From Kordiimonas sp. SCSIO 12603 (GTDB lineage Bacteria > Pseudomonadota > Alphaproteobacteria > Sphingomonadales > Kordiimonadaceae): a DNA stretch of 64,000 bases. Position numbers and translations under genes: made by a program. Positions 1 through 64,000 of the stretch are shown here, piece after piece (positions within the stretch are counted from its first letter, which is position 1; every line of letters starts with the position of its first letter). The notes under the pieces were generated by a model. The model did no database searches. It was given only the letters and a program-made list of their open reading frames with translations, and had not been told where the DNA came from. The stretch covers positions 673,501 through 737,500 of the forward strand of contig NZ_CP073748.1 in assembly GCF_024398035.1 (NCBI RefSeq). The letters are read 5' to 3'.

Positions 1-1030
1 ACAGTTCAGCAATGAGCAGCAGGCTCAGCACCAAACCGCCAACATAAAATTGTTCTCCAAAGACAGCCATCAACTCGTTTGAGAACAGAATGAACGGCAC
101 AGTAAGGGCAAGTTGAAGTGTAAAGACCCAGCGGCAAAACCCGGATAGTTTTCTGCCAGTGGCTTTTCGTTTGGCGCCATGGTGCAGTTTCGCCAGCACA
201 GGAGCCATCATCGGTTCAAACAGTTGGTGGATTTTATGGGGTACAGTTACAATTTGCTGCGCCATATAATAGATGCCTGTTACGCCGTGGCCCGCAACGA
301 GCGACAGCAACAGAATATCAATGCGGCGAAACATCATGATGCCAATATCTGTAATACCTACTGGAAGGCTTTTCAGGGGTATCTGATAAAGTGCTTTAAT
401 CTCGATTTGGGTATGGAATATAGCGCTGAAACTATAAGCTTTATTAAGGCCAATACCGATACCAAAAGCAGCCGCCAGCGCCGATATAGCGTACGCTGAA
501 AGAAGACCTGCTTCTGAAGGTGAAAGCCAGTAAAAGAGGGTGGCTGATATTAAGAAAGCCCAGGGTTCAAAAATGCAGCGCGCGATTACTTCCCAGCGGA
601 TAATGCGTTGAAAGCGGATAGCTGTGCCAGCCACTTCCGCAAATACAATTGCCGGGATTGCTACAAGAAGCAGGATTGGCAGTTCAATATCGGTGAATAG
701 ATATTCCCAAAGCACTCCAAAAACTATGGACATAAAACTGGCAAGCAGCAGGGAGGAAATAAGAGCTTCTTTGACGATTTTTGAGGCTTTGCCTTCGTTG
801 TATGGATGGCTCAGAATATCTAGAAGACTACGTTTCAATCCGATTACTGCGGCTGCAGCCAGAATTTCCGTGAGCGCTGCAACTTGCCCTAAAACACCGA
901 GCGCTTCAGCGCCGTATAATTGACCTGCAAGCAGCATCAAGATAAGCCGCGCAATAACGCGGCCACCAAACCCACCAAGAGACGCCAGAGCGCCTCTGAG
1001 GATATCCTGAATATCTGAGAGGGTACTCAT
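1..1030 (-). CDS. MOP-superfamily polysaccharide/lipid flippase, partial
   Basis: The gene is open from the ATG at 1030 and runs off the left edge, giving about 343 residues of a longer protein. The translation starts MSTLSDIQDILRGALASLGG and shows repeated hydrophobic segments of about 20 residues with short basic loops, as in oligosaccharide flippases of the Wzx/MOP type. Its ATG overlaps the stop of the CDP-alcohol phosphatidyltransferase gene (ATGA at 1027-1030), so the two are translationally coupled. This places it third in an inositol-lipid operon, and I infer that it moves a lipid-linked or inositol-containing product across the inner membrane. The substrate is unknown, and the C-terminus is missing because of the window edge, not because of mutation. 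Confidence 0.75.
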   Translation of the reverse strand, partial: MSTLSDIQDILRGALASLGGFGGRVIARLILMLLAGQLYGAEALGVLGQVAALTEILAAAAVIGLKRSLLDILSHPYNEGKASKIVKEALISSLLLASFMSIVFGVLWEYLFTDIELPILLLVAIPAIVFAEVAGTAIRFQRIIRWEVIARCIFEPWAFLISATLFYWLSPSEAGLLSAYAISALAAAFGIGIGLNKAYSFSAIFHTQIEIKALYQIPLKSLPVGITDIGIMMFRRIDILLLSLVAGHGVTGIYYMAQQIVTVPHKIHQLFEPMMAPVLAKLHHGAKRKATGRKLSGFCRWVFTLQLALTVPFILFSNELMAVFGEQFYVGGLVLSLLLIAEL

Positions 1031-1926
1031 GCGGGTGGGGCGGTGAAGGTGTTAGCGTATTCAATCAGGGTTTTTTCTTGCTGCCATTCAGCGATGATTA
1101 ACCCCAACATTATGATGTTGAATAAGATCAGTTCCACTGCAAAATAAAGTGCGGGTTGACCCATAAAGGCGAAGATAAAAATAAGCAGCGTACGATTATT
1201 TGCATTAAGTAAAGCCCAGGCTTTCACCATGGGGATAGTGCGCATGATGACAGCACCTGCCACACCTTTACCCCACTGAGTTTCGCTGAGTTCCATTAGT
1301 TTGCAGTCAAGCCCGTGGTCAGCCCCAGCAACAAGTTTTTGGGCTTTGTCGTAGAGCGAAGCGAGGAATGATTTTTTCCCATTTATATGAAGGAGTTTAT
1401 CTTGCACTGATGTGCGGTGAAGGCCTTCTATTCGCCTTTGGTATTTTTGGCGACGTTCTTCATAGCCTGCGGCCTGTACCGCATGGGAAATCCCGGCCCC
1501 AATTACCAGCCACCAGACATTGGGGGAGTATCCCGTTTCTACGAGATGGAGAGCGAGGGAGATATATACCACACTAAATACAACATGATCACAGATACCG
1601 TCGATGATACGGCCAAAAGCACTAGTCTTCCCTGTGGCGCGTGCTAGTTTGCCGTCTGCACCATCAAAAACATGCCAGCCGATCATGGCGAGGAAACCGC
1701 CAATCACATAAGGCGTTTGCGGTAGATAGTAGTATAGATAGGCTGCAAGAAAACCGCATCCCATACCCATAAATGAAATGATGTTTGGGCTAAGTTTGAG
1801 AGCAATTCCTATCTCTACTACTAACTCTGAAAGCGGATGGATAAAATACTTATTAGAGGCATCTTCAATGGAATTGGGACGACCATATTCTGGCGGCTTT
1901 ACGAAGGTGACTTTTGTTTCGCTCAT
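1027..1926 (-). CDS. CDP-alcohol phosphatidyltransferase family protein
   Basis: This is an integral membrane enzyme that joins a CDP-activated group to an alcohol. The family signature D-x2-DG-x2-AR-x8-G-x3-D-x3-D is complete (DGADGKLARATGKTSAFGRI followed by IDGICD) about 90 residues in, and hydrophobic helices lie on both sides. An upstream in-frame TTG at 1938 is possible, but the ATG at 1926 has a GAGG six bases upstream and is preferred (299 aa). It lies 82 bases after an inositol-3-phosphate synthase gene and overlaps the flippase start, so inositol phosphate is the likely acceptor. It could make phosphatidylinositol phosphate or a soluble inositol phosphodiester; sequence alone does not decide. 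Confidence 0.88.
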   Translation of the reverse strand: MSETKVTFVKPPEYGRPNSIEDASNKYFIHPLSELVVEIGIALKLSPNIISFMGMGCGFLAAYLYYYLPQTPYVIGGFLAMIGWHVFDGADGKLARATGKTSAFGRIIDGICDHVVFSVVYISLALHLVETGYSPNVWWLVIGAGISHAVQAAGYEERRQKYQRRIEGLHRTSVQDKLLHINGKKSFLASLYDKAQKLVAGADHGLDCKLMELSETQWGKGVAGAVIMRTIPMVKAWALLNANNRTLLIFIFAFMGQPALYFAVELILFNIIMLGLIIAEWQQEKTLIEYANTFTAPPA

Positions 1927-2008
1927 TTGAAGCCTCAATAAAAAAGGGATCTGCGGGAACCGAAATGCAGAAAGGGATGGCTCCCGCAGAAAGTGCCGTT
2001 CCTGGGCG

Positions 2009-3166
2009 TTAGCTAGCGAGGGCCGCTAACGCTTCCGGAACGGGTACAGTGGTTACATTAGAGCCTTCGATGAAGGCTTCTGTCATCAGGCGGGCAATAT
2101 CATCTGTATGCTGGATTGGAGGGTGTTTACAGAAGTAAGCTGATGGCCCTTCAACAACACCTGCGATGCCGCGGTCCAGGGCAACTTTAGCACAGCGAAT
2201 TGTATCAATCGCAACACCGGCTGAGTTTGGCGAATCTTCCACTGAAAGACGAAGTTCCAGGTTCATCGGCACATCACCAAAGAGGCGGCCCTCCATGCGG
2301 AGGAAGCATACCTTGTTATCATTTTGCCATGCTACATAGTCGCTAGGCCCTACGTGAATGTTTTCATCATCAAGGCGACTTGCAGCAACTGATTGAACGG
2401 CTTCTGTTTTAGATTCTTTCTTTGATTCCAGTCGGTTCTGGTTTTTCATGTTGAGGAAGTCAGTATTACCACCTGTGTTCAGCTGGTAAGTGCGGTCCAT
2501 CGCCACGCCACGTTTAGCGAACAGATCAGTGAGGATACGGTGGACAATTGTTGCGCCAAGCTGGGCTTTGATATCGTCACCAATGATTGGAATACCTGCA
2601 TTTTCAAAGCGTGCTGCCCATTCTGGGTTGCTGGCAATGAAAACAGGGATATTGTTTACGAACGCTACGCCAGCTTCAAGAGCACATTCCGCGTAAAACT
2701 CTGTCGCTTTCTGGCTGCCTACTGGTAGATAGTTCATCATCACATCTACTTCAGCGTCTTTAAGCGCTTTTACAACAGCTTCTTTGCTTGGCTGTGTATC
2801 AGCAGCGGGCATGAAACGGCGCTCATCTGGATAGTTTTCCATATGATCTGAATAGCCATCAAGCATATGGCCCATTTGAACAGCTACCCCCTGATGTGGG
2901 ATGTCTTTCTGGAAAACAGCTGTGCAGTTTGGTTCAGCGAAAATCGCTTCTGATACATCTTTGCCCACTTTACGGCTGTCGATATCAAAAGCGGCGGTGA
3001 TCTGAATAGCAGATGGCTTATAGCCACCCAGTTCACTGTGCATCAGCCCTGATGCATCTGTCTCACGGTCTTCGCCGTAATAATAGATGCCCTGGATAAG
3101 CGAGCTCGCGCAGTTACCCATGCCAATAATTGCCACATTTATTTTTTTGTTTGTTGGTGCAGTCAT
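2009..3166 (-). CDS. ino1: Inositol-3-phosphate synthase
   Basis: NAD-dependent conversion of glucose 6-phosphate to 1D-myo-inositol 3-phosphate in the cytoplasm. The N-terminus has the Rossmann signature NVAIIGMGNCASSLIQG, and the middle has the NTGGNTDFLNM motif of the short actinobacterial-type enzymes. The 385-residue length fits that group. The first in-frame start is at 3232, but the ATG at 3166 (MTAPTNKKIN) has GGAG seven to eight bases upstream and is the usual N-terminus. It is the first gene of a minus-strand operon with a CDP-alcohol phosphatidyltransferase and a flippase. Inositol synthesis is uncommon in alphaproteobacteria, so this cluster probably feeds a specialised lipid or osmolyte. 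Confidence 0.93.
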   Translation of the reverse strand: MTAPTNKKINVAIIGMGNCASSLIQGIYYYGEDRETDASGLMHSELGGYKPSAIQITAAFDIDSRKVGKDVSEAIFAEPNCTAVFQKDIPHQGVAVQMGHMLDGYSDHMENYPDERRFMPAADTQPSKEAVVKALKDAEVDVMMNYLPVGSQKATEFYAECALEAGVAFVNNIPVFIASNPEWAARFENAGIPIIGDDIKAQLGATIVHRILTDLFAKRGVAMDRTYQLNTGGNTDFLNMKNQNRLESKKESKTEAVQSVAASRLDDENIHVGPSDYVAWQNDNKVCFLRMEGRLFGDVPMNLELRLSVEDSPNSAGVAIDTIRCAKVALDRGIAGVVEGPSAYFCKHPPIQHTDDIARLMTEAFIEGSNVTTVPVPEALAALAS

Positions 3167-3302
3167 AAAATTCACTCCAAGGCTAATTCCTGCTTTGGGT
3201 GAAAAACGGAGCAAGTGAAAACCCACCTCCAAAGTTTTTTAGAAAAATGTCATAAGCAATTCATGGCTTCCTAAAAAATTATGGATACGCTAGAGTTTAG
3301 CC

Positions 3303-3881
3303 ATGTTTGATTGGATTAAAAACAAAACCCTACGTAAGGGCGGTGACGAGGTTTGCAGCAACAAATCCTTTGAAGATTTGTTCCGTCTGCAACGTGGGCC
3401 ATTACTCCGTTTTGTGAATGCTAAAATCAAAAATGAAGCTGAAGCAGAAGAAATTGTGCAGGAATGCTTTATTCGCTTCCAAAACAAATATGATGCAGAA
3501 ACGACAGGCTCGCCAGAGGCACTTTTAGCGCGTATTGCCCATAATTTGTTGATTGATCGGGTGCGGGAGAAGAAGGCCAGAGCTGCACGAGAAGATGCGT
3601 GGGGTAAACTCCATACAGACGGTGCAGTGGATGCGATTGGTGGCTCTGAAAGTATTGATCCTGCCCGCGCGTTATCCGCAAAGCAGCAGGTGGAGGAGGC
3701 CTTAGGGGTTATTGAAAAGCTACCAGATAAAACCCGGCAGATATTTCTGCTGCACAGGTTTGAAGGGCTAACCCATTCTGAAATATCAGAAAAAACAGGT
3801 ATTCCGAAAAGTACCATTGAGAAACATATGATTAAGGCTATCAAGGCCTTGTCTGATTTGAAAAAAAGAGCAGCACCGTAA
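3303..3881 (+). CDS. RNA polymerase sigma factor, ECF family, FecI-like
   Basis: An extracytoplasmic-function sigma factor of 192 residues. Region 2 is seen at about residues 20-90 (LFRLQRGPLLRFVNAKIKNE, then EEIVQECFIRFQ), and region 4 at about 130-185 (LPDKTRQIFLLHRFEGLTHS, then SEKTGIPKSTIEKHMIKAI). It is followed after 53 bases by a FecR-type gene and then by a TonB-dependent receptor with a signalling domain. This is the standard FecI-FecR-FecA order, in which the receptor senses its ligand and the FecR protein releases the sigma factor. The likely target is the receptor promoter. The start ATG at 3303 has only a weak purine stretch upstream. Confidence 0.9.
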   Translation: MFDWIKNKTLRKGGDEVCSNKSFEDLFRLQRGPLLRFVNAKIKNEAEAEEIVQECFIRFQNKYDAETTGSPEALLARIAHNLLIDRVREKKARAAREDAWGKLHTDGAVDAIGGSESIDPARALSAKQQVEEALGVIEKLPDKTRQIFLLHRFEGLTHSEISEKTGIPKSTIEKHMIKAIKALSDLKKRAAP

Positions 3882-3903
3882 GAGTTTTTTTGGAGGCAGG
3901 CTG

Positions 3904-3923
3904 ATATCTACTTCGTTAGATAT
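3904..3923. repeat. Short inverted repeat between sigma and FecR genes
   Basis: ATATCTA at 3904-3910 and TAGATAT at 3917-3923 are perfect arms around a six-base loop. They lie between the sigma-factor stop and the FecR start. They could form a weak RNA hairpin that tunes translation of the second gene, or serve as a binding site. No T-run follows, so a terminator is unlikely. Confidence 0.35.
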
Positions 3924-3934
3924 ATGGGCATAGA

Positions 3935-4963
3935 GTGAAAAACATGGCGAACGATCTGAAACGTATTGATCAGAAACTCATTGATGAGGCAGCCGAATGG
4001 CAGGCGAAGCTTGCTGGCGGCGCTTTGTCTGATGCGGAACGCGTGCGCCATATGGAATGGCTCCTTGAAGATCCAGCCCACACTGATGCCTTTGAATATG
4101 TGCAAGAAGCTTACGTGGGTGTTGGTCAGCATGAACAGCAGATCAGAGCAGCCTTTGCAAGTGATCTTAAGATACCTTCAAATCAAGGGGCAGTAGCTCC
4201 CAAGCCTATGAATGCTAGTTGGGTGTGGCCAAAGTTTGCCACGGGGCTTGCTGCTGTAGCTGCCCTGCTTTTTGTCGTGTTTTTCCCGCAAACGCCTTTT
4301 TATGATGCACCGTCTGATCCTCATATCTATTCAGCTAGCACGGATGGTTTAAAAAATGTAAAATTGATGGATGGTTCACGGGTAACCCTTTTTGCCGGTA
4401 GCCGTATTTCTGTGGAAATGGATGATGGTGCACGCAATGTAGCGCTTGAAAGTGGTCGTGCTTTCTTTGATGTGGTTTCCGATAAAGACCGGCCTTTCTA
4501 TGTGAATACAGGTGAACGGCAAGTGCGTGTTGTAGGCACGCGCTTTGAAGTCTTGAAAGCAGATGGGTTTGACCGGGTTTCGGTGAATGAAGGTTTGGTT
4601 TCGGTGGCGTCGCAGGCAGGTGAGGAGAAAACTCCAGCAATCCTTATAGAGCCGGGCACTGTTGCGACTTATGCATCTACAAGTGATGAACCAATTCTCA
4701 AGGAAGTAGACCCAACCACAATAGGGAATTGGACTGAAGGGGTGTTGCGGTTCAAAGAACAGCCAATCAGTGAAGTACTTGCACAAATTCAGCTGATTTA
4801 TCCGACCATTCATGCGGTAGTTACAGCTGAAGGAGATACAGTGTTTTCCGGTACACTGGTGGTTACAGAACCAGAGACAATGCTTCGAGAGTTAGCGGAA
4901 TTCACAGGCATGGAGTTGAGAGCTGATAGTAATACCTACAGTCTTAACCCTAAGCAGCAATAG
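3935..4963 (+). CDS. FecR-domain transmembrane regulator (anti-sigma)
   Basis: FecR-like inner-membrane protein of 342 residues. The cytoplasmic N-terminus (about 1-90) has the usual acidic/tryptophan-rich region that binds the sigma factor (EAAEWQAKLAGGALSDAERV). A single membrane segment follows near residues 92-112 (FATGLAAVAALLFVVFF). The periplasmic part contains the FecR domain (DGSRVTLFAGSRI, RAFFDVVSDKDRPFYV, VVGTRFEV) and a C-terminal STN-like region (GVLRFKEQPISEVLAQI). The GTG at 3935 or the ATG at 3944 may be the start. The gene lies between its sigma factor and the receptor, as expected for ligand signalling from the outer membrane. Confidence 0.9.
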   Translation: MKNMANDLKRIDQKLIDEAAEWQAKLAGGALSDAERVRHMEWLLEDPAHTDAFEYVQEAYVGVGQHEQQIRAAFASDLKIPSNQGAVAPKPMNASWVWPKFATGLAAVAALLFVVFFPQTPFYDAPSDPHIYSASTDGLKNVKLMDGSRVTLFAGSRISVEMDDGARNVALESGRAFFDVVSDKDRPFYVNTGERQVRVVGTRFEVLKADGFDRVSVNEGLVSVASQAGEEKTPAILIEPGTVATYASTSDEPILKEVDPTTIGNWTEGVLRFKEQPISEVLAQIQLIYPTIHAVVTAEGDTVFSGTLVVTEPETMLRELAEFTGMELRADSNTYSLNPKQQ

Positions 4964-4973
4964 AGAGTTTTGA

Positions 4974-7505
4974 GTGACTAGAACTGGAAGCATGTTGGCT
5001 GCCTTTGGAGCTCTCTTTTTTGTTGAAATGCTGGTTGTTGAGCAACCTGCTTACGCGCAAAACGGTCTATATGATATTAAAGCCGGTACGCTCGAAGAAG
5101 CACTTATCGCATTTTCTGAAAAAGCCCGACTTTCTATCAATTACTCTGGGGTTGATATCTCAACCCTTAAAACAGAAGGTACGGGTGGCAGCCTTTCAAA
5201 ACGCGCCGCGCTTAGAGCTATTCTCGATGGAACTGGGCTGGAATTTAGATTTCTCACGCAAAATTCCGTACAGATATTGCTCTCTAAAACCACTTCTGAA
5301 AATAAGCCTGTAGTGAGAGCAAAGCGCACTGCTGATGAGCCCCGAGCGAGCTATATAGAAGATGTTGTAGTAACAGCGACCAAGAGGACTGAGACAAATT
5401 TTGAAGTGCCCGTCAGTATTGCTGGTTTATCGTCTTTGCAGTTTGATGATCTACAGGCATATGACCTTCAGTCACTAGCGCCACATCTCGCAGGGGTATT
5501 TTCAACAAACCTTGGGCCAGGCAGAAACAAGATTTTTGTAAGAGGTCTTTCTGATGGTGCCTTTTCTGACCGAACTCAGGGTGTGGTCGGCGTTTATATT
5601 GATGAAACACCTGTGAACTTCAGTGATACTAACCCGGATATACGCTTGTTTGATGTGGAACGTATTGAACTGGTGCGCGGCCCGCAAGGAACTCTTTATG
5701 GGGCGGGTTCTTTGGGAGGCTTGTACCGGATTGTTTCTAACAAACCGGATTTAACAGAAACAGGTTTCAGAACCCGTGTAGCAGTAGAAGCAACGAAGGG
5801 TGCAGGCCCTGGATTAACGCTTGATGCAGTCTACAATCAGCCCCTTGTTGAAGATAAACTGGCACTTCGGGTATCTGGATATTTTGAAGGGCATGATGGG
5901 TATATTGATAATCCGCGTCTTGGTGAAACAGATACTAACGATTTGCGGATATGGGGGCTAAGGCCATCGCTCTTATGGCAAATTAACCCAAACTGGTCTC
6001 TGGAAGCATCGGTAAATCTGCAGGGTATTAACTATGATGATGCTCAGTATTACTTTGCAGACCAAGCACGAAACCAGAAAGATACATTTACCCCTGAGCC
6101 CTATGAAGATTCCTTTTTCCATGGCAGCTTAACGCTGAAAGGTAAGATAGGTTCAACCCTGTTGACCAGTGCAACAGCTTTTGTAAGCCGGGGGGTAACG
6201 GAAACGGCTGATGCAACTATTGGGCTGCCTTTTATCGATACAATTAGATCTGCGGCAGGCACTTTACCTGTTCTCGAAGGCTTTGGTCAGTTTCAGGAAG
6301 TAAATGCTTTCTCCGACTTTTTCACCCAGAACGCTGTGGGTTATTTTAGCCGTGATGAATATAGAACCATTAGCCATGAAACCAGACTGCAGTCTGAAGG
6401 TAATGGCGATTTCGATTGGCTTCTTGGGTTTTATTTTCTAGGCCGAAACAATGATCTTGATAGCTTGTTGTTGCAAGGCAATGCAGGCCAATCCCCGGAA
6501 GTAGCGCAAACTGAAGAACGTGATGAAACCGTTTTTGAATTCGCATTTTTTGGGGAAGCCAGTTACCAAGTTACAGATAAATTTAGTGTAACTGGTGGGC
6601 TTCGCTATTCGAAGCATAAAACCGAGGTAGAATATGCTTCGTTGTTTACGCCAGATAACACCAACTTTGCCTTAGATGAAGATGCAGATACTGAAGAGTT
6701 AACGCCAAAACTGGCGCTTCGGTATCAGTGGACAGATGCTATTCAAACCTATGCTCAGGTTTCTATGGGATACCGGGTTGGGGGCATTAATATCAATACA
6801 CCGATTGAAGCCTTGCAAGCCGTGCAAGGACCTGAGGATGAACAGGGGAATGTTGAAAGCGAAGTGTTTGAATCTGATGAACTGGTGAACTATGAATTGG
6901 GTATCAAATCATTCTGGTTTGATAGAGCATTATCCCTCAATGCGTCGGTTTATTATGTGGATTGGTTTGATATTCAGTCAGACCAAATATCAGAAGCAGG
7001 GTTTCCCTTTATCACCAACGTGGGTGATGCGCGTAGCCTTGGCTATGAAATAGAGTTTTCCGCTCGTTTGTTCCCTGGTTTTGAATTAACAGGTTCCTTG
7101 TTTGGTAACGAAACGGAACTTCGTGAAGATAATGCTTTTCTTGGTGCTCAAAGAGGGGACCGTTTGCCCACGATTCCGGGAAATACATATAGTTTGGCAG
7201 CGCTTTATCAGTTCTCTATCAATAATGATTGGTCTGCGACGATTGCTGCTGATTATGCCTATACTGGGGAATCGGCAATCGGATTTAATGAGGGCACTTC
7301 TCCATCAATGGGAGGATACGGTATTGCAAATGCACGCTTTCAGTTATTCCGCGACCGCTGGAAGTTAGGGCTTTATGTCCGTAATCTTACCGATACGACG
7401 GCGAATACTTTCGCTTTTGGTAATAGTTTTTCTTTCAGGAATAGAGCGCAGGTAACACCTCCACGCCCAAGAACGTTTGGTATCTTTGTGGAAACCAGTT
7501 TCTAG
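4974..7505 (+). CDS. TonB-dependent receptor with N-terminal signalling (STN) domain
   Basis: Outer-membrane receptor of 843 residues. A signal peptide ends near PAYAQN (about residue 30). The STN domain follows (YDIKAGTLEEALIAFSEKAR to about residue 105). A TonB box-like IEDVVVTATKR comes next, then the plug domain with RGPQGTLYGAGSLGG, and a long beta barrel ending in phenylalanine. The STN domain marks it as a transducer that talks to the FecR protein encoded ten bases upstream. The GTG at 4974 has AGAG upstream; an ATG at 4992 would also leave a signal peptide. The ligand is not revealed: no siderophore or heme genes are adjacent, and the barrel is of the large alphaproteobacterial type that also takes up non-iron substrates. 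Confidence 0.92.
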   Translation: MTRTGSMLAAFGALFFVEMLVVEQPAYAQNGLYDIKAGTLEEALIAFSEKARLSINYSGVDISTLKTEGTGGSLSKRAALRAILDGTGLEFRFLTQNSVQILLSKTTSENKPVVRAKRTADEPRASYIEDVVVTATKRTETNFEVPVSIAGLSSLQFDDLQAYDLQSLAPHLAGVFSTNLGPGRNKIFVRGLSDGAFSDRTQGVVGVYIDETPVNFSDTNPDIRLFDVERIELVRGPQGTLYGAGSLGGLYRIVSNKPDLTETGFRTRVAVEATKGAGPGLTLDAVYNQPLVEDKLALRVSGYFEGHDGYIDNPRLGETDTNDLRIWGLRPSLLWQINPNWSLEASVNLQGINYDDAQYYFADQARNQKDTFTPEPYEDSFFHGSLTLKGKIGSTLLTSATAFVSRGVTETADATIGLPFIDTIRSAAGTLPVLEGFGQFQEVNAFSDFFTQNAVGYFSRDEYRTISHETRLQSEGNGDFDWLLGFYFLGRNNDLDSLLLQGNAGQSPEVAQTEERDETVFEFAFFGEASYQVTDKFSVTGGLRYSKHKTEVEYASLFTPDNTNFALDEDADTEELTPKLALRYQWTDAIQTYAQVSMGYRVGGININTPIEALQAVQGPEDEQGNVESEVFESDELVNYELGIKSFWFDRALSLNASVYYVDWFDIQSDQISEAGFPFITNVGDARSLGYEIEFSARLFPGFELTGSLFGNETELREDNAFLGAQRGDRLPTIPGNTYSLAALYQFSINNDWSATIAADYAYTGESAIGFNEGTSPSMGGYGIANARFQLFRDRWKLGLYVRNLTDTTANTFAFGNSFSFRNRAQVTPPRPRTFGIFVETSF

Positions 7506-7509
7506 AAGC

Positions 7510-8562
7510 CTATCTCCGACGCCGTGGGCGCTTTTTTTGCTCTTTCCCGAAGATGATATTTTCCATAAGAGCTTTGCCCGTGAAGGCTTTTACGCTTTCA
7601 TCTGTGGTCAATGTGAATTGGTATGTGGTCAGATATTTGTGACGTTCCACATCTGCCATAGACCCAGCGGCCAGTTTTTCTATGGCATTTAGCTGGTCTT
7701 TGAGATTGAAAACCTCGAGGGGTTCAGAGATGGCAATCTCTCCTTTCATAGTACTATCGCCAGATATACCCGTAATCTGCCAGCTCATTGGTGTGATTGG
7801 TTTGAAAGTGATATTTTCAAATGTGGTAGGTTTCCCTGTTTTTTGGATAAGTGTGAGTGAGCGAATTTGTTTGCCTGAGGGAGTTTCAAAAATATGGAGA
7901 ATTGGGGCGGCTTCTTTGTTTTCAGTCAGGCCTGAAAAACGTATCCACTTCTTTAATTGTTTGTTTGGGGTTTCTGTGTGCACTACATGAAGGCCGTAAC
8001 CGAAACCCCACCCTAAATCTAGCCAGTTACCGTTTTCACCAGCACCACCAATTTCTGGTCCGGCCCTCCAGCGGCCATAAGCTTGGGCAGCGGGTGCATA
8101 TAAAGTGACCTGTGGAAGATTTTCCGCTTCATTTTTCGGGATCAGATTTATGGCCTGATAGTCTTTCGTGAAAAGCACATCTACTTCAGCAGCGGTGTTA
8201 TGGAGCTGCATCAAATAACCTTTTTCATCAGTCATGAGTTTGTGTTGAAAAATACTCATGGTTTCTGCAGGTTCTGAACTGTAAAACCAGCCACTTTTTT
8301 TCCGGCCGTTTTTAATAATGACGTTGTCTTTGGAAGGTTCCTTTAAAGTGCCCACCATAATACCGTGGTGTTTGCTAAAGGGCAGGTTGGTGATGAGGAA
8401 TTGAGAAGTAACCAGCGTTTTATTTTCAAAAAGAAACTGCTGTTCCCAGTATTCGCTGTAGGAACTATCATTCAATAACTTGGGTTCTTTTAAATCGCCA
8501 GCTAGGGCAGCGTGACTGGAAAACAGAAGGCATATAAACAGGCTTTTGAAACAGTGAGGCAC
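7510..8562 (-). CDS. Exported protein of unknown function
   Basis: A 350-residue protein that I cannot assign with confidence. The long open frame extends to 8817, but a GTG at 8562 has GGAGAG five bases upstream and opens a clear signal peptide (PHCFKSLFICLLFSSHAALA), so I place the start there. The mature part is mostly beta-strand-like, with ENKTLVTSQFLITNLPFSKH near the start and AYGRWRAGPEIGGAGENGNW in the middle. This recalls two-domain lipocalin-like proteins of the AttH/CrtC kind, but the resemblance is weak. The C-terminus is very basic (KEQKKRPRRRR). It is convergent with the TonB receptor, four bases apart, so shared function is not implied. Confidence 0.6.
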   Translation of the reverse strand: MPHCFKSLFICLLFSSHAALAGDLKEPKLLNDSSYSEYWEQQFLFENKTLVTSQFLITNLPFSKHHGIMVGTLKEPSKDNVIIKNGRKKSGWFYSSEPAETMSIFQHKLMTDEKGYLMQLHNTAAEVDVLFTKDYQAINLIPKNEAENLPQVTLYAPAAQAYGRWRAGPEIGGAGENGNWLDLGWGFGYGLHVVHTETPNKQLKKWIRFSGLTENKEAAPILHIFETPSGKQIRSLTLIQKTGKPTTFENITFKPITPMSWQITGISGDSTMKGEIAISEPLEVFNLKDQLNAIEKLAAGSMADVERHKYLTTYQFTLTTDESVKAFTGKALMENIIFGKEQKKRPRRRR

Positions 8563-8706
8563 CGATACTCTCCGAAAATAATATATTTCTTCTCTAACGA
8601 GATGAAGGAAAGGATGCCTCCAAAGCATTTTTATTGGAGGTGGTCTCACCACTGATCCGTTGACCCTGTGAATATGCGAATGCTTATCCAAAAGGGTTCT
8701 CGGAAA

Positions 8707-9066
8707 ATGCTGATGATGAACACAAATGCTCTGTCTTATACAGACCATGTGATGCAGAAAATCCTGCCTTGCATGGCTAAGTGTTATATCGCCAAAACGA
8801 ACCCCAGCCTGTGGCAAAAACTCTGGGGCCGCAATCAGGATAAAAAACTTGAGCGCTGGTTAGGACTTTTATTAATGGCTATGCGCATGGATGGCAGATT
8901 GCATAACGGCGCTAAAACGGAAGAGGTGAAAGAAGCATTTTACGCAGCTTTCATCCAGTATCAGGATTCAGATTGGCCTGAAGCTATTCTTTATGCCCAT
9001 GATCTATTTGGCCCATCGAAAAGCCATACATCTGATTTGATCGTAAAATTTATGTTAGCAAATTAA
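8707..9066 (+). CDS. Small protein of unknown function
   Basis: A predicted soluble alpha-helical protein of about 119 residues (132 if the ATG at 8668 is used). I recognise no domain. Visible features are a positively charged first half (NPSLWQKLWGRNQDKKLERW) and an acidic/aromatic second half (AFYAAFIQYQDSDWPEAILY). The reading frame begins 105-145 bases from the divergent exported-protein gene and ends with a four-base convergent overlap with a LysR gene. The start is uncertain: there are several closely spaced ATG codons with weak GGA-type upstream sequences. Being well packed between neighbours supports it as a real gene. Confidence 0.5.
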   Translation: MLMMNTNALSYTDHVMQKILPCMAKCYIAKTNPSLWQKLWGRNQDKKLERWLGLLLMAMRMDGRLHNGAKTEEVKEAFYAAFIQYQDSDWPEAILYAHDLFGPSKSHTSDLIVKFMLAN

Positions 9067-9956
9067 CCTTGCTCTTCTTCCCATGGAGCGGTGGGCCTGA
9101 ATTTCCTTAGGAGGAAATCGATAAAGACTCGCACCTTGGGGGCGATGATACGATTGCTAGGATAAATGGCCCAGATGGCTGATTCTGTGAGAAGAGGATA
9201 ATCAGGCATCACTTCAACAAGCGTGCCTTTACTGAGTTCCTTATAACCGTTCCACAGCGATTTCATACCTATTCCAAGGCCTTGCTTCAACATCATGCGC
9301 ATGGCTTCGCCGTCATTCACTACATGATTACGCTGTACCTGAATGGTTTGGCCATTTTCAAATTTCCAGTTGGCTCTATCACCAAGAATAACACAGCGGT
9401 GGTTCATTAAATCTTCCGGTGATGTAGGTGCACCGTATTTCCCTATGTAATCTGGTGAAGCAAGTAGTAGGCGTTTATCTGGAGCAAGCTTACGGGCAAT
9501 CATGCTGCTGTCTGCAAGGGGAGCATTCCTGATGCTGAGGTCATAGGCACCTTCCACCAGATCGAGCACTTCATCTGATAGCCTGAGGTCAAGCTGGATG
9601 TCAGGGAACTTCTCATGGAACTCAGCCAGATACGGGATGATGTGCATTCGCGCAAAAGATCCGGGCATCGTGACGCGAAGCTGACCTTGAGTAGCCTGAT
9701 TATTTCCGCATACCATATTCAAACCGTTTTCTAACGTTTCAATCATTTGCTCGGCATACGGATGGAAAGCAGCGCCGTCAGTAGTAAGTGATACAGCTCG
9801 TGTTGTTCGGTTGAAGAGGATGAAGCCCACTGTTTCTTCAAGTTTTGAAAGCCGGGCACTCGCGCTTGCTGGCGATAAAGATAAATCTCGCGCAGCTGCG
9901 GAGACCGCACCGAGTGCAGCCACTCTGAGAAATAATTTTAGTGAAAGAATATCCAT
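9063..9956 (-). CDS. LysR family transcriptional regulator
   Basis: A 297-residue LysR-type regulator. The winged helix-turn-helix is at residues 1-60 (LKLFLRVAALGAVSAAARDL, LSPASASARLSKLEETVG), and the ligand-binding fold follows to about residue 290. The gene is divergent from a zinc-type oxidoreductase gene with 105 bases between the starts, the classic LysR arrangement. It probably controls the oxidoreductase/monooxygenase pair. The family subtype (FNRTTRAVSLTTDG) is that of regulators of quinone or aldehyde-type reductases. Its 3' end overlaps the preceding plus-strand gene by four bases. Confidence 0.9.
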   Translation of the reverse strand: MDILSLKLFLRVAALGAVSAAARDLSLSPASASARLSKLEETVGFILFNRTTRAVSLTTDGAAFHPYAEQMIETLENGLNMVCGNNQATQGQLRVTMPGSFARMHIIPYLAEFHEKFPDIQLDLRLSDEVLDLVEGAYDLSIRNAPLADSSMIARKLAPDKRLLLASPDYIGKYGAPTSPEDLMNHRCVILGDRANWKFENGQTIQVQRNHVVNDGEAMRMMLKQGLGIGMKSLWNGYKELSKGTLVEVMPDYPLLTESAIWAIYPSNRIIAPKVRVFIDFLLRKFRPTAPWEEEQG

Positions 9957-10061
9957 TTATCAAAAATATCCGAATAATGATTTCGTATCAATCAAGATTA
10001 TCATGCGTGCCTGAATAGTTACATTGGGGATAGATAAGTTATTCAGCAGAAAGATAATGAT

Positions 10062-11078
10062 ATGAAAGCGATTGGTTATAGCGAAACAGGCCCAATTACA
10101 GCGGTGAATTCGCTCGTTGAATTTGAAACAGATATACCCGTTCCTGGTCCTAAAGATATCTTGGTAGAGGTTCAGGGCGTTTCCATGAATCCTGTGGATG
10201 TCAAGGTACGTGCTTTGATGCAGCCAGACGGTGGTAGCCCTCGCGTTCTGGGTTTTGATGCTGCAGGCACAGTAAAAGCCGTTGGAGCTGATGTAACTCT
10301 ATTTCAGCCGGGTGATGAAGTGTTTTATGCTGGTGATATAACCCGTCCTGGTTCAAATGCGGAATATCAACTGGTTGATGAACGAATTGCCGGGAAAAAG
10401 CCGTCGTCACTTGAGTTTGCAGAGGCTGCTGGCTTGCCGCTTACCAGCATTACTGCATGGGAAATTCTTTTTGATAGTTTTGGCTTGAAAGAAGGAGACG
10501 GAGAAGGAGAAGCCCTTCTTATTGTCGGCGCAGCTGGTGGCGTTGGATCTATTCTTATTCAACTCGCAAAACAGCTTACGAGTTTAACGGTTATTGCGAC
10601 AGCTTCCAGAGCAGATACAGAAGCTTGGGTAAAAGAAATGGGGGCTGATCATGTTATCAATCACCGGAACCCGCTTGATGAGGAAATCAAATCACTTGGT
10701 ATTCAACCAAAATATGTTGCGTCGCTCACTCACACAGATAAGCACTTTAGTGCCATTGTAGAGCTTATCAAACCTCGGGGACATATTGCCCTGATTGATG
10801 ATCCACAATCCCTTGATATGGCATCAATAAAGCCAAAAGCCCTTTCTTTCAGTTGGGAATTTATGTTTACGCGTTCCATGTTCCAGACAGAGGATATGGA
10901 TGCACAGCACCAACTTTTGACCCGGGTTTCTGACATGCTGGATAAGGGCATAGTAAAGTCTACGGTTACAAGGAATATAGGCGCGATGACTGTAGAGAAT
11001 TTAAAGGCCGCCCATGTAGCACAGGAAAGTGGTGCTTCAATCGGCAAAACTGTTCTTGACGGTATGAAAGCGGAGTAA
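10062..11078 (+). CDS. Medium-chain NAD(P)H-dependent oxidoreductase (quinone reductase/alcohol dehydrogenase-like)
   Basis: A 338-residue MDR-superfamily enzyme. The GroES-like N-terminal half contains [19 protein letters not shown] and [15 protein letters not shown]. The Rossmann half has the coenzyme motif [18 protein letters not shown] at about residues 155-172. No structural-zinc cysteine cluster is seen, so it belongs with the zinc-free quinone/enone reductases often annotated as zinc-binding alcohol dehydrogenase. It is divergent from a LysR gene and followed after six bases by an antibiotic-biosynthesis-type monooxygenase. Together they suggest reduction or detoxification of a quinone or enone. 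The physiological substrate is unknown. Confidence 0.86.
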
Positions 11079-11084
11079 AGCAGA

Positions 11085-11375
11085 ATGGCAAAACTTACGA
11101 TTGTTGCTCATATTAAAGCTCATGCAGATAAGATGGAACTTGTGAAGGCGGAACTGAAAAAACTGGTGGCACCAACCCTCGCCGAAGAAGGGTGCCTTCA
11201 GTATGACCTTCATCAGGATAATGATGATCCTTCACTTTTCATGTTTTATGAAAACTGGGAATCGCGTGCGTTATGGCAGAAGCATATGGCGGCACCGCAT
11301 TTAGCGGCTTATTCGAAAGCGGTTGAAGGTGCAGTGAAGGAGTTCATTGTGCATGAGATGACCCATATTACCTGA
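11085..11375 (+). CDS. ABM-domain monooxygenase (putative quinol monooxygenase)
   Basis: A 96-residue protein of the antibiotic biosynthesis monooxygenase fold, similar in size and motifs to YgiN. Recognisable parts are LTIVAHIKAHADKMELVKAE, EEGCLQYDLHQDNDDPSLFM and YENWESRALWQKHMAAPHLA. Members are small dimeric cofactor-free oxygenases that act on quinols or related aromatics. The gene begins six bases after the oxidoreductase stop, with GGAG upstream of the ATG, so the two form an operon. Pairing of a quinone reductase with a quinol oxygenase fits a LysR-controlled redox pathway. Confidence 0.85.
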   Translation: MAKLTIVAHIKAHADKMELVKAELKKLVAPTLAEEGCLQYDLHQDNDDPSLFMFYENWESRALWQKHMAAPHLAAYSKAVEGAVKEFIVHEMTHIT

Positions 11376-11405
11376 TGTGGCGAAATCGCGCTGCCCCAAA
11401 AATTT

Positions 11406-11450
11406 GAAGTAGTGTTTCCTCATTTCTCTCTTGTTCAAAAACACTACTTC
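11406..11450 (+). terminator. Inverted repeat downstream of ABM gene, possible terminator
   Basis: GAAGTAGTGTTT at 11406-11417 and AAACACTACTTC at 11439-11450 are perfect 12-base arms with a 21-base loop. The hairpin starts 31 bases after the ABM stop and is followed by a short T-rich TTTGG. The loop is longer than in a classical intrinsic terminator, so it may instead protect the 3' end or act on TetR-gene expression downstream. Confidence 0.45.
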
Positions 11451-11574
11451 TTTGGCTGAGATATAAGGACCAATCATGCACATGATATTTTATTGCAAAA
11501 ATAACGAGTGGCATGTTTGAATAGAGCCTTGATGGGGGATGAAGATAATTGGAGTAACTTTCAGGGCTGACTAA

Positions 11575-12246
11575 ATGAACAAAGAGATGCCTCATGGCAT
11601 GGGCAAAGCCAAAAGGCGTGTGCCGCTAACAAAACGTGGCGAAAATACTGTTAGCAAAATCCTTGATGCAACGAGTGAGCTATTATTTGAATATGGTTAT
11701 AGCAAGCTCACGACGAACCATATTGCCAAAAAAGCTGGTATGAGTATTGGGACGCTCTACCAATATTTTGAAGATAAAGAGACAATTCTCTATGCTTTAA
11801 CGTTGCGGTGGTACGATCATATAAATGCGGATTTTGAAGAGATTTATAATACGGTTGATGATCAGGTATCAGATATCTATGAGATGTTTCATCGGCTTTA
11901 TAAGCGCATTTATGAAAATCAATATCTGGATAACGAGGTGTATATCGAGATCATGAAAGTGATTGGTCGTGTGCCGGAAATCGCTGAACTTCGTGAAACC
12001 CACATCCATAATTTCACTACCCGTATCATCGCATTGTTTGAGCGTTTTGGATATAGAGCTGATCGGGATGATCTTTATCAGGTAGCGCTCTTCATTCATC
12101 AGGTTTCAGGTTTCACAATGAATCTTACGGTGTTAGGCGAGGGGAAAGCACGAGATATCAGGCTGAAGCTTGGTATGGGTATTCTAGATAATCTGATTGA
12201 TGCAGCTATTGAGCTATGTAAGCTCCATAAAGCCTCTACAAAATAA
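11575..12246 (+). CDS. TetR/AcrR family transcriptional regulator
   Basis: A 223-residue repressor. The helix-turn-helix is at about residues 25-70 (ILDATSELLFEYGYSKLTTN, HIAKKAGMSIGTLYQYFEDK), followed by an all-helical ligand domain (IFEMFHRLYKRIYENQYLD-type helices). The basic N-terminal arm (KAKRRVPLTKRGE) is typical for DNA contact. It stands 200 bases after the ABM gene and has its own upstream region, so it may control the preceding oxidoreductase operon or itself. No target operator is obvious. Confidence 0.9.
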   Translation: MNKEMPHGMGKAKRRVPLTKRGENTVSKILDATSELLFEYGYSKLTTNHIAKKAGMSIGTLYQYFEDKETILYALTLRWYDHINADFEEIYNTVDDQVSDIYEMFHRLYKRIYENQYLDNEVYIEIMKVIGRVPEIAELRETHIHNFTTRIIALFERFGYRADRDDLYQVALFIHQVSGFTMNLTVLGEGKARDIRLKLGMGILDNLIDAAIELCKLHKASTK

Positions 12247-12250
12247 AAAT

Positions 12251-12283
12251 GTGCCAGTCAGTAACCGTAAAACTGACTGGCAC
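12251..12283 (-). terminator. Intrinsic terminator ending the predicted minus-strand RNA
   Basis: GTGCCAGTCAGT (12251-12262) and ACTGACTGGCAC (12272-12283) are perfect 12-base arms with a nine-base loop. Read on the minus strand the stem is followed at once by ATTTTTATTTT, a good T-tract. On the plus strand the following bases are GAAAGATTTAG, so termination should act mainly on minus-strand transcripts. It could also insulate the TetR gene, which ends at 12246. Confidence 0.75.
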
Positions 12284-12285
12284 GA

Positions 12286-12393
12286 AAGATTTAGTACAGT
12301 AAAGCGGGGCGCTTTAAATTCTTCATGATACCGTGGGACCAGCAGGGTATGATGGGGATGGGCACCATGAGGGAGAGAGCTGCACTAAATCTT
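12286..12393 (-). ncRNA. Predicted structured RNA (sRNA or 3' UTR element)
   Basis: A stretch without a gene that folds well. The outer helix pairs 12286-12299 with 12380-12393 over 14 bases. On the minus strand its one imperfect pair is G-U, on the plus strand it would be A-C, so the minus strand is favoured. Inside are a perfect 7-bp hairpin TAAAGCG/CGCTTTA (12300-12316, loop of three) and a second hairpin pairing 12324-12332 with 12345-12353 with one mismatch. A strong minus-strand terminator follows three bases on. The unpaired segment just after the outer helix reads GCTCTCTCCCTC, an anti-Shine-Dalgarno-like run. It begins only 26 bases after the stop of the 12419-12793 gene, so it could be a processed 3' UTR or have its own promoter. 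Confidence 0.5.
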
Positions 12394-12418
12394 GAGTAAC
12401 TCTTCCAGACATTCCGTA

Positions 12419-12793
12419 TTACGGAACAGCCGCAGTGTTATTTCCTTTCAATAGCTTATCTACTTCGTAGAGTATGCTTGGTGTTCCAAGGAGCATACTT
12501 CCCGCGAGTGTAAGCGTGAACTCCCCCATTCCCCAGTTACCACTCATGCTGGAAACCAGCACAGGCAGGCTCAGAAATATTACACCGTAAAATAGCGCTT
12601 CACTTATGAACTGATATAATTCAGAAACGGAAAGTGGTGCGCGAACTGAGTCTTTTATTACATAGTGATATCCCCCTGATACCACTGCGCAAACCCAGCT
12701 AGTAATGATCGCAACCGAGTATTTAAGCCCAACGAAAAACAACGTAGCGGTAGCGGATAAGGTTATGAAATCTATTATTTTTAACAGTTCCAT
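12419..12793 (-). CDS. Small integral membrane protein of unknown function
   Basis: A 124-residue protein with about three predicted membrane segments: residues 10-45, 62-85 and 90-108 (ITLSATATLFFVGLKYSVAI, ALFYGVIFLSLPVLVSS, FTLTLAGSMLLGTPSI). I recognise no family; size and layout resemble small holin-like or accessory membrane proteins, but nothing supports a lysis role. It is divergent from the TIR-TPR operon with 190 bases between the starts and is followed by the structured RNA and terminator. Sharing a regulatory region with the TIR operon suggests a possible functional link. Confidence 0.6.
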   Translation of the reverse strand: MELLKIIDFITLSATATLFFVGLKYSVAIITSWVCAVVSGGYHYVIKDSVRAPLSVSELYQFISEALFYGVIFLSLPVLVSSMSGNWGMGEFTLTLAGSMLLGTPSILYEVDKLLKGNNTAAVP

Positions 12794-12881
12794 TGGATGC
12801 TAACCAATCTTGATGTTTTGCCGTTATTGGCTTGTAATTACCTCGTGAGATCAATTCTTATCAAACTATTGTGGGCTCTAC

Positions 12882-12899
12882 GCGTGATCTTCATCACGC
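12882..12899. promoter_or_regulatory. Crp-type operator upstream of the TIR operon
   Basis: GCGTGAT-CTTC-ATCACGC is a perfect 18-base inverted repeat whose core is GTGA-N6-TCAC, the two half-sites bound by Crp. It is centred about 94 bases upstream of the GTG start of the TIR gene and about 98 bases from the start of the divergent membrane-protein gene. The Crp-family protein encoded at 17338-18000 has the recognition helix TRETVSR, with the same Arg-Glu-Arg residues that contact GTGA in E. coli Crp. That match makes it a good candidate binding site. Confidence 0.6.
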
Positions 12900-12961
12900 T
12901 GCATTGAATTTCCGCTTGCCTCACGGGTTTTAGCGTGCCGATATAGTTGTATATGAAAGCT

Positions 12962-12980
12962 GCACTGTGAAGGAGAGAGC
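12962..12980 (+). promoter_or_regulatory. Ribosome binding site of the TIR gene, complementary to the predicted RNA
   Basis: AGGAGAGAG (12971-12979) lies four bases before the GTG at 12984 and decides that start. The 19 bases 12962-12980 can pair with the minus-strand RNA segment antisense to 12362-12380: 16 Watson-Crick pairs, two G-U pairs and one mismatch, with nine contiguous pairs over the Shine-Dalgarno. Pairing would block ribosome access. Confidence 0.45.
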
Positions 12981-12983
12981 ATA

Positions 12984-15086
12984 GTGAGCAACTATAAGTA
13001 TAAAGCGTTTATCAGCTATAGCCACAAAGACGCTGCTCTTGGGGAAGAGATCCACAAAGAGTTGGAAAAATATAAAGTACCCAAAAGATTGGTGGGTAAA
13101 GCCACAGCTGTTGGTGTTGTACCGTTGAAATTGGGGCAGTTTTTTCGAGACCGTGAAGAATTACCTGTTGCCGAAGATCTTACGACTGAGGTTGCGAAGG
13201 CTTTAGGCCAATCTGAATTCATGATTGTTTTGTGTTCACCTTCTGCGGCAGCTTCTCGCTGGGTTAACAAAGAAATTATCGAATTTAAAAAGTTACGCGG
13301 TGAGAAATATGTTCTGCCTTTGATTCTTTCAGGTGAGCCGTGGGCATCTGATACTGATGATAAAGAGGCGGAATGTTTTCCACCAGCCCTTCGGTACCGT
13401 ATCTCTCCAGCTGGTACGCTTTCGCATATTCGTACAGAACCAATAGCCGCTGATATTCGCGAGCAATCAGATGGCCGAAAGAGAGGTATTCAGAAGCTGA
13501 TCGCAGGCCTACTTGGGGTTGGGCTTGATCAGTTGGTGGAGCGAGAACTGCAAAGAAAGCAGCGCCGCGTGATGGCTATCACGAGTGCCAGCGTTCTGGG
13601 CATGATAGTGATGGGCGCATTAACTTATCAAGCAACTACAGCACGAAATGCTGCCGAGCGGCACCGTGCGGAAGCGGAAGATTTAATCGAATTTATGCTC
13701 ACCGACCTGCGCAAAAAACTGGAACCCGTTGGCAGGCTTGATGTGCTTGATGCCGTGGGCACTAAAGCGGTTGATTATTATAATGCGCAGGATCTGGATG
13801 ATGTATCAGACGATGCAATGGGCCGACGTTCGCGCGCTTTTCACATGCTGGGTGAAATACAGAATTCCAGAGGTAATTTGCAACAAGCGGATGTGATGTT
13901 CAAACGGGCCAATGCCGCGACAGAGGGGCTTTTTGAGCGTGATCCATCTGATCCACAGCGTATTTACGAACATTCGCAAAGTATATATTGGGTGGGGCAT
14001 CAAGCCTGGCAATTGGGCGATTATACTGCTGCTGAGATAGCGTGGCGTAAGTATAAAGAGTTATCCCAGCAACTGGTATCTATTGATCCGAGCAATATCG
14101 ATTGGCAGTTTGAACTGGCCTATGCCCACAGTAATGTCGGGACCTTGCAGTTAATAAATTTGCATCAACCTAAAAAAGCGCATGAGAGCTTTACGAGATC
14201 CTTGAAAGTGTTTGAAGGCCTTAGGCACGCGCTGAATGATGACATAGATCTGGAATATGAAATTGCTGATACGCATGGCTGGATTGCGGATTCATTATTG
14301 CAGTTTGGTCATGCGAAAGATGTCCGTACCGCACGAGAGTTACAAAAAGGTTTGCTAGAAAAACTTGAGCAAAAAGACCCTCTTAATAAAACAGTACAAA
14401 CGATGAAGGTTATACCTTTTCGTGCTTTGGGGAACTTGTCATATTCAGAAGGAAATTATCAAGAAGCTATCAGGCATTTTACGCAAGCAGTTGAATTAGC
14501 AACACAGCTAAGTATTAGCGATTTAGAAAATCGTAGATGGAGATCGTCCTTAGGTATTGCTTATATCGAGTTATCTTCTGTGTTGCTGACTACGGGTGAT
14601 CTTTTGGGGGCTCAAGAAGTTTTCTCCGAAGCAGAAGAAATCGCTGCAGCGCTGCTTGGCCAAGATAAGGCTAACTTAGAGGAAACCATATACTTGGAAT
14701 TCAAATTAGCCTTTTTGGAGTATGAGCTACGAAAAGTGCAAAAAGAGTTGTCATTTGATGCCGTACAAGAAGCTCAGGCAATATTAGATAAGGTACTTCT
14801 TCAAGCTGAAAAATTAAAGAGTTCAACAGCTGGGCGCAGTGTTTTAACAACTGGGTACGTGAACGTTATTCTTGCCTTACATGACGCAGATCAATTGGAT
14901 GACGCCCAGATTAAGATGAAACATATTTGGGGTGGACAATCAGTTTTGGGGGAACTGACAGATTATGCAGGTGCAAAGCCTTCATACCTGAAACAGTTAC
15001 TCACATTGGCAAAGTTAAATGGGAATTTGGATCTTCAAAACGATGTGGAGCAGTCCCTTTTAAACAGAGGTTACGCCATAGAATAA
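12984..15086 (+). CDS. TIR-domain protein with membrane segment and TPR repeats
   Basis: A 700-residue three-part protein. The TIR domain is at residues 5-115 (KAFISYSHKDAALGEEIHKE). The SxWxxxE signature SRWVNKE contains Glu97, the position of the catalytic glutamate in NAD-cleaving TIRs. A basic juxtamembrane stretch (ELQRKQRRVM) leads to one membrane helix near 196-216. A coiled region (AEAEDLIEFMLTDLRKKLEP) and several TPR-like helical repeats fill 240-700, probably outside the cytoplasm. The GTG start has a strong AGGAGAGAG. It is first in an operon with an unknown protein and a nucleotide cyclase. Hand counts show G+C falling from 28/60 at 13681-13740 to 21/60 at 14701-14760, so the C-terminal half may have a different history. 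Whether it signals, senses or defends is unknown. Confidence 0.85.
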   Translation: MSNYKYKAFISYSHKDAALGEEIHKELEKYKVPKRLVGKATAVGVVPLKLGQFFRDREELPVAEDLTTEVAKALGQSEFMIVLCSPSAAASRWVNKEIIEFKKLRGEKYVLPLILSGEPWASDTDDKEAECFPPALRYRISPAGTLSHIRTEPIAADIREQSDGRKRGIQKLIAGLLGVGLDQLVERELQRKQRRVMAITSASVLGMIVMGALTYQATTARNAAERHRAEAEDLIEFMLTDLRKKLEPVGRLDVLDAVGTKAVDYYNAQDLDDVSDDAMGRRSRAFHMLGEIQNSRGNLQQADVMFKRANAATEGLFERDPSDPQRIYEHSQSIYWVGHQAWQLGDYTAAEIAWRKYKELSQQLVSIDPSNIDWQFELAYAHSNVGTLQLINLHQPKKAHESFTRSLKVFEGLRHALNDDIDLEYEIADTHGWIADSLLQFGHAKDVRTARELQKGLLEKLEQKDPLNKTVQTMKVIPFRALGNLSYSEGNYQEAIRHFTQAVELATQLSISDLENRRWRSSLGIAYIELSSVLLTTGDLLGAQEVFSEAEEIAAALLGQDKANLEETIYLEFKLAFLEYELRKVQKELSFDAVQEAQAILDKVLLQAEKLKSSTAGRSVLTTGYVNVILALHDADQLDDAQIKMKHIWGGQSVLGELTDYAGAKPSYLKQLLTLAKLNGNLDLQNDVEQSLLNRGYAIE

Positions 15087-15127
15087 TTCTATGAAGAAAC
15101 TTTAATCGCACTATGGAGAGGAACATT

Positions 15128-15649
15128 ATGTACGAAAAATTACCAGAGCTTGATGCTCAATTAGAAAGCCGGAAGAAGTATACGACTATTTTGAAGATTG
15201 GTATGACACCAGAAGGTCAATACTGTGTGGGACGTAGTAAACCGTTTGATGGCTTTTTGAATAAAAAAGAAATTTTGGAAGCAATTCCTGGCGTCGAGTT
15301 TGATCCAGTTACTTGTGAAGATCCATTTTATCTGGAAGTCAATGGTCGCCAGAGGCTTGTTTTCTCGTTGGCTCCTGAAAGCTGGTTTTTCCAACCAACG
15401 ATTGCGCCTTTTACTTTGAAAACCCCGGACCCGCTTAATAACTTTGTTAACCAGCAAAAATTGCAAGATGATCCATATGGCTATGGTCGTTCGAAGACAA
15501 TTTTTGTGGATGACGAGAACAAGATGGCTCAGGAAAAACCATACAGTTACAATCTCTTCATCGATGTATGGCAAGACGCAAAAGATATTACGTCTGCGAC
15601 AACACCGGTCATTATTGACCCTCGTGTTCGCAATAATAATGGCGGTTAG
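15128..15649 (+). CDS. Unknown protein encoded between TIR and cyclase genes
   Basis: A 173-residue protein that I cannot place in a family. An ATG at 15113 is in frame, but the ATG at 15128 has GGAGAGG seven bases upstream and is preferred. It has no signal peptide or membrane segment. The sequence is rich in aromatic residues and prolines (APESWFFQPTIAPFTLKTPD, PYSYNLFIDVWQDAKD), suggesting a mainly beta fold. It ends with RVRNNNGG. Spacing is 41 bases from the TIR stop and 12 bases to the cyclase start, so all three are probably co-transcribed. A sampled line (15181-15240) has 24/60 G+C, close to the AT-richer second half of the TIR gene. It may be an adaptor between sensor and cyclase; this is inference only. 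Confidence 0.7.
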   Translation: MYEKLPELDAQLESRKKYTTILKIGMTPEGQYCVGRSKPFDGFLNKKEILEAIPGVEFDPVTCEDPFYLEVNGRQRLVFSLAPESWFFQPTIAPFTLKTPDPLNNFVNQQKLQDDPYGYGRSKTIFVDDENKMAQEKPYSYNLFIDVWQDAKDITSATTPVIIDPRVRNNNGG

Positions 15650-15661
15650 ACGTTAAAAGAT

Positions 15662-17341
15662 ATGTCCCCGACGGAGCAATATAACTCAATCTTAACGCTG
15701 CTTAGAGCTGGTGCTCTTGAGCAGGCGGAGAAAGAGTATTTCCGTCTGGGGCTGGATACAGTTTCAGATAATGAAGATATTCTGGCGCTGGGTGGGCGGC
15801 TTTTAAAAAGCCGGATGGTGGAAAGCCATCAATCTCACAAACGGGAACTGGCGCGGCAGGCTGCTGAAAAATATTATCACGCCTATGAAGCAACGGGTGG
15901 TACATACACTGGTATCAACACCGCCGCAATGCAGATGCTTGCGGGAGATATTGATAATGCCCGTGCGACCGCGGATGAAGTTCTTCATAAAACCAGAGGG
16001 TATTCACCTAAACCGGGGCAGGATGCTTATTATCACATGGCAACCGTGGCTGAGGCCTATTTCATTTTAGGTGATCATGCACGCGCTGAAACTAACTTAA
16101 CGGATGCTATATCTCTTGATCCAGAGAATTATGATGCTCATGCTTCTACTCTGAAACAGTTTGAACTGCTTGCTACGGTAAATAGCGCAGATATTAGTTG
16201 GCTTGATAAATTCAGGCCCCCGAAAACTCTTCATTTTGCAGGGCATATTTTCGGCCTTGATGGCGACGGGAATATTCTTGATGAAGCATCCGTCTATGGG
16301 CTCGGTAAATCTATTCTGGATAAAATTCTCTCTGAAAATATTGGTTATGTTTATGGTGCACTCGCCGCTGGTTCTGATATCCTGATTGCAGAGAAAGCAC
16401 TTGAGGCAAATGCCGAGTTTCATTTGATTTTGCCGTGCCCTGATGAGCTGTTCATTCAAACGTCTGTGATGCCATTTGGCGAGCATTGGGTGTCTCGCTT
16501 TTGGGCTTGTAAAGCAGCAGCTAAAACAGTGCGGTATCTCTCGGGCGATAATCTCAAAACAGATGATATGTTCACAGCGTTTGCCAGCGAAACCGCGATG
16601 GGGTTGGCAGTTCTTAAGGCAGAGCGTTTAGCCACAAAACCGCTGCAATTATTGATTTGGGATCAGAAAAATCCAACAGCAAAAGCGGGTACCGCGAGAG
16701 ATGCAAAAGTGTGGGAGCAAGCGGGGCGTGACCAGATTATCATCCCCTATCCAAGAGATACAAGGAAGGCAACAGGAGCCGGAGACAATACCGAAGAGCT
16801 AACAGCCAGCCGCGACTTGAAGGCGATGGTTTTTGCCGATGTGAGGGGGTTTGGTGCGCTTACAGATAGTCAGGTTCCTGTGTTTATTGATAAAATCCTG
16901 CGGCCCTTAGCCATCTGTGTAAACACCCAAGGCCGGCAACTTGAACACCTGAATACTTGGGGGGATGGTTTGTTTCTTGTGCTGGATAGTGTGGAAGCTG
17001 CGGCCAAGGTCGCAAGTGACTTGCAGGAAACATTCAGGGCTATTGATCTTGCTGAAATTGGATTGCCGGAATTTCTCGCGCTTCGTATCGGAGGTCATTA
17101 TGGCCCAGTACACGAAATGCGGGATCCTTTTACGAACCGGATTGGGGTATTCGGAACAGAGGTAGCTTTTGCGGCTCGTATTGAGCCCGTAACTGTGCCT
17201 GGTTCAATATATGTGAGTGAGCCATTTGCCTGTGCTCTGGCACTAAGCGCAGAAGAAAAATACCGCTGTGAAACCGTTGGTAAGGTTGAAGCCCGGAAAG
17301 GCCAGCAAGCGCTGAAACTTTTTAGTTTGCGTGTGCGCTAA
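15662..17341 (+). CDS. TPR / Rossmann-like / class III nucleotide cyclase fusion
   Basis: A 559-residue cytosolic protein in three parts. Residues 1-170 are helical repeats of the TRAFs-binding/TPR kind (TYTGINTAAMQMLAGDIDNA, YYHMATVAEAYFILGDHARA). Residues 185-360 look like a SLOG-type Rossmann nucleotide-binding module (GALAAGSDILIAEKALEANA, FHLILPCPDELFI). Residues 385-555 are a class III cyclase domain: both metal aspartates are present (Asp393 in FADVRGF, Asp435 in NTWGDGLF) and so is Arg506 of the transition-state pair. However the adenine-selecting Lys position is Asn431, its partner is Gly495, and the transition-state Asn position is Ala502. The substrate may therefore not be ATP, or activity may be altered. 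It is third in the TIR operon and overlaps the convergent Crp gene by four bases. Confidence 0.82.
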   Translation: MSPTEQYNSILTLLRAGALEQAEKEYFRLGLDTVSDNEDILALGGRLLKSRMVESHQSHKRELARQAAEKYYHAYEATGGTYTGINTAAMQMLAGDIDNARATADEVLHKTRGYSPKPGQDAYYHMATVAEAYFILGDHARAETNLTDAISLDPENYDAHASTLKQFELLATVNSADISWLDKFRPPKTLHFAGHIFGLDGDGNILDEASVYGLGKSILDKILSENIGYVYGALAAGSDILIAEKALEANAEFHLILPCPDELFIQTSVMPFGEHWVSRFWACKAAAKTVRYLSGDNLKTDDMFTAFASETAMGLAVLKAERLATKPLQLLIWDQKNPTAKAGTARDAKVWEQAGRDQIIIPYPRDTRKATGAGDNTEELTASRDLKAMVFADVRGFGALTDSQVPVFIDKILRPLAICVNTQGRQLEHLNTWGDGLFLVLDSVEAAAKVASDLQETFRAIDLAEIGLPEFLALRIGGHYGPVHEMRDPFTNRIGVFGTEVAFAARIEPVTVPGSIYVSEPFACALALSAEEKYRCETVGKVEARKGQQALKLFSLRVR

Positions 17342-18000
17342 TTTACCCAAGATGTTTTTCTTTTAAGTGCTGATCTATCAAGAATTATAAGATCGCTCCC
17401 CTTCTTTTCCACAGCACCTTTGCGTACAAGTTCATTCACAGTACGGGAAACTGTTTCCCGAGTACTGTTAATACGTTTAGCAAGTACCGTGTAGGCTGGG
17501 ATATTTTCAACAAGAAGCTGGTTATTTTGCCTTCTTGCAAGGCGTAATAGCTCGGCATGGACCCTGCCTTTGGCTGAAACGGCGGTAAGTTCGTACATGC
17601 GCTGAGTGGTTTTATGTACTCGGTCAGCCAGCATTTTAGAGACAGCAAGGCCGACACTGCCGTGGTTCTCCATTAAATCCAAAAAGCATGCGGCAGAGAA
17701 AGCAGCGAGTTCTACACGAGTTGAGGCTACGATATCAGCAGTTCGACTTTGGGCACTAAGTACAGCCATTTCCCCAAATAATGTACCGCTACCAAACTCA
17801 TCCAGCCATACTTCTTCACCGGCGTTTGAATAAAGTACAGCTTTTACCTTGCCAGTTAAGACAAAGAAAACTGTATTGCCTTCTTCTTCCTGTGAGAAAA
17901 TGGTTTCGCCTGGATTGAAAACCATGCGAGTGGATTTTTGCTCAATATCATTAAGCATGGCGGATGAAGTGCCAAAAAAATTTGCGAGGATATCCCGCAT
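17338..18000 (-). CDS. Crp/Fnr family transcriptional regulator
   Basis: A 220-residue regulator. Residues 25-115 form the cyclic-nucleotide-binding barrel, with the phosphate-binding cassette intact (FGEMAVLSAQSRTADIVAST: Glu77, Arg86, Thr87). A dimerisation helix follows, then a winged helix at 150-210. Its recognition helix TRETVSR matches the E. coli Crp residues that read GTGA. The open frame extends to 18039, but the ATG at 18000 has AGGGGG upstream and is preferred. It is convergent with the cyclase gene (four-base overlap) and lies downstream of slyX on the same strand. A circuit of cyclase product, this receptor and the GTGA-N6-TCAC site at 12882-12899 is a reasonable hypothesis. No Fnr-type cysteine cluster is present. 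Confidence 0.9.
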   Translation of the reverse strand: MRDILANFFGTSSAMLNDIEQKSTRMVFNPGETIFSQEEEGNTVFFVLTGKVKAVLYSNAGEEVWLDEFGSGTLFGEMAVLSAQSRTADIVASTRVELAAFSAACFLDLMENHGSVGLAVSKMLADRVHKTTQRMYELTAVSAKGRVHAELLRLARRQNNQLLVENIPAYTVLAKRINSTRETVSRTVNELVRKGAVEKKGSDLIILDRSALKRKTSWVN

Positions 18001-18076
18001 CTCGTGCCCCCTATGATCGATGCATTTTAGATTGATCAATCCACCATTAAAAGCAAGTAAATAGCGAAATTTGTGC

Positions 18077-18286
18077 TTAATAGTGTGGTGGTGGTGGCTC
18101 GATTTCTGGTTTCCCGCTTGACGATTCCAGATCCAGCAATTGTTCGTGAAGGCGGTGAATAGCGTTCTTCAGGCTATCGATTTCCTTCCACTGTTTGGTT
18201 AGCTCAGTATTCAGCGTATCAATAGTTTCTTGCTGGAAAGCGAATTTGCATTCCAAATCAGTTAGTTTTTCTTCTAGATCAGCCAT
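18077..18286 (-). CDS. slyX: SlyX family protein
   Basis: A 69-residue coiled-coil protein of the SlyX family. The heptad pattern runs through most of it (LEEKLTDLECKFAFQQETID, LNTELTKQWKEIDSLKNAI), and the C-terminus is the proline-rich PEIEPPPPHY typical of the family. The ATG at 18286 (MADLEEKL) is preferred to the GTG at 18298, because AGGTG lies nine bases upstream of the ATG. It sits 76 bases before the Crp-type gene on the same strand. Its molecular role is unknown across bacteria. Confidence 0.88.
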   Translation of the reverse strand: MADLEEKLTDLECKFAFQQETIDTLNTELTKQWKEIDSLKNAIHRLHEQLLDLESSSGKPEIEPPPPHY

Positions 18287-18426
18287 AAGACTATGCACCT
18301 GTTATTGTTTTAACGCCATGATTTAGAAAGTTCGTTTCACATAAGCAACGATTATACGAGTAAAATAGACATTCCTGTATTTTCGTCTGTCAAAATGTTT
18401 AACAAAGTGTTAATTGTTGTAGAGCG

Positions 18427-18461
18427 TGAACGAGAGTTCATGAACCGTACAAGTATTTGTA
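18427..18461. promoter_or_regulatory. Two adjacent inverted repeats upstream of the GGDEF gene
   Basis: TGAAC-GAGA-GTTCA (18427-18440) and TACAA-GTAT-TTGTA (18448-18461) are two perfect five-base-arm repeats with four-base spacers, starting seven bases apart, 50-85 bases before the GGDEF start. The first has the GAAC-N4-GTTC shape of some LexA boxes. They may be operators for the diguanylate cyclase gene or for the divergent slyX-crp pair. Confidence 0.35.
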
Positions 18462-18511
18462 TCGATTTGGGGTTAGCAAGGGAACACTAGATTGATGATC
18501 GCGGAGAGATT

Positions 18512-19537
18512 ATGAGCTTTGGCGATGGGATGAACAAAGCAGGGGATATTGCTAAACAGGCAATTGAACTGATGGACAGCCATAAGGTGCCTCCAGCACC
18601 ACCTAATTTCGCAATTTGGTATAGCTATGTTAGCCAGCGTTATCCGGATTTGAAGATAGCACTTGATCAGATGATCAGGGACGATGCCGACTTTGACGGC
18701 ATGGTCAACCAGTCACTGTATGATACATATCTGGGCTATGAGAAAGAAGGTGCGCTTCTGCAGGAAACCGGCGCTCATATGAAAGAGCAGGCGGATAAAA
18801 TGCTTGAAGTTATTGGTGGTGCTTCTTCAGAAATTGAAGGCGTGCGCGCTTCCATCAAGGATAATCTTAAATCTTTCAGCGAAGATGCGTCCATTACTGG
18901 TATCGAAGCATTTGTACAGAATATGATGCAGGAAACTCGTCGTATTCAGGAAACCAATGCGCAGCTTCAAGCGCGCCTTGAAAAATCCTCGGCTGAAATT
19001 GAAACGCTGCAATCAAATCTGAAACAGGCGGAAAAAGAAAGCTACACAGACGCTCTCACTGGTATCGCAAACCGGAAGAAGTTTGACGCGTTTCTTAAGG
19101 CCGCTTCCGAAATGGCAGAGAAAGACGGCAGCAAGCTCTGTCTCGCCGTTGGGGATATCGATTTCTTCAAGAAGTTTAATGATACCTTTGGTCACCAGGT
19201 GGGTGATCAGGTTTTGAAACTTGTTGCTGGTGCGCTTCATGCCAATGTGAAGGGGAGCGATTTAGCAGCTCGTTATGGTGGTGAAGAGTTTGCGCTTGTC
19301 CTGCCAGATACACAGATTGAAGATGGCTTTAAGCTTGTGGATAACATTCGCGATAAAATCGGTTCTCAGCGTGTTCGCAATAGGCAAGCGGAAAAAGATT
19401 TTGGTAATGTAACGCTGTCGCTCGGAATTGCAGAATTTAAGCCGGGTGAGGCGCTTTCGGATTTCGTGGAACGTGCTGACGCTGCACTCTACAAATCAAA
19501 AGAAGGCGGCCGTAACCGCACAACTATTGCTGAATAA
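18512..19537 (+). CDS. Diguanylate cyclase (GGDEF domain)
   Basis: A 341-residue soluble protein. Residues 1-170 form a helical, partly coiled sensory region of a type common in alphaproteobacteria (VPPAPPNFAIWYSYVSQRYP). Residues 175-340 are the GGDEF domain, with the active-site loop YGGEEF at 255-260 and metal-binding VGDIDFFKKF at 213-222, so cyclic-di-GMP synthesis is expected. The inhibitory RxxD site five residues before the loop is KGSD (247-250), with Lys in place of Arg. Product inhibition may be weakened. The gene stands alone, divergent from slyX, and two short inverted repeats lie in its upstream region. Confidence 0.92.
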   Translation: MSFGDGMNKAGDIAKQAIELMDSHKVPPAPPNFAIWYSYVSQRYPDLKIALDQMIRDDADFDGMVNQSLYDTYLGYEKEGALLQETGAHMKEQADKMLEVIGGASSEIEGVRASIKDNLKSFSEDASITGIEAFVQNMMQETRRIQETNAQLQARLEKSSAEIETLQSNLKQAEKESYTDALTGIANRKKFDAFLKAASEMAEKDGSKLCLAVGDIDFFKKFNDTFGHQVGDQVLKLVAGALHANVKGSDLAARYGGEEFALVLPDTQIEDGFKLVDNIRDKIGSQRVRNRQAEKDFGNVTLSLGIAEFKPGEALSDFVERADAALYKSKEGGRNRTTIAE

Positions 19538-19556
19538 GCTTTGAAAATATTGCCTG

Positions 19557-20024
19557 TTAGTGGAAGTTTTCTGCTGACAGGTCTTTGCCCTGATTATCAA
19601 AATCAACTACCAGCTTCCACTCATCAGCCTGTTTTTCAAAGATCAATAAAACCCTGCCGTAAAAGCTCTGTGCTTTACCGTCTCCTTGCGGGATATTCAC
19701 ACGATATTTTCCTGCGATATGCGCAAGCTTTTCCCCTACAGTTACCAATTCCTCTGAAAATTCAACGGTTGCACCGCCTCCAGCCTTGAACTGTGCGCCA
19801 TAGTTAGCTCGGATTTGCTCTATAGATGTTACCAGATCACTGCCGTTATTAGCATAATAGATACGGTCACCATATAAAGCCATAAGAGCACCAATATCTT
19901 TGGTGTTATAGGCATCGAGCCAGGCTTGCATCTTTCCGCGGATAATATCTTTATCATCCGCCTGCACTGTAGGTGTCAGCATAAGGAATAATCCCAGAAG
20001 GCCAGCGGTTAGGAATTTGCTCAT
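19557..20024 (-). CDS. Exported SnoaL-like/NTF2-fold protein
   Basis: A 155-residue protein with a signal peptide (SKFLTAGLLGLFLMLTPTVQ, cleaved near AD). One NTF2-like cone domain follows (DIIRGKMQAWLDAYNTKDIG, ALMALYGDRIYYANNGSDLV, GRVLLIFEKQADEWKLVVD), matching the SgcJ/EcaC or SnoaL-like group. Such domains bind small molecules or act as isomerases or hydrolases; no catalytic set can be named. It lies five bases after allantoicase on the same strand and so may be the last gene of the purine catabolic operon, although a role there is unproven. Confidence 0.8.
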   Translation of the reverse strand: MSKFLTAGLLGLFLMLTPTVQADDKDIIRGKMQAWLDAYNTKDIGALMALYGDRIYYANNGSDLVTSIEQIRANYGAQFKAGGGATVEFSEELVTVGEKLAHIAGKYRVNIPQGDGKAQSFYGRVLLIFEKQADEWKLVVDFDNQGKDLSAENFH

Positions 20025-20029
20025 TAATC

Positions 20030-21022
20030 TTATTCTTTATCTAAAGTTCCAAACAAACGGAGACGGCTGATACCGCCATCTGGATAGATATTAATTCGAA
20101 CATGGCTGATAGAGCCAAGCTTATTCAGCTCGCTCTCGAAAGTGTGTTCAGCATCAGCGGTAAGTTTCTGGCGCGGCATCAGTTCTTCCCAGAACTGGCT
20201 TTGAACCGGTAGGCTATCATCTGTGCCGCCCGCTACGCGTGCTGCCTGCAGACTGATGCTTTCAGGGAAGTTCCCTTTGAAATAGGCTGTATCTACAAGA
20301 ATGCGGTTAATTTCTCCTGCATGACCAAGGGCAACAATCGCCCAATCATTCCCTGGCTCCCGGCGGCGTCGTGTTTCCCAACCATCGCCCATATTAATGC
20401 CTTTACCAGGCTGCATGATGTTTGAAAGCACGCCAAAATGCTCGTTATTGGCAATGATTGGGCGGCCACCATTTTCCATGGCGAGCAGGTCCATTTCCTT
20501 GCCGTAATCGCTTTCCTGCCAAACCTTGTAGAATTCGCCATACACACGCAGACGAGCAACGCCGCCATCAGGGTAGATATTCAGGCGTAAGTGCGTGAAG
20601 GGTGTATCATTCTCTACAGCAACCAGATGGTGGCTGTCGCCGTTTAGATTCATTGACGGTACAATCTCAATCCATTCAGCTTCTTCTCCGGGTGTATCTG
20701 CATTGCTGAAACAGGCTTCAACTGAAGCAGCCGGGGGGAAGTTGCCAGTGAAATGGCTGGTATCAATATCCAGGCCTTTGATAATGCCGGCTTGTCCCAG
20801 TTTCAGGATGCAGTGATCAAAACCTTGTCCGCGTTTGCGGCGGCTTTCCCATCCGTCCATCCATTTGCCGTTATCATCATATTTGCCGGGGATGAAAACC
20901 GCTTCTTCGTCTTTGATCAGGCGGCTTTTATCAGCAAAAAAATCATCAGTGGCGAATATTACTTCTGCACCCAAGCGCGGGGACGCCATATTGATAAAGC
21001 GCGTAAAGCTGTGGTCTGTCAT
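20030..21022 (-). CDS. alc: Allantoicase
   Basis: Hydrolyses allantoate to ureidoglycolate and urea. The 330-residue protein shows the duplicated allantoicase fold. Repeat one has GAEVIFATDDFFADKSRLI and WMDGWESRRKRGQGFDHCIL. Repeat two has NEHFGVLSNIMQPGKGINM and GDGWETRRRREPGNDWAIV. AAGGAC lies seven bases before the ATG. It is 11 bases downstream of uraD in a minus-strand operon of uraD and puuE, and it supplies the substrate for the ureidoglycolate lyase encoded at 31205-31702. Confidence 0.95.
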   Translation of the reverse strand: MTDHSFTRFINMASPRLGAEVIFATDDFFADKSRLIKDEEAVFIPGKYDDNGKWMDGWESRRKRGQGFDHCILKLGQAGIIKGLDIDTSHFTGNFPPAASVEACFSNADTPGEEAEWIEIVPSMNLNGDSHHLVAVENDTPFTHLRLNIYPDGGVARLRVYGEFYKVWQESDYGKEMDLLAMENGGRPIIANNEHFGVLSNIMQPGKGINMGDGWETRRRREPGNDWAIVALGHAGEINRILVDTAYFKGNFPESISLQAARVAGGTDDSLPVQSQFWEELMPRQKLTADAEHTFESELNKLGSISHVRINIYPDGGISRLRLFGTLDKE

Positions 21023-21033
21023 GTTGGTGTCCT

Positions 21034-21552
21034 TTATTCCGCTAGGTCTGAAAGCCTGAAGAAGGCAATGCGGTCAATTTGTTCAAGTGCTGTGGCGAAC
21101 TCTGTTTCCCTATCGTTATTGATACGGGCTCTGAAGTGGGCCAGAATTTCTGTACGGTCCATGCCTTTCACGGCCACAATAAACGGGAATCCGAATTTGG
21201 TTTTATAAACAGCATTCAAGGATTGGAATTCTTCAAATTCTTCTGGTGTACAGCGATCAAGCCCTGCGCCAGCCTGCTCAGATTTCGATTCTTCGGTCAA
21301 TTCGCCGCTAATTGCCAGCTTGCCTGCCAGATCCGGGTGGGCACAGATAAGCCGCATTTTGGCTTCATCACTACCATCTGCGACAGCCTTCTTCATGGCG
21401 TTATGAAGGCCTTGAAGTGTGTCGAGGTTTCCAGAGTCTTTCGCTTCCCACGCACCTTTGGCAATCCATGGTGAATGTTCGTAAATCACACCATATGTCA
21501 CCATAAATTCGGTTTCAGAAATCTCGCTTGGCCTTTGTTTCATGAAGGGCAT
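21034..21552 (-). CDS. uraD: OHCU decarboxylase
   Basis: Converts 2-oxo-4-hydroxy-4-carboxy-5-ureidoimidazoline to S-allantoin, the third step of urate breakdown. The 172-residue length and motifs fit: YEHSPWIAKGAWE with the catalytic His near residue 26, ICAHPDLAGKLAISGELTEE in the middle, and KFGFPFIVAVKG toward the end. Its ATG overlaps the stop of the allantoinase gene by one base (TAATG), so translation is coupled. It acts directly on the product of the HIU hydrolase encoded at 23343-23696. Confidence 0.94.
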   Translation of the reverse strand: MPFMKQRPSEISETEFMVTYGVIYEHSPWIAKGAWEAKDSGNLDTLQGLHNAMKKAVADGSDEAKMRLICAHPDLAGKLAISGELTEESKSEQAGAGLDRCTPEEFEEFQSLNAVYKTKFGFPFIVAVKGMDRTEILAHFRARINNDRETEFATALEQIDRIAFFRLSDLAE

Positions 21553-22469
21553 TATTTCTCTCCCTTATAAGGGTGTTCAGCATGCCAGTGTTTGGCAATG
21601 TCAATGCGGCGGCAGAACCATGCGTCTTTATGGGAGCGCGCATATTCAAAGAAACGTTCGAGCGCTTTGATGCGCCCCGGTCTGCCAATAAGGCGGCAGT
21701 GAAGCCCAACCGACATCATCTTGGGACTGGTTTCGCCTTCTTCATACAGTGTATCGAAGGCATCTTTCAGATAGTTAAAGAACTGGTCACCAGCGTTAAA
21801 ACCCTGAACCGCTGCGAAACGCATGTCATTTACATCAAGCGTATAGGGCACAACCAGTTGCGGCCTACCATCCACCGTTTTCCAGAAGGGAAGGTCATCA
21901 CTATAATCATCCGCGTCATAAAGGAAACTACCTTCCTCTGCTACCAGTTTGCCCGTGTTGGGGCTTGTACGGCCCGTATACCAGCCAAGTGGCCGCTCGC
22001 CAGTGATATCCTGAATGATCTTGATGGCGTCCTGCATATGCTGGCGTTCGGTTTCAATATCTACATTCTGGTAGTTGATCCAGCGTAGGCCGTGGCTACA
22101 AATTTCATGTCCTGCATCCATGCATGCCTTGGCTACTTCTGGGTGTCGCTGAAGTGCCATAGCAACTGCGAAAACCGTTACCGGAATATCGTATTTTTCA
22201 AAGAGCCTCAGCAGCCGCCAAACACCCGCGCGGCTACCGTATTCATAGATAGATTCCATACTCATGTGGCGATCTTCCACATGAGGCGCACTTACAATCT
22301 CTGACAGAAAAGTTTCGGCGGCTGGGTCACCGTGCAACACACAGTTTTCACCGCCTTCCTCATAATTCATCACCACCTGGACAGCTATTTTGGCGCCGCC
22401 CGGCCAGTTGGCGTGAGGGGGCTTGGGGCCATAGCCGATCATATCCCGTGGGTATGCTTGCTCTGTCAT
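21552..22469 (-). CDS. puuE: Allantoinase, PuuE type
   Basis: A metal-dependent hydrolase that opens allantoin to allantoate. At 305 residues it belongs to the polysaccharide-deacetylase (NodB-like) allantoinases, not to the amidohydrolase AllB type. Recognisable parts are YPRDMIGYGPKPPHANWPGG at the N-terminus, EYGSRAGVWRLLRLFEKYDI, GHEICSHGLRWINYQNVDIE with metal-binding histidine, and GWYTGRTSPNTGKLV. AAGGA lies upstream of the ATG. It is the first structural gene after the GntR regulator gene, nine bases away, on the same strand. Confidence 0.94.
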   Translation of the reverse strand: MTEQAYPRDMIGYGPKPPHANWPGGAKIAVQVVMNYEEGGENCVLHGDPAAETFLSEIVSAPHVEDRHMSMESIYEYGSRAGVWRLLRLFEKYDIPVTVFAVAMALQRHPEVAKACMDAGHEICSHGLRWINYQNVDIETERQHMQDAIKIIQDITGERPLGWYTGRTSPNTGKLVAEEGSFLYDADDYSDDLPFWKTVDGRPQLVVPYTLDVNDMRFAAVQGFNAGDQFFNYLKDAFDTLYEEGETSPKMMSVGLHCRLIGRPGRIKALERFFEYARSHKDAWFCRRIDIAKHWHAEHPYKGEK

Positions 22470-22478
22470 TATTAATCC

Positions 22479-23165
22479 TTAACTGGCGGCAGCAAAGATC
22501 GCGTGCAGGTCTTGTCCGGATTCTTCGGTTTCGAAAGAAAGCTGGCTTTCAATGCCGCGCAAATGTTCTGCCATAATGGTTTGTGCTGTTTCTGCGTCTT
22601 GGTGTTCAAGCGCATCAACAAGGCGTTCATGTTCTCCACCCTTACAGCTTGATGGCGCGCCCGCTGTGCCGTACTGCGATATAATCAAAGAGCTTTGAAA
22701 CACCAGCTGCTGAAGGAAAGTGCACATAGGTTCATTGCGCGCAATATGCGCAAGTTTGATATGAAACTCTCCTGAAAGCCTGATCCATGCGGCGAGATCT
22801 GCTTCGTTGAGTGCGGTTTGTTCTTCCTCAAGGTGCGCACGTAGACGTGCGATATCCTGAGGTTGCACGCGCTCGGTGGCACGGCGCAAAAGCGCTTTTT
22901 CCGTTGCGCGCCTTGCTTCGAAAACCTGATGCGCTTCTTCAACTGTTGGCGCGGCAATTGTCGCACCTTTGTTGCGTTCAAGCCTGATGATGTTGTCTTT
23001 ACTAAGCAGGAGGAAAACCCTTCTGATTGTCGTACGGCTTACCCCAAATATGCCGCACAGTGATTCTTCAGTGAGTTTTGTGCCAGGCGCAATACGCTGC
23101 TCAAGGATACTATCCCTGATACGCTGGCACACGTCTTCTTCCGTTAGTGCTGTGGTGTTTGCCAT
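22479..23165 (-). CDS. GntR family regulator with FCD domain
   Basis: A 228-residue regulator. The winged helix is at about residues 8-75 (VCQRIRDSILEQRIAPGTKL, LCGIFGVSRTTIRRVFLLLS), and an all-helical FCD ligand domain follows to the end. It heads the minus-strand puuE-uraD-alc operon and is divergent from uraH-xdhABC, with 177 bases between the starts. That places it as the local regulator of urate and allantoin breakdown. The shared intergenic region contains TTGTCAACAA, which fits the t-GT-n-AC-a pattern of FadR-type GntR operators. The inducing purine intermediate is unknown. Confidence 0.9.
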   Translation of the reverse strand: MANTTALTEEDVCQRIRDSILEQRIAPGTKLTEESLCGIFGVSRTTIRRVFLLLSKDNIIRLERNKGATIAAPTVEEAHQVFEARRATEKALLRRATERVQPQDIARLRAHLEEEQTALNEADLAAWIRLSGEFHIKLAHIARNEPMCTFLQQLVFQSSLIISQYGTAGAPSSCKGGEHERLVDALEHQDAETAQTIMAEHLRGIESQLSFETEESGQDLHAIFAAAS

Positions 23166-23231
23166 GACCTATCCCCTGTCGTTTGGCATGTAGCACATTG
23201 AATACAGCCTAGATTTTTTGCCGCTGTCACC

Positions 23232-23247
23232 AAATTGTCAACAATTT
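23232..23247. promoter_or_regulatory. Predicted GntR/FCD operator between puuE and xdh operons
   Basis: AAATTGT-CA-ACAATTT is a perfect inverted repeat with seven-base arms. Its core TTGTCAACAA matches the FadR-subfamily consensus t-n-GT-n0-3-AC-n-a. It lies in the 177-base divergent region between the regulator gene and uraH, about 95 bases from the uraH start and 67 from the regulator start. One bound dimer could therefore control both operons. Confidence 0.6.
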
Positions 23248-23342
23248 AATGGCATTAATGTTGATAATATACTTTACAATTCGTCAATCATCAGTACGGT
23301 ATCAGAATTGAGGAAGACCATACCCCGTAAAGAGAGGATAAG

Positions 23343-23696
23343 ATGGGACGTTTAACCACCCATGTACTGGACACTGCAAATGGCTGTCCGGGAGAAGGCA
23401 TTAAAATCAAGCTATATGCTTTGAAGGGTGAAGAACGCCGTCTGTTGAAATCCGCTGCCACAAATGATGATGGCCGTGTTGATAGCCCGCTTCTTGATGG
23501 GGATGATTTCAAAACTGGTGAATATCTGCTAGAGTTTGAGGCAGGTAGTTATTTTCGGGCTCGTGGTACAGAGCTGGCGGAGCCAGCCTTTCTAGACGTG
23601 GTGCCTATCCGTTTTGGTATAGCGGATGTGGATGCACATTATCACGTGCCCTTGTTGATTTCCCCATACGGCTACAGCACCTACAGAGGCAGCTAG
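23343..23696 (+). CDS. uraH: 5-hydroxyisourate hydrolase (transthyretin-like)
   Basis: Hydrolyses 5-hydroxyisourate, the first product of urate oxidation. The 117-residue protein begins with [20 protein letters not shown], carrying the conserved His, and ends with the diagnostic [24 protein letters not shown] lies just before the end. It is the first gene of the plus-strand uraH-xdhA-xdhB-xdhC operon and is divergent from the GntR regulator. GAGAGGATAAG precedes the ATG. Confidence 0.95.
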
Positions 23697-23734
23697 CCGG
23701 AGCAACCGCTTTCAGGGAATTAGGAGTATTTTAT

Positions 23735-25210
23735 ATGTCAGGTACTGTTCGGTTTCTGCTGGACGGACGGGTTCATGAAATCCATAGCCCAGACCCAACG
23801 GCCACATTATTGAATTATCTGCGTTACGATATGGCGCGCACCGGTACCAAAGAAGGATGTGCCGAAGGTGATTGCGGCGCTTGTACGGTGGTTGTTGGTG
23901 AACTCAGGGGTGGCCGTGTGGAATATAAAGCGGTGAATGCCTGCATTATCTTCCTGCCCACACTCGACGGTAAAGAACTGCTGACCGTGGAAAGCCTGAA
24001 ATCAAAATCGGGTGGCTTGCATCCTGTTCAGGAAGCACTTGTTGAAACTCATGGTTCGCAGTGCGGTTTCTGTACACCGGGTTTTGTGATGTCGCTTTAC
24101 GCGCTGTACCTCGAAGGCCCTAACCCAACGAAAGACCGTATCGAAGATGCACTTGCGGGTAACCTTTGCCGCTGCACGGGCTATGGCCCTATCATTGATG
24201 CGGCGAACCGCATGTTTGAACTGGGCGCTGATGAACTGCCTGATATGCAGGAGCAAGTAGCGGCCCTTGAAGGTATTAAGCGGGATGATACGCTTTATAT
24301 CTCAGCGAAAAGCAAGCTGACAGGGAATGAAAAACGCTATTTCGCACCCGTGAATGTAGATACGCTTGCAGCTGTTGCAGAACAGAACCCGGATGCTACC
24401 TTCCTTGCGGGCGGTACAGACGTTGGCCTTTGGGTTACCAAAATGCATAAAGAGCTGGCGACAGTGATTTATCTGGGTGATGTGGCTGAACTGAAAGAAA
24501 TTACCGAAACTGCGGATAGTGTTGAGATTGGCGCGGGTGTTACCTACACGGATGCCATGGAACTGCTTGCAGGCCTCTATCCTGATTTTGGCGAATTGAT
24601 CCGCCGTATCGGTTCCACGCAAATCCGCAATAGCGGCACCATTGGTGGTAATATCGCGAACGGTTCCCCGATTGGTGATACACCGCCAGCGCTTATTGCG
24701 CTTGGTGCTAAGCTTGTGCTCCGTAAAGGGCACGAAGAACGCACTATCGATCTTGAAGATTTCTTCATTGATTACGGTAAGCAAGACCGTGCAGCAGGTG
24801 AATTTGTTGCCAAAGTAATTGTGCCGAAACCGGCGGCAGATACGGCATTCCGTTCTTACAAATTATCCAAGCGTTTTGACCAGGATATCTCTGCCGTGTG
24901 CGCAGCATTCTCTATCGCTCTTGAGGGTGAAACTGTGAAAGAAGCGCGCTTCGCATATGGCGGTATGGCAGCAACACCAAAACGCGCTGCAAATGCAGAA
25001 AGCGCATTGGTTGGCAAAGCCTTCACAGAAGAAAATGTGGAAGCAGCTATGGAAGCGATGGCAAATGATTTCAGCCCGCTTACAGATATGCGTGCCTCGA
25101 AGGATTACCGCATGTTATCGGCGCAAAACCTGTTGATGAAAGTATTTGTTGAGCTTACCAGCGATGCGGATACCCGCCTTGCTCTAAGGCAGGAGATGGC
25201 CAATGTCTAA
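23735..25210 (+). CDS. xdhA: Xanthine dehydrogenase, FeS/FAD subunit
   Basis: The small subunit that passes electrons from the molybdenum centre to NAD. The 491 residues hold a plant-type 2Fe-2S domain (CAEGDCGAC, residues 42-50), a second 2Fe-2S domain (CGFCTPGF at 110-117 and CRCTG at 145-149), a linker, and the FAD domain (FLAGGTDVGLW, STQIRNSGTIGGNIANGSPI). AGGAG lies nine bases before the ATG. It overlaps xdhB by eight bases. With the large subunit and XdhC it forms the hypoxanthine/xanthine to urate step. Confidence 0.96.
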   Translation: MSGTVRFLLDGRVHEIHSPDPTATLLNYLRYDMARTGTKEGCAEGDCGACTVVVGELRGGRVEYKAVNACIIFLPTLDGKELLTVESLKSKSGGLHPVQEALVETHGSQCGFCTPGFVMSLYALYLEGPNPTKDRIEDALAGNLCRCTGYGPIIDAANRMFELGADELPDMQEQVAALEGIKRDDTLYISAKSKLTGNEKRYFAPVNVDTLAAVAEQNPDATFLAGGTDVGLWVTKMHKELATVIYLGDVAELKEITETADSVEIGAGVTYTDAMELLAGLYPDFGELIRRIGSTQIRNSGTIGGNIANGSPIGDTPPALIALGAKLVLRKGHEERTIDLEDFFIDYGKQDRAAGEFVAKVIVPKPAADTAFRSYKLSKRFDQDISAVCAAFSIALEGETVKEARFAYGGMAATPKRAANAESALVGKAFTEENVEAAMEAMANDFSPLTDMRASKDYRMLSAQNLLMKVFVELTSDADTRLALRQEMANV

Positions 25211-27521
25211 TCCGTCTCTTTCTGAAATTAAAGGTGCTGTACACAAAGATTTGCGTCACGATAGTGCGCATAAGCATGTAGCTGGTACTGCCGTGTATAT
25301 CGACGATGTAGCAGAGCCAAAAAACATGCTGCATATGTATGTTGCCATGTCTGAAAAGGCACATGCGGAAATTACTGAGATGGACCTTTCCGCCGTTCGT
25401 GCGGCGCAAGGTGTAGCTGTTGTTCTTACGGCCGATGATATTCCTGGCCATAATGATGTAAGCCCGTTTGCGGGGGATGATCCGCTCTTTTCCACAGGGC
25501 TTGTAGAATATATTGGCCAGCCGATTTTTGCGGTGGCTGCAAATAGCCTTGAGGAAGCAATCGCGGCTGCAAAGCTGGCGAAAGTTTCGTATGACGAGAA
25601 ACCGCATTATCTGAACATTGATGAAGCCGAAGCAGCAGATCTGAAGATTGAGGACAGCCAGTTGATGGCGCAAGGCGAAGCTGAAAAAGCCCTCGCCGCA
25701 TCAAAGAACCGTCTTCAGGGCAGTTTCTATATTGGCGGGCAGGATCACTTCTATCTTGAAGGCCAAATCGCGTTCGCGACACCACAGGAAGATGGCGACG
25801 TGCACGTGCTTTCAAGCACACAGCATCCAAGCGAAGTACAGCATCTTGTGGCTCATGTACTCGGACGCCCAACCAATGCGGTAACCATTGAGGTACGCCG
25901 TATGGGCGGCGGCTTTGGCGGTAAGGAAACGCATCCTGCGATGTTTGCGGCTATGTCTTCACTTGCTGCGGTGAAAACACAGCGCCCGGTGAAACTGCGC
26001 CTGGACCGCGATGATGATATGGTGATGACAGGCAAGCGCCATGACTTCAAATATAGCTATGATGTTGGCTATGATGATGATGGCCGGATTACGGGTATTG
26101 AAATCGAGATGGCATCCCGTTGTGGCCGTTCGACTGACCTGTCGCCTGCGATTAATGATCGTGCCATGTTCCATGCGGATAACTGTTATTTCCTATCTGA
26201 TGTAGCGATCCGGTCACACCGCTATAAAACTCATACGGTTTCCAATACTGCTTTCCGCGGCTTTGGTGGCCCGCAGGGCATGATCGGTATTGAACGCGTG
26301 ATTGAAGATGTAGCCCGCGAGATCGGGAAAGACCCACTAGATGTGCGGATGCTGAACCTCTACGGCGAAGGTGAGCGTGATACCACACCATACGGCATGA
26401 AGGTGGAAGATAACGTCGCTGCTGAGGTCATGGAAACGCTCGCAGAGACATCAGAATACCGCAAACGCCGTGATAAAATTCGTGCGTTTAATGCCAGCAG
26501 CAAATATCTGAAAAAGGGTATTTCCATCACGCCGGTGAAGTTTGGTATCAGTTTCACGACGACACACCTCAATCAGGCTGGTGCACTTGTGCATATTTAT
26601 GCGGATGGTAGTGTGCATCTGAACCACGGCGGCACAGAGATGGGCCAAGGCTTGTTTACCAAGGTAGCGCAGGTCGTGGCGGAAGAATTCCAGATTGATG
26701 TGGACCATGTGAAAATCACTGCCACTACGACTGCGAAAGTGCCAAACACATCAGCAACTGCGGCTTCCTCAGGTTCTGATCTGAACGGTATGGCTGCTCT
26801 TGATGCTGCGCGCAAAATTAAGGCACGCCTCATTGATTTTGCGGCGGAAAAATATGGTTGTCCGAAAGACCGTATCACTTTCCGCAACAATAAGGTTTAT
26901 ATTGAAAATAAGGAAATGGCCTTTAATGAGCTTACGCAGGAAGCGTATCTTGGCCGTGTTTCCATGTCTTCAACAGGTTTTTATAAAACACCAAAGATCA
27001 AATATGATCGTGCCTCTCACAAAGGCCGTCCGTTTTATTATTTCTGTTATGGTGCCGCTGTTTCAGAAGTGATGATTGACACCCTTACCGGTGAGAACAA
27101 GGTCCTCCGTACGGATATTCTTCACGAGACAGGCCGTTCACTGAACCCGGTTATCGATATTGGGCAGATTGAAGGTGGTTTCATTCAAGGCATGGGTTGG
27201 CTGACAACAGAAGAACTTGTGTTTGATGATGCGGGCCGCCTGCGTACACACGCGCCGTCCACCTACAAGGTTCCAGCTTGTTCTGATCGCCCAGATGAAC
27301 TGAATATCGAGCTTTGGAACAAAGGCCGTAACGTTGAAGCCACCATTCACCGTTCTAAAGCTGTGGGTGAACCACCCTTTATGCTGGCGAACGCTGTGTT
27401 TATGGCGCTTGTTGATGCTGTTGCCAGCGTAGGTGACTATAGGGTACCTGTTAAGATGGATGCACCTGCAACGCCTGAAGAAGTTCTGATGGCTGTGGCT
27501 GATGTAAAGAAACGCGCTTAA
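25203..27521 (+). CDS. xdhB: Xanthine dehydrogenase, molybdopterin-binding subunit
   Basis: The large catalytic subunit of 772 residues. Cofactor and active-site motifs are present: RRMGGGFGGKETHPAMFAAM, AFRGFGGPQGMIGIERVIED with the substrate-contact arginine, HGGTEMGQGLFTKVAQVVAE, and the catalytic glutamate in KAVGEPPFM near residue 724. The start overlaps xdhA by eight bases, with an AGGAG inside the xdhA coding end. It oxidises hypoxanthine and xanthine to urate, the substrate of the membrane urate hydroxylase encoded at 30006. Confidence 0.96.
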   Translation: MSNPSLSEIKGAVHKDLRHDSAHKHVAGTAVYIDDVAEPKNMLHMYVAMSEKAHAEITEMDLSAVRAAQGVAVVLTADDIPGHNDVSPFAGDDPLFSTGLVEYIGQPIFAVAANSLEEAIAAAKLAKVSYDEKPHYLNIDEAEAADLKIEDSQLMAQGEAEKALAASKNRLQGSFYIGGQDHFYLEGQIAFATPQEDGDVHVLSSTQHPSEVQHLVAHVLGRPTNAVTIEVRRMGGGFGGKETHPAMFAAMSSLAAVKTQRPVKLRLDRDDDMVMTGKRHDFKYSYDVGYDDDGRITGIEIEMASRCGRSTDLSPAINDRAMFHADNCYFLSDVAIRSHRYKTHTVSNTAFRGFGGPQGMIGIERVIEDVAREIGKDPLDVRMLNLYGEGERDTTPYGMKVEDNVAAEVMETLAETSEYRKRRDKIRAFNASSKYLKKGISITPVKFGISFTTTHLNQAGALVHIYADGSVHLNHGGTEMGQGLFTKVAQVVAEEFQIDVDHVKITATTTAKVPNTSATAASSGSDLNGMAALDAARKIKARLIDFAAEKYGCPKDRITFRNNKVYIENKEMAFNELTQEAYLGRVSMSSTGFYKTPKIKYDRASHKGRPFYYFCYGAAVSEVMIDTLTGENKVLRTDILHETGRSLNPVIDIGQIEGGFIQGMGWLTTEELVFDDAGRLRTHAPSTYKVPACSDRPDELNIELWNKGRNVEATIHRSKAVGEPPFMLANAVFMALVDAVASVGDYRVPVKMDAPATPEEVLMAVADVKKRA

Positions 27522-27538
27522 CGAATACGGATACCCTG

Positions 27539-28492
27539 ATGCAAAACTGGCTTACGAGTGCACAAGAGCTTTATGCGCGCGAGCGGCGCTTTGTGCTCGT
27601 AAGTGTGGCCGCTGATCGTGGTTCCGCGCCGCGCGGTGCTGGTACCAAGATGCTGGTTTCTGAAAACGAACTTATCGGCACTATTGGTGGTGGTAACCTT
27701 GAATTTCAGGTGATTGAGCAGGCTCGTAAGCTGCTGGCAGCTGAAGGTGGACCTGACTATATTTTCCAGAATTATGCGCTTGGGCCGCTTCTTGAGCAGT
27801 GCTGCGGTGGCAGTGTGGATATTCTTCTTGAGCGTATAGAAGGTTTAAGCGCCAAGTTCCTTCGGGGTGTACAAACCAACACGTTGAAAACCACATTTGA
27901 AGGTGGAAAGCTTTCCAAAGTGTGGTTGGAAGAGAAAGCGGATACTGAATTTACCTTTTATGGTGAAACTGGGGAGCCGCTGGATGGTGCCGTTAAAGCG
28001 GCATCTTATCTTCTTGAAATAAGTGCCAGCAAAAGTTTTCCTCTTATCCTGTTCGGTGCCGGGCATGTGGGCCGGGCGACTGTGAAAATTCTTGCTGATC
28101 TGCCGTTTCATATTACCTGGGTGGATAGCCGTACGGCCGAGTTTCCGGACGATGTTCCTGCGAATGTAACACCGTGTCTTACAGATGAGCCTTTATCTGT
28201 TATTGCGAGCGCACCTGAGAATACCTTGTTTGTCATTTTCACCCATAACCACCAACTGGATTATGAACTAACAAAGGCTATTCTTGAGCGGCAGGATGCA
28301 AAATTTTGCGGGCTTATTGGCTCTGCAACAAAGCGTGCACGCTTTGAAAACCGTTTGCTTCGGGAGCGGGTAATAACAGAAGAAGAGCTTCATAGACTTA
28401 CCTGTCCGATCGGGATTGCAGGCATTACTGGAAAAGAGCCTGAGATTATTGCCGCATCGCTTGCCGCACAGCTTTTGCAAGTGATTAACTAA
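27539..28492 (+). CDS. xdhC: Xanthine dehydrogenase accessory protein XdhC
   Basis: A chaperone of 317 residues that loads sulfurated molybdenum cofactor into the dehydrogenase. The XdhC/CoxI N-terminal part (VLVSVAADRGSAPRGAGTKM, LIGTIGGGNLEFQVIEQARK) is followed by a Rossmann-like C-terminal part (LILFGAGHVGRATVKILADL, IFTHNHQLDYELTKAILER). It starts 17 bases after xdhB and ends the plus-strand operon. Its stop overlaps the end of a convergent LysR gene by four bases. Confidence 0.94.
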   Translation: MQNWLTSAQELYARERRFVLVSVAADRGSAPRGAGTKMLVSENELIGTIGGGNLEFQVIEQARKLLAAEGGPDYIFQNYALGPLLEQCCGGSVDILLERIEGLSAKFLRGVQTNTLKTTFEGGKLSKVWLEEKADTEFTFYGETGEPLDGAVKAASYLLEISASKSFPLILFGAGHVGRATVKILADLPFHITWVDSRTAEFPDDVPANVTPCLTDEPLSVIASAPENTLFVIFTHNHQLDYELTKAILERQDAKFCGLIGSATKRARFENRLLRERVITEEELHRLTCPIGIAGITGKEPEIIAASLAAQLLQVIN

Positions 28493-29418
28493 GCAATGGC
28501 ACTTTCAGGAAGCTTTTCCTGAAACAGTGGTTCTGCTTTTACCCTGTCTACCAGATAATCGAGAAATACCCTCAAGCGCGGTGGTACAAATGTATCGTAT
28601 GGGTAAAGCGCAGCAATATAGCTGTCATCGGTCATATGCTCGGTAAGCACCGCTTTCAGCCTGCCTGCTTTTACATGTTCTGCCACTTCCCAATATGGTT
28701 TCAGAACGAGGCCAGCGCCAGCCAGTGCCCAGTCCGTCAGTACCGCGCCGCTATTGCTATCAAGTGTACCCGCAAACTGCATTTCGTATGATCCGCGCTT
28801 GTCCATAAACCGCCAGCGATATTGCCGTGAACCGGGGAAGCGCAGCATCAGGCAGTTATGGTCTACCAGATTATGCGGTTTCTTGGGGATGCCGTGTTTC
28901 GCAAGATATTCGGGCGAGGCAAAAATATAACGGGGGCTGGGGCAAAGCACGCGGGCTTTAAGGCTGCTGTCTACCAGAGGGCCAACCCTGAGGGCTATAT
29001 CCATGCCGTCAGTGAGCACGTCCACAAGCGCATCTGTCATTCGGTATTGAAGCCGGATATCAGGATAACGAGCAGAGAAATCAGGGATCATGTTGGTGAC
29101 GAACTGGTCCCCAAGTGCCGAGGCGGCTGTTAATCGAAGCACCCCTTTAGGCGCACTGTCATCTTCTACGATCCGGCTTTCGGCTTCTTCCACCCGCCGA
29201 ATGATATCAAGGCAGTCTTCATAATAGCGACGGCCAGCATCGGTTGCTGTAACTTTGCGGGTAGTACGCACAAAAAGGCGCGTGCCTAAATGGTTCTCAA
29301 GCCTAGCAATGCGGCTGCTTACAAGGGCAGGGGACATACGCAAACTGCGCCCGGCCTGGGAAAAACTCCCTTTCTCAAAAACGGCTATAAACACCGGCAT
29401 ATCATCGAAAACACTCAT
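28489..29418 (-). CDS. LysR family transcriptional regulator
   Basis: A 309-residue regulator with an N-terminal winged helix (VFIAVFEKGSFSQAGRSLRM, SPALVSSRIARLENHLG) and a LysR substrate domain. The RTTRKVTATDAGRRYYEDCL hinge is typical of the large LysR group that regulates neighbouring enzymes. It lies between xdhC (convergent) and puuD (divergent, with 587 bases between the starts). It may act on puuD-allA, but the GntR protein is the more obvious purine regulator. Its ligand is unknown. Confidence 0.88.
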   Translation of the reverse strand: MSVFDDMPVFIAVFEKGSFSQAGRSLRMSPALVSSRIARLENHLGTRLFVRTTRKVTATDAGRRYYEDCLDIIRRVEEAESRIVEDDSAPKGVLRLTAASALGDQFVTNMIPDFSARYPDIRLQYRMTDALVDVLTDGMDIALRVGPLVDSSLKARVLCPSPRYIFASPEYLAKHGIPKKPHNLVDHNCLMLRFPGSRQYRWRFMDKRGSYEMQFAGTLDSNSGAVLTDWALAGAGLVLKPYWEVAEHVKAGRLKAVLTEHMTDDSYIAALYPYDTFVPPRLRVFLDYLVDRVKAEPLFQEKLPESAIA

Positions 29419-29563
29419 GTTTTTCTATTATCAAATATTTTTTGAAAAACATACAGAAATAATGGGATTATCATAAATGAGGGAAAGATATACATAGAGG
29501 CTTCCAACTGATGGAACCCCCTAGGTGAGAAGAGGTAGGGTACGTCTGCGGAAACAAACATAG

Positions 29564-29611
29564 TGCTGCATGCAGCAAAATGATCAACCTATCCCAAGCA
29601 TTGATCATTTT
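29564..29611. repeat. Palindrome followed by hairpin in the LysR-puuD intergenic region
   Basis: TGCTGCATGCAGCA (29564-29577) is a perfect 14-base palindrome. Its final A also begins AAAATGATCAA (29577-29587), which pairs perfectly with TTGATCATTTT (29601-29611) around a 13-base loop. The first looks like a dimer operator; the second could be a hairpin or a second operator. They lie about 150 bases from the LysR start. Confidence 0.45.
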
Positions 29612-29783
29612 TGTTCCGAGTAGTTTCGAGTAACGCTAAGCTCCGTATGTTAGGCGATGCTGTTAAGCGCATAATGATTGTTTCCATTTGAGTGTGTAGG
29701 AGGCCCCCAATTCTCCTCAAATACTCGGTTCGTAGTGGTGTATGGACAATGCGCTCTGCCTCTTCCACCTCCCTTTTCCATTT

Positions 29784-29813
29784 TTGGCCTTTTCTGGTCT
29801 TGGCCTTTTCTGG
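29784..29813. repeat. 14-base tandem direct repeat
   Basis: TTGGCCTTTTCTGG occurs at 29784-29797 and again at 29800-29813, a 16-base period. It lies in a pyrimidine-rich tract in the puuD upstream region. It may be iterated binding sites on one helix face or a simple slippage product. Confidence 0.5.
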
Positions 29814-30005
29814 CTCTTACAGTTGATGAATATTCCAGTATCGCGTTTGTTTTGGCGCACATTTCCCCACGAAAGACCAAAGCGGAAAAGCGTTGGCAAA
29901 ATTAAACAGGCTTTAATCTGCCTGTGTTTAGAGTAAAGCGCTTGAGGAGCCTGTAGCCAACAACAGGTAGCGCGGGAGACGGCATTATGCCGATGGGAGA
30001 GTATA

Positions 30006-31205
30006 ATGGAGCTTGATATAGCCCCTTGGTTAAACATGGCCATTCGCTGGTTGCATGTTATCACCGGTATCGCTTGGATCGGTTCATCCTTTTATTTTGT
30101 ATGGCTGGATAACAACCTTGAAGACCCCAAGGAACCCAAGAAGGGTATGTCCGGGGAACTGTGGTCCGTGCATGGTGGTGGGTTTTACCACAAACAGAAG
30201 TATGCTGTAGCGCCTGAACAGATGCCTGATAACCTCCACTGGTTCAAGTGGGAAGCCTATTTCACCTGGATGAGCGGTTTTGCTCTGCTCGCTGTGATTT
30301 ACTATTATGGTGCTGAACTTTTCCTTATTGATAACAGCAAAATGGTGCTTACCCAGTGGCAGGCAATCGGTATCAGCCTCGCTTCTATCGTAGGTGGCTG
30401 GGTGGTCTATGACGGTCTTTGTCGCAGCCCTGTTGGACAGAACAATAAGTTGCTTGGTATCATTTGGTTCAGCCTTCTAACAGCGGCAGCGTATGGCCTC
30501 ACACAAGTTTTCTCTGACCGTGCAGCATACCTTCATGTTGGGGTGATTGTTGGCTCCGCCATGGCCTTTAACGTGTTTATGGTGATTATCCCCAATCAGA
30601 AGAAGGTGGTTGCTTCCCTGATTGCAGGTGAAAGCCCAGACCCGCGCCTTGGCCAGATCGGCAAGCAGCGTTCTCTCCATAACAACTATATGACATTGCC
30701 TGTACTTCTGATGATGGTGAGCAACCATTATCCCATGACATTTTCAAACCCCTATAACTGGGTGATCCTTGCGGGGCTCGCGATTGTCGGTGTGCTTATT
30801 CGCCATTTCTTTAACCTGAAGCACAGAGGTCAGACCAATTATGCACTTCCATTTGCGGCTGGTGGCGTGTTTATTCTCCTTATGATGTTTGCAAGCGATA
30901 TGGAAGCCCGCGAACGAAAGGCCCTTTCTAAGGGTGTTGAGGCTTCATTCAACCAAGTGCAGATGCTGGTGACAAAACACTGTGCAAGTTGCCACGCTGC
31001 AAATCCAAGCCACGAATCTTTCGAGGAAGCACCAGGTGGGGTGATGCTTGATAAACCACAATTTATTATCCAGCACGGCCCGCGCATTATGGAGCAGGCG
31101 GTGAAATCAGATATTATGCCGCTTGGTAACGAAACCGGTATGACCGATGAAGAGCGTGCTATTCTAGGTAAGTGGATTGAAAATGGCATGAAGGTGGATG
31201 ATTGA
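30006..31205 (+). CDS. puuD: Urate hydroxylase PuuD, membrane-bound with cytochrome c domain
   Basis: Oxidises urate to 5-hydroxyisourate in the inner membrane. The 399 residues consist of about eight membrane helices (MAIRWLHVITGIAWIGSSFY; IGISLASIVGGWVVYDGLC) and a periplasmic C-terminal cytochrome c domain with the heme site CASCH at 326-330 and a later methionine ligand region (DIMPLGNETGMT). This replaces the soluble uricase of other organisms and sends electrons to the respiratory chain. GGGAGAG precedes the ATG. It overlaps allA by one base (TGATG). Its product is handled by UraH, encoded at 23343. Confidence 0.95.
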   Translation: MELDIAPWLNMAIRWLHVITGIAWIGSSFYFVWLDNNLEDPKEPKKGMSGELWSVHGGGFYHKQKYAVAPEQMPDNLHWFKWEAYFTWMSGFALLAVIYYYGAELFLIDNSKMVLTQWQAIGISLASIVGGWVVYDGLCRSPVGQNNKLLGIIWFSLLTAAAYGLTQVFSDRAAYLHVGVIVGSAMAFNVFMVIIPNQKKVVASLIAGESPDPRLGQIGKQRSLHNNYMTLPVLLMMVSNHYPMTFSNPYNWVILAGLAIVGVLIRHFFNLKHRGQTNYALPFAAGGVFILLMMFASDMEARERKALSKGVEASFNQVQMLVTKHCASCHAANPSHESFEEAPGGVMLDKPQFIIQHGPRIMEQAVKSDIMPLGNETGMTDEERAILGKWIENGMKVDD

Positions 31206-31702
31206 TGCGTACCATCAAAGCAGAACCGCTTACCGCAGAAGCATTTGCGCCGTTTGGTGATGTGATTGAGGCATCAGCGGGAGCAGAGCAGTTTTCCATC
31301 AATTACGGGAATACCACCCGTTTTCATAATTTGGCGGATGTGGATGTCTCCGAGGAAGAAGGCAGTGTGTGCGTGAATATTTTCCGCACCAAACCTCTGC
31401 CGCAGCCCATTATTGTAAAGTTGATGGAATATCATCCACTGTCCTCACAAGCTTTTATTCCTATAGGCGATCAGCCTTATTTAGTGGTGGTTGCCGAAAA
31501 GGGTGAATTTAAAGCAGAGAATCTGCGTGTGTTTCTTGCAAGCGCTGATCAGGGCGTGAATTACCATGCGGGCACATGGCATCATTTCTCACTGGCGCTG
31601 AATAGCCAGAGCGATTTTCTGGTGATCGACCGGAAAGGGAAAGGTGATAACTGCGTGGAGCACGAACTGACCCACGATGAACAGGTGACTATAAGCCTAT
31701 AA
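31205..31702 (+). CDS. allA: Ureidoglycolate lyase
   Basis: Splits ureidoglycolate into glyoxylate and urea, the last step of the pathway. The 165-residue cupin-like protein shows KAEPLTAEAFAPFGDVIEAS at the N-terminus, MEYHPLSSQAFIPIGDQPYL in the middle, and VNYHAGTWHHFSLALNSQSD with metal-site histidines near the end. A TTG at 31202 is in frame, but the ATG at 31205 overlaps the puuD stop and is preferred. It is co-transcribed with puuD. Confidence 0.93.
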   Translation: MRTIKAEPLTAEAFAPFGDVIEASAGAEQFSINYGNTTRFHNLADVDVSEEEGSVCVNIFRTKPLPQPIIVKLMEYHPLSSQAFIPIGDQPYLVVVAEKGEFKAENLRVFLASADQGVNYHAGTWHHFSLALNSQSDFLVIDRKGKGDNCVEHELTHDEQVTISL

Positions 31703-32003
31703 TCTCTTTTAGTTCAGCGCGTTGATCATATAACTGTTTGGCTTCAGGTTCGATAATGATCTGAAGCTTTTTATCCAGTTTTTCCAGTGCTTCAATATTC
31801 CAATGTTTTCGTTCTGGGCCGGTTGGGTAGGCTTCCAGTGTATTGGCTAAGCCTTCTATCCTCCGCATTAATCCAGAAGGTTTGCGGTGTTCGGCAATAT
31901 ACAGGGAATAGATGTTTTTGATCTGCTCGGAAAAACATATCCAATCCTGCTCTTCATAGGCGGCTACAAAAGCTTGGTATATTGTTTGCTCCTTGGATTT
32001 CAA
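31689..32003 (-). CDS. Small protein of unknown function
   Basis: About 104 residues from a TTG at 32003 that has GGGG six bases upstream; the open frame reaches another TTG at 32042. No family is recognised. The sequence is helical and charged (FVAAYEEQDWICFSEQIKNI, EALEKLDKKLQIIIEPEAKQ) with no signal peptide or membrane segment. It overlaps the 3' end of allA by 14 bases and is divergent from a DMT transporter gene. Lack of a homologue known to me and a non-ATG start keep confidence modest. Confidence 0.5.
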   Translation of the reverse strand: MKSKEQTIYQAFVAAYEEQDWICFSEQIKNIYSLYIAEHRKPSGLMRRIEGLANTLEAYPTGPERKHWNIEALEKLDKKLQIIIEPEAKQLYDQRAELKEIIGL

Positions 32004-32086
32004 AATATTACCCCACAATGTTGGCCAAGTGTTTATACACAAAGAATTTAGTCTTAGCCTTCGTGATCCGTGCTACATCACACCTT

Positions 32087-32932
32087 ATGCGTATCATTCT
32101 TTTAACAGCTTTAGCCATGATATTTTTCGCCGCCAATTCGGTGCTAAACCGGTTGGCTCTTGCAGAAGAACTCATCAACCCGGAAGCTTTCCTGCTGATT
32201 AGGATTGGATCTGGCGCGTTGTTTCTGTTGTTGCTTTTGAAGATGAAAGGGCTTTTTAAAGGCCTTTCAACGCTCAAGTTTAATGCCATGTCCGTGGGTG
32301 GGTTGGCGCTATACGGTGTCGGTTTCACCTTTGCTTACATGGTTTTGGAAGCTGGCTTTGGTGCGCTCCTTTTGTTTGGTACTGTGCAGATCACTATGTT
32401 TGTTGGCGCTATTTTAAAAGGCAGTAGGCCGCGTGTGTTGCAGTGGCTCGGTGCATTTATTGGTATGGTCGGGCTGGTTTATGTGATTAACCCTGATACC
32501 GGAGGTTTGGACCTGTTTGGTGCCGGGTTGATGGTGCTTGCAGGTATTGGCTGGGGGTTTTATTCGCTCGCAGGGCAAAAAGCCGAGAATGCTCTTATTG
32601 CCACCACAGCTAGCTTTGTGTGGACAACCCCGGTTGCTCTTCTTGTGTGGCTATCTTCAAATGCGGGCGCTATTGCAATGGAAGGGGCCGTGCTTGCCGC
32701 TATATCTGGCATTATCACATCAGGGCTTGGTTATGTGGTGTGGTACCGGGTGCTGCCGGAACTTGATACCAGCGTAGCGGCGATTGTGCAGCTTACCGTG
32801 CCGCTTATCGCCATGCTTGGCGGTATCGCCTTTATTGGCGAGATATGGACGCTGGATTTCACTATTGCGTCCATCCTTGTGCTTGGCGGTATTGCGCTTT
32901 CGCTTCTTGGCGGAAAGCGGCAGCAAAGTTAA
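32087..32932 (+). CDS. EamA/DMT-family transporter
   Basis: A 281-residue inner-membrane protein with about ten helices in two EamA repeats (ILLTALAMIFFAANSVLNRL at the N-terminus; GAGLMVLAGIGWGFYSLAGQ in the second half; PELDTSVAAIVQLTVPLIAM near the end). An upstream ATG at 31982 is in frame, but it would overlap the divergent gene and add a non-family extension. The ATG at 32087 starts right at the first helix. It lies between allA and guanine deaminase, so it may move a purine or a breakdown product. DMT proteins export many metabolites, so this is only context. Confidence 0.85.
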   Translation: MRIILLTALAMIFFAANSVLNRLALAEELINPEAFLLIRIGSGALFLLLLLKMKGLFKGLSTLKFNAMSVGGLALYGVGFTFAYMVLEAGFGALLLFGTVQITMFVGAILKGSRPRVLQWLGAFIGMVGLVYVINPDTGGLDLFGAGLMVLAGIGWGFYSLAGQKAENALIATTASFVWTTPVALLVWLSSNAGAIAMEGAVLAAISGIITSGLGYVVWYRVLPELDTSVAAIVQLTVPLIAMLGGIAFIGEIWTLDFTIASILVLGGIALSLLGGKRQQS

Positions 32933-32952
32933 ACCCTGCCGTTTAGCTTGCT

Positions 32953-34251
32953 CTATTTGGTGTGCTGTAGTTCACCTGCCACATAGGTGTGGCCGATGGT
33001 GCGGTCATCCCCAAGCATGGAAAGTACAAACAGCGTTTCGTGAAGATCACGACAGTTTTTAAGGCGGCGCTCCAGAAGCGGGGTGCCTGCAAAATCAAGC
33101 ACTAGGAAATCAGCTTCTTTGCCCGCTTCAAAGCTACCCACTTTATCGGCCATATTCAGTGCTTCGGCACCGCCAAGAGTTGCCAGATAGAAGGACTTGA
33201 ATGGTGTAAGCTTTTCCCCCTTCAGGTGGCACACCTTGTAGGCTTCGTTCATAGTCTGCAGGAGAGAGAAACTGGTACCAGCACCAACATCTGTGCCCAT
33301 ACCGACGGTTACACCGTATTTCTCTGCCTGTTTCAGATCAAACAGGCCACTGCCGAGGAACAGGTTAGAAGTGGCGCAGAAGCTGATGGAGGCATCGGCC
33401 TCCGCCATGCGCTGGCATTCCTCTGCTTCCAGATGAATACAGTGGGCGAACACAGATTGGTTTGTTAGCAGGCCAAACTTTGCGTAGGCATCTAGGTATC
33501 CATCACAGTCAGGATACAGTTCTTTTACCCATTCAATTTCAGAAACATTTTCTGAAAGGTGCGTGTGCATCAATACATCTGGATATTCAGCAAGCAGTTT
33601 GCCGGCGCGTTCCATCTGGTCATCAGAGCAAGCTGGCGCGAAGCGCGGTGTTACTGCGTAGCCGAGGCGACCTTTGCCGTGCCACTTTTTGATAAGCTCG
33701 CGGCTGTCTCTGTCACCAGATTCAGCGGTATCACGCACGCTTTCAGGTACATTACGGTCCATTAGTGCCTTGCCAGCCACAATGCGCATATTGCGCTTAT
33801 AAGCTTCTGCAAACAGCGCGTCCGCAGATTCCTTATGCACGGTGCCGTAAACAAGCGCTGTTGTGGTGCCATTCTTCAACAGCTCGTTTACGAAGAAATC
33901 CGCACACTCTTCTGCGTGTTCAATATCGGCAAACTTTGCTTCTTCCGGGAATGTGTATTTCTCAAGCCAATCAAGAAGTTGTTCACCAAAAGAGGCGATC
34001 ATATCAAGCTGGGGGAAATGGATGTGGGTATCAATAAAGCCGGGCACAATCATATTGCCGGAATGGTCAATAATCTCTGTACCTTCAGGAAGTGTTTTCT
34101 CAATATCCGCTCGGTTGCCAGCACGCACGGTGATGCCGTCATTCACAAGGAGCATACCATCTTCGAAATATTCGTGTGCGTTATCGATACCGACCACGCT
34201 TGGGTCAGCGGTCATGTGAAAAACAGAAGCTTTATACGCTTTAAGAGCCAC
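32953..34251 (-). CDS. guaD: Guanine deaminase
   Basis: Converts guanine to xanthine, feeding xanthine dehydrogenase. The amidohydrolase metal motifs are present: DTHIHFPQLD, HTHLSEN, FAHCIHL and GTDVGAGTSFS, and the YAVTPRFAPACSDDQMERAG region is typical of GuaD. The frame is open to 34308, but the GTG at 34251 has AGGAAGGA six bases upstream and gives the usual N-terminus (ALKAYKASVFHMTADP), 432 residues. It is convergent with the DMT transporter and completes the guanine to glyoxylate route in this window. Confidence 0.93.
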   Translation of the reverse strand: MALKAYKASVFHMTADPSVVGIDNAHEYFEDGMLLVNDGITVRAGNRADIEKTLPEGTEIIDHSGNMIVPGFIDTHIHFPQLDMIASFGEQLLDWLEKYTFPEEAKFADIEHAEECADFFVNELLKNGTTTALVYGTVHKESADALFAEAYKRNMRIVAGKALMDRNVPESVRDTAESGDRDSRELIKKWHGKGRLGYAVTPRFAPACSDDQMERAGKLLAEYPDVLMHTHLSENVSEIEWVKELYPDCDGYLDAYAKFGLLTNQSVFAHCIHLEAEECQRMAEADASISFCATSNLFLGSGLFDLKQAEKYGVTVGMGTDVGAGTSFSLLQTMNEAYKVCHLKGEKLTPFKSFYLATLGGAEALNMADKVGSFEAGKEADFLVLDFAGTPLLERRLKNCRDLHETLFVLSMLGDDRTIGHTYVAGELQHTK

Positions 34252-34464
34252 GGGGTTTCCTTCCTGCTCTAAAATACACATTGTGCCTGTGAAACTTGGG
34301 CCAGACACGACAAAGCAGCGCGAAACCTGAGCACAGATTTGGCGCTGCTTTTGATTAAATTACTGCATTCCTGACTGTTTGGTCAATCAAATATTTACGC
34401 ATTTATGCAGGCCTGATGAACGTATTCATAAATCCATTTGAAAATCATAAACTTGATAGCAGAA

Positions 34465-34986
34465 TCAAACATTCATTGATTTCACATCCACACAAACAAG
34501 TATTTTGATGACATCCATATTTTCATCAAACAGAGGTGAATATATCGCGTGAGCTTCCATAAACAGACGGTCCTCACAAAAACCTGGCGTAACACCAAGA
34601 ATGGGCTGTTTTTCTTCAATCACTAAGCCTGAAGTGCGGTAAATACGCTTTACGGCGTTTTTATTGGACATGCTTTCAATGAACTTGCCGCCAATCTCCC
34701 CATAGTAGGAAGCAACGTGCCCGCCGATCAGTTTCACCAGCAGCTGGAAGCCATCTGGCTCTTGAGGAACTACATCCATCAATACAACGCGGTCCAGAAA
34801 TCGGGTCATGTTTCTGGGTTTGATATCTTCTCTTGAAGGTCTTAGACCCTGATTTCTGAGAGCATGCCAGTGGTTGTAAAAGAAATCAGCAGCACGATTT
34901 TTACCGAGAATTTCTTCACCGCGATATAGGGTTTGCGCCCCAAATCGAGTGTTTGAGGCGACCTGTTGATTTGAGATATTCAGCAA
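34465..34986 (-). CDS. PAS_5-type PAS domain protein
   Basis: A 173-residue single-domain protein of the alphaproteobacterial PAS_5 type. Family features are FFYNHWHALRNQGLRPSRED near the start, NMTRFLDRVVLMDVVPQEPD, FQLLVKLIGGHVASYYGEIG and a C-terminal beta strand (IKILVCVDVKSM). Such proteins have no output domain and their role is unknown. The start appears to be the TTG at 34986 with AAGGGA eight bases upstream. It stands alone, 73 bases after the GNAT gene on the same strand. Confidence 0.82.
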   Translation of the reverse strand: MLNISNQQVASNTRFGAQTLYRGEEILGKNRAADFFYNHWHALRNQGLRPSREDIKPRNMTRFLDRVVLMDVVPQEPDGFQLLVKLIGGHVASYYGEIGGKFIESMSNKNAVKRIYRTSGLVIEEKQPILGVTPGFCEDRLFMEAHAIYSPLFDENMDVIKILVCVDVKSMNV

Positions 34987-35059
34987 AAATCAGGTCCCTT
35001 AAAATAATTTAACCATATTTAAGGTAGCTGAAATTTCTTAAAGAAGTGTTCAGGGTTGT

Positions 35060-35836
35060 TTACTGGGGCTCAGCAAAGTCCAGACACCAACAGCTACCAA
35101 GCTTTTTAAAACCTGCCCGTTCATAGATACCTGCACCGTCTGCTGTCGCCTGCAAGGTGAAGTTTTTGGCTCCAGCCTCTGTTGCTGCATCAAACACGGC
35201 TTCAAACATGGCCGAACCAATACCTTTACCCTGAAGGGAAGGACGCACCGCTACATCAAAGATAGAGGCGGTATCGCCTGTGAGCAGGAAGCTGCCAGTG
35301 GCGATAGGGCCGCCATCTTCATAGGCAACCAGATACTGAAGCGGTAGGTTTTTAACGGCTGCTTCTTCCTGTGCCATATAGATGGACTGAACCATAAAAC
35401 CTTCTTCGTTTTCACCGAAGATTTCTGCGAGAACAGTGCCTGCTGCGGCGAGATGAGCACTGGATGTAGCATGAGCTACAGTGAGTGCTATTTTTGGTTT
35501 TTGTGGTACTCGGCTTTCAAGGGTTGCAGACATCACCAGATTTTCTTCTGCGGCCCCCAATAGCGGTGTCAGATCATCCAGCTGGCCTTCTTCCCAGCTC
35601 CAGATAGCAAAGCGGTTGTCTGCACCAAATACCGAGCGGCGGGCATGATCAACAGTTTCAACGGTTGAACGCTTGGCGTTCGGCTCCAAGGCGAGCACAT
35701 TGAAGGTATCTGTTGAGCTACCGCTGAACACGGCGGTGGCGCCCATAATATCTTTCACGGTGAAGAGCGGGTCTGCTTTCTGCCACGCTGCGGCTTTTGC
35801 AATGAAAAGCTCACGGTTTGTTTTTATATCAATCAT
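35060..35836 (-). CDS. GNAT family N-acetyltransferase
   Basis: A 258-residue protein whose C-terminal half is a GNAT domain. Motif A is clear (VAVRPSLQGKGIGSAMFEAV, with the Q-x-x-G-x-G acetyl-CoA loop), and ATADGAGIYERAGFKKLGS is the usual end. The N-terminal 120 residues are a degenerate GNAT-like or substrate-recognition region. The acceptor cannot be predicted. It lies 51 bases downstream of a flippase-like membrane protein gene on the same strand and may be co-transcribed with it. Confidence 0.85.
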   Translation of the reverse strand: MIDIKTNRELFIAKAAAWQKADPLFTVKDIMGATAVFSGSSTDTFNVLALEPNAKRSTVETVDHARRSVFGADNRFAIWSWEEGQLDDLTPLLGAAEENLVMSATLESRVPQKPKIALTVAHATSSAHLAAAGTVLAEIFGENEEGFMVQSIYMAQEEAAVKNLPLQYLVAYEDGGPIATGSFLLTGDTASIFDVAVRPSLQGKGIGSAMFEAVFDAATEAGAKNFTLQATADGAGIYERAGFKKLGSCWCLDFAEPQ

Positions 35837-35887
35837 TTTTCTTCCTCAGTCGCGCAGAAGCTTCAGCATATGAGGTTCCAGATACGC

Positions 35888-36835
35888 TTATGCGCTCTGG
35901 GTTTCAAGGGGAATTGCGCGTTTCTGAGTGAAGCTGGTGATAATGAAGAATACAAGATTAAGGATTTGGTTCAAAGCACCTGCAGCGAGGAACATGCCTG
36001 CAACAGCTGCTGCAGGACCATCCACATAATGCATTAGAGTGATACCAAGCCCCGCGAACAACAAATCAGTGTTGGGAAGGAACGGTACACGGGTTAACAC
36101 CATCTGTGCGGTCAACAGTAATATCCACGTATCAAAAGGGACATCTGGGAATACCACGGCCCACTGGCCTGCCTGCAGTAAGAGAATGGCAACCAACCGG
36201 CAGAGATGAATGAAAAATACCCGCTTTGCTTTCTCAGGCGGCAGGCCGAGGATACGGGCGTGATAACGCAGTACGATAGGTACAAGGAATAAACCAACAG
36301 CTACCGATAAGCCGATATAATATCCGTAATCCGGGTCTGCATCCGTTAGTACTTCAAGCTGCCCGGTCAGGAAAAAAGCTGCGAGCAACATCACTGTAAA
36401 ACTGTTGGATGCGAGGGCTGAAAGGATATTGCTGTCCTTGACGGCAGACACCGCTGCCCGGCCTTTTTTTGCAAGGTTTTGGTGTGCCCAAAGCGCGATG
36501 AAGGCTTCGCCAGCATAGCTTACAATAGCCAGATTATAGATACGTGCTCGCAAGAAGACATCAAATCGGCCTTTTACGGCTTTGCCCCATATTTCCTGAT
36601 AAACAAGCCATTCGCCAAGTGGCAGAGCAAAATACATAGCGAGGAACATGATATAAAACCACGGTGTGGTTGGGAGAGATTGCCAAACATCATCCCAGCC
36701 AATTTTCCCTAGCTTATCGAGCATATAATATAGCACCGCAAGCACGGCTAAAAGTTGAATGGCGCGCAGGAATAACTTCACCAGTGGGTTTTGCATCAAA
36801 TCTTTTAATTTCGATACATCGAAGAATTTAGCCAT
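35888..36835 (-). CDS. Lysylphosphatidylglycerol-synthase-type/flippase-like membrane protein
   Basis: A 315-residue protein with about eight hydrophobic helices (FLRAIQLLAVLAVLYYMLDK, PWFYIMFLAMYFALPLGEWL, AVAGMFLAAGALNQILNLVF). The layout resembles the UPF0104/LPG-synthase transmembrane family, whose members move or modify lipids. It lies 81 bases downstream of a GT4 glycosyltransferase gene on the same strand. The pair may make and translocate a glycolipid. No catalytic domain is fused to the membrane part, so a transport-like role is more likely than aminoacyl transfer. Confidence 0.7.
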   Translation of the reverse strand: MAKFFDVSKLKDLMQNPLVKLFLRAIQLLAVLAVLYYMLDKLGKIGWDDVWQSLPTTPWFYIMFLAMYFALPLGEWLVYQEIWGKAVKGRFDVFLRARIYNLAIVSYAGEAFIALWAHQNLAKKGRAAVSAVKDSNILSALASNSFTVMLLAAFFLTGQLEVLTDADPDYGYYIGLSVAVGLFLVPIVLRYHARILGLPPEKAKRVFFIHLCRLVAILLLQAGQWAVVFPDVPFDTWILLLTAQMVLTRVPFLPNTDLLFAGLGITLMHYVDGPAAAVAGMFLAAGALNQILNLVFFIITSFTQKRAIPLETQSA

Positions 36836-36916
36836 ATAGGATGTGTGCCTGCTTAATTGTACTTACCCCAAGACATAAGGCCTTGTTTCATAAGCTCATG
36901 TCAACTTGATGGATAA

Positions 36917-38089
36917 TTACACAGAAACCTTAAAGGTTTTCATCACATGCTGATAATGCCCGATCACTTCACTGAGAATAATATCCCATGTGAAGGAACG
37001 GCTTTTCTCAATACCATTTTCCCGCATGCGAGCGTGAAGATTTCTATCCTCAATCAGAATAGCGATTTTATCCGCATATCCCTGAATGTCGCCGTACTCC
37101 ACCAGAAAGCCGTTTTCGCCGTCTTTTACCAGGTGTGCGTTCCCGATGGAATTCGCACACACACATGGCAGGCCACTGGTCATGGCTTCAAGGGTAACAT
37201 TACCGAAGGTTTCAGTGATGCTTGAGTTAAAGAAAATATCCGCACATGCATAAGCGGTTGAGAGGTCTTCACCGCTCAGGTGGCCAGTAAACACAGCATT
37301 CGGCAGCATTTTCTCGAAAGTTTCACGTTCAGGCCCTGCGCCAACAATAAGTGCTTGGTGTGGCACGCCGCGTTTCTCAAGTTCCTTAAGTGTATCTGCG
37401 AAATTCCCAATGCCTTTTTCCAGTACAAGACGACCGACAAAAGCGACGGTTACTTTATCATCGAAGAGGCCCATTTTCTGGCGCCAATCATCGCTGCGTT
37501 TTGAATAATGAAACAGATTTCGGTCAATTCCCCGGCTCCAGATACGAATATCTTTCGCCATATTCTGTGATTTCAGCAATTCCACCATGCCGTCTGTAGG
37601 CACATAAATCTGTTCGCACTTATGGTAAAAACGGCGCATATAGGATGTTACATATTTTTCAAGCCAGCCGAGGTGATAATAACGGAAATATGTGTCAAAC
37701 CGGGTATGGAAGGATGCTACGGCGGGCACCTTGTTTTTCCGGGCCCAGCGCAGGGCCGATTGCCCAAGCAAATCTGGTGCAGAAAGATGTACGATGTCTG
37801 GATTGAATTTTTCCAGAATTTCTTGCTGCTTTTTCGGTAGGTACGGGCTGATACGGTATTCGCTTCTTCTGCCCGGGATTGCAAACGACGGTACCGAAAC
37901 CAATGTGCCTTTATGCTTAAATGCTGGTTTATCTGCGGTTGGTGCGAAGATAAGAACCTCGATGCCCTGTTCTTCAAGATATCCTACCAGTTTATTGAGC
38001 GCACGCGCAGCACCGTCCATCACATAATTATAATTGCCGGAAAATAGCGCTATTCTGCGTGGTATCTGTGTTCCTGCGTCGTATGGCAT
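36917..38089 (-). CDS. Glycosyltransferase family 4
   Basis: A 390-residue GT-B fold transferase. The N-terminal half has IALFSGNYNYVMDGAARALN and DIVHLSAPDLLGQSALRWAR. The C-terminal donor half has VTVAFVGRLVLEKGIGNF and the E-x7-E signature in SITETFGNVTLEAMTSGLP. The sequence resembles GDP-mannose or UDP-sugar transferases that glycosylate diacylglycerol or phosphatidylinositol, such as MgtA and SqdX types. Its partner gene encodes a flippase-like membrane protein. A link with the inositol lipid cluster at 1-3.2 kb is possible but 34 kb away. Confidence 0.87.
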   Translation of the reverse strand: MPYDAGTQIPRRIALFSGNYNYVMDGAARALNKLVGYLEEQGIEVLIFAPTADKPAFKHKGTLVSVPSFAIPGRRSEYRISPYLPKKQQEILEKFNPDIVHLSAPDLLGQSALRWARKNKVPAVASFHTRFDTYFRYYHLGWLEKYVTSYMRRFYHKCEQIYVPTDGMVELLKSQNMAKDIRIWSRGIDRNLFHYSKRSDDWRQKMGLFDDKVTVAFVGRLVLEKGIGNFADTLKELEKRGVPHQALIVGAGPERETFEKMLPNAVFTGHLSGEDLSTAYACADIFFNSSITETFGNVTLEAMTSGLPCVCANSIGNAHLVKDGENGFLVEYGDIQGYADKIAILIEDRNLHARMRENGIEKSRSFTWDIILSEVIGHYQHVMKTFKVSV

Positions 38090-38411
38090 TTATAGTCTCT
38101 CATGGCCGATAGGCTTCTTTTTTATAACCTTACACTCTCATATAGCTATAGAATGTGTTCAGTTTGTGAAAGTGCCTTCGGGTCGTTTCACAGCTGATTA
38201 AGCTGGTTTAGCTACTCTTACCTAATCGCTCCTCTAGCGGTTTAAGATTGCAGTTCCGTGAAACTCACTCGACACTGAAATCCTACCATAGTTAGCTCCC
38301 TTATGCACGAACGGTAGGAAAGCGCCTGTTTAGATGCGTGAAATGCTCAAATATTACATTGAATAGCAAAAAACTTTTGGTGTGGATTCAATAAGTTGAT
38401 GGATTTTGAGC

Positions 38412-38441
38412 GGAAGAACCGCAGAAAACAGCGGTTTTTCC
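38412..38441 (+). terminator. Eleven-pair hairpin with T-run upstream of bfd
   Basis: GGAAGAACCGC (38412-38422) pairs with GCGGTTTTTCC (38431-38441) with one G-U pair and an eight-base loop. The T-run lies inside the 3' arm, which fits an intrinsic terminator of a short upstream transcript. It could also be an iron-response or stability element. It ends just before the bfd promoter. Confidence 0.4.
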
Positions 38442-38452
38442 TTGAAATTTGG

Positions 38453-38499
38453 TTGACGGCGTCATATCTGTTTGATAATGATGCTGCGAACGGTTCGCA
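38453..38499 (+). promoter_or_regulatory. Predicted bfd promoter and overlapping palindrome
   Basis: TTGACG (38453-38458) is followed after 17 bases by TAATGA, with GATAAT overlapping. The -10 region runs into GATAATGAT, a Fur-box-like half site, and then into the perfect 15-base palindrome TGCGAACGGTTCGCA (38485-38499). Bfd genes are commonly induced by iron shortage, so a Fur-type or other iron regulator is the likely ligand. Confidence 0.45.
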
Positions 38500-38523
38500 T
38501 TATTGATTGGAGTTCAGCGCACC

Positions 38524-38715
38524 ATGTATGTTTGTTTGTGCAATGGTTATACAGATAAAGAAATCCGCACAGCTGTTCGTGAGAACGGTGTAAGTACTGC
38601 GGAAGAAGCGTATCTGTCACTGGGCAATGGTTTTTGCTGTGGTGCTTGCACTGACTGCGCTAATGATCTCGTAAAAGAAGAGCTGCCAAACCAGCGCGTG
38701 CTCGCAGCGGAATAA
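38524..38715 (+). CDS. bfd: Bacterioferritin-associated ferredoxin
   Basis: A 63-residue 2Fe-2S protein that reduces ferric iron in bacterioferritin so that it can be released. Four cysteines are in place (Cys4 and Cys6 in MYVCLCNGYT; Cys39 and Cys42 in FCCGACTDC), with two extra cysteines nearby. The frame begins at a TTG (38503), but the family N-terminus MYVCLCN marks the ATG at 38524. It faces the bacterioferritin gene, tail to tail, 38 bases apart. Confidence 0.93.
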   Translation: MYVCLCNGYTDKEIRTAVRENGVSTAEEAYLSLGNGFCCGACTDCANDLVKEELPNQRVLAAE

Positions 38716-38753
38716 CAGCTCTCTTAATTCTTTCAGCTATATAGCCTTATATC

Positions 38754-39233
38754 TTAGTCCTCTGCAGGGGATGTTTGCAGTTGGATATAATTCTGAATGC
38801 CCATGTTCTCGAGCGACTGTAGTTGTGTCTCAAGATAATCAATGTGCTCTTCTTCAGATTCCATGATGCTCTTTAGAAGATCGCGGGAAACGAAGTCACG
38901 CACTTCTTCACAGTGTACGATAGCATCAGTCAGGTCTTTATGAGCGATATGCTCAATGTTCAGGTCGCATTCGAGAATCTCTTTTACATTCTCACCGATC
39001 TGTAATTTGCCAAGATCCTGCAGGTTTGGAAGACCTTCAAGGAATAGAATACGCTCAATCAGTTCATCAGCGTGCTTCATTTCATCGATGGATTCTTCAT
39101 ATTCTTTTTTACCGAGCTTATCCATACCCCAGTCATTAAGCATACGTGCATGCAGGAAATACTGGTTAATCGCTGTTAGCTCATTTTTTAGAATCACGTT
39201 CAAGTGACGGATTACTTCCTTGTCACCTTTCAT
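38754..39233 (-). CDS. bfr: Bacterioferritin
   Basis: A 159-residue subunit of the 24-mer iron-storage protein. Ferroxidase ligands Glu18, Glu51, His54, Glu94, Glu127 and His130 are all present, as is the heme-ligand Met52 ([20 protein letters not shown]). The start is the ATG at 39233, with GGAGG six bases upstream, instead of the in-frame start 12 bases earlier. It is convergent with bfd, its reductase. Confidence 0.96.
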
Positions 39234-39474
39234 ATCTGCCTCCATAGGTCAAAGTTGCATTTATGATAGCAAGAGAAAGGGGCTTTGCCAACAAGTTTTC
39301 CTAGTTGCTAATTGGTCTTAATTACATGATTTTAAAGGGTTTTTTGTAATAATGAGAGTGCCTATTAACTGCGTTTTCCAGGCTCTTTTTATAGCTTTTT
39401 TTGCTGTGATTTTACACGTGAAAATATAGGCGGTATAAGGTGTGAAATTGAGATTTCAGGAAGCAGGATAGAGC

Positions 39475-40131
39475 GTGGATACACCAGTTTTATATAGTTT
39501 CAGGCGCTGCCCTTATGCCATGCGGGCACGCATGGCAATTTATGTGAGTAATCAGCAGGTTACCCTGAGAGAGATTGTCTTAAGGGATAAGCCCGATCAT
39601 ATGCTTGAGATATCCCCGAAGGGCACTGTGCCTGTGCTGCAACTACAGGACGGTAAAGTAGTGGATGAAAGCCTTGATGTAATGCTGTGGGCGCTTTCTA
39701 AAAACGACCCTGAAGGCTGGCTTGAGACTGAAAATGGCTCGAAAGAAGATATGCTCGCGCTCATTAAAGCCACAGAAACTGACTTCAAGCCGCATCTGGA
39801 CCGTTTTAAATATTCTACCCGGTATGAAGATGTGGATCCTGCTGAGCATCAGAAACTGGCCCGGGATTTTCTGGGCCACCTGAATGGCAGGCTGGCGAAT
39901 GGTCGTAGTTTGTTTGGTGAAAAACGTGCGCTTGCAGATTATGCCATCATGCCGTTTGTGCGCCAGTATGCAAACGCTGACCGCGCCTGGCGTGAAGAAA
40001 AAATCCACCCGCACACTCTCCGCTGGCTTGATGAGATGCTGGAAGAAGAACCTTTCACGCGCATTATGCAAAAGTTTCAGCAGTGGAAGCCTGAAGATAC
40101 TGTGACACTTTTCCCTGATAATTCACTGTAA
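39475..40131 (+). CDS. Glutathione S-transferase family protein
   Basis: A 218-residue protein with the GST fold. The thioredoxin-like half holds LYSFRRCPYAMRARMAIYVS, whose Cys-Pro-Tyr resembles glutaredoxin 2 and omega/beta-type GSTs, and the cis-proline region SPKGTVPVLQLQDGKVVDES. The helical half ends with ADYAIMPFVRQYANADRAW. The start is a GTG with AGGA upstream. Its substrate is unknown. It stands 62 bases before an OsmC-type gene, also a thiol/peroxide-related function. Confidence 0.88.
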   Translation: MDTPVLYSFRRCPYAMRARMAIYVSNQQVTLREIVLRDKPDHMLEISPKGTVPVLQLQDGKVVDESLDVMLWALSKNDPEGWLETENGSKEDMLALIKATETDFKPHLDRFKYSTRYEDVDPAEHQKLARDFLGHLNGRLANGRSLFGEKRALADYAIMPFVRQYANADRAWREEKIHPHTLRWLDEMLEEEPFTRIMQKFQQWKPEDTVTLFPDNSL

Positions 40132-40193
40132 GCGATAGACTTGCGGTGATAAACAATATCCAATTCATTCATTAAGAGAGTTAAGAGGGCGAT

Positions 40194-40619
40194 ATGACAA
40201 GACAAGCAAAAGTTAGATGGGCTGGCGATATGACATTTATCGGTGAGTCCCCGAGCGGTCATTCTGTATTGATGGACAGTGGCTCTGAGAGCGGTGGACT
40301 TGATCATGCTATTCGCCCGATGGAAATGCTGCTTCTCGGTGCTGGCGGCTGTGCGAGCATTGATGTGGTGATGATCCTTAAGAAGGCACGTCAGGACATT
40401 AAAGACGTATGGGTTGAGCTTGATGGTGAGCGTGCAGAAGAAATGCCAAAATATTTCACCAAAATTCATATGCATTTTGTGGTTGAGGGTAAAAATATCT
40501 CTGAAAAGCATGTGGAGCGCGCGATCCAGCTTTCTATGGATAAATATTGCTCTGCTTCTGCTCAACTTGCGGCTCTGGCCAATATCACAACAGACTTTGA
40601 AATTCGTGAAGTAGACTAG
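40194..40619 (+). CDS. OsmC family protein
   Basis: A 141-residue OsmC/Ohr-fold protein close to the YhfA group. The two redox cysteines are at positions 53 (LLGAGGCASIDVVMILKKAR) and 119 (SMDKYCSASAQLAALANI). Such proteins act as organic hydroperoxide reductases or as fatty-acid-hydroperoxide scavengers. The ATG at 40194 is preceded by a GAG-rich stretch. It is followed after 18 bases by a likely toxin-antitoxin pair, although co-regulation is unproven. Confidence 0.9.
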   Translation: MTRQAKVRWAGDMTFIGESPSGHSVLMDSGSESGGLDHAIRPMEMLLLGAGGCASIDVVMILKKARQDIKDVWVELDGERAEEMPKYFTKIHMHFVVEGKNISEKHVERAIQLSMDKYCSASAQLAALANITTDFEIREVD

Positions 40620-40637
40620 CAATCTGTTGCAGTTTCA

Positions 40638-41072
40638 ATGAATTATCAGTACTCTTCCCACTCACGTACTGGCGGGGAGAGTATTTTGGAATCGCGTCTC
40701 GATAACAAATTGCAGAATAAGCAGCTTGCTCCTCTCGGCCTTCGTGCCTTCTTTAAATTAGCGGAAAAATGGGGCCTTTCTGTTGAAGAACAGATGGTGC
40801 TTCTTGGCCAGCCCTCCCGCAGCACATTTTATAACTGGCGCAGTGAGAAAATCTCCGGTGTGCCACATGATACGCTTTCAAGACTTTCCCATATTATGGC
40901 AATCCAGCATGCGCTTCATACGCTTTTCAGCGATGATCAACAGGCGCTTGGTTGGGTGAAGAAACCAAATGATCAACTTGCAGGACAAAGTGCTCTGGAA
41001 AGGTTATTGGCTGGCGAAATCACCGATCTTTATGTGGTTCGTATGTATCTTTCAGGGCTTGCGCAATCCTGA
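40638..41072 (+). CDS. Xre/MbcA/ParS-type antitoxin
   Basis: A 144-residue protein with an N-terminal helix-turn-helix (LAEKWGLSVEEQMVLLGQPS, SRSTFYNWR) and a C-terminal DUF2384-type toxin-binding region (ALGWVKKPNDQLAGQSALER, LLAGEITDLYVVRMYLSGL). This is the standard antitoxin form paired with RES-domain toxins. It would repress the operon and fill the toxin active site. It overlaps the next gene by one base (TGATG), as in translationally coupled TA pairs. Confidence 0.88.
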   Translation: MNYQYSSHSRTGGESILESRLDNKLQNKQLAPLGLRAFFKLAEKWGLSVEEQMVLLGQPSRSTFYNWRSEKISGVPHDTLSRLSHIMAIQHALHTLFSDDQQALGWVKKPNDQLAGQSALERLLAGEITDLYVVRMYLSGLAQS

Positions 41073-41764
41073 TGGTTAAGCTTGATATCAGATCAATTCC
41101 AGATAGCTTCTTGAAATGGCCTGCGGCATATCGTTTGAAACCTGCACGTGTTCCAGCGGATCATGCACTGAAGGGTTATGGTGAAGATGAGGCTGCTCTT
41201 GATGAACTTATTGGCCTTACAGCCCCCACGGGTCGTTGGCGAGATGGTAAAATCGCGTTGGAGCAGGGAACAGAGATAGGTACCGCCCCCGAAATTCTAG
41301 AGGGTTTTGCAAATCCTTACCCCGAATGGCGCTTCAATCCCCGTAGTCTGCCGCATATGGTGGTTGGTGATACGATTGAAGCAGCAGTAGCGTTTATATC
41401 TGAAATTTATGAGGCATTCCTGCGGGATACAAATCAGCCACCTTGTAGAATGAATTTTCTTCTAGAGCGTTATACACTTGAAGGCAGCTTCAAGGATGTG
41501 ACGGACAAAGAAGTCTTTCCAGCATGTTATTCTACGGCTGATCACAGCGTATCTCAACAGGTGGCGGTGGATGTTGCTGCTTCTGGAAATGCTGGGCTGC
41601 TGTATGAAGAAGAGGGCGGCACAGTTGCCGTGGTTACGCAGGCAAAGGCACTTAAATGGCACGGACAGGAACGCGCGGTGGCGCTGGATTGGGATGGCAC
41701 ACATTTTACCCGTATGTTTGATTATCGCGGTCTTTACTGGCGGGATATTGTTACAAAAAAATAG
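41072..41764 (+). CDS. RES-domain protein, probable toxin with altered active site
   Basis: A 230-residue RES-family protein. RES toxins destroy NAD by phosphorolysis using conserved Arg, Glu and Ser. My hand alignment finds the early arginines (YRLKPARVP; WRFNPRSLP) and the SQ element (HSVSQQVAVDVAASGNAGLL). The helix that normally reads TAIAE is AAVAF here, with Phe at the Glu position, and the usual Ser after LLY is Glu in EEEGG. It may therefore be inactive or use another chemistry. The antitoxin gene overlaps it by one base, and the stop lies inside a terminator stem. Confidence 0.68.
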   Translation: MVKLDIRSIPDSFLKWPAAYRLKPARVPADHALKGYGEDEAALDELIGLTAPTGRWRDGKIALEQGTEIGTAPEILEGFANPYPEWRFNPRSLPHMVVGDTIEAAVAFISEIYEAFLRDTNQPPCRMNFLLERYTLEGSFKDVTDKEVFPACYSTADHSVSQQVAVDVAASGNAGLLYEEEGGTVAVVTQAKALKWHGQERAVALDWDGTHFTRMFDYRGLYWRDIVTKK

Positions 41765-41790
41765 CCACTCCAGTGGAAGTGGCTATCTTT
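41755..41790. terminator. Bidirectional intrinsic terminator between RES gene and aminopeptidase P gene
   Basis: ATAGCCACT (41761-41769) pairs with AGTGGCTAT (41778-41786) around an eight-base loop. Six A's precede it (a T-run for minus-strand transcripts), and CTTT follows on the plus strand. The RES stop codon lies inside the stem. Confidence 0.75.
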
Positions 41791-41811
41791 GGAAGTTCTT
41801 GTTAGCGTTAC

Positions 41812-43605
41812 TTAGCGCTCAATCGGTGCGCAAGCTTTTTCAAGCCAAACTCTGGTTTCTGCATCTACAAGGCTGTTCAGTTTTTCCCAAACATCCGCGT
41901 GATACGCATTCAGCCAGTTAAGTTCAATATCATCAAGAAGGTTTGCATCCACAAGGCGGCGTTCAATTGGTGCCCATGTAAGGTTTTCAAAACCAAACAT
42001 ACGGCGCTGTGGGTCCCCGCCAAGGTCCATTTCCTTTACAAGAACAAGGTTTTCAATACGAATACCGTATTCACCTTCTTTATAGTACCCCGGTTCGTTT
42101 GAAAGGATCATGCCTGCCTGAAGTGGAACTGGTGAACCAAATTTGGCAATACGCTGTGGGCCTTCATGTACCGCCAGGAATGATCCAACACCGTGACCTG
42201 TGCCGTGGTCATAATCAAGGCCAGCTTCCCAAAGCGGGCGGCGTGCGATGCTGTCCAGCATCATGCCTGCTGTGCCTTCAGGGAAACGGGTTAGTGTTAG
42301 CCCGATGTGGCCTTTGAGAACGCGGGTGAAACGGTCTTTCATTTCGTCTGTTGGTGTACCAACGATAACGGTACGGGTAATGTCTGTTGTGCCGTCCAGA
42401 TATTGTCCTCCGCTATCCACAAGATAAATGCTGTTCATCTCAAGTTTGCGATTGGTTTCTTCTGATACTCTATAGTGGCAAAGAGCGCCGTTCGGGCCTG
42501 CACCCGAGATGGTATCAAAACTGCTGTCTTTCAGCATGTCGCGGCGTTGGCGGAATTCCCAAAGTTTGTCTACTGCGCTGAGCTCGTCGACAGTACCTTT
42601 TGGTGCTTCACCTTCAAGCCAGCAAAGGAATTCAGCGATAGCAGCGCCATCGCGAATGTGCGCATCGCGGGAGCCTTGTGCTTCTGTTGCGTTCTTAACC
42701 GCTTTTGGCAGGATACATGGATCTTGTCCCTCAACCAGCTTTGCACCGCTCGCTTTTAGAGTTGAGAAAACTTTGGCATTGTTACTTGCGCGGTCAACCA
42801 ACACTGTTTTGCCTTCTGAACCCAGCTTTTCAAGCTCGCCATAAAAGGCAGTGCGCGGTTCAATGCGTACATTGTTGCCAAGGAACTGCTTCAAGTTGCT
42901 GTCGACTTTGCGTTCATCCACAAACAGAGTAGCCAGCTCATTCTTTTCCATGATCGCGAAAGCATGTGGTACTGGTGTGTTCAACACGTCTTTACTGCGA
43001 ATGTTAAAGGCCCATGCAACGCTATCCAGCATGGTGATAACCGCGGCGTCAGTACCTTTTTTTGCAAGTTCAGCAGCTACATCAACACGTTTTTCTGATG
43101 CAGTTTTACCCGTGTATTCTGTATCGTGGCCGTAAACCAGTTCAAGGGATGGGTCTGGTTGATCTTCCCAAACACTGTCGATTGGGTTTGTATCAACCGC
43201 TACAAGCTCAACACCTGTGCCGTCTAGCGCCGCGCGAGCATCTTCTTCCCAGGCTACGGTTGCCAACTCAGGGTCATATCCAATGCGGTCACCAGCTTTG
43301 GAGTTATCCTTCACCCAGCTAAGCAGAGGGTACTGTTCGAAGTGGTGATGTTCCATGTGCGCAGTATCAACCTCTGCAGCAACCTGAATGGTGTAGCGAC
43401 CATCAATGAAAACAGCTGCTTTTTCAGCCAGAACAACGCCGTTACCAGCAGAGCCCGTGAAGCCTGAAACCCATGCAAGGCGCTGGGCATAATTTCCTAC
43501 GTATTCGCTCATATGCTCATCAGTGAGCGGTACGATAAAACCGGCAAGGTCGCGATTCTTGAGTTCGGCGCGTAGTGCAGCCAGATGTTGCGGATTTGTG
43601 GTCAT
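41812..43605 (-). CDS. Aminopeptidase P family (M24B) peptidase
   Basis: A 597-residue cytosolic peptidase of the long, eukaryote-like aminopeptidase P group, removing N-terminal residues before proline. Two creatinase-like N-terminal domains precede the pita-bread catalytic domain. Metal ligands are seen in LVDSGGQYLDGTTDITRTVI (two Asp), GTGHGVGSFLAVHEGPQRIA (His), SNEPGYYKEGEYGIRIENLV (two Glu). GAGGGGG precedes the ATG. It is divergent from oligopeptidase B with 183 bases between the starts. Confidence 0.95.
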   Translation of the reverse strand: MTTNPQHLAALRAELKNRDLAGFIVPLTDEHMSEYVGNYAQRLAWVSGFTGSAGNGVVLAEKAAVFIDGRYTIQVAAEVDTAHMEHHHFEQYPLLSWVKDNSKAGDRIGYDPELATVAWEEDARAALDGTGVELVAVDTNPIDSVWEDQPDPSLELVYGHDTEYTGKTASEKRVDVAAELAKKGTDAAVITMLDSVAWAFNIRSKDVLNTPVPHAFAIMEKNELATLFVDERKVDSNLKQFLGNNVRIEPRTAFYGELEKLGSEGKTVLVDRASNNAKVFSTLKASGAKLVEGQDPCILPKAVKNATEAQGSRDAHIRDGAAIAEFLCWLEGEAPKGTVDELSAVDKLWEFRQRRDMLKDSSFDTISGAGPNGALCHYRVSEETNRKLEMNSIYLVDSGGQYLDGTTDITRTVIVGTPTDEMKDRFTRVLKGHIGLTLTRFPEGTAGMMLDSIARRPLWEAGLDYDHGTGHGVGSFLAVHEGPQRIAKFGSPVPLQAGMILSNEPGYYKEGEYGIRIENLVLVKEMDLGGDPQRRMFGFENLTWAPIERRLVDANLLDDIELNWLNAYHADVWEKLNSLVDAETRVWLEKACAPIER

Positions 43606-43788
43606 AATATATGCCCCCTCACTTATTATTTTACGTTGGCCAGCCCTGACCCTTTTAGCCTACTTGGCAGCGAATGCAGATATTTGCAAGCGCTATCCCT
43701 TAGGCGGTGTGTAAGATTCTTCAAGTCTTTACACATTTGCATATGAGGCTTACCAGTAAGACAGTTTTTTACTCGGGAAAAGAAACAT

Positions 43789-45873
43789 ATGCTTAAAGCA
43801 CCAGAAAGCCTAGCTGCACCAGCTGCTGCAACAAAACCTTATTCAGCTACTCATCACGGCAAAAGTTTTGATGATCCATACTTCTGGCTCAAGGACCCAG
43901 GATACCCTGAGGTGAAAGACGAAGAGATTTTAGGCTATCTGAAAGAAGAAAACGCATATTTTGAACAGGTAATGGAGCCTGAAAAAGCGCTTACAGATAA
44001 ACTGTTTGAAGAAATTAAAGGTCGCATCAAAGAAGACGATGTTGGCGTGCCGTGGCAGGAAGGTAAGTATGATTACCGCTGGGCGTTTGCTGAAGGCACC
44101 CAGTACCGTATCTGGTACTACCGCCCACGAACGGAGAACCCTTTTGAAGGTGAAGGCTGGCAGGTGCTGCTGGATGAAAATGCCGAAGCGGAAGGTAAGG
44201 AGTTTTATAAACTTGGATCGCTGGCTGTTAGCCCGGACGGCAAATATCTAGCCTATAGTGCAGATGATAATGGGTCAGAGCGTTTTACAGCTAAGGTGCG
44301 TAATCTGGAGACTGGTGAAGATCTAGGTGATTCTATTGAAGAGACATCCGGTGAGATCGTTTGGGATAGCGCATCTACAAGTTTTGCCTATGTGAAAGTC
44401 TCTGCTGAATGGCGGCCATATCTAGTGAACCGGCACACGCTTGGTGCTGCGGAAGATCAAAAGATTTTTGAAGAAGAAAACACCAGTTTCTTCGTGCATA
44501 TCCGCGCTACATCATCTGATCAGTATCTGATTATTCGGTCCGCTGATCATGTAACTGCTGAAAATCATATGGTGCCACTTGATGATCTTTCGAAAGTGCC
44601 AGAATGCTTTGCTGCGCGCCGCGATGGGCATGATTATTATGTGGATCATGGCGGGCAGGCGCTTTATGTGCGCTCGAACAAAGGCCATAGAAATTTCTGT
44701 GTGTATGAAGTGCAGGCTGGTGGTATCTCTGAAGATCACTGGATACCAGTGATTGAAGGCAGTGATACTCGTTACCTTCACGGTATGCAGGTGTTTGATG
44801 GCTTCCTCGCGCTCCAGGATAGGCTGGATGGCCTTGATCAGATATATATCTGGCGCGGTGGTAAAGGTTCTTACGTGGAATTTCCTGAGCCAGTATATGA
44901 GGTAGGTCTTGGTGGCAATGCGGAAGCTGCCCAAAAGTTTGTACGCCTTGCTTATAGCAGCATGACCACACCTCCAACGGTGTATGATTGGGATATAGAA
45001 ACCGGTGCCCTTACCGTTCGGAAAGAACAGGAAATCCCAAGCGGTTACACCAAGGAAAACTATGCCTCTGAACGCAAGATGATCACCGCGCGGGATGGTA
45101 CTCAAATCCCGGTAAGTATTGTGTATCATAAAGATTGGAAAAAGGGGTCAGGCGCTCCGCTTCACCTATATGGGTACGGGGCTTACGGCCTTGGTATGAG
45201 CCCATCTTTCTCAAGTGCGCGTCTCTCGCTTTTGGACCGTGGTTTTGCCTATGCTATTGCCCATATTCGTGGTGGGGATGAGCTTGGCTATGGTTGGTAT
45301 GAAGCGGGCAAACTGGAACGCCGCACTAACACATTTAATGATTTTGTCGATGTAGCACGTGCTTTGACAGATGAAGGTTATTGCGCAGAAGGTGGTATCA
45401 GCATTTCCGGCGGTAGTGCAGGTGGTGAGCTTATGGGAGCTGTTGTTAACCAAGCGCCTGAGCTATTTGCAGGCTGTGTGATGCATGTACCATTTGTTGA
45501 TGTGCTTAACACCATGCTTGATGCGGACCTGCCGCTTACACCTATCGAGTGGCCAGAATGGGGGAACCCAATCGAAAGCGCTGAGGCATATGATACAATC
45601 GCGGACTACTGCCCTTATTCAAATGTTGAAGCAAAAGATTACCCGCCAATGATGGTGACAGGTGGTTTGAATGACCCGCGTGTCACATATTGGGAACCGG
45701 CGAAATGGACTGCTAAAATGCGCGCCACTAAAACGGATGACAATCTTTTGGTGATGAAAATCAACATGGGTGCCGGGCATGGCGGTAAGTCAGGCCGGTT
45801 TGAGCGTCTTTGGGAAGTGGCCGAGGAATATACCTTCGTTTTGAAGGCTTTCGGGCTTAATAAAGAAAAATAA
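43789..45873 (+). CDS. ptrB: Oligopeptidase B (S9A)
   Basis: A 694-residue serine peptidase that cleaves short peptides after basic residues. The N-terminal beta-propeller filter (DPYFWLKDPGYPEVKDEEIL start) is followed by an alpha/beta-hydrolase domain with Ser543 in SGGSAGG, an Asp in NDPRVTYWEPAKW and a His in MGAGHGGKSGRFE. GGGAAAAG precedes the ATG. With the divergent aminopeptidase P and the downstream transporter/peptidase genes it suggests active peptide catabolism. Confidence 0.94.
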   Translation: MLKAPESLAAPAAATKPYSATHHGKSFDDPYFWLKDPGYPEVKDEEILGYLKEENAYFEQVMEPEKALTDKLFEEIKGRIKEDDVGVPWQEGKYDYRWAFAEGTQYRIWYYRPRTENPFEGEGWQVLLDENAEAEGKEFYKLGSLAVSPDGKYLAYSADDNGSERFTAKVRNLETGEDLGDSIEETSGEIVWDSASTSFAYVKVSAEWRPYLVNRHTLGAAEDQKIFEEENTSFFVHIRATSSDQYLIIRSADHVTAENHMVPLDDLSKVPECFAARRDGHDYYVDHGGQALYVRSNKGHRNFCVYEVQAGGISEDHWIPVIEGSDTRYLHGMQVFDGFLALQDRLDGLDQIYIWRGGKGSYVEFPEPVYEVGLGGNAEAAQKFVRLAYSSMTTPPTVYDWDIETGALTVRKEQEIPSGYTKENYASERKMITARDGTQIPVSIVYHKDWKKGSGAPLHLYGYGAYGLGMSPSFSSARLSLLDRGFAYAIAHIRGGDELGYGWYEAGKLERRTNTFNDFVDVARALTDEGYCAEGGISISGGSAGGELMGAVVNQAPELFAGCVMHVPFVDVLNTMLDADLPLTPIEWPEWGNPIESAEAYDTIADYCPYSNVEAKDYPPMMVTGGLNDPRVTYWEPAKWTAKMRATKTDDNLLVMKINMGAGHGGKSGRFERLWEVAEEYTFVLKAFGLNKEK

Positions 45874-45892
45874 CCGAACGATCGTTAAATAT

Positions 45893-45915
45893 TGGGGCGC
45901 TACTGTGACGCCCCA
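45893..45915. terminator. Terminator-like hairpin after oligopeptidase B
   Basis: TGGGGCG (45893-45899) and CGCCCCA (45909-45915) form a GC-rich seven-pair stem with a nine-base loop, followed by TATTCTTT. It lies between two convergent genes and may stop both. Confidence 0.6.
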
Positions 45916-45921
45916 TATTCT

Positions 45922-46365
45922 TTAAGCTGAGGTGTTCAGTTCACGGATATGATCAAGTGATGCTTCCATCCCGCTTAAGTCATAGCCTGCTGTAGAACCA
46001 TTAGCGATAATCTCTTCGTTAGCTAATTCGTTTGTAAGTGCAGAAGCCAGCGCCCAGATATTGCAGGAGCGTGTTCCTGTGCGGCAGAAAGCTAATATTT
46101 TCTCGTTTCTTTTTAGCTCATAGTTCATCTGCATAACTTTGTTGAGGGTAAGGTCTGTGCCCGCAAAAGGAATATGTAACCACTTTATACCAGCTTCGTT
46201 TGCGTAAGCTTCTAGGTCAGCATTTGTAGGCTGGCCAAGTTCTTCGCCATCCGGGCGGTTATTGATAAGCAGAGTGAAGCCTTGTTCTTTTGCTGCATCA
46301 ATATCAGCCGTTGTGATTTGCGGTGATACCGAAACGGTATTTGTTACTTGCCTGAAATCTGTCAC
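45922..46365 (-). CDS. TIGR01244 family sulfur transferase/phosphatase-like protein
   Basis: A 147-residue protein of the DUF442/Blh N-terminal family. The active loop is FCRTGTRSCNIW, with Cys94 and Arg99, intermediate between rhodanese and protein-phosphatase loops. The strand INNRPDGEELGQPTNADLEA is typical of the family. Members are often fused to or near persulfide dioxygenases; none is adjacent here. A TTG at 46371 is in frame, but GTG at 46365 has GGAG eight bases upstream and is preferred. Confidence 0.85.
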   Translation of the reverse strand: MTDFRQVTNTVSVSPQITTADIDAAKEQGFTLLINNRPDGEELGQPTNADLEAYANEAGIKWLHIPFAGTDLTLNKVMQMNYELKRNEKILAFCRTGTRSCNIWALASALTNELANEEIIANGSTAGYDLSGMEASLDHIRELNTSA

Positions 46366-46380
46366 TCTCAACTCTCCATC

Positions 46381-47010
46381 TTAAAATGGCGCATTAGAAT
46401 AATAATGCCATGATAATAGCGCCATCACACTGCGGTATGGTTTCCAGCGTTCGCCGAGCTTTTCAGCTTCTTTTTCCGTAGGGCGCTCTTCCAAGCCAAC
46501 AATACGGCCAATACCCACCCGAACTGCAAGGTCACCAACAGGCCATATATCTGTACGGCCCAACGAGAACATAAGATACATATGTGCAGACCAAACGCCT
46601 AAACCTTTTACTGATGTAATGGCCTTGATTGCTTCTTCGTCGTCCATGTGTGGCAAAGCTGCTATATCAAGCACGCCGGATTCAATAGTTTCGCAAAGTG
46701 AACGTAGATATTTAATCTTCTGCCTCGATACGCCTGCTTCCCGCAAGGCTTCATCGGACTGTGCGGCATAAGCGCTGGCGTCAGCATCTTCACCGACGAG
46801 CGCCTGGACGCGCGCCCAAATAGAAGCAGCTGCTTTCACGGAAAGCTGTTGGCCCATGATAACTCTTACAAAAGTATTCAAACCTTGAGGATTTACCCGT
46901 TCTCCCGGATAATCTACCAGTTCAATCGCTGCTTTCACGTTACTATCTGTTTCCGCAAGCTTATCTAGCTGAGCTTTAATATCCTCAGGGCCTAGGCCAA
47001 AATTCTGCAT
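46381..47010 (-). CDS. AlkA-like DNA-3-methyladenine glycosylase
   Basis: A 209-residue HhH-GPD glycosylase that removes alkylated purines from DNA. The helix-hairpin-helix and catalytic segment reads ITSVKGLGVWSAHMYLMFSL, then IWPVGD with the catalytic Asp at 160. IMGQQLSVKAAASIW is the typical first helix. It lacks the N-terminal Ada and AlkA extra domains and so is the short form. The ATG overlaps the preceding small gene by one base. Confidence 0.92.
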   Translation of the reverse strand: MQNFGLGPEDIKAQLDKLAETDSNVKAAIELVDYPGERVNPQGLNTFVRVIMGQQLSVKAAASIWARVQALVGEDADASAYAAQSDEALREAGVSRQKIKYLRSLCETIESGVLDIAALPHMDDEEAIKAITSVKGLGVWSAHMYLMFSLGRTDIWPVGDLAVRVGIGRIVGLEERPTEKEAEKLGERWKPYRSVMALLSWHYYSNAPF

Positions 47011-47270
47011 TATGTCACCATATGTTCCAGAAAAACATTTTTCACAAGAGGCTGTGATTTCAATTGTTTCTGGATAGCACGAGCATTTCTTTCCGCCAAG
47101 CTTGGTACAATAACGGTTACAATCATACTGTCATGTTCCTGCCGTGTTGCAGAAACCTTGGCAGGTGTAATATCGCTCTGAGTGAAAGGGCTTAATGCCT
47201 GTTCAAGTGATGTTGGGCTGCTTGTAAGCAGGATATCAAAACGGTTTGTAAATTCAAACGGCGCGGTCAT
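47010..47270 (-). CDS. Small protein of unknown function upstream of the glycosylase
   Basis: An 86-residue protein without a recognised domain. The alternating pattern (FEFTNRFDILLTSSPTSLEQ, MIVTVIVPSLAERNARAIQK, LVKNVFLEHMVT) suggests a compact beta-alpha-beta fold of the ACT or ferredoxin-like type. Its stop overlaps the ATG of the AlkA-like gene (TAATG), so the two are translationally coupled. AGGAG lies about 11 bases before the ATG. Function unknown. Confidence 0.65.
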   Translation of the reverse strand: MTAPFEFTNRFDILLTSSPTSLEQALSPFTQSDITPAKVSATRQEHDSMIVTVIVPSLAERNARAIQKQLKSQPLVKNVFLEHMVT

Positions 47271-47426
47271 GGCGCGCTACTCCTATAAACGATGTATGTA
47301 AGGGTCGAACGATAGTGCCCCGGCTTCCAGTGGAAACCGGGCGGATCATTCGCTTACACATGCGTTTATATGCGCCAGTTCTTGTCATGGGCGGGACCAT
47401 AATATGGCGACACTACGGAATCAAGC

Positions 47427-49118
47427 CTAATAGGCGGAAAATTCTCCGGCCAGTCCCCATGCCACCATAATCAGGAACATGGCGAAAGCTGCAACGCTCA
47501 GTAACGCGAGGTGTAGAGGTACAAAAAGGATAGCTTTCCCTGCTGGTACCTTGTTTTGGCGGGTGAAGGATATAGCAAAGAGCGGTAAGGATAGAATAAG
47601 AGCCAAGCCCACATTCATGAAAAATCGCCATAGGTTGATAAGCCACGGCATCTGCCAGTCAAAAAGAACAGTTGGCCATACTGTATATTCAAGCACGATA
47701 GAAGCCGTGACCAGAAGTGTACCGACACTGCCAAATTGCCCCATCCTGCGCCATGGCTTTTCAAAGCTTGGCTTCACATAGAACAAACTGGAGAAGAGAA
47801 CGATGAGTACGAAAGGTACAGCGGTTATCACCATTGTTTTGTTACCAAGCGGTCCTACGTAGCGGTAAAACTTATCACCCATAAGCATGTAACCACCTTG
47901 TTTAAATGGGCTAAAAAGTACTCCTTCTCCCGAGGGCGAAGCGTAGGTGAAAGCTGCTGTGCGGTGATAAGTCATTTGCCTGATACCATCATCAATGATG
48001 ACAGTGCCGTCACCTCTGTCACTGAGGTCGAGTGTATCATCACGAATAAAGTTTATACGGTCCTTGAACCAGGCGGACGGCTTATCTGCTCTTACATATA
48101 GCCCGCTAAACCGTGCAGTTGAATAGAGCGCTTCCAACTCTTTTTGGCGACTGTCTGTCTCTACTGGCAGGAAGCTATTCTCAACTGTAGTGCTAATCGC
48201 GTTGAGATAAGCGTCTGTAGGGCATCCAATTTTAATGAAAGCAACATCCCCCGCTGGATAGGCCTGAAAGAAGATACCTTTCTCACAATCGGTTCCCGCA
48301 GGCTCAAGCCATAAGCGATTATTTGCCCGTTTTTGAACGCCTGCCAATGTGCGGGCATCTGACATAGGATGCATGCGCCAGCTATGGTGTTTGATCAAGA
48401 AATCATGAGTATAACGCTGTAAAAAAGGCGCCCCTTCTTTTGTACGGTTTCGGATAAGAACACGCACAATTTCGGCTATGGCTTGGCCGTTTGCCTTCAT
48501 GTCTAAAAGGTTTTGAAACGGCGATGGGGTAACTACTTCCGGCAATTTAATGCTTTCTATCGGCAGCCCGAGTGGGTTCAGGAGATGTGTATAAATTACC
48601 GTGTCGATTGAGGTGCCAGTAGAGCGTTCCAGTAGTTTAATTAACACCAGCCAACCGACAATATCATCATGAGCCATTTGGCCTGCGGTACGAAGTTCTT
48701 TGGCATAATAACGGAGAGGGCTGCTGCTGTTTTGGATAGGTACCGTAGCAAATCCTGCGGTTTCCGTTAAAAGGTGCTGAAGGGTTACCTGTACTTTGAA
48801 AGGGTTGTCTTCAAGTATTTCAGGTAGATGACGCGCGACAGGATCGTTGATATCGAGAAGGCCGGCCTCTGCAGCTCTAAGTGCTGTGAGGGCAAGAATG
48901 GTTTTCGCTGTTTTTCCTAAAGAGTAGTAGCGGTTTGCCGTTTCCTGGGTGAGGCCATATGTAAGCGGCCCATTGACAAAAAAACTGCTCTCTGAAACTA
49001 ATTGGTCGCGAAGGGATGCTTCAAGGTTTTGTGGAGGAATGGCGATAGATTGTGTTTGGGCGGCAGATGTGAACATCTGCATACACAATAATATTACCAG
49101 CAATATCCAACAGCGCAT
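47427..49118 (-). CDS. Beta-lactamase-like serine hydrolase with C-terminal membrane helices
   Basis: A 563-residue exported protein. The signal peptide (RCWILLVILLCMQMFTSAAQ) fixes the start at the ATG 49118; the longer frame upstream overlaps the divergent gene. The catalytic SxxK motif is SLGK at residues 66-69. The usual Y-x-N motif is not found; the aligned position reads AHDDIV (His150), so activity may be altered. The middle is a class C-like fold (LQHLLTETAGFATV, LLNPLGLP). Several membrane helices follow in the last 140 residues (VITAVPFVLIVLFSSLFYV; LWRFFMNVGLALILSLPLFA). A penicillin-binding-like or esterase role in the envelope is plausible. Confidence 0.78.
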   Translation of the reverse strand: MRCWILLVILLCMQMFTSAAQTQSIAIPPQNLEASLRDQLVSESSFFVNGPLTYGLTQETANRYYSLGKTAKTILALTALRAAEAGLLDINDPVARHLPEILEDNPFKVQVTLQHLLTETAGFATVPIQNSSSPLRYYAKELRTAGQMAHDDIVGWLVLIKLLERSTGTSIDTVIYTHLLNPLGLPIESIKLPEVVTPSPFQNLLDMKANGQAIAEIVRVLIRNRTKEGAPFLQRYTHDFLIKHHSWRMHPMSDARTLAGVQKRANNRLWLEPAGTDCEKGIFFQAYPAGDVAFIKIGCPTDAYLNAISTTVENSFLPVETDSRQKELEALYSTARFSGLYVRADKPSAWFKDRINFIRDDTLDLSDRGDGTVIIDDGIRQMTYHRTAAFTYASPSGEGVLFSPFKQGGYMLMGDKFYRYVGPLGNKTMVITAVPFVLIVLFSSLFYVKPSFEKPWRRMGQFGSVGTLLVTASIVLEYTVWPTVLFDWQMPWLINLWRFFMNVGLALILSLPLFAISFTRQNKVPAGKAILFVPLHLALLSVAAFAMFLIMVAWGLAGEFSAY

Positions 49119-49206
49119 GTTAGCAAGCCCATGAGTTTGAAAGTGATTTGTGGAATATAAACATATTCTGCACAGTAATGGCGAGGGGCCATTTCGGGGA
49201 AGTGAT

Positions 49207-49878
49207 ATGAAAGCAGAAAAATTTGTACCTCTTGAAGGCTTTGACGTGAAGGATGGGGAAACCATGACTGCGCGTTCCAAAGAGTTTTTCGAGATGATGA
49301 AAAACCGCCGCACGGTTCGGGAATACTCTGACAAGCCAGTCCCAAGGGAAGTAATTGAAAATGCGATCCTGACTGCGGGTCGGGCACCAAGCGGCGCTAA
49401 CAAGCAACCGTGGCATTTTGCTGCTATTTCAAGTGCTGAAGTGAAAACTGCTCTTCGCGAGGCTGCAGAAGAAGAAGAACGTGAATTTTATGGTGGCCGT
49501 GCATCTGATGAATGGCTCAAGGATCTGGAGCCGTTTGGAACGGATGCTAACAAGCCTTTCATTGAAACAGCGCCGTGGTTGATTGCTGTATTCCGTGAAA
49601 CCTATGGCTTGGATGAAGAAACAGGCGAGCGTTCAACCAATTATTATGTACATGAAAGTGTTGGTATCGCGTGTGGTTTCTTGCTTGCTGCCCTCCATAA
49701 TGCGGGTCTTGCAACACTGACACACACACCGTCCCCAATGGGTTTCCTGAGCAAGATTTGCGGCAGACCAAACAATGAAAAACCTATTATGCTAATTGTG
49801 GCTGGTTACCCTGAAGAAGGCGTTCAGGTGCCGAACATTGATAAGAAGAGCCTCGAAGAAATCTCTACCTGGATTTAG
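49207..49878 (+). CDS. Nitroreductase family protein
   Basis: A 223-residue FMN enzyme. The FMN-binding RRTVREYSDKPVPREVIENA and GRAPSGANKQPWHF at the N-terminal side, and VHESVGIACGFLLAALHNAG and LTHTPSPMGFLSKICGRPNN later, are typical of the iodotyrosine-deiodinase-like nitroreductase group. The frame starts at 49150, but the ATG at 49207 has GGGGAAG upstream. The substrate is unknown. It is convergent with MipA, four-base overlap. Confidence 0.9.
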   Translation: MKAEKFVPLEGFDVKDGETMTARSKEFFEMMKNRRTVREYSDKPVPREVIENAILTAGRAPSGANKQPWHFAAISSAEVKTALREAAEEEEREFYGGRASDEWLKDLEPFGTDANKPFIETAPWLIAVFRETYGLDEETGERSTNYYVHESVGIACGFLLAALHNAGLATLTHTPSPMGFLSKICGRPNNEKPIMLIVAGYPEEGVQVPNIDKKSLEEISTWI

Positions 49879-50720
49879 AAGCTGAATACTAGGCCTGTAC
49901 CAACGATAAACTGGTTGCTGGAACCTGCATCAGCAACCAGCGGGCTATCTGAGGCACTCCCTACAATCTTGCCGTATGATACAAGGCCAACAAGGCGGGT
50001 GCTTTTGTTGACAGTATAAGAACCAATTAAGTTGGTAGTGACATCATAAATACCAGATGAAGCCTGATACGTATCAAAGCCTTTTACGGAATTCTGAGCT
50101 TGCTGTTCTGTAATGCCAAATTGTGTCATGGCAGTTTGGTCATCTTGCCAGCGAACGCGCGCACTTAAAAGCGCAACGAAATTTTCTGATTTATAGATAC
50201 CATGTCCGGCGGTTACCTGGATGTTACTTTTGATGCCAGACCCCAAACCGTGGCGGTATTCGGCTGTCAGGAAGCCAGATTTATATTTCGCCCTTACATA
50301 ACCACCTACTTCAAATGTAGTGTTAATATCGCCAAGGCCTTCAAGGAATGCGTTGGATTCTTCCGCACGGCCAAACCTTAGGTTCAAAAGGGGGCCAGCT
50401 TCAAAATGCTTGGTACGGATCGGGCTGAAAGTTAGTTTGCTACCAGATAGGCGCCAGCTATCTTTATAGCGAATATCAAGAAGTGGTACGGCTCTTAGTG
50501 CATAGTTGTCTGAACCAATATAATCAGGGGTGAAGCCCACACCGAAACCGATTTTCGCATTGACATTATCCAGACCAAGTTCATCTGGCCACAGCAGGTC
50601 AACACCCTGCTGCAGCAGGTCAACAGCACCGCCCAAAACCTCGCTAACATTAAAATCATCAGCAGTGGATGGGGTACTTGCCAGTGTAATAAAGCTTAAA
50701 GCAGTGAGAGTTTTTTTCAT
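49875..50720 (-). CDS. MipA/OmpV family outer membrane protein
   Basis: A 281-residue beta-barrel protein. The signal peptide (KKTLTALSFITLASTPSTA) starts at the ATG 50720, which has AGGA upstream; the frame continues nine codons further. Family features are AKIGFGVGFTPDYIGSDNYA, AVPLLDIRYKDSWRL and the last strands ending VGTGLVFSF, with C-terminal phenylalanine. Members form scaffolds or pores in the outer membrane. Its 3' end overlaps the nitroreductase gene by four bases. Confidence 0.9.
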   Translation of the reverse strand: MKKTLTALSFITLASTPSTADDFNVSEVLGGAVDLLQQGVDLLWPDELGLDNVNAKIGFGVGFTPDYIGSDNYALRAVPLLDIRYKDSWRLSGSKLTFSPIRTKHFEAGPLLNLRFGRAEESNAFLEGLGDINTTFEVGGYVRAKYKSGFLTAEYRHGLGSGIKSNIQVTAGHGIYKSENFVALLSARVRWQDDQTAMTQFGITEQQAQNSVKGFDTYQASSGIYDVTTNLIGSYTVNKSTRLVGLVSYGKIVGSASDSPLVADAGSSNQFIVGTGLVFSF

Positions 50721-50886
50721 TGCTGTTGTCCTGTATCTAGCGGGCAAAATGCTATCAATCCGATTAATAAGCCTGAATATTAAACTGCCTTAGAAAGGTA
50801 AATTTAAGGCAAATAGCGATAAAAATATGGCACTTTTTATTTGGCGCACAGATAATAACTGTACGCAGAATGTCAAGAGTTGCCGC

Positions 50887-50935
50887 GGCATATAGGCCGT
50901 TTTATTCAGATTCCGAATATAGCCTGTTTTATTCG
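50887..50935. repeat. Imperfect tandem duplication at the 3' end of the MATE gene
   Basis: About 21 bases are repeated with a 27-base period: GGCATATAGGCCGTTTTATT (from 50887) and CGAATATAGCCTGTTTTATT (from 50914). The second copy includes the MATE stop codon. A short duplication of the gene end is the simplest reading. Confidence 0.45.
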
Positions 50936-52317
50936 GTTTGCATCGTGGCTGGTTGTCGCACCAGATACACAAAACGTGCGATTTGAAGTATCCAGGAAAC
51001 TACGACGCCTACAAAGGTTCCGACCATCAGGCCCTTGAAACCCATTTCAAGCGGGAAGGTAAAAATATAGCAGGCAGGCAGCATTACTGCGATGAAAGAA
51101 AAGCTCTGCAGGTAGGTTGGCCACCATGTTTCCTTAAAGCCTCGGAGCATCATGGCAGCCACCATTTGAGCAGCATCAAAAATCATCCCGAACGTTGCTA
51201 CAAAAATCACAGGTATGAGAAGTTCAATAATGCGTATATCATTGGTGAATATCCCGAGAAGAGGTGCCGGGAACGCGTAAATTGCTGCAGAGAAGGCACC
51301 GCAGACGATAAAATTCAGGATTATCCCGGAAATAGAGGCAAGAACTGTGTCTGCCTTGTCTTTACGGGAAAATGCAATGCCAACACGAACTGTGGTTGCC
51401 ACACCAATGCCAATGGCAATCATGAGCGGAATACCAATCACCTGATAAATCACCCCGTGAGCTGCCAGAGGTACTGTACCAAGCCAACCTGCGAATACTG
51501 CAAGGGCGCTGAAGGCAAGTACTTCAGCGGCGAGGGATACAGCAGATGCATACCCCATCTGGCGTTGATCAGACCATTCAGCCCATTTCTGTGTTACCTT
51601 TTCACGGATTTGGTATTTATCCTTGATACTTGGCATAAACCAGATGTAGCCAAATACTGAAGCCGCCATAAACCAGCGTACAATTGTTGACGCCCAGGCT
51701 GAGCCCTCTGCACCTAATTCTGGAAAGCCAAAATGGCCAAAGATTAAGGCATAGTTGAAGACCACATTCACGATGTTTGCAGCAATCATCATGTAAAAAC
51801 CGACCTCCGCACGTTTGATACCCTCTAAGAAGGATGTGCAGCAGAAGAAAAGCAGGTGTCCCGGCAGGCCGATAGCCAGAATACGTACGAGAAAACCACT
51901 GGTTTCTGAATCGGTTTGACTTTGCCCTAAAAGTTCAAGCCATAGAGGAGCAGGCAGACAGGCAGCAACAAGGAACAGGCTGATCAAAAATGTGAAACTT
52001 AGGTTTCGTTTCCACACTTTACCGGCACCGTGGTAATCATCCATACCAATAGCATTAGCCGTGTATACAGTAACACCAGCCAATAGTCCCATACCTACAA
52101 CAAGTGTGAACATAATCACTGATTGGTTTGCTAGGTTAAGCCATGCCAGATGCTGCGTTGCATAGTGGCCCACCATGGCAATATCCACCATCGCAAGGCC
52201 GAACAGACCGATACGTGTCATAATTGCAGGCACCGCCAAACGTAGCAATTCGCTGAAGTGGCGCTTCAGGCGCTCACGTAACCACGCAAGGTTAATCTTG
52301 TTTTCTGCAGAAGACAT
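50929..52317 (-). CDS. MATE family efflux transporter
   Basis: A 462-residue inner-membrane cation-coupled exporter with about 12 helices. Family signatures are AVPAIMTRIGLFGLAMVDIA near the N-terminus, LGAEGSAWASTIVRWFMAAS, and GVATTVRVGIAFSRKDKAD in the second half. The ATG at 52317 has GAGGA nine bases upstream and is preferred to the start at 52338. Substrate unknown; it is divergent from the OPT transporter. Confidence 0.93.
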   Translation of the reverse strand: MSSAENKINLAWLRERLKRHFSELLRLAVPAIMTRIGLFGLAMVDIAMVGHYATQHLAWLNLANQSVIMFTLVVGMGLLAGVTVYTANAIGMDDYHGAGKVWKRNLSFTFLISLFLVAACLPAPLWLELLGQSQTDSETSGFLVRILAIGLPGHLLFFCCTSFLEGIKRAEVGFYMMIAANIVNVVFNYALIFGHFGFPELGAEGSAWASTIVRWFMAASVFGYIWFMPSIKDKYQIREKVTQKWAEWSDQRQMGYASAVSLAAEVLAFSALAVFAGWLGTVPLAAHGVIYQVIGIPLMIAIGIGVATTVRVGIAFSRKDKADTVLASISGIILNFIVCGAFSAAIYAFPAPLLGIFTNDIRIIELLIPVIFVATFGMIFDAAQMVAAMMLRGFKETWWPTYLQSFSFIAVMLPACYIFTFPLEMGFKGLMVGTFVGVVVSWILQIARFVYLVRQPATMQTE

Positions 52318-52492
52318 GGAGCTTATCCTCAAAACCAACCTGATAGTGTAATTTTTGTTCTCAGGCTCGCAACTTTCTTATCATTATGTTACTGCTAGGC
52401 CTGTTTGGCGCAACATGCAAGGGCTGTTGTTCTTAGGGAGAGCAATTATATGCTGCGCCGTTTGTTGAATAACTTTCCGGGGGAGGGACAGC

Positions 52493-54244
52493 ATGTCTGA
52501 TCAGACTGCTTCTCAGGCTGGGCCAATTACAAAAGGCGCCTATCCTGAACTTACACCGCATGCAGTTATTGTGGGCTATTTCCTTGGCGCTATTATCGCG
52601 CTTTCAATTGGTTATGCTTCACTAAAACTGGGTTTCTCAATTGAAGGCTCTGAGCTTGCAGCTATTCTGGGCTTTGGTATTTTGCGGGGCATATTGCGCC
52701 GCCGCTCAATTGTGGAAAATAACGTAACGCAAACTGTGGCTTCTGCTGTGAATGGTGCATCATCGGGGATGATGTTCTCTGTGCCTGCGATCTTCATTTT
52801 GGGTTACGGCTATGATTTTAACCCATATGTGTTGACGTTCGGGGCAATTGCAGGTGCTTTCCTCGGTATTGCATTCATCATTCCGCTCCGGAAGCAGATG
52901 ATTGATTTTGAACGTTTCACATACCCGGGTGGTGTGGCGGTTGCTTCCATCCTGAAATCACCGGGTGCAGGTGTGGAAAAGGCAAAATTGTTGGTTGCGG
53001 GAGCGTTGGTTTCTGCGGTGGTTTATTTCTTCTCCGATGGCGCTGACCTTGAGCTTTTCAATATCATTAACGATGTAGTGGGATCTGAAATCCTACCACC
53101 ATACTTGAATGGTGCTTGGTATATTTCACTGCTTACAATCGGTGTTGGTTTTATTGCTGGTCGCGGTGGTGTGGCTTTCATTATTGGTGGTTATGTATGT
53201 TACTGGCTGTTGGCGCCGATGCTTGATCTCACAGGTATGCTGCCAGTGGTGGACGGTGTGAAGGTAACTGACCCGGGTACGCTCCGTGTAACTTTGTTCC
53301 GCCCAACAGGTATTGGTATGCTTATCGGTGGTGCTGTGATCGGCGTGATGTTCGCACTGCCGCTCATTAAATCTGCCATTAAGTCTATGCAGTCTTCAGC
53401 GAAATCTGAAAGCGCTATGAGCGCTGATGAGATGCCGATTAAGCTTCTTTATATTGCGGTGGCGGGTGCTGCTATCCTTCTTGGCGTTATGGCGATTACA
53501 GCAAACGAGCAGGTTGGTTTCGCACGCGGTATTATGATGGCTGTTCTTGGTACGCTTTGGATATGGATGGCAGGTATCATTCTTTCGGAAGCCATTGGCC
53601 GTACGAACTGGTCACCACTCTCTGGGATGACGCTGATTGCGGTAACGCTTTTGATTATTATCACACAGAGTTTTGGCGGCATGGATACTGGCCCGGCGAT
53701 TGTAGCGGCTATCACTGTGGGTGCCGCCACTTGTGTGGCTATGAGCCAAGCGACAGATCTGATGCTTGATCTTAAAACCGGTTATCTGGTTGGTGCCACA
53801 CCGCGTATGCAGCAGATGGGGCAGTTCTTTGGTGCGTGGCTTGGCCCGATCCTGATCATCGTACTGATTTTTGTACTAAATGATGCTTATGGCCTTGGTT
53901 CAGATGAATTGCCTGCGCCGCAAGGCGAAGCACTTGCCTCTATGGTGAAGGGTATTACGGGCGGTGACGTACCAACTGAAAAATATGTAGCTGGCGCAGC
54001 GCTCGGCGGTCTTTTAACGGCTCTTCAAGGTGGGCTCGGTATCACTGTTGGCCTTGGTTTCTATCTGCCGTTTAATATCGTGTTGACCTACAGCCTTGGT
54101 ACACTTCTTCGCGAAATTTCTGATCGCAAAAAAGGTAAGGTTTGGTCTGATAATTACGGTATTCCAATTGCAGCGGGTATGATTGTCGGTGAGGCGCTCG
54201 TGGGTGTGGTTAAAGCCGTTTTGATTATCTTGGCCGCGAACTAG
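52493..54244 (+). CDS. OPT family oligopeptide/metal-chelate transporter
   Basis: A 583-residue transporter of the OPT superfamily with about 15 membrane segments. Typical stretches are ALSIGYASLKLGFSIEGSEL, NNVTQTVASAVNGASSGMMF, FTYPGGVAVASILKSPGAG and GYLVGATPRMQQMGQFFGAW. OPT proteins import peptides or metal chelates with protons. GGGAGGGA precedes the ATG. It is followed after 11 bases by a small membrane protein and then by exported peptidases, which supports peptide import. Confidence 0.93.
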   Translation: MSDQTASQAGPITKGAYPELTPHAVIVGYFLGAIIALSIGYASLKLGFSIEGSELAAILGFGILRGILRRRSIVENNVTQTVASAVNGASSGMMFSVPAIFILGYGYDFNPYVLTFGAIAGAFLGIAFIIPLRKQMIDFERFTYPGGVAVASILKSPGAGVEKAKLLVAGALVSAVVYFFSDGADLELFNIINDVVGSEILPPYLNGAWYISLLTIGVGFIAGRGGVAFIIGGYVCYWLLAPMLDLTGMLPVVDGVKVTDPGTLRVTLFRPTGIGMLIGGAVIGVMFALPLIKSAIKSMQSSAKSESAMSADEMPIKLLYIAVAGAAILLGVMAITANEQVGFARGIMMAVLGTLWIWMAGIILSEAIGRTNWSPLSGMTLIAVTLLIIITQSFGGMDTGPAIVAAITVGAATCVAMSQATDLMLDLKTGYLVGATPRMQQMGQFFGAWLGPILIIVLIFVLNDAYGLGSDELPAPQGEALASMVKGITGGDVPTEKYVAGAALGGLLTALQGGLGITVGLGFYLPFNIVLTYSLGTLLREISDRKKGKVWSDNYGIPIAAGMIVGEALVGVVKAVLIILAAN

Positions 54245-54255
54245 GGAGAAATACA

Positions 54256-54795
54256 ATGCAAATGTTAGCGAAATTACTTGTTGTTATTGCTTTCCTTGCT
54301 GGTGCTTATCTCACATCACTGCATCCAACAGAAGTTGACTGGACCGCCTTTGGCCCGATCATTATCGCGGGCGCACTGGGTGTGATTATGTCAAAGCGTC
54401 TGGAAGCTGCTGCCGCTAAAGATGACAGTGTGTTGGCTTCTAACCGGCAGGATCTTGAAGATAGCCTTAAAAATATCGTGCAAAACCTTTCTGATCTTGA
54501 TGGTCGGAAAGACAAAGTGCCAACATATGATATGCGCTTTGAAATTGATAAATTATTCCGTGAAGATTTAATGCGGTTTGCTGATGCTCGTGAAACCATG
54601 AAGCATCTGTATGGTGTTCAGGCCTATGCGGATATCATGTCAAGTTTTGCGGCGGGTGAACGCTATATCAATCGGGTTTGGTCTGCCTCTACGGATGGTT
54701 ATGTGGATGAAGTGCTTACTTATGTGAGCAAATCCCTCAGTCAATTCAAGCATGCACAAGAAGAGTTCAATAAAGCTGTTTCAAGCGCACGCTGA
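54256..54795 (+). CDS. Small membrane/coiled-coil protein linked to the OPT transporter
   Basis: A 179-residue protein of unknown family. Two hydrophobic segments lie at residues 3-20 and 32-45 (LAKLLVVIAFLAGAYLTSLH, FGPIIIAGALGVIMS), followed by a long charged helical tail with coiled-coil character (NRQDLEDSLKNIVQNLSDLD, SLSQFKHAQEEFNKAVSSA). It starts 11 bases after the OPT stop with GGGAG upstream and ends before a strong terminator, so it belongs to the same transcript. It may be an accessory subunit of the transporter. Confidence 0.7.
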   Translation: MQMLAKLLVVIAFLAGAYLTSLHPTEVDWTAFGPIIIAGALGVIMSKRLEAAAAKDDSVLASNRQDLEDSLKNIVQNLSDLDGRKDKVPTYDMRFEIDKLFREDLMRFADARETMKHLYGVQAYADIMSSFAAGERYINRVWSASTDGYVDEVLTYVSKSLSQFKHAQEEFNKAVSSAR

Positions 54796-54812
54796 TCAAC
54801 CACTAAATTAGG

Positions 54813-54847
54813 AAAAGCCCGGCTTCATATGATGCTGGGCTTTTTTT
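54813..54847 (+). terminator. Intrinsic terminator after the OPT operon
   Basis: AAAAGCCCGGC (54813-54823) pairs with GCTGGGCTTTT (54834-54844) with one G-U pair and a ten-base loop, followed by further T's to 54847. It closes the OPT pair and separates it from the amidohydrolase gene. Confidence 0.85.
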
Positions 54848-54930
54848 ATGCTCACGAAAATCTAAATAGACACAATAAGGCAGAGCCCTTAGGCTGCTGC
54901 AAACTTTACGCTCAAGGGCAGGGGGACATC

Positions 54931-56208
54931 ATGAAAAATATACTGAAATCAACGTTGGCGGCGGCTGCAGTTTTTGCGGTGGCAGGTACAGCAATTGCCG
55001 ATGAAACGGTTATCTACGCGGGCGCGGTTCTGGATGTTGCAAACGGCGATATGAAAAAAGACCAAACAATTGTGGTGCGTGATAACCGGATTGTTTCTAT
55101 TTTCAAAACCGATGGCAGATCAGCGCCGAAAGATGCGAAGGTGATTGATCTTTCAGGTAAAACGGTTCTTCCGGGTTTGATGGATATGCATGTGCACCTC
55201 TCTGGTGATGCTGAAACACCGTTCCACTTGAGTATGACATACTCTATCCCGCGCCAAACTGTTGTTGCAGTGAAGAATGCAAAGAAAACCCTGATGGCTG
55301 GGTTCACGACCGTAAGAAATGTTGGCGCAGCGGGTTACAGCGTAATCGGCGTACGGGACGGCATTAACGCAGGTGAAATTGAAGGGCCGCGTATCTGGGC
55401 TGCAGGGCATTCCCTTGGTATTACGGGGGGGCACTGTGATAACAACTTCTTGCCACCAGAAATGAAGGTAACATCCGGCGGTGTGGCAGACGGTACGGAT
55501 GCTGTGCGCCAGAAAGTGCGCGAAAATATTAAATATGGTGCGAATGCAATTAAGCTTTGTGCAACAGGTGGTGTATTTTCAAAAGGTACGAAGGTTGGTA
55601 TTCAGCAGTACTCTGTAGACGAAATGAAAGCTGCTGTTGAAGAAGCCCACCGCCGCGGGGTAACCGTTGCTGCCCATGCTCATGGTACGGACGGCATTAA
55701 AGCCGCGATTGTTGCAGGTGTAGACAGTGTAGAACATGTAAGCTTCCTTGATGATGAAGGCGTTGAGCTGGCAAAACGTTTTGGTACGTATTTCTCCATG
55801 GATATTTATAACACTGAATATACGCTTACGTTTGGCGAGCAGAATGGTGTACCTGAAGAAAATCTGAATAAAGAACGTCAGGTGTCCAAGCGTCAGCGTG
55901 AGAGCTTTACCAAAGCGGTTAAAGGTGGTGTGAACATGGTGTTTGGCTCTGATGCTGCTATTTACCCACATGGTGATAATCCAAAACAGCTATCTCGTAT
56001 GGTGAAATTTGGTATGACCCCACTTCAGGTACTGCAGGCTGCTACGGTAAATTCTGCGGCACTTCTCAAGCAGGAAAATGATTTGGGGCAGATCAAAGAA
56101 GGCTTCCTTGCAGATATCATCGCGGTGGATGGTGATCCTCTAAAAGATATCACTGTTCTGGAGAATGTATCTTTCGTGATGAAAGATGGCGATGTGTATA
56201 AAAAATAG
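54931..56208 (+). CDS. Exported amidohydrolase (M38-type dipeptidase-like)
   Basis: A 425-residue metal-dependent hydrolase with a signal peptide (KNILKSTLAAAAVFAVAGTA). The ATG at 54931 follows AGGGGGA; the frame extends to 54829 but runs through the terminator. Metal-site motifs are MDMHVHLSGDAE, the Lys-containing NAIKLCATGGVFSKG, AAHAHGTDGIKAA, VDSVEHVSFLDD and VFGSDAAIYPHGDN. This group includes Xaa-Pro, Xaa-Arg and Xaa-Lys dipeptidases as well as imidazolonepropionase-like enzymes. The next gene encodes an M24 peptidase, so a peptide substrate is favoured. Confidence 0.87.
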   Translation: MKNILKSTLAAAAVFAVAGTAIADETVIYAGAVLDVANGDMKKDQTIVVRDNRIVSIFKTDGRSAPKDAKVIDLSGKTVLPGLMDMHVHLSGDAETPFHLSMTYSIPRQTVVAVKNAKKTLMAGFTTVRNVGAAGYSVIGVRDGINAGEIEGPRIWAAGHSLGITGGHCDNNFLPPEMKVTSGGVADGTDAVRQKVRENIKYGANAIKLCATGGVFSKGTKVGIQQYSVDEMKAAVEEAHRRGVTVAAHAHGTDGIKAAIVAGVDSVEHVSFLDDEGVELAKRFGTYFSMDIYNTEYTLTFGEQNGVPEENLNKERQVSKRQRESFTKAVKGGVNMVFGSDAAIYPHGDNPKQLSRMVKFGMTPLQVLQAATVNSAALLKQENDLGQIKEGFLADIIAVDGDPLKDITVLENVSFVMKDGDVYKK

Positions 56209-56229
56209 GCCTATTGGGGGATCAAGGTT

Positions 56230-57510
56230 ATGGATAAAAGAGATTTCTTGAAGCTCGCTGGCGCTGGTTTGGGTGCTGCGGCTCTTGTCGGTACATCACC
56301 TGCTTCTGGTGCGAATAAAACGGTTTCTGGCGAATTGGAAAATATCACCGGAGATGCAAAGCCAATCTCTACAGAAGAGCGAAAAGCCCGGGTTGCCAAG
56401 GCGCAAAAATTGATGCGGGAAAAGGGCATCGATGCCATCCTCTTGGAACCTGGTTCAGCAATGCTTTACTTCACAGGTATTCGTTGGTGGCGAAGCGAGC
56501 GCCTTACCTGTGTGGTCATTCCACGCGAAGGTGAAATTGGTGTAGTAACCCCATATTTCGAGGAGCCTAGTGTACGGGAAAGCATGACATTCGGTAGTGA
56601 TGTCCGCGCATGGCATGAGCATGAAAATCCGTTTGAGCGTGTTGCCGGCATTCTCAAAGACCGTGGTATTACATCTGGTAAGATTGGTTTTGAAAGCACA
56701 GTACGTTTTTTCATCATGGATGGGTTCAGAAAAGCTGCTTCCCAGTATGAGGTTGTGTCGGCTGACCCTATCACTCTTGGATGCCGGATGCATAAATCTA
56801 AAGCTGAACTCAAGCTGATGCATAAAGCCAATGAAATTACACTCAGAGCTTACGGTGAAGTTTGGGACAAGCTTGAAAAAGGCATGACCCCGGATGATAT
56901 CAAAGCTCTGATGCGTAAAGCACAGGCAGACCTTGGTGGTTCTGGTATCTGGGGATTGGCGCTTCTTGGGGAGGCTTCCGCCTATCCACACGGTACAGAC
57001 CAACCGCAAGAGCTTACTGAAGGTAAGATTGTATTGATGGATTGCGGCTGTAGTGTGCACGGATACCAATCAGATATTTCCCGGACCTTTGTGTTTGGTG
57101 AAGCTTCAAAGCGTCAGCGTGAAGTGTGGGATACTGTTCGCAAGGGGCAGGATATTGCGTTTGAAACCGCAAAACTTGGTACGCCTGCTGGTCATGTAGA
57201 TGATGCAGTTCGTCGGTATTATGAAAGTAAAGGTTATGGGCCAGGTTATAAAACGCCTGGCTTAAGTCACCGAACTGGTCATGGTATTGGTATGGACGGG
57301 CATGAGAGTGTGAATTTTGTCCACGGTGAAACCACAAAACTGGCGCCTGGTATGTGTTTCTCAAATGAACCGGGTATCTATATTTTTGGTGAATTTGGGG
57401 TGCGTCTGGAAGATTGTATCTACATGACAGAGAACGGACCGCAGTGGTTTACTAAACCCCCGCAATCTATAGAACAACCTGTGGGAAAGTTGGGGCCAAA
57501 AATTCCTTAA
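56230..57510 (+). CDS. Exported M24 family metallopeptidase
   Basis: A 426-residue Xaa-Pro peptidase-like enzyme. The N-terminus DKRDFLKLAGAGLGAAALVG resembles a twin-arginine signal with KR in place of RR. The pita-bread domain has all five metal ligands: MDCGCSVHGYQSDISRT (two Asp), HRTGHGIGMDGHESVNFV (His), FSNEPGIYIFGEFGVRLEDC (two Glu). It begins 21 bases after the amidohydrolase gene and ends before a terminator. The pair probably degrades proline-containing or other dipeptides in the periplasm. Confidence 0.9.
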   Translation: MDKRDFLKLAGAGLGAAALVGTSPASGANKTVSGELENITGDAKPISTEERKARVAKAQKLMREKGIDAILLEPGSAMLYFTGIRWWRSERLTCVVIPREGEIGVVTPYFEEPSVRESMTFGSDVRAWHEHENPFERVAGILKDRGITSGKIGFESTVRFFIMDGFRKAASQYEVVSADPITLGCRMHKSKAELKLMHKANEITLRAYGEVWDKLEKGMTPDDIKALMRKAQADLGGSGIWGLALLGEASAYPHGTDQPQELTEGKIVLMDCGCSVHGYQSDISRTFVFGEASKRQREVWDTVRKGQDIAFETAKLGTPAGHVDDAVRRYYESKGYGPGYKTPGLSHRTGHGIGMDGHESVNFVHGETTKLAPGMCFSNEPGIYIFGEFGVRLEDCIYMTENGPQWFTKPPQSIEQPVGKLGPKIP

Positions 57511-57590
57511 AAACCTAAATTTTTTATAGGTAGAAATCCCCTATGATTGAAGGCATCTTCAATGGGGTCAGAACGATACTGACATATTTG

Positions 57591-57630
57591 GGGCGTGCCT
57601 TCTGGATGGGGGAGACACGCCCGTTTTTTT
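57591..57630 (+). terminator. Intrinsic terminator after the M24 gene
   Basis: GGGCGTG (57591-57597) pairs with CACGCCC (57616-57622) around an 18-base loop, followed by G and seven T's (57624-57630). It stands between the M24 gene and the convergent symporter gene. Confidence 0.8.
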
Positions 57631-57642
57631 GCTTAAGCCGTG

Positions 57643-59184
57643 TTATGCTTCCTGCATTTTTGCTACGCGGTAGGTCCATTTACCGTAGGCATACATGCCA
57701 AGGGCTGAAACCAATCCTACGATACCCATAACATACCAAACAGTACCAACAGCGTTTGCGGCATACATTTGTTCTGTCAGTGTGCCTGCGCTTTGTCCGG
57801 TAAGCATCAACAGTTTATCAAATGCTTCACCGATCGGAACCGCAGCTACATCTGCTTCAGTCATGCCGTTTTCCAACAGCATTTTACGTGAAATCTGTTC
57901 TTTAGATGAAAACTCACCATAGAGATATGGCCCAAGATAGCTCTCAATCGTCCAGCCAAGGCCGATAGGGAGCTGTGTGAAGCCAAGGTACATGGCCTTT
58001 TTCTCGCGTGGTGCGATGTTTGCCAGATATTCACTACTCTTCGGGCTTGAAAGCATTTCACCGAAGGAGAAAATAACCACGCCGATAAAAATGATCCACG
58101 CAAAGTTAAAACCGCCGAAAATGATCAATGCACTTGATGCAAGGAAGGTACCGATAGCCATAGAGTTTGTGGCTCTGATCTTGCCGCTCAGGCCAGCTAC
58201 GATAAAGCAGGTGAACATAATAAGGATAGCATTAATATTCACGAGGCCCTCGGGCATAACCGCTGTGCCTTCCTGATTCATGCCCCAGAAGAATTTCCAG
58301 AAACCGTTGTCCGTTCCGCCTTCACCAAAGATCTGAGAAACCATGGTTGTGGTATCCACCCAATCACGGAAATACAGTGGTGCTACATCCCAGAAGGTCC
58401 AAAGCATAAACCAGAAGCCAGAGAAGAGAACTACGTACCAGATAAGAACAGGGTTGGAGAGTTCCTTGATACTGTCGCGCCACAGGCTTTCTTCTTTTAC
58501 TTCACCGGCTTTGACTTTAGCACGGTGTGCAAGGCGTTCTTCTTTATCCGGCTCTTTATACATGAGAAGTAGAATGAAATTGAGTGAGATAATCGCGGCG
58601 CACGCGAAGAACAGATAGTCCCATGAAAGCTGGCGTAGGGCTACGGCGACCATTGGGCCAAGTGCACCGCCGATGTTAACTGTTTGGTAGAAAATTCCCC
58701 AAGCCATGGAGCTGTTATGCCGCCCTGTAGATTTGGAAATAGTGCCCTGTAAACCCGGTTTGAAAATCCCGGTACCAAACGCCAGAACAACAGCACCTGA
58801 TGCAAAGCCCCAGAATGAAGGGAAAAAGCCCATCAACAGATATCCAAGAATTTTGAAGATTGTTGAGGCGAAGATCGTTTCTTTATAGCCGATCCGGTCG
58901 GAAATACCGCCGGTTAGAACAGGCACGAATGTTTGTACAATTGCCCAGATCAGGAAAATAAGACCAAGATCACTTTCTACTAGTCCGAGGCCACCGTTGG
59001 CCACAGAGTCTGTTACATAAAGTCCAGTGCTTTGGCGAACTCCATAGAATGCGAGGCGTTCTACCATTTCCATACCGCCGCAAATCCAGAAAACATAGGA
59101 TAAGCTTGCGATGGCTGCAAAGATACCCAGCTGTTCAACATCCTTTACGGTTGTTGTTTGCTGGTTTTCATTTTCTTGAGACAT
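57643..59184 (-). CDS. POT/MFS-type peptide transporter
   Basis: A 513-residue MFS protein with 12-14 helices. FGTGIFKPGLQGTISKSTGR and GIFYQTVNIGGALGPMVAVA match the POT (proton-dependent oligopeptide) group. GGMEMVERLAFYGVRQSTGL resembles the POT E-x-x-E-R-F-x-Y-Y motif with changes. The ATG at 59184 has AAGGG upstream and is preferred to the GTG at 59190. It is convergent with the exported peptidases and would import their products. Confidence 0.85.
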   Translation of the reverse strand: MSQENENQQTTTVKDVEQLGIFAAIASLSYVFWICGGMEMVERLAFYGVRQSTGLYVTDSVANGGLGLVESDLGLIFLIWAIVQTFVPVLTGGISDRIGYKETIFASTIFKILGYLLMGFFPSFWGFASGAVVLAFGTGIFKPGLQGTISKSTGRHNSSMAWGIFYQTVNIGGALGPMVAVALRQLSWDYLFFACAAIISLNFILLLMYKEPDKEERLAHRAKVKAGEVKEESLWRDSIKELSNPVLIWYVVLFSGFWFMLWTFWDVAPLYFRDWVDTTTMVSQIFGEGGTDNGFWKFFWGMNQEGTAVMPEGLVNINAILIMFTCFIVAGLSGKIRATNSMAIGTFLASSALIIFGGFNFAWIIFIGVVIFSFGEMLSSPKSSEYLANIAPREKKAMYLGFTQLPIGLGWTIESYLGPYLYGEFSSKEQISRKMLLENGMTEADVAAVPIGEAFDKLLMLTGQSAGTLTEQMYAANAVGTVWYVMGIVGLVSALGMYAYGKWTYRVAKMQEA

Positions 59185-59363
59185 AACCACCCTTTTATTG
59201 ATTTATGTTTCGCCTCATGGGCGGGCGAAATTTATTGAGGCTAAATAGAAAGGGTATTAGAGCGCCCGTCAATGCCAATAAGCTAAAAGGTGCTTTCACT
59301 AAGGTGGATGGGGGTTACTAAATTTAGAGAAGTTGTGGCGAAACCCACTTGGACAACAGGCAC

Positions 59364-59391
59364 AAAAAAAGGAGCGATGTAACGCTCCTTT
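59364..59391 (-). terminator. Intrinsic terminator of the cold-shock gene
   Basis: On the minus strand AAAGGAGCG and CGCTCCTTT (plus coordinates 59368-59376 and 59383-59391) form a nine-pair stem with a six-base loop, followed by seven T's. It lies 23 bases after the cold-shock stop. Confidence 0.9.
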
Positions 59392-59413
59392 CGAATCTTT
59401 ATGAACTTAAAGC

Positions 59414-59620
59414 TTATGCAAGCTCTAGGTTGCCAGCAGACATACGGCCGCGGCGATCTTCTACGAGCTCATAAGTGATTTTCTGATCGTCTTCTAGAGA
59501 CTTAAGGCCAGCAGCTTCTACAGCTGAGATGTGAACGAACACATCGTTGCCGCCATCTTCAGGTTTAATAAAGCCAAAGCCTTTTTGTGTATTAAACCAT
59601 TTTACAGTACCGTTTGCCAT
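59414..59620 (-). CDS. Cold-shock domain protein
   Basis: A 68-residue CspA-family RNA-binding protein. RNP1 is KGFGFIKP and RNP2 is VFVHISAVE, both intact (GTVKWFNTQKGFGFIKPEDG). AAAGGAG precedes the ATG. The 224 bases upstream contain no other gene and may carry the long 5' leader common to csp genes, but I could not identify a specific thermosensor fold. A strong terminator follows. Confidence 0.97.
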   Translation of the reverse strand: MANGTVKWFNTQKGFGFIKPEDGGNDVFVHISAVEAAGLKSLEDDQKITYELVEDRRGRMSAGNLELA

Positions 59621-59844
59621 TGTGTGGCTCCTTTAAAGTAGCGAGTATGAATGGAAACAGTCTGTAACCAAGTCAATAGTGTCGCAGTCAAAATAGTATC
59701 AACCCCCAATAAAAAGGCTGATGCGCTTAAGATAAGAGTTCTTGAGTGAGAGTCCAGCGCCAAAACATTAAATTTCTATGAGAGTTTTCTTGCAAGCTTT
59801 TAAAAGTGTTGCAGAAAAATACCACTTTCCACCCTTGGGTAGTG

Positions 59845-60237
59845 TCAGGACAGAAGTGTCCAAAATATCGCAAGTGAAGAACCAAGGATGGAAACTATAG
59901 TGCCAAGTGCGCCAAAGGCTCTAAAAAAGGCTGGGGTTTCTGAAGCTGAAAATGCAATCACATGGGATATTCGAGCTGTTACAAATAGAATAGCAAAAAT
60001 CACTACGAGTATTTTAGATGCATTCGATATTTCAAGAAGAGTTAATAAAATCAAAAAGATAGGCGAATTTTCTGTCAGGTTACCGTGTCGCCTTATCTTG
60101 CGGAGTAACTCGGTATTACCGTTATCGCCGATTGGGACGCCGATTTGGCCACGGGCGCGGCCCACCGGTATCATGACAGAGATTTGAAGCATGCCGAGAA
60201 GAGCGGCAGCGAACGGTGTGATGAAAAGAGTATCCAT
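59845..60237 (-). CDS. MAPEG family membrane protein
   Basis: A 130-residue protein with four hydrophobic helices (TLFITPFAAALLGMLQISVM, ENSPIFLILLTLLEIS, ILVVIFAILFVTARISHVIA, GTIVSILGSSLAIFW). RRHGNLTENSPIFL is the family signature. MAPEG proteins include microsomal glutathione transferases. The start is the ATG at 60237 with GGGGATG upstream; the frame extends beyond the LysR start. It is divergent from a LysR gene followed by KefF/KefC-like genes, suggesting glutathione-dependent stress defence. Confidence 0.88.
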   Translation of the reverse strand: MDTLFITPFAAALLGMLQISVMIPVGRARGQIGVPIGDNGNTELLRKIRRHGNLTENSPIFLILLTLLEISNASKILVVIFAILFVTARISHVIAFSASETPAFFRAFGALGTIVSILGSSLAIFWTLLS

Positions 60238-60318
60238 TTTGGAACATCCCCTAAAATTTCTGATTTCTTTCATATACAGGCGCAAATTTAATCCGGAAGT
60301 CATTGAATATGGATGTGT

Positions 60319-60338
60319 GTGGTCCATATATGGACCAC
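60319..60338. promoter_or_regulatory. Perfect 20-base palindrome upstream of LysR
   Basis: GTGGTCCATATATGGACCAC reads the same on both strands over 20 bases. It lies between the MAPEG and LysR starts, ending next to the LysR ribosome site (GGAGGTGG) and 81 bases from the MAPEG start. It has no T-run and is very symmetric, so a dimeric repressor site is more likely than a terminator. Confidence 0.65.
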
Positions 60339-60353
60339 TGGAGGTGGCCGACA

Positions 60354-61232
60354 ATGAATTGGGATGATGTAAAATATTTTCTGGCAGTGGCTGAGGCGCC
60401 TTCTATGCGGGTGGCTGCAAGCTCTTTGAACGTGAGTCACAGCACTGTTGCACGGCGTATTGACGCGCTTGAGGGTGAGTTAGGTGTTCGTCTTTTCGAC
60501 CGTATGCCAAGCGGTTATCAGTTAACTGCTGCAGGGGAAGAATTGATGCCTGTTGCTTTGGGCGTGGACGAATCGCTCCATTCTTTCGGGCGTCATATCG
60601 CAGGGCGTGATAACGAATTGGCTGGACAGGTTTGTGTAACAGTGCCTGATATCTTTGCGCTTGAACTGATGATGCCTTACTTTGAAGAATTCATGCTCGA
60701 GTATCCTGATATTCAATTGAAGATCAGCGATTCCTTTGAAGTATTTGATTTGTCTCGCCGGGAAGCAGACATTGCCTTACGTTTCACCAAGAATCCTCCG
60801 GATCATTTAATTGGCTGTAAAATTGGGCGCGTGAAACAGGCTGTTTATAGCCGGGCAGATTACATTAAAAAGTATGACCTTATGGACCCGTCTTCTGGTG
60901 CTGGCTGGATTGGTTGGGGGACACCGGAAGAGAAACCACACTGGGTGAAGAAAACGCCTTATCCGCACCTTCCGCTAAATTGCCATTTTAATAACGTGCT
61001 CTTGCAACAGCAGGCTGTGAAACGTGGTTTAGGGCTGGGTTATTTTCCGTGTTTTTTAGGGGACACAGAAGAAAATCTTGTTAGATTAAGTGAACCTGAA
61101 GGGTATTATGATATGTGGTTGCTATCCCATAAGGATTTACGTGGTGCTGCCAGAATGCGGGCTTTCCGGCAGTTCGTGATCTCTAAAATACCCCCAATAA
61201 AGGCCGCCCTTGAGGGTGCTTTGACGACATAG
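60354..61232 (+). CDS. LysR family transcriptional regulator
   Basis: A 292-residue regulator. The N-terminal helix-turn-helix is VKYFLAVAEAPSMRVAASSL, NVSHSTVARRIDALEGELG, and the ligand domain follows. The ATG at 60354 has GGAGGTGG upstream, so the extra 17 codons of the open frame are not used. It is divergent from the MAPEG gene and starts ten bases before a KefF-like gene, which suggests that it controls both sides. Confidence 0.9.
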   Translation: MNWDDVKYFLAVAEAPSMRVAASSLNVSHSTVARRIDALEGELGVRLFDRMPSGYQLTAAGEELMPVALGVDESLHSFGRHIAGRDNELAGQVCVTVPDIFALELMMPYFEEFMLEYPDIQLKISDSFEVFDLSRREADIALRFTKNPPDHLIGCKIGRVKQAVYSRADYIKKYDLMDPSSGAGWIGWGTPEEKPHWVKKTPYPHLPLNCHFNNVLLQQQAVKRGLGLGYFPCFLGDTEENLVRLSEPEGYYDMWLLSHKDLRGAARMRAFRQFVISKIPPIKAALEGALTT

Positions 61233-61242
61233 AAAGTTAAAT

Positions 61243-61788
61243 GTGACTAAAAAAATTGCTCTCATTTACGCACATCCAGCGCCGAATAAATCCAAGGTGA
61301 ATAAATATCTGCTGCAGGCGGTTCAGTATGCCGAGCATGTGGTGGTGCGTGATCTTTATGAGCTTTATCCTAACATGTTCATTAATGTAGATGCCGAACA
61401 GCAGCTACTTGTTGAGAGCGATGTCATTATTTTCCAGTTTCCAATTTATTGGTTCAGTAGTCCGGCTATTTTGAAAGAATGGATGGACCGAGTTCTCTCA
61501 GGCGGCTTTGCCTACGGAGCCACGAACCAGCTTGCAGGGAAAGAACTAATGCTCTGCGTAACAACTGGGGGAACTGAGGATAGTTACCAAGAGGGCGGCA
61601 GGCATGGTGCACCGCTTGATATCTATCTTCAGCCGTTTAAACAAACCGGGCTTTTCTGTAAAATGAAACTGCTTCCAGATTTTATTGTGCAAGGCGTGGG
61701 AGATATGTCCGCCGGTGAGGTGGCTATCGCGGGCCAGCAGTATCAGAAAATTATTCATGAACTTGGCAAGGGAAGAGGGCAGAACTGA
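61243..61788 (+). CDS. KefF-like NAD(P)H quinone oxidoreductase
   Basis: A 181-residue flavodoxin-fold protein. ALIYAHPAPNKSKVNKYLLQ, VVVRDLYELYPN, IIFQFPIYWFSSPAILKEWM and GKELMLCVTTGG match the KefF/MdaB/NQO group. The start is a GTG at 61243. Its stop overlaps the start of the KefC-like gene by one base, which strongly supports its role as the activating subunit of the potassium efflux channel. Confidence 0.92.
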   Translation: MTKKIALIYAHPAPNKSKVNKYLLQAVQYAEHVVVRDLYELYPNMFINVDAEQQLLVESDVIIFQFPIYWFSSPAILKEWMDRVLSGGFAYGATNQLAGKELMLCVTTGGTEDSYQEGGRHGAPLDIYLQPFKQTGLFCKMKLLPDFIVQGVGDMSAGEVAIAGQQYQKIIHELGKGRGQN

Positions 61789-63584
61789 TGGAACTACAGT
61801 CTGACTTCCTGCATACGGCAGTGATCTATCTTGGGGTGGCGGTTATTGCTGTGCCGCTTTTCAAGCGGCTCGGGCTAGGGGCGGTTCTTGGGTATATGGT
61901 TGCCGGTATTATTATCGGTCCACAAGGTTTTGATATTGTTCACGAAGTAGACCCAACACTGAATTTCAGTGAACTTGGGGTGGTGCTTCTGATGTTCCTG
62001 ATCGGGCTTGAGTTAAACCCCGCGAAATTATGGCAGCTCAGGAAGCCAATCTTTGGTCTTGGTACGGCGCAGGTGGCCCTCAGTATTGCTGTCTTGATGG
62101 CGGCAGGCATGATGATGGGGCACGGTTTCGCGGTGGCGTGTGCGGCTGCAGTGGCACTGGCGCTTTCTTCTACATCAACCGCTATGCAGGCCCTTGAAGA
62201 ACGGGGGCTATCCAACACTACCGTGAGCCAGTCTTCCTTCTCAGTGCTGCTCTTTCAGGATTTGGCGGTGATTCCCATCCTCGCTTTTGTGCCGCTTCTT
62301 GGAATGGGCGCGTCTGCTGAACCAACATCATATGAAGATGTGCTCAAAACATTTGGCGTGTTTGTAGGCTTTATCATCGGCGGTCGTTATTTGTTGCGGC
62401 CTGTATTCCGTCTGATTGCAGAAACCAAAATTCGCGAGTTATTCACCGCGTTTTCTCTTCTGCTGGTTATCGGTTCCGGCCTCTTAATGGAAGCGGTAGA
62501 TATTTCTATGGCGCTGGGGACGTTTCTTGCGGGTGTGCTGCTTGCAGAATCAGAATACAGGCACGAGTTGGAATTGAATATCGAACCGTTTAAAGGCTTG
62601 CTTCTTGGCTTGTTCTTTATGGCGGTTGGTATGTCGGTGGATCTATCGATCTTGTTTGACAGACCACTGGTGATTCTCGCGGTTGTTGCTGGTTTCATGC
62701 TGCTCAAAGGGATTGTGATTTACCATCTGGGTACAATGGCAGGGCTTACGCGGTCTGACCGTGTGTTATTCGCGCTTCTGCTGGCACAAGGTGGAGAGTT
62801 TGCTTTTGTGGTGGTGGCGCTTATCCAGTCACTGGGAATTGTAGATGTAACATTTGCGAGTGAACTGGTGCTTATTGCATCACTATCAATGTTCATTACA
62901 CCGTTCCTGCTGCTTCTTAATGAGAAAATCATCATGCCGCGCTTTAATATCAGTACGGTGCAGGAAAGTGATATCGAGCGGAATGAAGGCCATGTGATTA
63001 TCGCAGGCTATGGCAGGTTCGGGCAAATTGCCGGACGGGTGATGCTCTCCCGTAAAATCCCCGTAACAGTTATCGACCATGATCCAAACCATATTGAGTT
63101 CCTGCGCAAGTATGATTTCAAAGTGTTTTACGGTGATGCCACCCGTATTGATCTTCTTGAATCTGCGGGGGCTGATAAAGCCAAGCTTCTTATTCTTGCG
63201 ATGGATGATCAGACCGCTGTGCAAGAAACTGCTGCTATGGTGAAACGTTATTTCCCAGAACTACCTATTCTTGCGCGGGCCAGAAACCGGATGGATTTGA
63301 ACCGCCTGAAGATGGCGGGGGTGAAAGCAAGCAGACGGGAGACCTTCTCTTCCGCACTTGAGATTGCGGAGCTTGCGCTTGTGGAATTAGGTTACGGGGC
63401 GAGGGAAGCGCATCAAACGGTTCTTCGCTTCCGCCACTATGACGAAAAAAATATCGCGGGTGCTGCCGAGTTTATGGAAGATGAAAAATCCATGATCAAT
63501 TATGCAAAACGCACGCGCGCCCAGCTTGAAGAAGTTATGAGCAGTGATCAGGAAGAGCTTTCCAACTCTGATAAAGCTTGGTAA
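61788..63584 (+). CDS. Glutathione-regulated potassium efflux protein, KefC/KefB type
   Basis: A 598-residue CPA2 antiporter. About 12 helices hold FKRLGLGAVLGYMVAGIIIG, VSQSSFSVLLFQDLAVIPIL and DISMALGTFLAGVLLAESEY. They are followed by a TrkA-N/RCK NAD-binding domain (HVIIAGYGRFGQIAGRVMLS). KefC-type channels open when electrophile-glutathione adducts form, acidifying the cell for protection. Coupling to a KefF-like gene and to MAPEG/LysR upstream fits this. Confidence 0.92.
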   Translation: MELQSDFLHTAVIYLGVAVIAVPLFKRLGLGAVLGYMVAGIIIGPQGFDIVHEVDPTLNFSELGVVLLMFLIGLELNPAKLWQLRKPIFGLGTAQVALSIAVLMAAGMMMGHGFAVACAAAVALALSSTSTAMQALEERGLSNTTVSQSSFSVLLFQDLAVIPILAFVPLLGMGASAEPTSYEDVLKTFGVFVGFIIGGRYLLRPVFRLIAETKIRELFTAFSLLLVIGSGLLMEAVDISMALGTFLAGVLLAESEYRHELELNIEPFKGLLLGLFFMAVGMSVDLSILFDRPLVILAVVAGFMLLKGIVIYHLGTMAGLTRSDRVLFALLLAQGGEFAFVVVALIQSLGIVDVTFASELVLIASLSMFITPFLLLLNEKIIMPRFNISTVQESDIERNEGHVIIAGYGRFGQIAGRVMLSRKIPVTVIDHDPNHIEFLRKYDFKVFYGDATRIDLLESAGADKAKLLILAMDDQTAVQETAAMVKRYFPELPILARARNRMDLNRLKMAGVKASRRETFSSALEIAELALVELGYGAREAHQTVLRFRHYDEKNIAGAAEFMEDEKSMINYAKRTRAQLEEVMSSDQEELSNSDKAW

Positions 63585-63617
63585 AGCCCTCGCGAAACTT
63601 ATTGAAAAGGATTCCTC

Positions 63618-63905
63618 ATGCGTAAGCTTGATGTAACAGTCTTGAAGAACGGTGAAACATTCCTGCACGGCACGTTTGATGTTGAGGATGGCGATTATGA
63701 AATCGTGAAGGGCTTGATGGACCAGGTTGATATGGATCACGGTCAGGCGGCTTCACTTCTCGCGGGCTTCATGCATGCAAAAGATGTTGGCAGTGTAACC
63801 GACGATATGGGCAAAATCGCTATGATCGCGACTGTCTACATGCTTGAGGCTGGTGAAACAGCTATCGAAATCCCGCTTGAAAGCGTTGAAGGCTTGCCTT
63901 CTTAG
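63618..63905 (+). CDS. Small acidic protein of unknown function
   Basis: A 95-residue protein without a recognised family. It has AAGGA six bases before the ATG. The sequence is acidic and methionine-rich (GTFDVEDGDYEIVKGLMDQV, GSVTDDMGKIAMIATVYML) and lacks a signal peptide. It follows the KefC-like gene after 33 bases and may be in the same transcript, but it need not share function. Confidence 0.65.
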   Translation: MRKLDVTVLKNGETFLHGTFDVEDGDYEIVKGLMDQVDMDHGQAASLLAGFMHAKDVGSVTDDMGKIAMIATVYMLEAGETAIEIPLESVEGLPS

Positions 63906-63911
63906 GCGAGA

Positions 63912-64000
63912 TTAAAAAGGCTCTGGTGCTTCAAAAGTAACTTCTTCACCCGTACGCGGGTGAAAGAGCGTATATGTTTTAGCATGCAGCTGCAGGCGAT
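63912..64000 (-). CDS. RluA-type pseudouridine synthase, C-terminal end only
   Basis: The last 29 codons of a minus-strand gene that enters from the right edge. The translation RLQLHAKTYTLFHPRTGEEV ends in TFEAPEPF and a TAA stop. This is the conserved C-terminal LHA-HP-tGe-fEAP tail of RluA/RluC/RluD rRNA pseudouridine synthases. The rest of the gene lies outside the window. It ends seven bases from the convergent small protein gene. Confidence 0.8.
   Translation of the reverse strand, partial: RLQLHAKTYTLFHPRTGEEVTFEAPEPF

Follow-up and report, generated by a model that had tools for sequence, protein, structure and literature searches.

The window, a 64,000-nucleotide stretch of Kordiimonas sp. 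SCSIO 12603 DNA, contains four consecutive genes that encode a TIR-TM-TPR protein, a small protein, a TPR-S/Rossmann/cyclase protein, and a Crp-type receptor (genes 1–4; Table 1). The first-pass annotation had placed four open reading frames here, the first three separated by 41 and 12 bases and the third overlapping the Crp gene tail to tail; all four were found at those positions, the distances are exact, and the overlap measures 4 bases.

Table 1 Features of the locus (positions in the window).
Feature	Position	Strand	Remarks
Upstream Crp-type palindrome CGTGATCTTCATCACG	12883-12898	.	~100 bases ahead of the TIR gene
TIR-TM-TPR gene (gene 1)	12984-15086	+	700 aa
Intragenic Crp-type operator CGTGATGGCTATCACG	13568-13583	.	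Encodes (R)VMAIT, start of the TM helix
-10-like element TGATAGTG	13603-13610	+	T13606 A13607 at 30.5/31.5 bases from the palindrome center
Replaced segment, window vs Kordiimonas laminariae	13843-15170	+	From the TPR-coding part of gene 1 into the 5' region of gene 2
Small gene (gene 2)	15128-15649	+	173 aa; alternative open start 15 bases upstream, 15113
TPR-S/Rossmann/cyclase gene (gene 3)	15662-17341	+	559 aa
TPR-S	15680-15931	+	PF20308, E 3.3e-10, 40.9 bits vs cut-off 27.6
Rossmann/SLOG-like region	16223-16747	+	Alpha/beta, residues 188-362 in a confident predicted model
Class III nucleotide cyclase	16823-17329	+	Guanylate_cyc PF00211, E 5.2e-11
Crp gene (gene 4)	17338-18003	-	221 aa from ATG; longer TTG start open at 18039

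As judged by comparison of sequences, the operon is real and conserved among alphaproteobacterial relatives, in which the order is TIR-TM-TPR, a hypervariable small gene, TPR-S/Rossmann/class III cyclase, and mostly a convergent Crp. The co-occurrence check proposed in the first-pass annotation bore out the linkage: among the 74 best-matching loci with enough flank, the Crp gene is adjacent in 63 (convergent in 58 of those 63), a TIR gene in 51, and both in 47. Fifty-nine genomes were compared, the window's own plus 58 relatives, and 14 of them have the cyclase gene. Twelve of the 59 contain a close Crp homolog (E<=1e-40), and all 12 carry the cyclase gene adjoining Crp, one of them (G014) as a fragment only; this rules against the possibility, also raised earlier, that Crp belongs to an unrelated neighborhood. 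A class-wide sample gave cyclase matches at E<=1e-40 in 11 of 289 genomes, the window's own and G044 included, and thereby nine new genomes. The loci of eight of these (G117 was left out) served as outgroup and negative control; none has a TIR-TPR gene of the window's kind or the internal site described below. Other TIR-type open reading frames, read by eye, lie close by in two of them (L162 and L169), and several loci of the family have gained a trypsin-type protease gene. A phage search with the cyclase gave no match.

Gene 1 matches TIR_2 (E 5.6e-12) and TPR in Pfam, with the TIR domain at 13008-13337, a TM helix from about 13569, and the TPR as the C-terminal part. The S..WV..E motif of the TIR domain was detected by regular expression in 47 of 52 TIR proteins; three of the remaining five have the close variant SQWVAREI, one is truncated at the N terminus, and one is a mis-started open reading frame. 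Gene 3 additionally matches MAP3K_TRAF_bd (PF13281, E 3e-7). Its region 188-362 has no Pfam SLOG match, and all 50 Foldseek matches listed were cyclases.

The metal-binding residues Asp393 and Asp435 of the cyclase domain are invariant in 28 cyclase sequences. At the positions that we assign, from the class III cyclase motif, to specificity and transition state, the purine-specifying residue of the window protein is Asn and an Ala replaces the transition-state Asn, while the Arg is kept; the K/E specificity residue and the transition-state Asn are both absent. The best fold match of the modeled cyclase domain, among the Foldseek matches listed, is Rv1900c (PDB 1ybt), which is fused to a hydrolase, whereas the window cyclase is fused to TPR-S. 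Rv1900c is not known to be linked to a TIR gene. It likewise lacks the transition-state Asn, and atypical class III members that are active exist (PMC4886424); by this analogy, activity of the window cyclase is plausible. Gene 3 is the only PF00211 match in the genome, and no class I cyclase (PF01295) was found there.

The Crp-type receptor predicted earlier was recovered with cNMP_binding (E 2.6e-22) and HTH_Crp_2 (E 6.3e-12). It has a complete cyclic-nucleotide cassette (GE...RTA) and T-T at the positions of CRP 127/128. R180/E181/R185 of its CRP-type recognition helix are kept in 66 of 66 aligned Crp rows (L150 and G044 left out) and match a GTGA/TCAC operator.

The first-pass annotation had also noted a matching operator in the operon promoter. 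The palindrome is present, but the chief conserved operator lies inside the TIR-TPR gene. If TATAGT (12942-12947) serves as the -10, the upstream palindrome would lie near -63, a class I-like position. GTGAN6TCAC occurs 63 times genome-wide compared with 64 for the reversed control pattern, so there is no enrichment, and we did not accept the upstream site by itself as proving a loop. In 13 of 56 loci, the pattern falls between -320 and +30 relative to the TIR start, with 7.5-fold odds relative to the remainder of the loci (L080, a near copy of the window, was left out of this test).

A second copy of the palindrome, absent from the first-pass annotation, lies at the start of the membrane helix. 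In enteric CRP class II promoters, the -10 lies about 30 bases from the center of a GTGA-N6-TCAC operator. The intragenic operator and the -10-like TA together span 13568-13607 with class II spacing; this geometry and R180/E181/R185 are common to both, whereas the candidate promoter in the window is embedded in membrane-helix coding sequence. Beyond the TA, the match to TATAAT is weak. Comparison predicts that the TM-coding segment of the TIR gene doubles as a class II Crp promoter, with transcription starting near 13617. The internal site YGTGAYNNNNRTCACR is present in 47 of 49 TIR genes that lie directly upstream of a cyclase gene with Crp beside it, and the two misses are truncated by contig ends. 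Of the 19 other TIR genes in these 80 loci, 4 have it. G044, which is outside the 49-gene set, has the gene order with Crp yet no internal site.

Codon usage points to constraint on the DNA itself. A set of 69 TIR genes, assembled with no filter for motif or site, has its three most constrained wobble positions (of 542) at xTA, GTG, and xTC of the site: A in 50 of 68 genes at xTA (8.8 expected; z 15.1, the top position), G in 64 of 67 at GTG (25.3 expected), and C in 58 of 67 at xTC (26.3 expected); the z-values treat rows as independent and therefore overstate significance. In the 46 site-bearing genes, which were prefiltered for the palindrome so that 46/46 at its two codons is built in, the third base of xTA is A in 42. 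L080 was omitted from both tests. Codon choice in this membrane helix appears to be fixed by the DNA site. In seven Robiginitomaculaceae-type loci, a like element lies between genes, as a simple promoter ahead of the small gene, followed by a ribosome site and ATG, and six of the seven have TA at 28.5-29.5. This arrangement favors activation, with the small gene as the target. A start of translation within gene 1 that would yield a TPR-only protein was rejected as a general feature: downstream of the internal promoter, 31 of 52 genes have no start backed by a ribosome-binding site, and nine have such a start in frame. Expression of the small gene and the cyclase gene is the probable function of the internal transcript.

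Alternatively, Crp bound at the internal operator could act as a brake, by halting elongation or by forming a loop with the upstream site, and so keep TIR off. Such control would suit a potentially toxic TIR effector, and the 685 bases between the two window palindromes would permit a loop or roadblock. A -10, however, is of no use to a roadblock, and the TA at +30.5/+31.5 leads all wobble positions in constraint; the exact upstream site is absent from 43 of 56 loci, and the ordinary-promoter version precedes the small gene in seven. We consider a brake improbable on these grounds.

Comparison of the loci further supports coupling of cyclase and Crp, since their catalytic and ligand-binding residues are kept or lost jointly: in 19 loci both the cyclase catalytic residues and the Crp nucleotide pocket are intact, in 49 both are lost, and there is no exception. 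Gly, Glu, and Arg of the cassette are intact in all 19 loci with an intact cyclase and in four of four single-domain receptors whose sequences were read (one cyclase in these groups is cut by a contig end), while none of the 49 lost-cyclase loci keeps both the cassette Glu and Arg. L122 and L152 were counted as pocket-lost because neither sequence nor alignment has a cassette Arg. Glu occupies the cassette Glu position in 6 of 47 pocket-lost Crp rows, and an Arg lies one column past the cassette Arg in lost rows G044, L146, L093, L108, L118, and L125. Pfam detects the cyclase in 10 of 10 tested intact-class loci and in 0 of 12 tested lost-class loci. About two branches account for the joint loss, which may have a single origin and therefore weighs as one or two evolutionary events; L085 and L121, at contig ends, were set as missing in this mapping. 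A tree-based independence test yielded one independent pair, too few for significance. The closed loop proposed in the first-pass annotation is partly supported: linkage and joint retention or loss of residues speak for the coupling of cyclase and Crp, but the nucleotide step looks lost in 49 of the 68 loci with both proteins. Most of the latter loci retain the DNA element, which indicates that the element is not nucleotide-dependent everywhere.

These observations bear on two alternatives. In one, the palindrome serves a global Crp/Fnr regulator, and the convergent Crp and cyclase are mere neighbors. The consensus is indeed the generic CRP one, three further HTH_Crp_2 matches above cut-off in the genome could use the same palindrome, and L143 and L153 carry the internal site with no Crp found nearby. 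We nevertheless find a global regulator very unlikely: the site follows the linked-Crp layout (47/49 versus 4/19, the unbiased comparison, L120 included), no such site occurs in the eight class-sampled cyclase loci, which do not have the module, and pocket and cyclase share their fate. TIR genes of L090, L103 (partial), L110, L158, and L159, which have no full-length Crp downstream, also lack the site, although these were picked for lacking it. In the other alternative, TPR-triggered depletion of NAD by the TIR domain is the whole defense, and the cyclase branch is a dispensable tuning side-loop. Loss of the nucleotide step in 49 of 68 loci, many of which retain the TIR gene, the small gene, and the internal site, fits this proposal, as does the added protease gene, which makes the effector side look modular. 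On the other hand, the TPR-S/Rossmann protein and Crp outlast the cyclase, so the regulatory arm appears evolutionarily indispensable, and depletion of NAD as the whole defense seems to us rather unlikely.

The 173-residue product of gene 2 had been called unknown. It belongs to a hypervariable family and is not wholly unknown, in that it marginally matches PF20301 'pNTSase1' in Pfam (E 1.7e-5, 25.3 bits vs cut-off 25). The protein is beta-rich, with a C-terminal FNhhh...Q....PhIIDPxIxN signature and a predicted structure of pLDDT 84.2 and pTM 0.82. Of 54 loci, 43 have an open reading frame with the DP tail between the TIR gene and the cyclase gene, and the regular expression found none in the other 11. 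The Pfam name would make the protein a signal-making enzyme (a predicted novel nucleotide synthetase), and 11 of 35 members match PF20301 at E<=0.01. However, nothing is invariant in the 35 aligned members except Asp-Pro, which is built in by their selection through the DP tail, and many pairs that exceed 50% identity in their TPR-S/Rossmann parts share about 20-25% in the small protein (the 57 pairs compared had been selected for at least 50% TPR-S/Rossmann identity, so that this value is raised by design, and they include the mis-started TIR ORF of L150). We accordingly doubt strongly that it is such an enzyme. Kinship with PixA/AidA was considered and rejected: the top PDB match, 4pib, reached only E 0.14 and TM 0.27, and hhalign, run with two PixA sequences only, gave a probability of 0.05. 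No match was obtained in a viral fold library at E<=0.001, in a plasmid search, or among PADLOC models at E<=1; the small-protein profile had two matches to PDB sequences, the best at E 0.38, and in a contig scan of genomes with the small protein alone, 0 of 42 pattern matches was a relative.

In comparing the window with Kordiimonas laminariae, we noticed a replaced segment (Table 1). The flanking DNA is 93.5-93.8% identical, but blastn gave no match (E<=1e-10) inside the segment, and identity of the gene 1 protein drops from 94-100% (residues 1-250) to 20-58% (residues 301-700). On this alignment, the TPR half and the start of the small gene are swapped between sister species. The exchange bears on whether the locus might be a physiological module outside defense, for example one that senses the envelope or surface, in which TIR would produce a signal instead of killing. 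In 42 of 50 TIR proteins, the charge is higher ahead of the TM helix than behind it, which would place the TPR part outside the membrane, and a hydrophobic stretch at the N terminus passed our cut-off in 3 of 37 small proteins. Replacement of the TPR between sister species, the patchy distribution of the cyclase gene over the genomes, and added effectors typify conflict systems instead. A physiological role is possible, though at less than an even chance.

Several known systems share components with the locus. Pycsar resembles it in combining a cyclase, a cyclic-mononucleotide-binding receptor, and TIR in one locus, but there the effector itself carries the receptor domain (PycTIR; PMC11224242), whereas here the receptor is a separate transcription factor. 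The PADLOC PycTIR model matches the nucleotide-binding part of the window Crp (E 1.3e-15); unlike the Pycsar effector, the window TIR protein has no cNMP_binding match in Pfam, and no PADLOC model, PycC families included, matches gene 3 at E<=1. The TIR domain matches Pfam ThsB_TIR (31.9 vs cut-off 21.2 bits), and, as in Thoeris, the Rossmann domain may read NAD-derived signals. Thoeris models are weak on the TIR protein (PADLOC ThsB E 0.0074; NCBIfam ThcB4 17.6 vs 220 bits), and genes 1–4 have no Sir2 or ThsA match in Pfam, NCBIfam, or PADLOC. Bacterial conflict systems of the TPR-S/MAP3K-like type, related to the ASK signalosome, were reportedly described by Burroughs and Aravind in 2020 (J Bacteriol), from which the Pfam names TPR-S and pNTSase1 probably derive. 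These systems reportedly share with the window TPR-S PF20308, MAP3K_TRAF_bd similarity, and the association with TIR and nucleotide signaling. The component domains had thus been named before; the intragenic Crp promoter, the joint decay of cyclase and Crp, and the segment exchange rest on the present analysis, and we recognized no account of the three among the papers that our literature searches listed.

Taken together, the comparisons make it fairly probable that the locus encodes a dedicated, nucleotide-gated signaling circuit with positive feedback, most likely an immune or conflict system with a possible antiphage role. The TIR-TM-TPR protein, perhaps an NADase, and the fast-evolving small protein would form the recognition and effector side. 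A stimulus, perhaps a TIR-made NAD derivative, would be sensed by the TPR-S and Rossmann domains, and the stimulated cyclase would then produce a cyclic mononucleotide, probably cAMP. Binding of this messenger to the adjacent Crp may activate the class II promoter in the TM-coding part of the TIR gene, so that more small protein and more cyclase are made; the upstream site may additionally switch on the whole operon. A more specific reading, for and against which we find the chances about equal, holds that Crp promoter DNA imposes the protein motif (R)V[MT]x[IV]T...xTA, that the dedicated cyclase-Crp pair amplifies a hypervariable recognition module in a feed-forward manner, and that the family keeps a record of evolutionary stages. 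These stages would comprise nucleotide-gated circuits, circuits with single-domain receptors, and circuits in which cyclase and Crp pocket have decayed while the operator and DNA-reading residues are kept, implying that the second messenger gave way to another input.

Nucleotide-based immune systems are usually drawn with a messenger that acts on an effector protein. If our reading is true, the messenger here acts through a dedicated transcription factor, and a promoter inside the effector gene would give switch-like amplification. The codon-level signature leads to an exact prediction, a transcription start near 13617, and makes the feedback loop directly testable. The variability of the small protein brings its Pfam label 'nucleotide synthetase' into question. 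Finally, loci without the cyclase and the Crp pocket would offer a natural series for asking how a second-messenger step can be taken apart in a circuit that itself persists.

Analysis of the window sequence bore out the four open reading frames described in the first-pass annotation, together with their spacings and the tail-to-tail overlap of the last two. They lie in a genome that consists of a single 3.85-Mb contig. The coiled-coil/GGDEF order observed beyond Crp recurs in the genomes of three relatives (G008, G009, and G016), and this order possibly provides a link to c-di-GMP.

Features of the operon, its surroundings, and three related loci (window coordinates unless a locus is named)
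Feature	Position	Strand	Observation
Upstream palindrome	12883-12898		precedes TIR gene
TIR gene (TIR-TM-TPR)	12984-15086	+	TIR and TPR domains (Pfam)
Intragenic palindrome	13568-13583		Crp-type; inside TIR gene
-10-like TA	13606-13607		predicted start ~13617
Divergent segment	13843-15170		no blastn match, window vs K. laminariae
Small gene	15128-15649	+	pNTSase1, barely above Pfam cut-off
Cyclase gene	15662-17341	+	TPR-S, MAP3K_TRAF_bd, and Guanylate_cyc (Pfam)
Crp gene	17338-18003	-	cNMP_binding and HTH_Crp_2 (Pfam)
Genes after Crp	18052-19537		small coiled-coil ORF (SlyX-like, by eye); GGDEF diguanylate cyclase gene
Catabolic cluster	19557-25210		resembles purine/urate catabolism (xanthine dehydrogenase, transthyretin-like, allantoicase types), GntR-type regulator; by eye
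Second TIR-TPR gene	L084:13521-16034		near operon; own internal operator and TA
Tandem small genes	L106:7447-8955		both with DP tail
Tandem small genes	L128:7240-8826		judged by eye

The annotation had proposed a search for co-occurrence of these genes across genomes, which was run. The cyclase gene is present in 14 of 59 genomes and a close Crp in 12, all within the 14; the small gene is detectable in four of the 59 (the window's own counted). Where complete, the neighborhoods in the first relatives and in 10 further stretches comprise TIR-TPR, small gene, cyclase gene, and Crp. The small gene in these neighborhoods is mostly unrecognizable by BLAST, and the flanks of the operon differ except among close relatives. 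One genome (G014) contains only a cyclase fragment, with Crp. A contig scan with the TPR-S/Rossmann part of the cyclase protein gave 538 pattern hits and 205 relatives, of which the best 80 (L080-L159) were compared as best matches rather than as a random sample; the closest locus found is that of Kordiimonas laminariae, at 97% over this part. Among the 74 of these 80 loci with room on both sides, a TIR gene lies immediately upstream in 51, Crp lies within 800 bases in 63 (58 convergent and 5 co-directional), and both are present in 47.

In an even class-wide sample, the core protein was detected at E<=1e-40 in 11 of 289 genomes. The TIR-TPR/convergent-Crp arrangement is absent from the eight regions examined out of nine new genomes of this sample, which indicates that the four-gene module makes up only part of a broader cyclase family. 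A Crp-like gene lies immediately upstream on the same strand in three of the eight (L166-L168). The TPR-S/cyclase proteins of these class-wide loci (L162-L169), which lack a TIR-TPR partner, are perhaps the ancestral form. Other TIR-type ORFs were seen by eye near the TPR-S/cyclase genes of L162 and L169.

A scan of 56 loci for GTGAN6TCAC upheld in part the earlier claim of an operator in the operon promoter: such a site occurs in 13 loci, but a copy within the TIR gene, +513 to +615 from the gene start, is commoner (47 of 56). The intragenic palindrome falls on codons for (R)V[MT]x[IV]T at the start of a membrane helix. Of the genes whose product has V[MT]x[IVL]T in this region, 53 in all, 51 use GTG for Val, 51 end the Ile/Val/Leu codon in TC, and 51 use ACR for Thr, a codon choice that protein constraint does not explain. 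Wobble constraint was then measured on 69 TIR genes, aligned codon by codon and with no filter applied. The three strongest constraints among 542 positions fell on the TA codon, GTG, and xTC of the intragenic element. In the TA codon, which lies 30.5/31.5 bases downstream of the palindrome center, the third base is A in 50 of 68 genes (8.8 expected; z 15.1, a value that exaggerates significance because the aligned genes are related); GTG is found in 64 of 67 (25.3 expected) and xTC in 58 of 67 (26.3 expected). An earlier run on 46 site-bearing genes agrees. Class II CRP promoters have an operator centered at about -41.5, and the operator-to-TA spacing of the intragenic element matches theirs.

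The internal site is found in 47 of 49 TIR genes that lie directly upstream of a cyclase gene with Crp alongside; the two misses (L086 and L120) are both cut by contig ends. The 80 loci contain 19 other TIR genes, and four of these carry the site: the additional TIR gene of L084, one at a contig end in L085, and those of L143 and L153, where Crp was not found. Two of the remaining 15 are partial. The window and G008, both outside the 80-locus comparison, carry the site. G044 has the gene order and Crp, yet no site within the TIR gene; two sites lie elsewhere near its operon. The second TIR-TPR gene of L084 suggests that a single Crp controls more than one effector.

Seven Robiginitomaculaceae-type loci (L099, L102, L104, L109, L113, L118, and L125) have an intergenic palindrome, with a ribosome site and then the small gene's ATG downstream of it. 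TA lies 28.5 or 29.5 bases from the palindrome center in six, 1-2 bases nearer than in the TIR gene; L102, whose TIR gene is cut by the contig start, has none. The gene before the palindrome matched Trypsin_2 (Pfam) in all three loci tested (L099, L104, and L109), and its product is a possible protease effector of the same circuit. This gene, which encodes a large protein, and the small gene form an opposite-strand pair between the TIR and TPR-S genes, with the Crp-type element between its members. L123 and L126 carry sites ahead of the cyclase gene, and three of the four have TA at 30.5.

The DNA of the window and K. laminariae is 93.5-93.8% identical except in the divergent segment. The TPR part of the TIR gene and the start of the small gene have been exchanged; the internal promoter, cyclase gene (98% protein identity), and Crp (97%) were not. 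In 57 pairs from 32 complete loci with TPR-S/Rossmann identity of at least 50%, mean identity was 37% for the small protein, 44% for the TPR part, 55% for the TIR domain and Crp, and 59% for the TPR-S/Rossmann part. In 43 of 54 loci, an ORF with a DP tail separates the TIR gene from the cyclase gene; in L083 and L084, a dissimilar ORF takes this place. Nothing in 35 small proteins is invariant besides the DP tail used to select them, although FNhhh..Q ahead of it is common. Structure prediction of the 173-residue protein, which the annotation had suggested, was run on the protein alone; the model is confident (pLDDT 84, pTM 0.82), and searches of PDB and viral folds returned no significant match. 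We infer that the small protein acts in recognition and docks through its conserved tail, rather than being an enzyme. In two loci (L106 and L128), two small genes in tandem separate the TIR gene from the cyclase gene. Lipoprotein-like N-termini, seen in small proteins of L089 and L093 (regex) and L098 (by eye), hint at an exported version of the module.

Across 28 cyclase sequences, metal Asps 393 and 435 never vary and Arg506 almost never does. In the window cyclase, the position we take from the class III motif to be purine-selecting is Asn, and the presumed transition-state Asn is missing. The best fold match among those listed is Rv1900c, which, according to PMC4886424, also lacks the transition-state Asn and purportedly makes both cAMP and cGMP. 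The window cyclase is expected to be active. It is the only class III match in its genome, and a search covering classes III and I found no class I cyclase.

Wherever a complete cyclase is accompanied by a full-length Crp (19 loci, counting that of the window), Crp retains the phosphate-cassette Gly, Glu, and Arg, with Thr-Thr at the positions of E. coli CRP Thr127-Ser128. Because Ser or Thr at the pocket position goes with adenine, as stated in PMC11224242, our guess for the window's ligand is cAMP. In place of Crp, four loci (L103, L110, L121, and L141) have single-domain cNMP-binding proteins of 125-144 amino acids near or adjoining the cyclase gene, with an intact cassette and no HTH; the L121 cyclase is cut by a contig end. 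None of 49 loci whose cyclase motifs are gone retains Glu together with Arg at the corresponding Crp positions; 13 of 47 decayed rows still have Thr127, and 6 of 47 have Glu72. R180, E181, and R185, which read the DNA, are conserved in all 66 Crp sequences. Pfam bears out the split: Guanylate_cyc matched 10 of 10 complete proteins (L120 just under the cut-off) and 0 of 12 decayed ones. Mapped on a TPR-S/Rossmann tree that includes an active outgroup, each of the two traits takes two changes; the starred branches require just one. The form of decay differs between two clades (shortened cassette versus substituted residues), which favors two events in the joint loss of cyclase and pocket. In loci that have lost the nucleotide step, Crp would have to respond to something else, perhaps to contact with the protein derived from the cyclase.

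The module is somewhat like Pycsar in combining a cyclase, a cyclic-nucleotide receptor, and TIR, but does not belong to it: its receptor is a transcription factor, and a receptor domain is absent from its TIR protein. The window TIR domain matches ThsB_TIR (Pfam) of Thoeris; no ThsA partner was seen among the four genes. Its components are those of TPR-S/MAP3K-like conflict systems. Within the literature searched, novelty is claimed only for the features of the circuit described above. With the sign of regulation and the small number of independent losses as the main doubts, we lean toward one account as the best: the four genes would form a positive-feedback loop, gated by a nucleotide, that surrounds a variable module for recognition and effector function.
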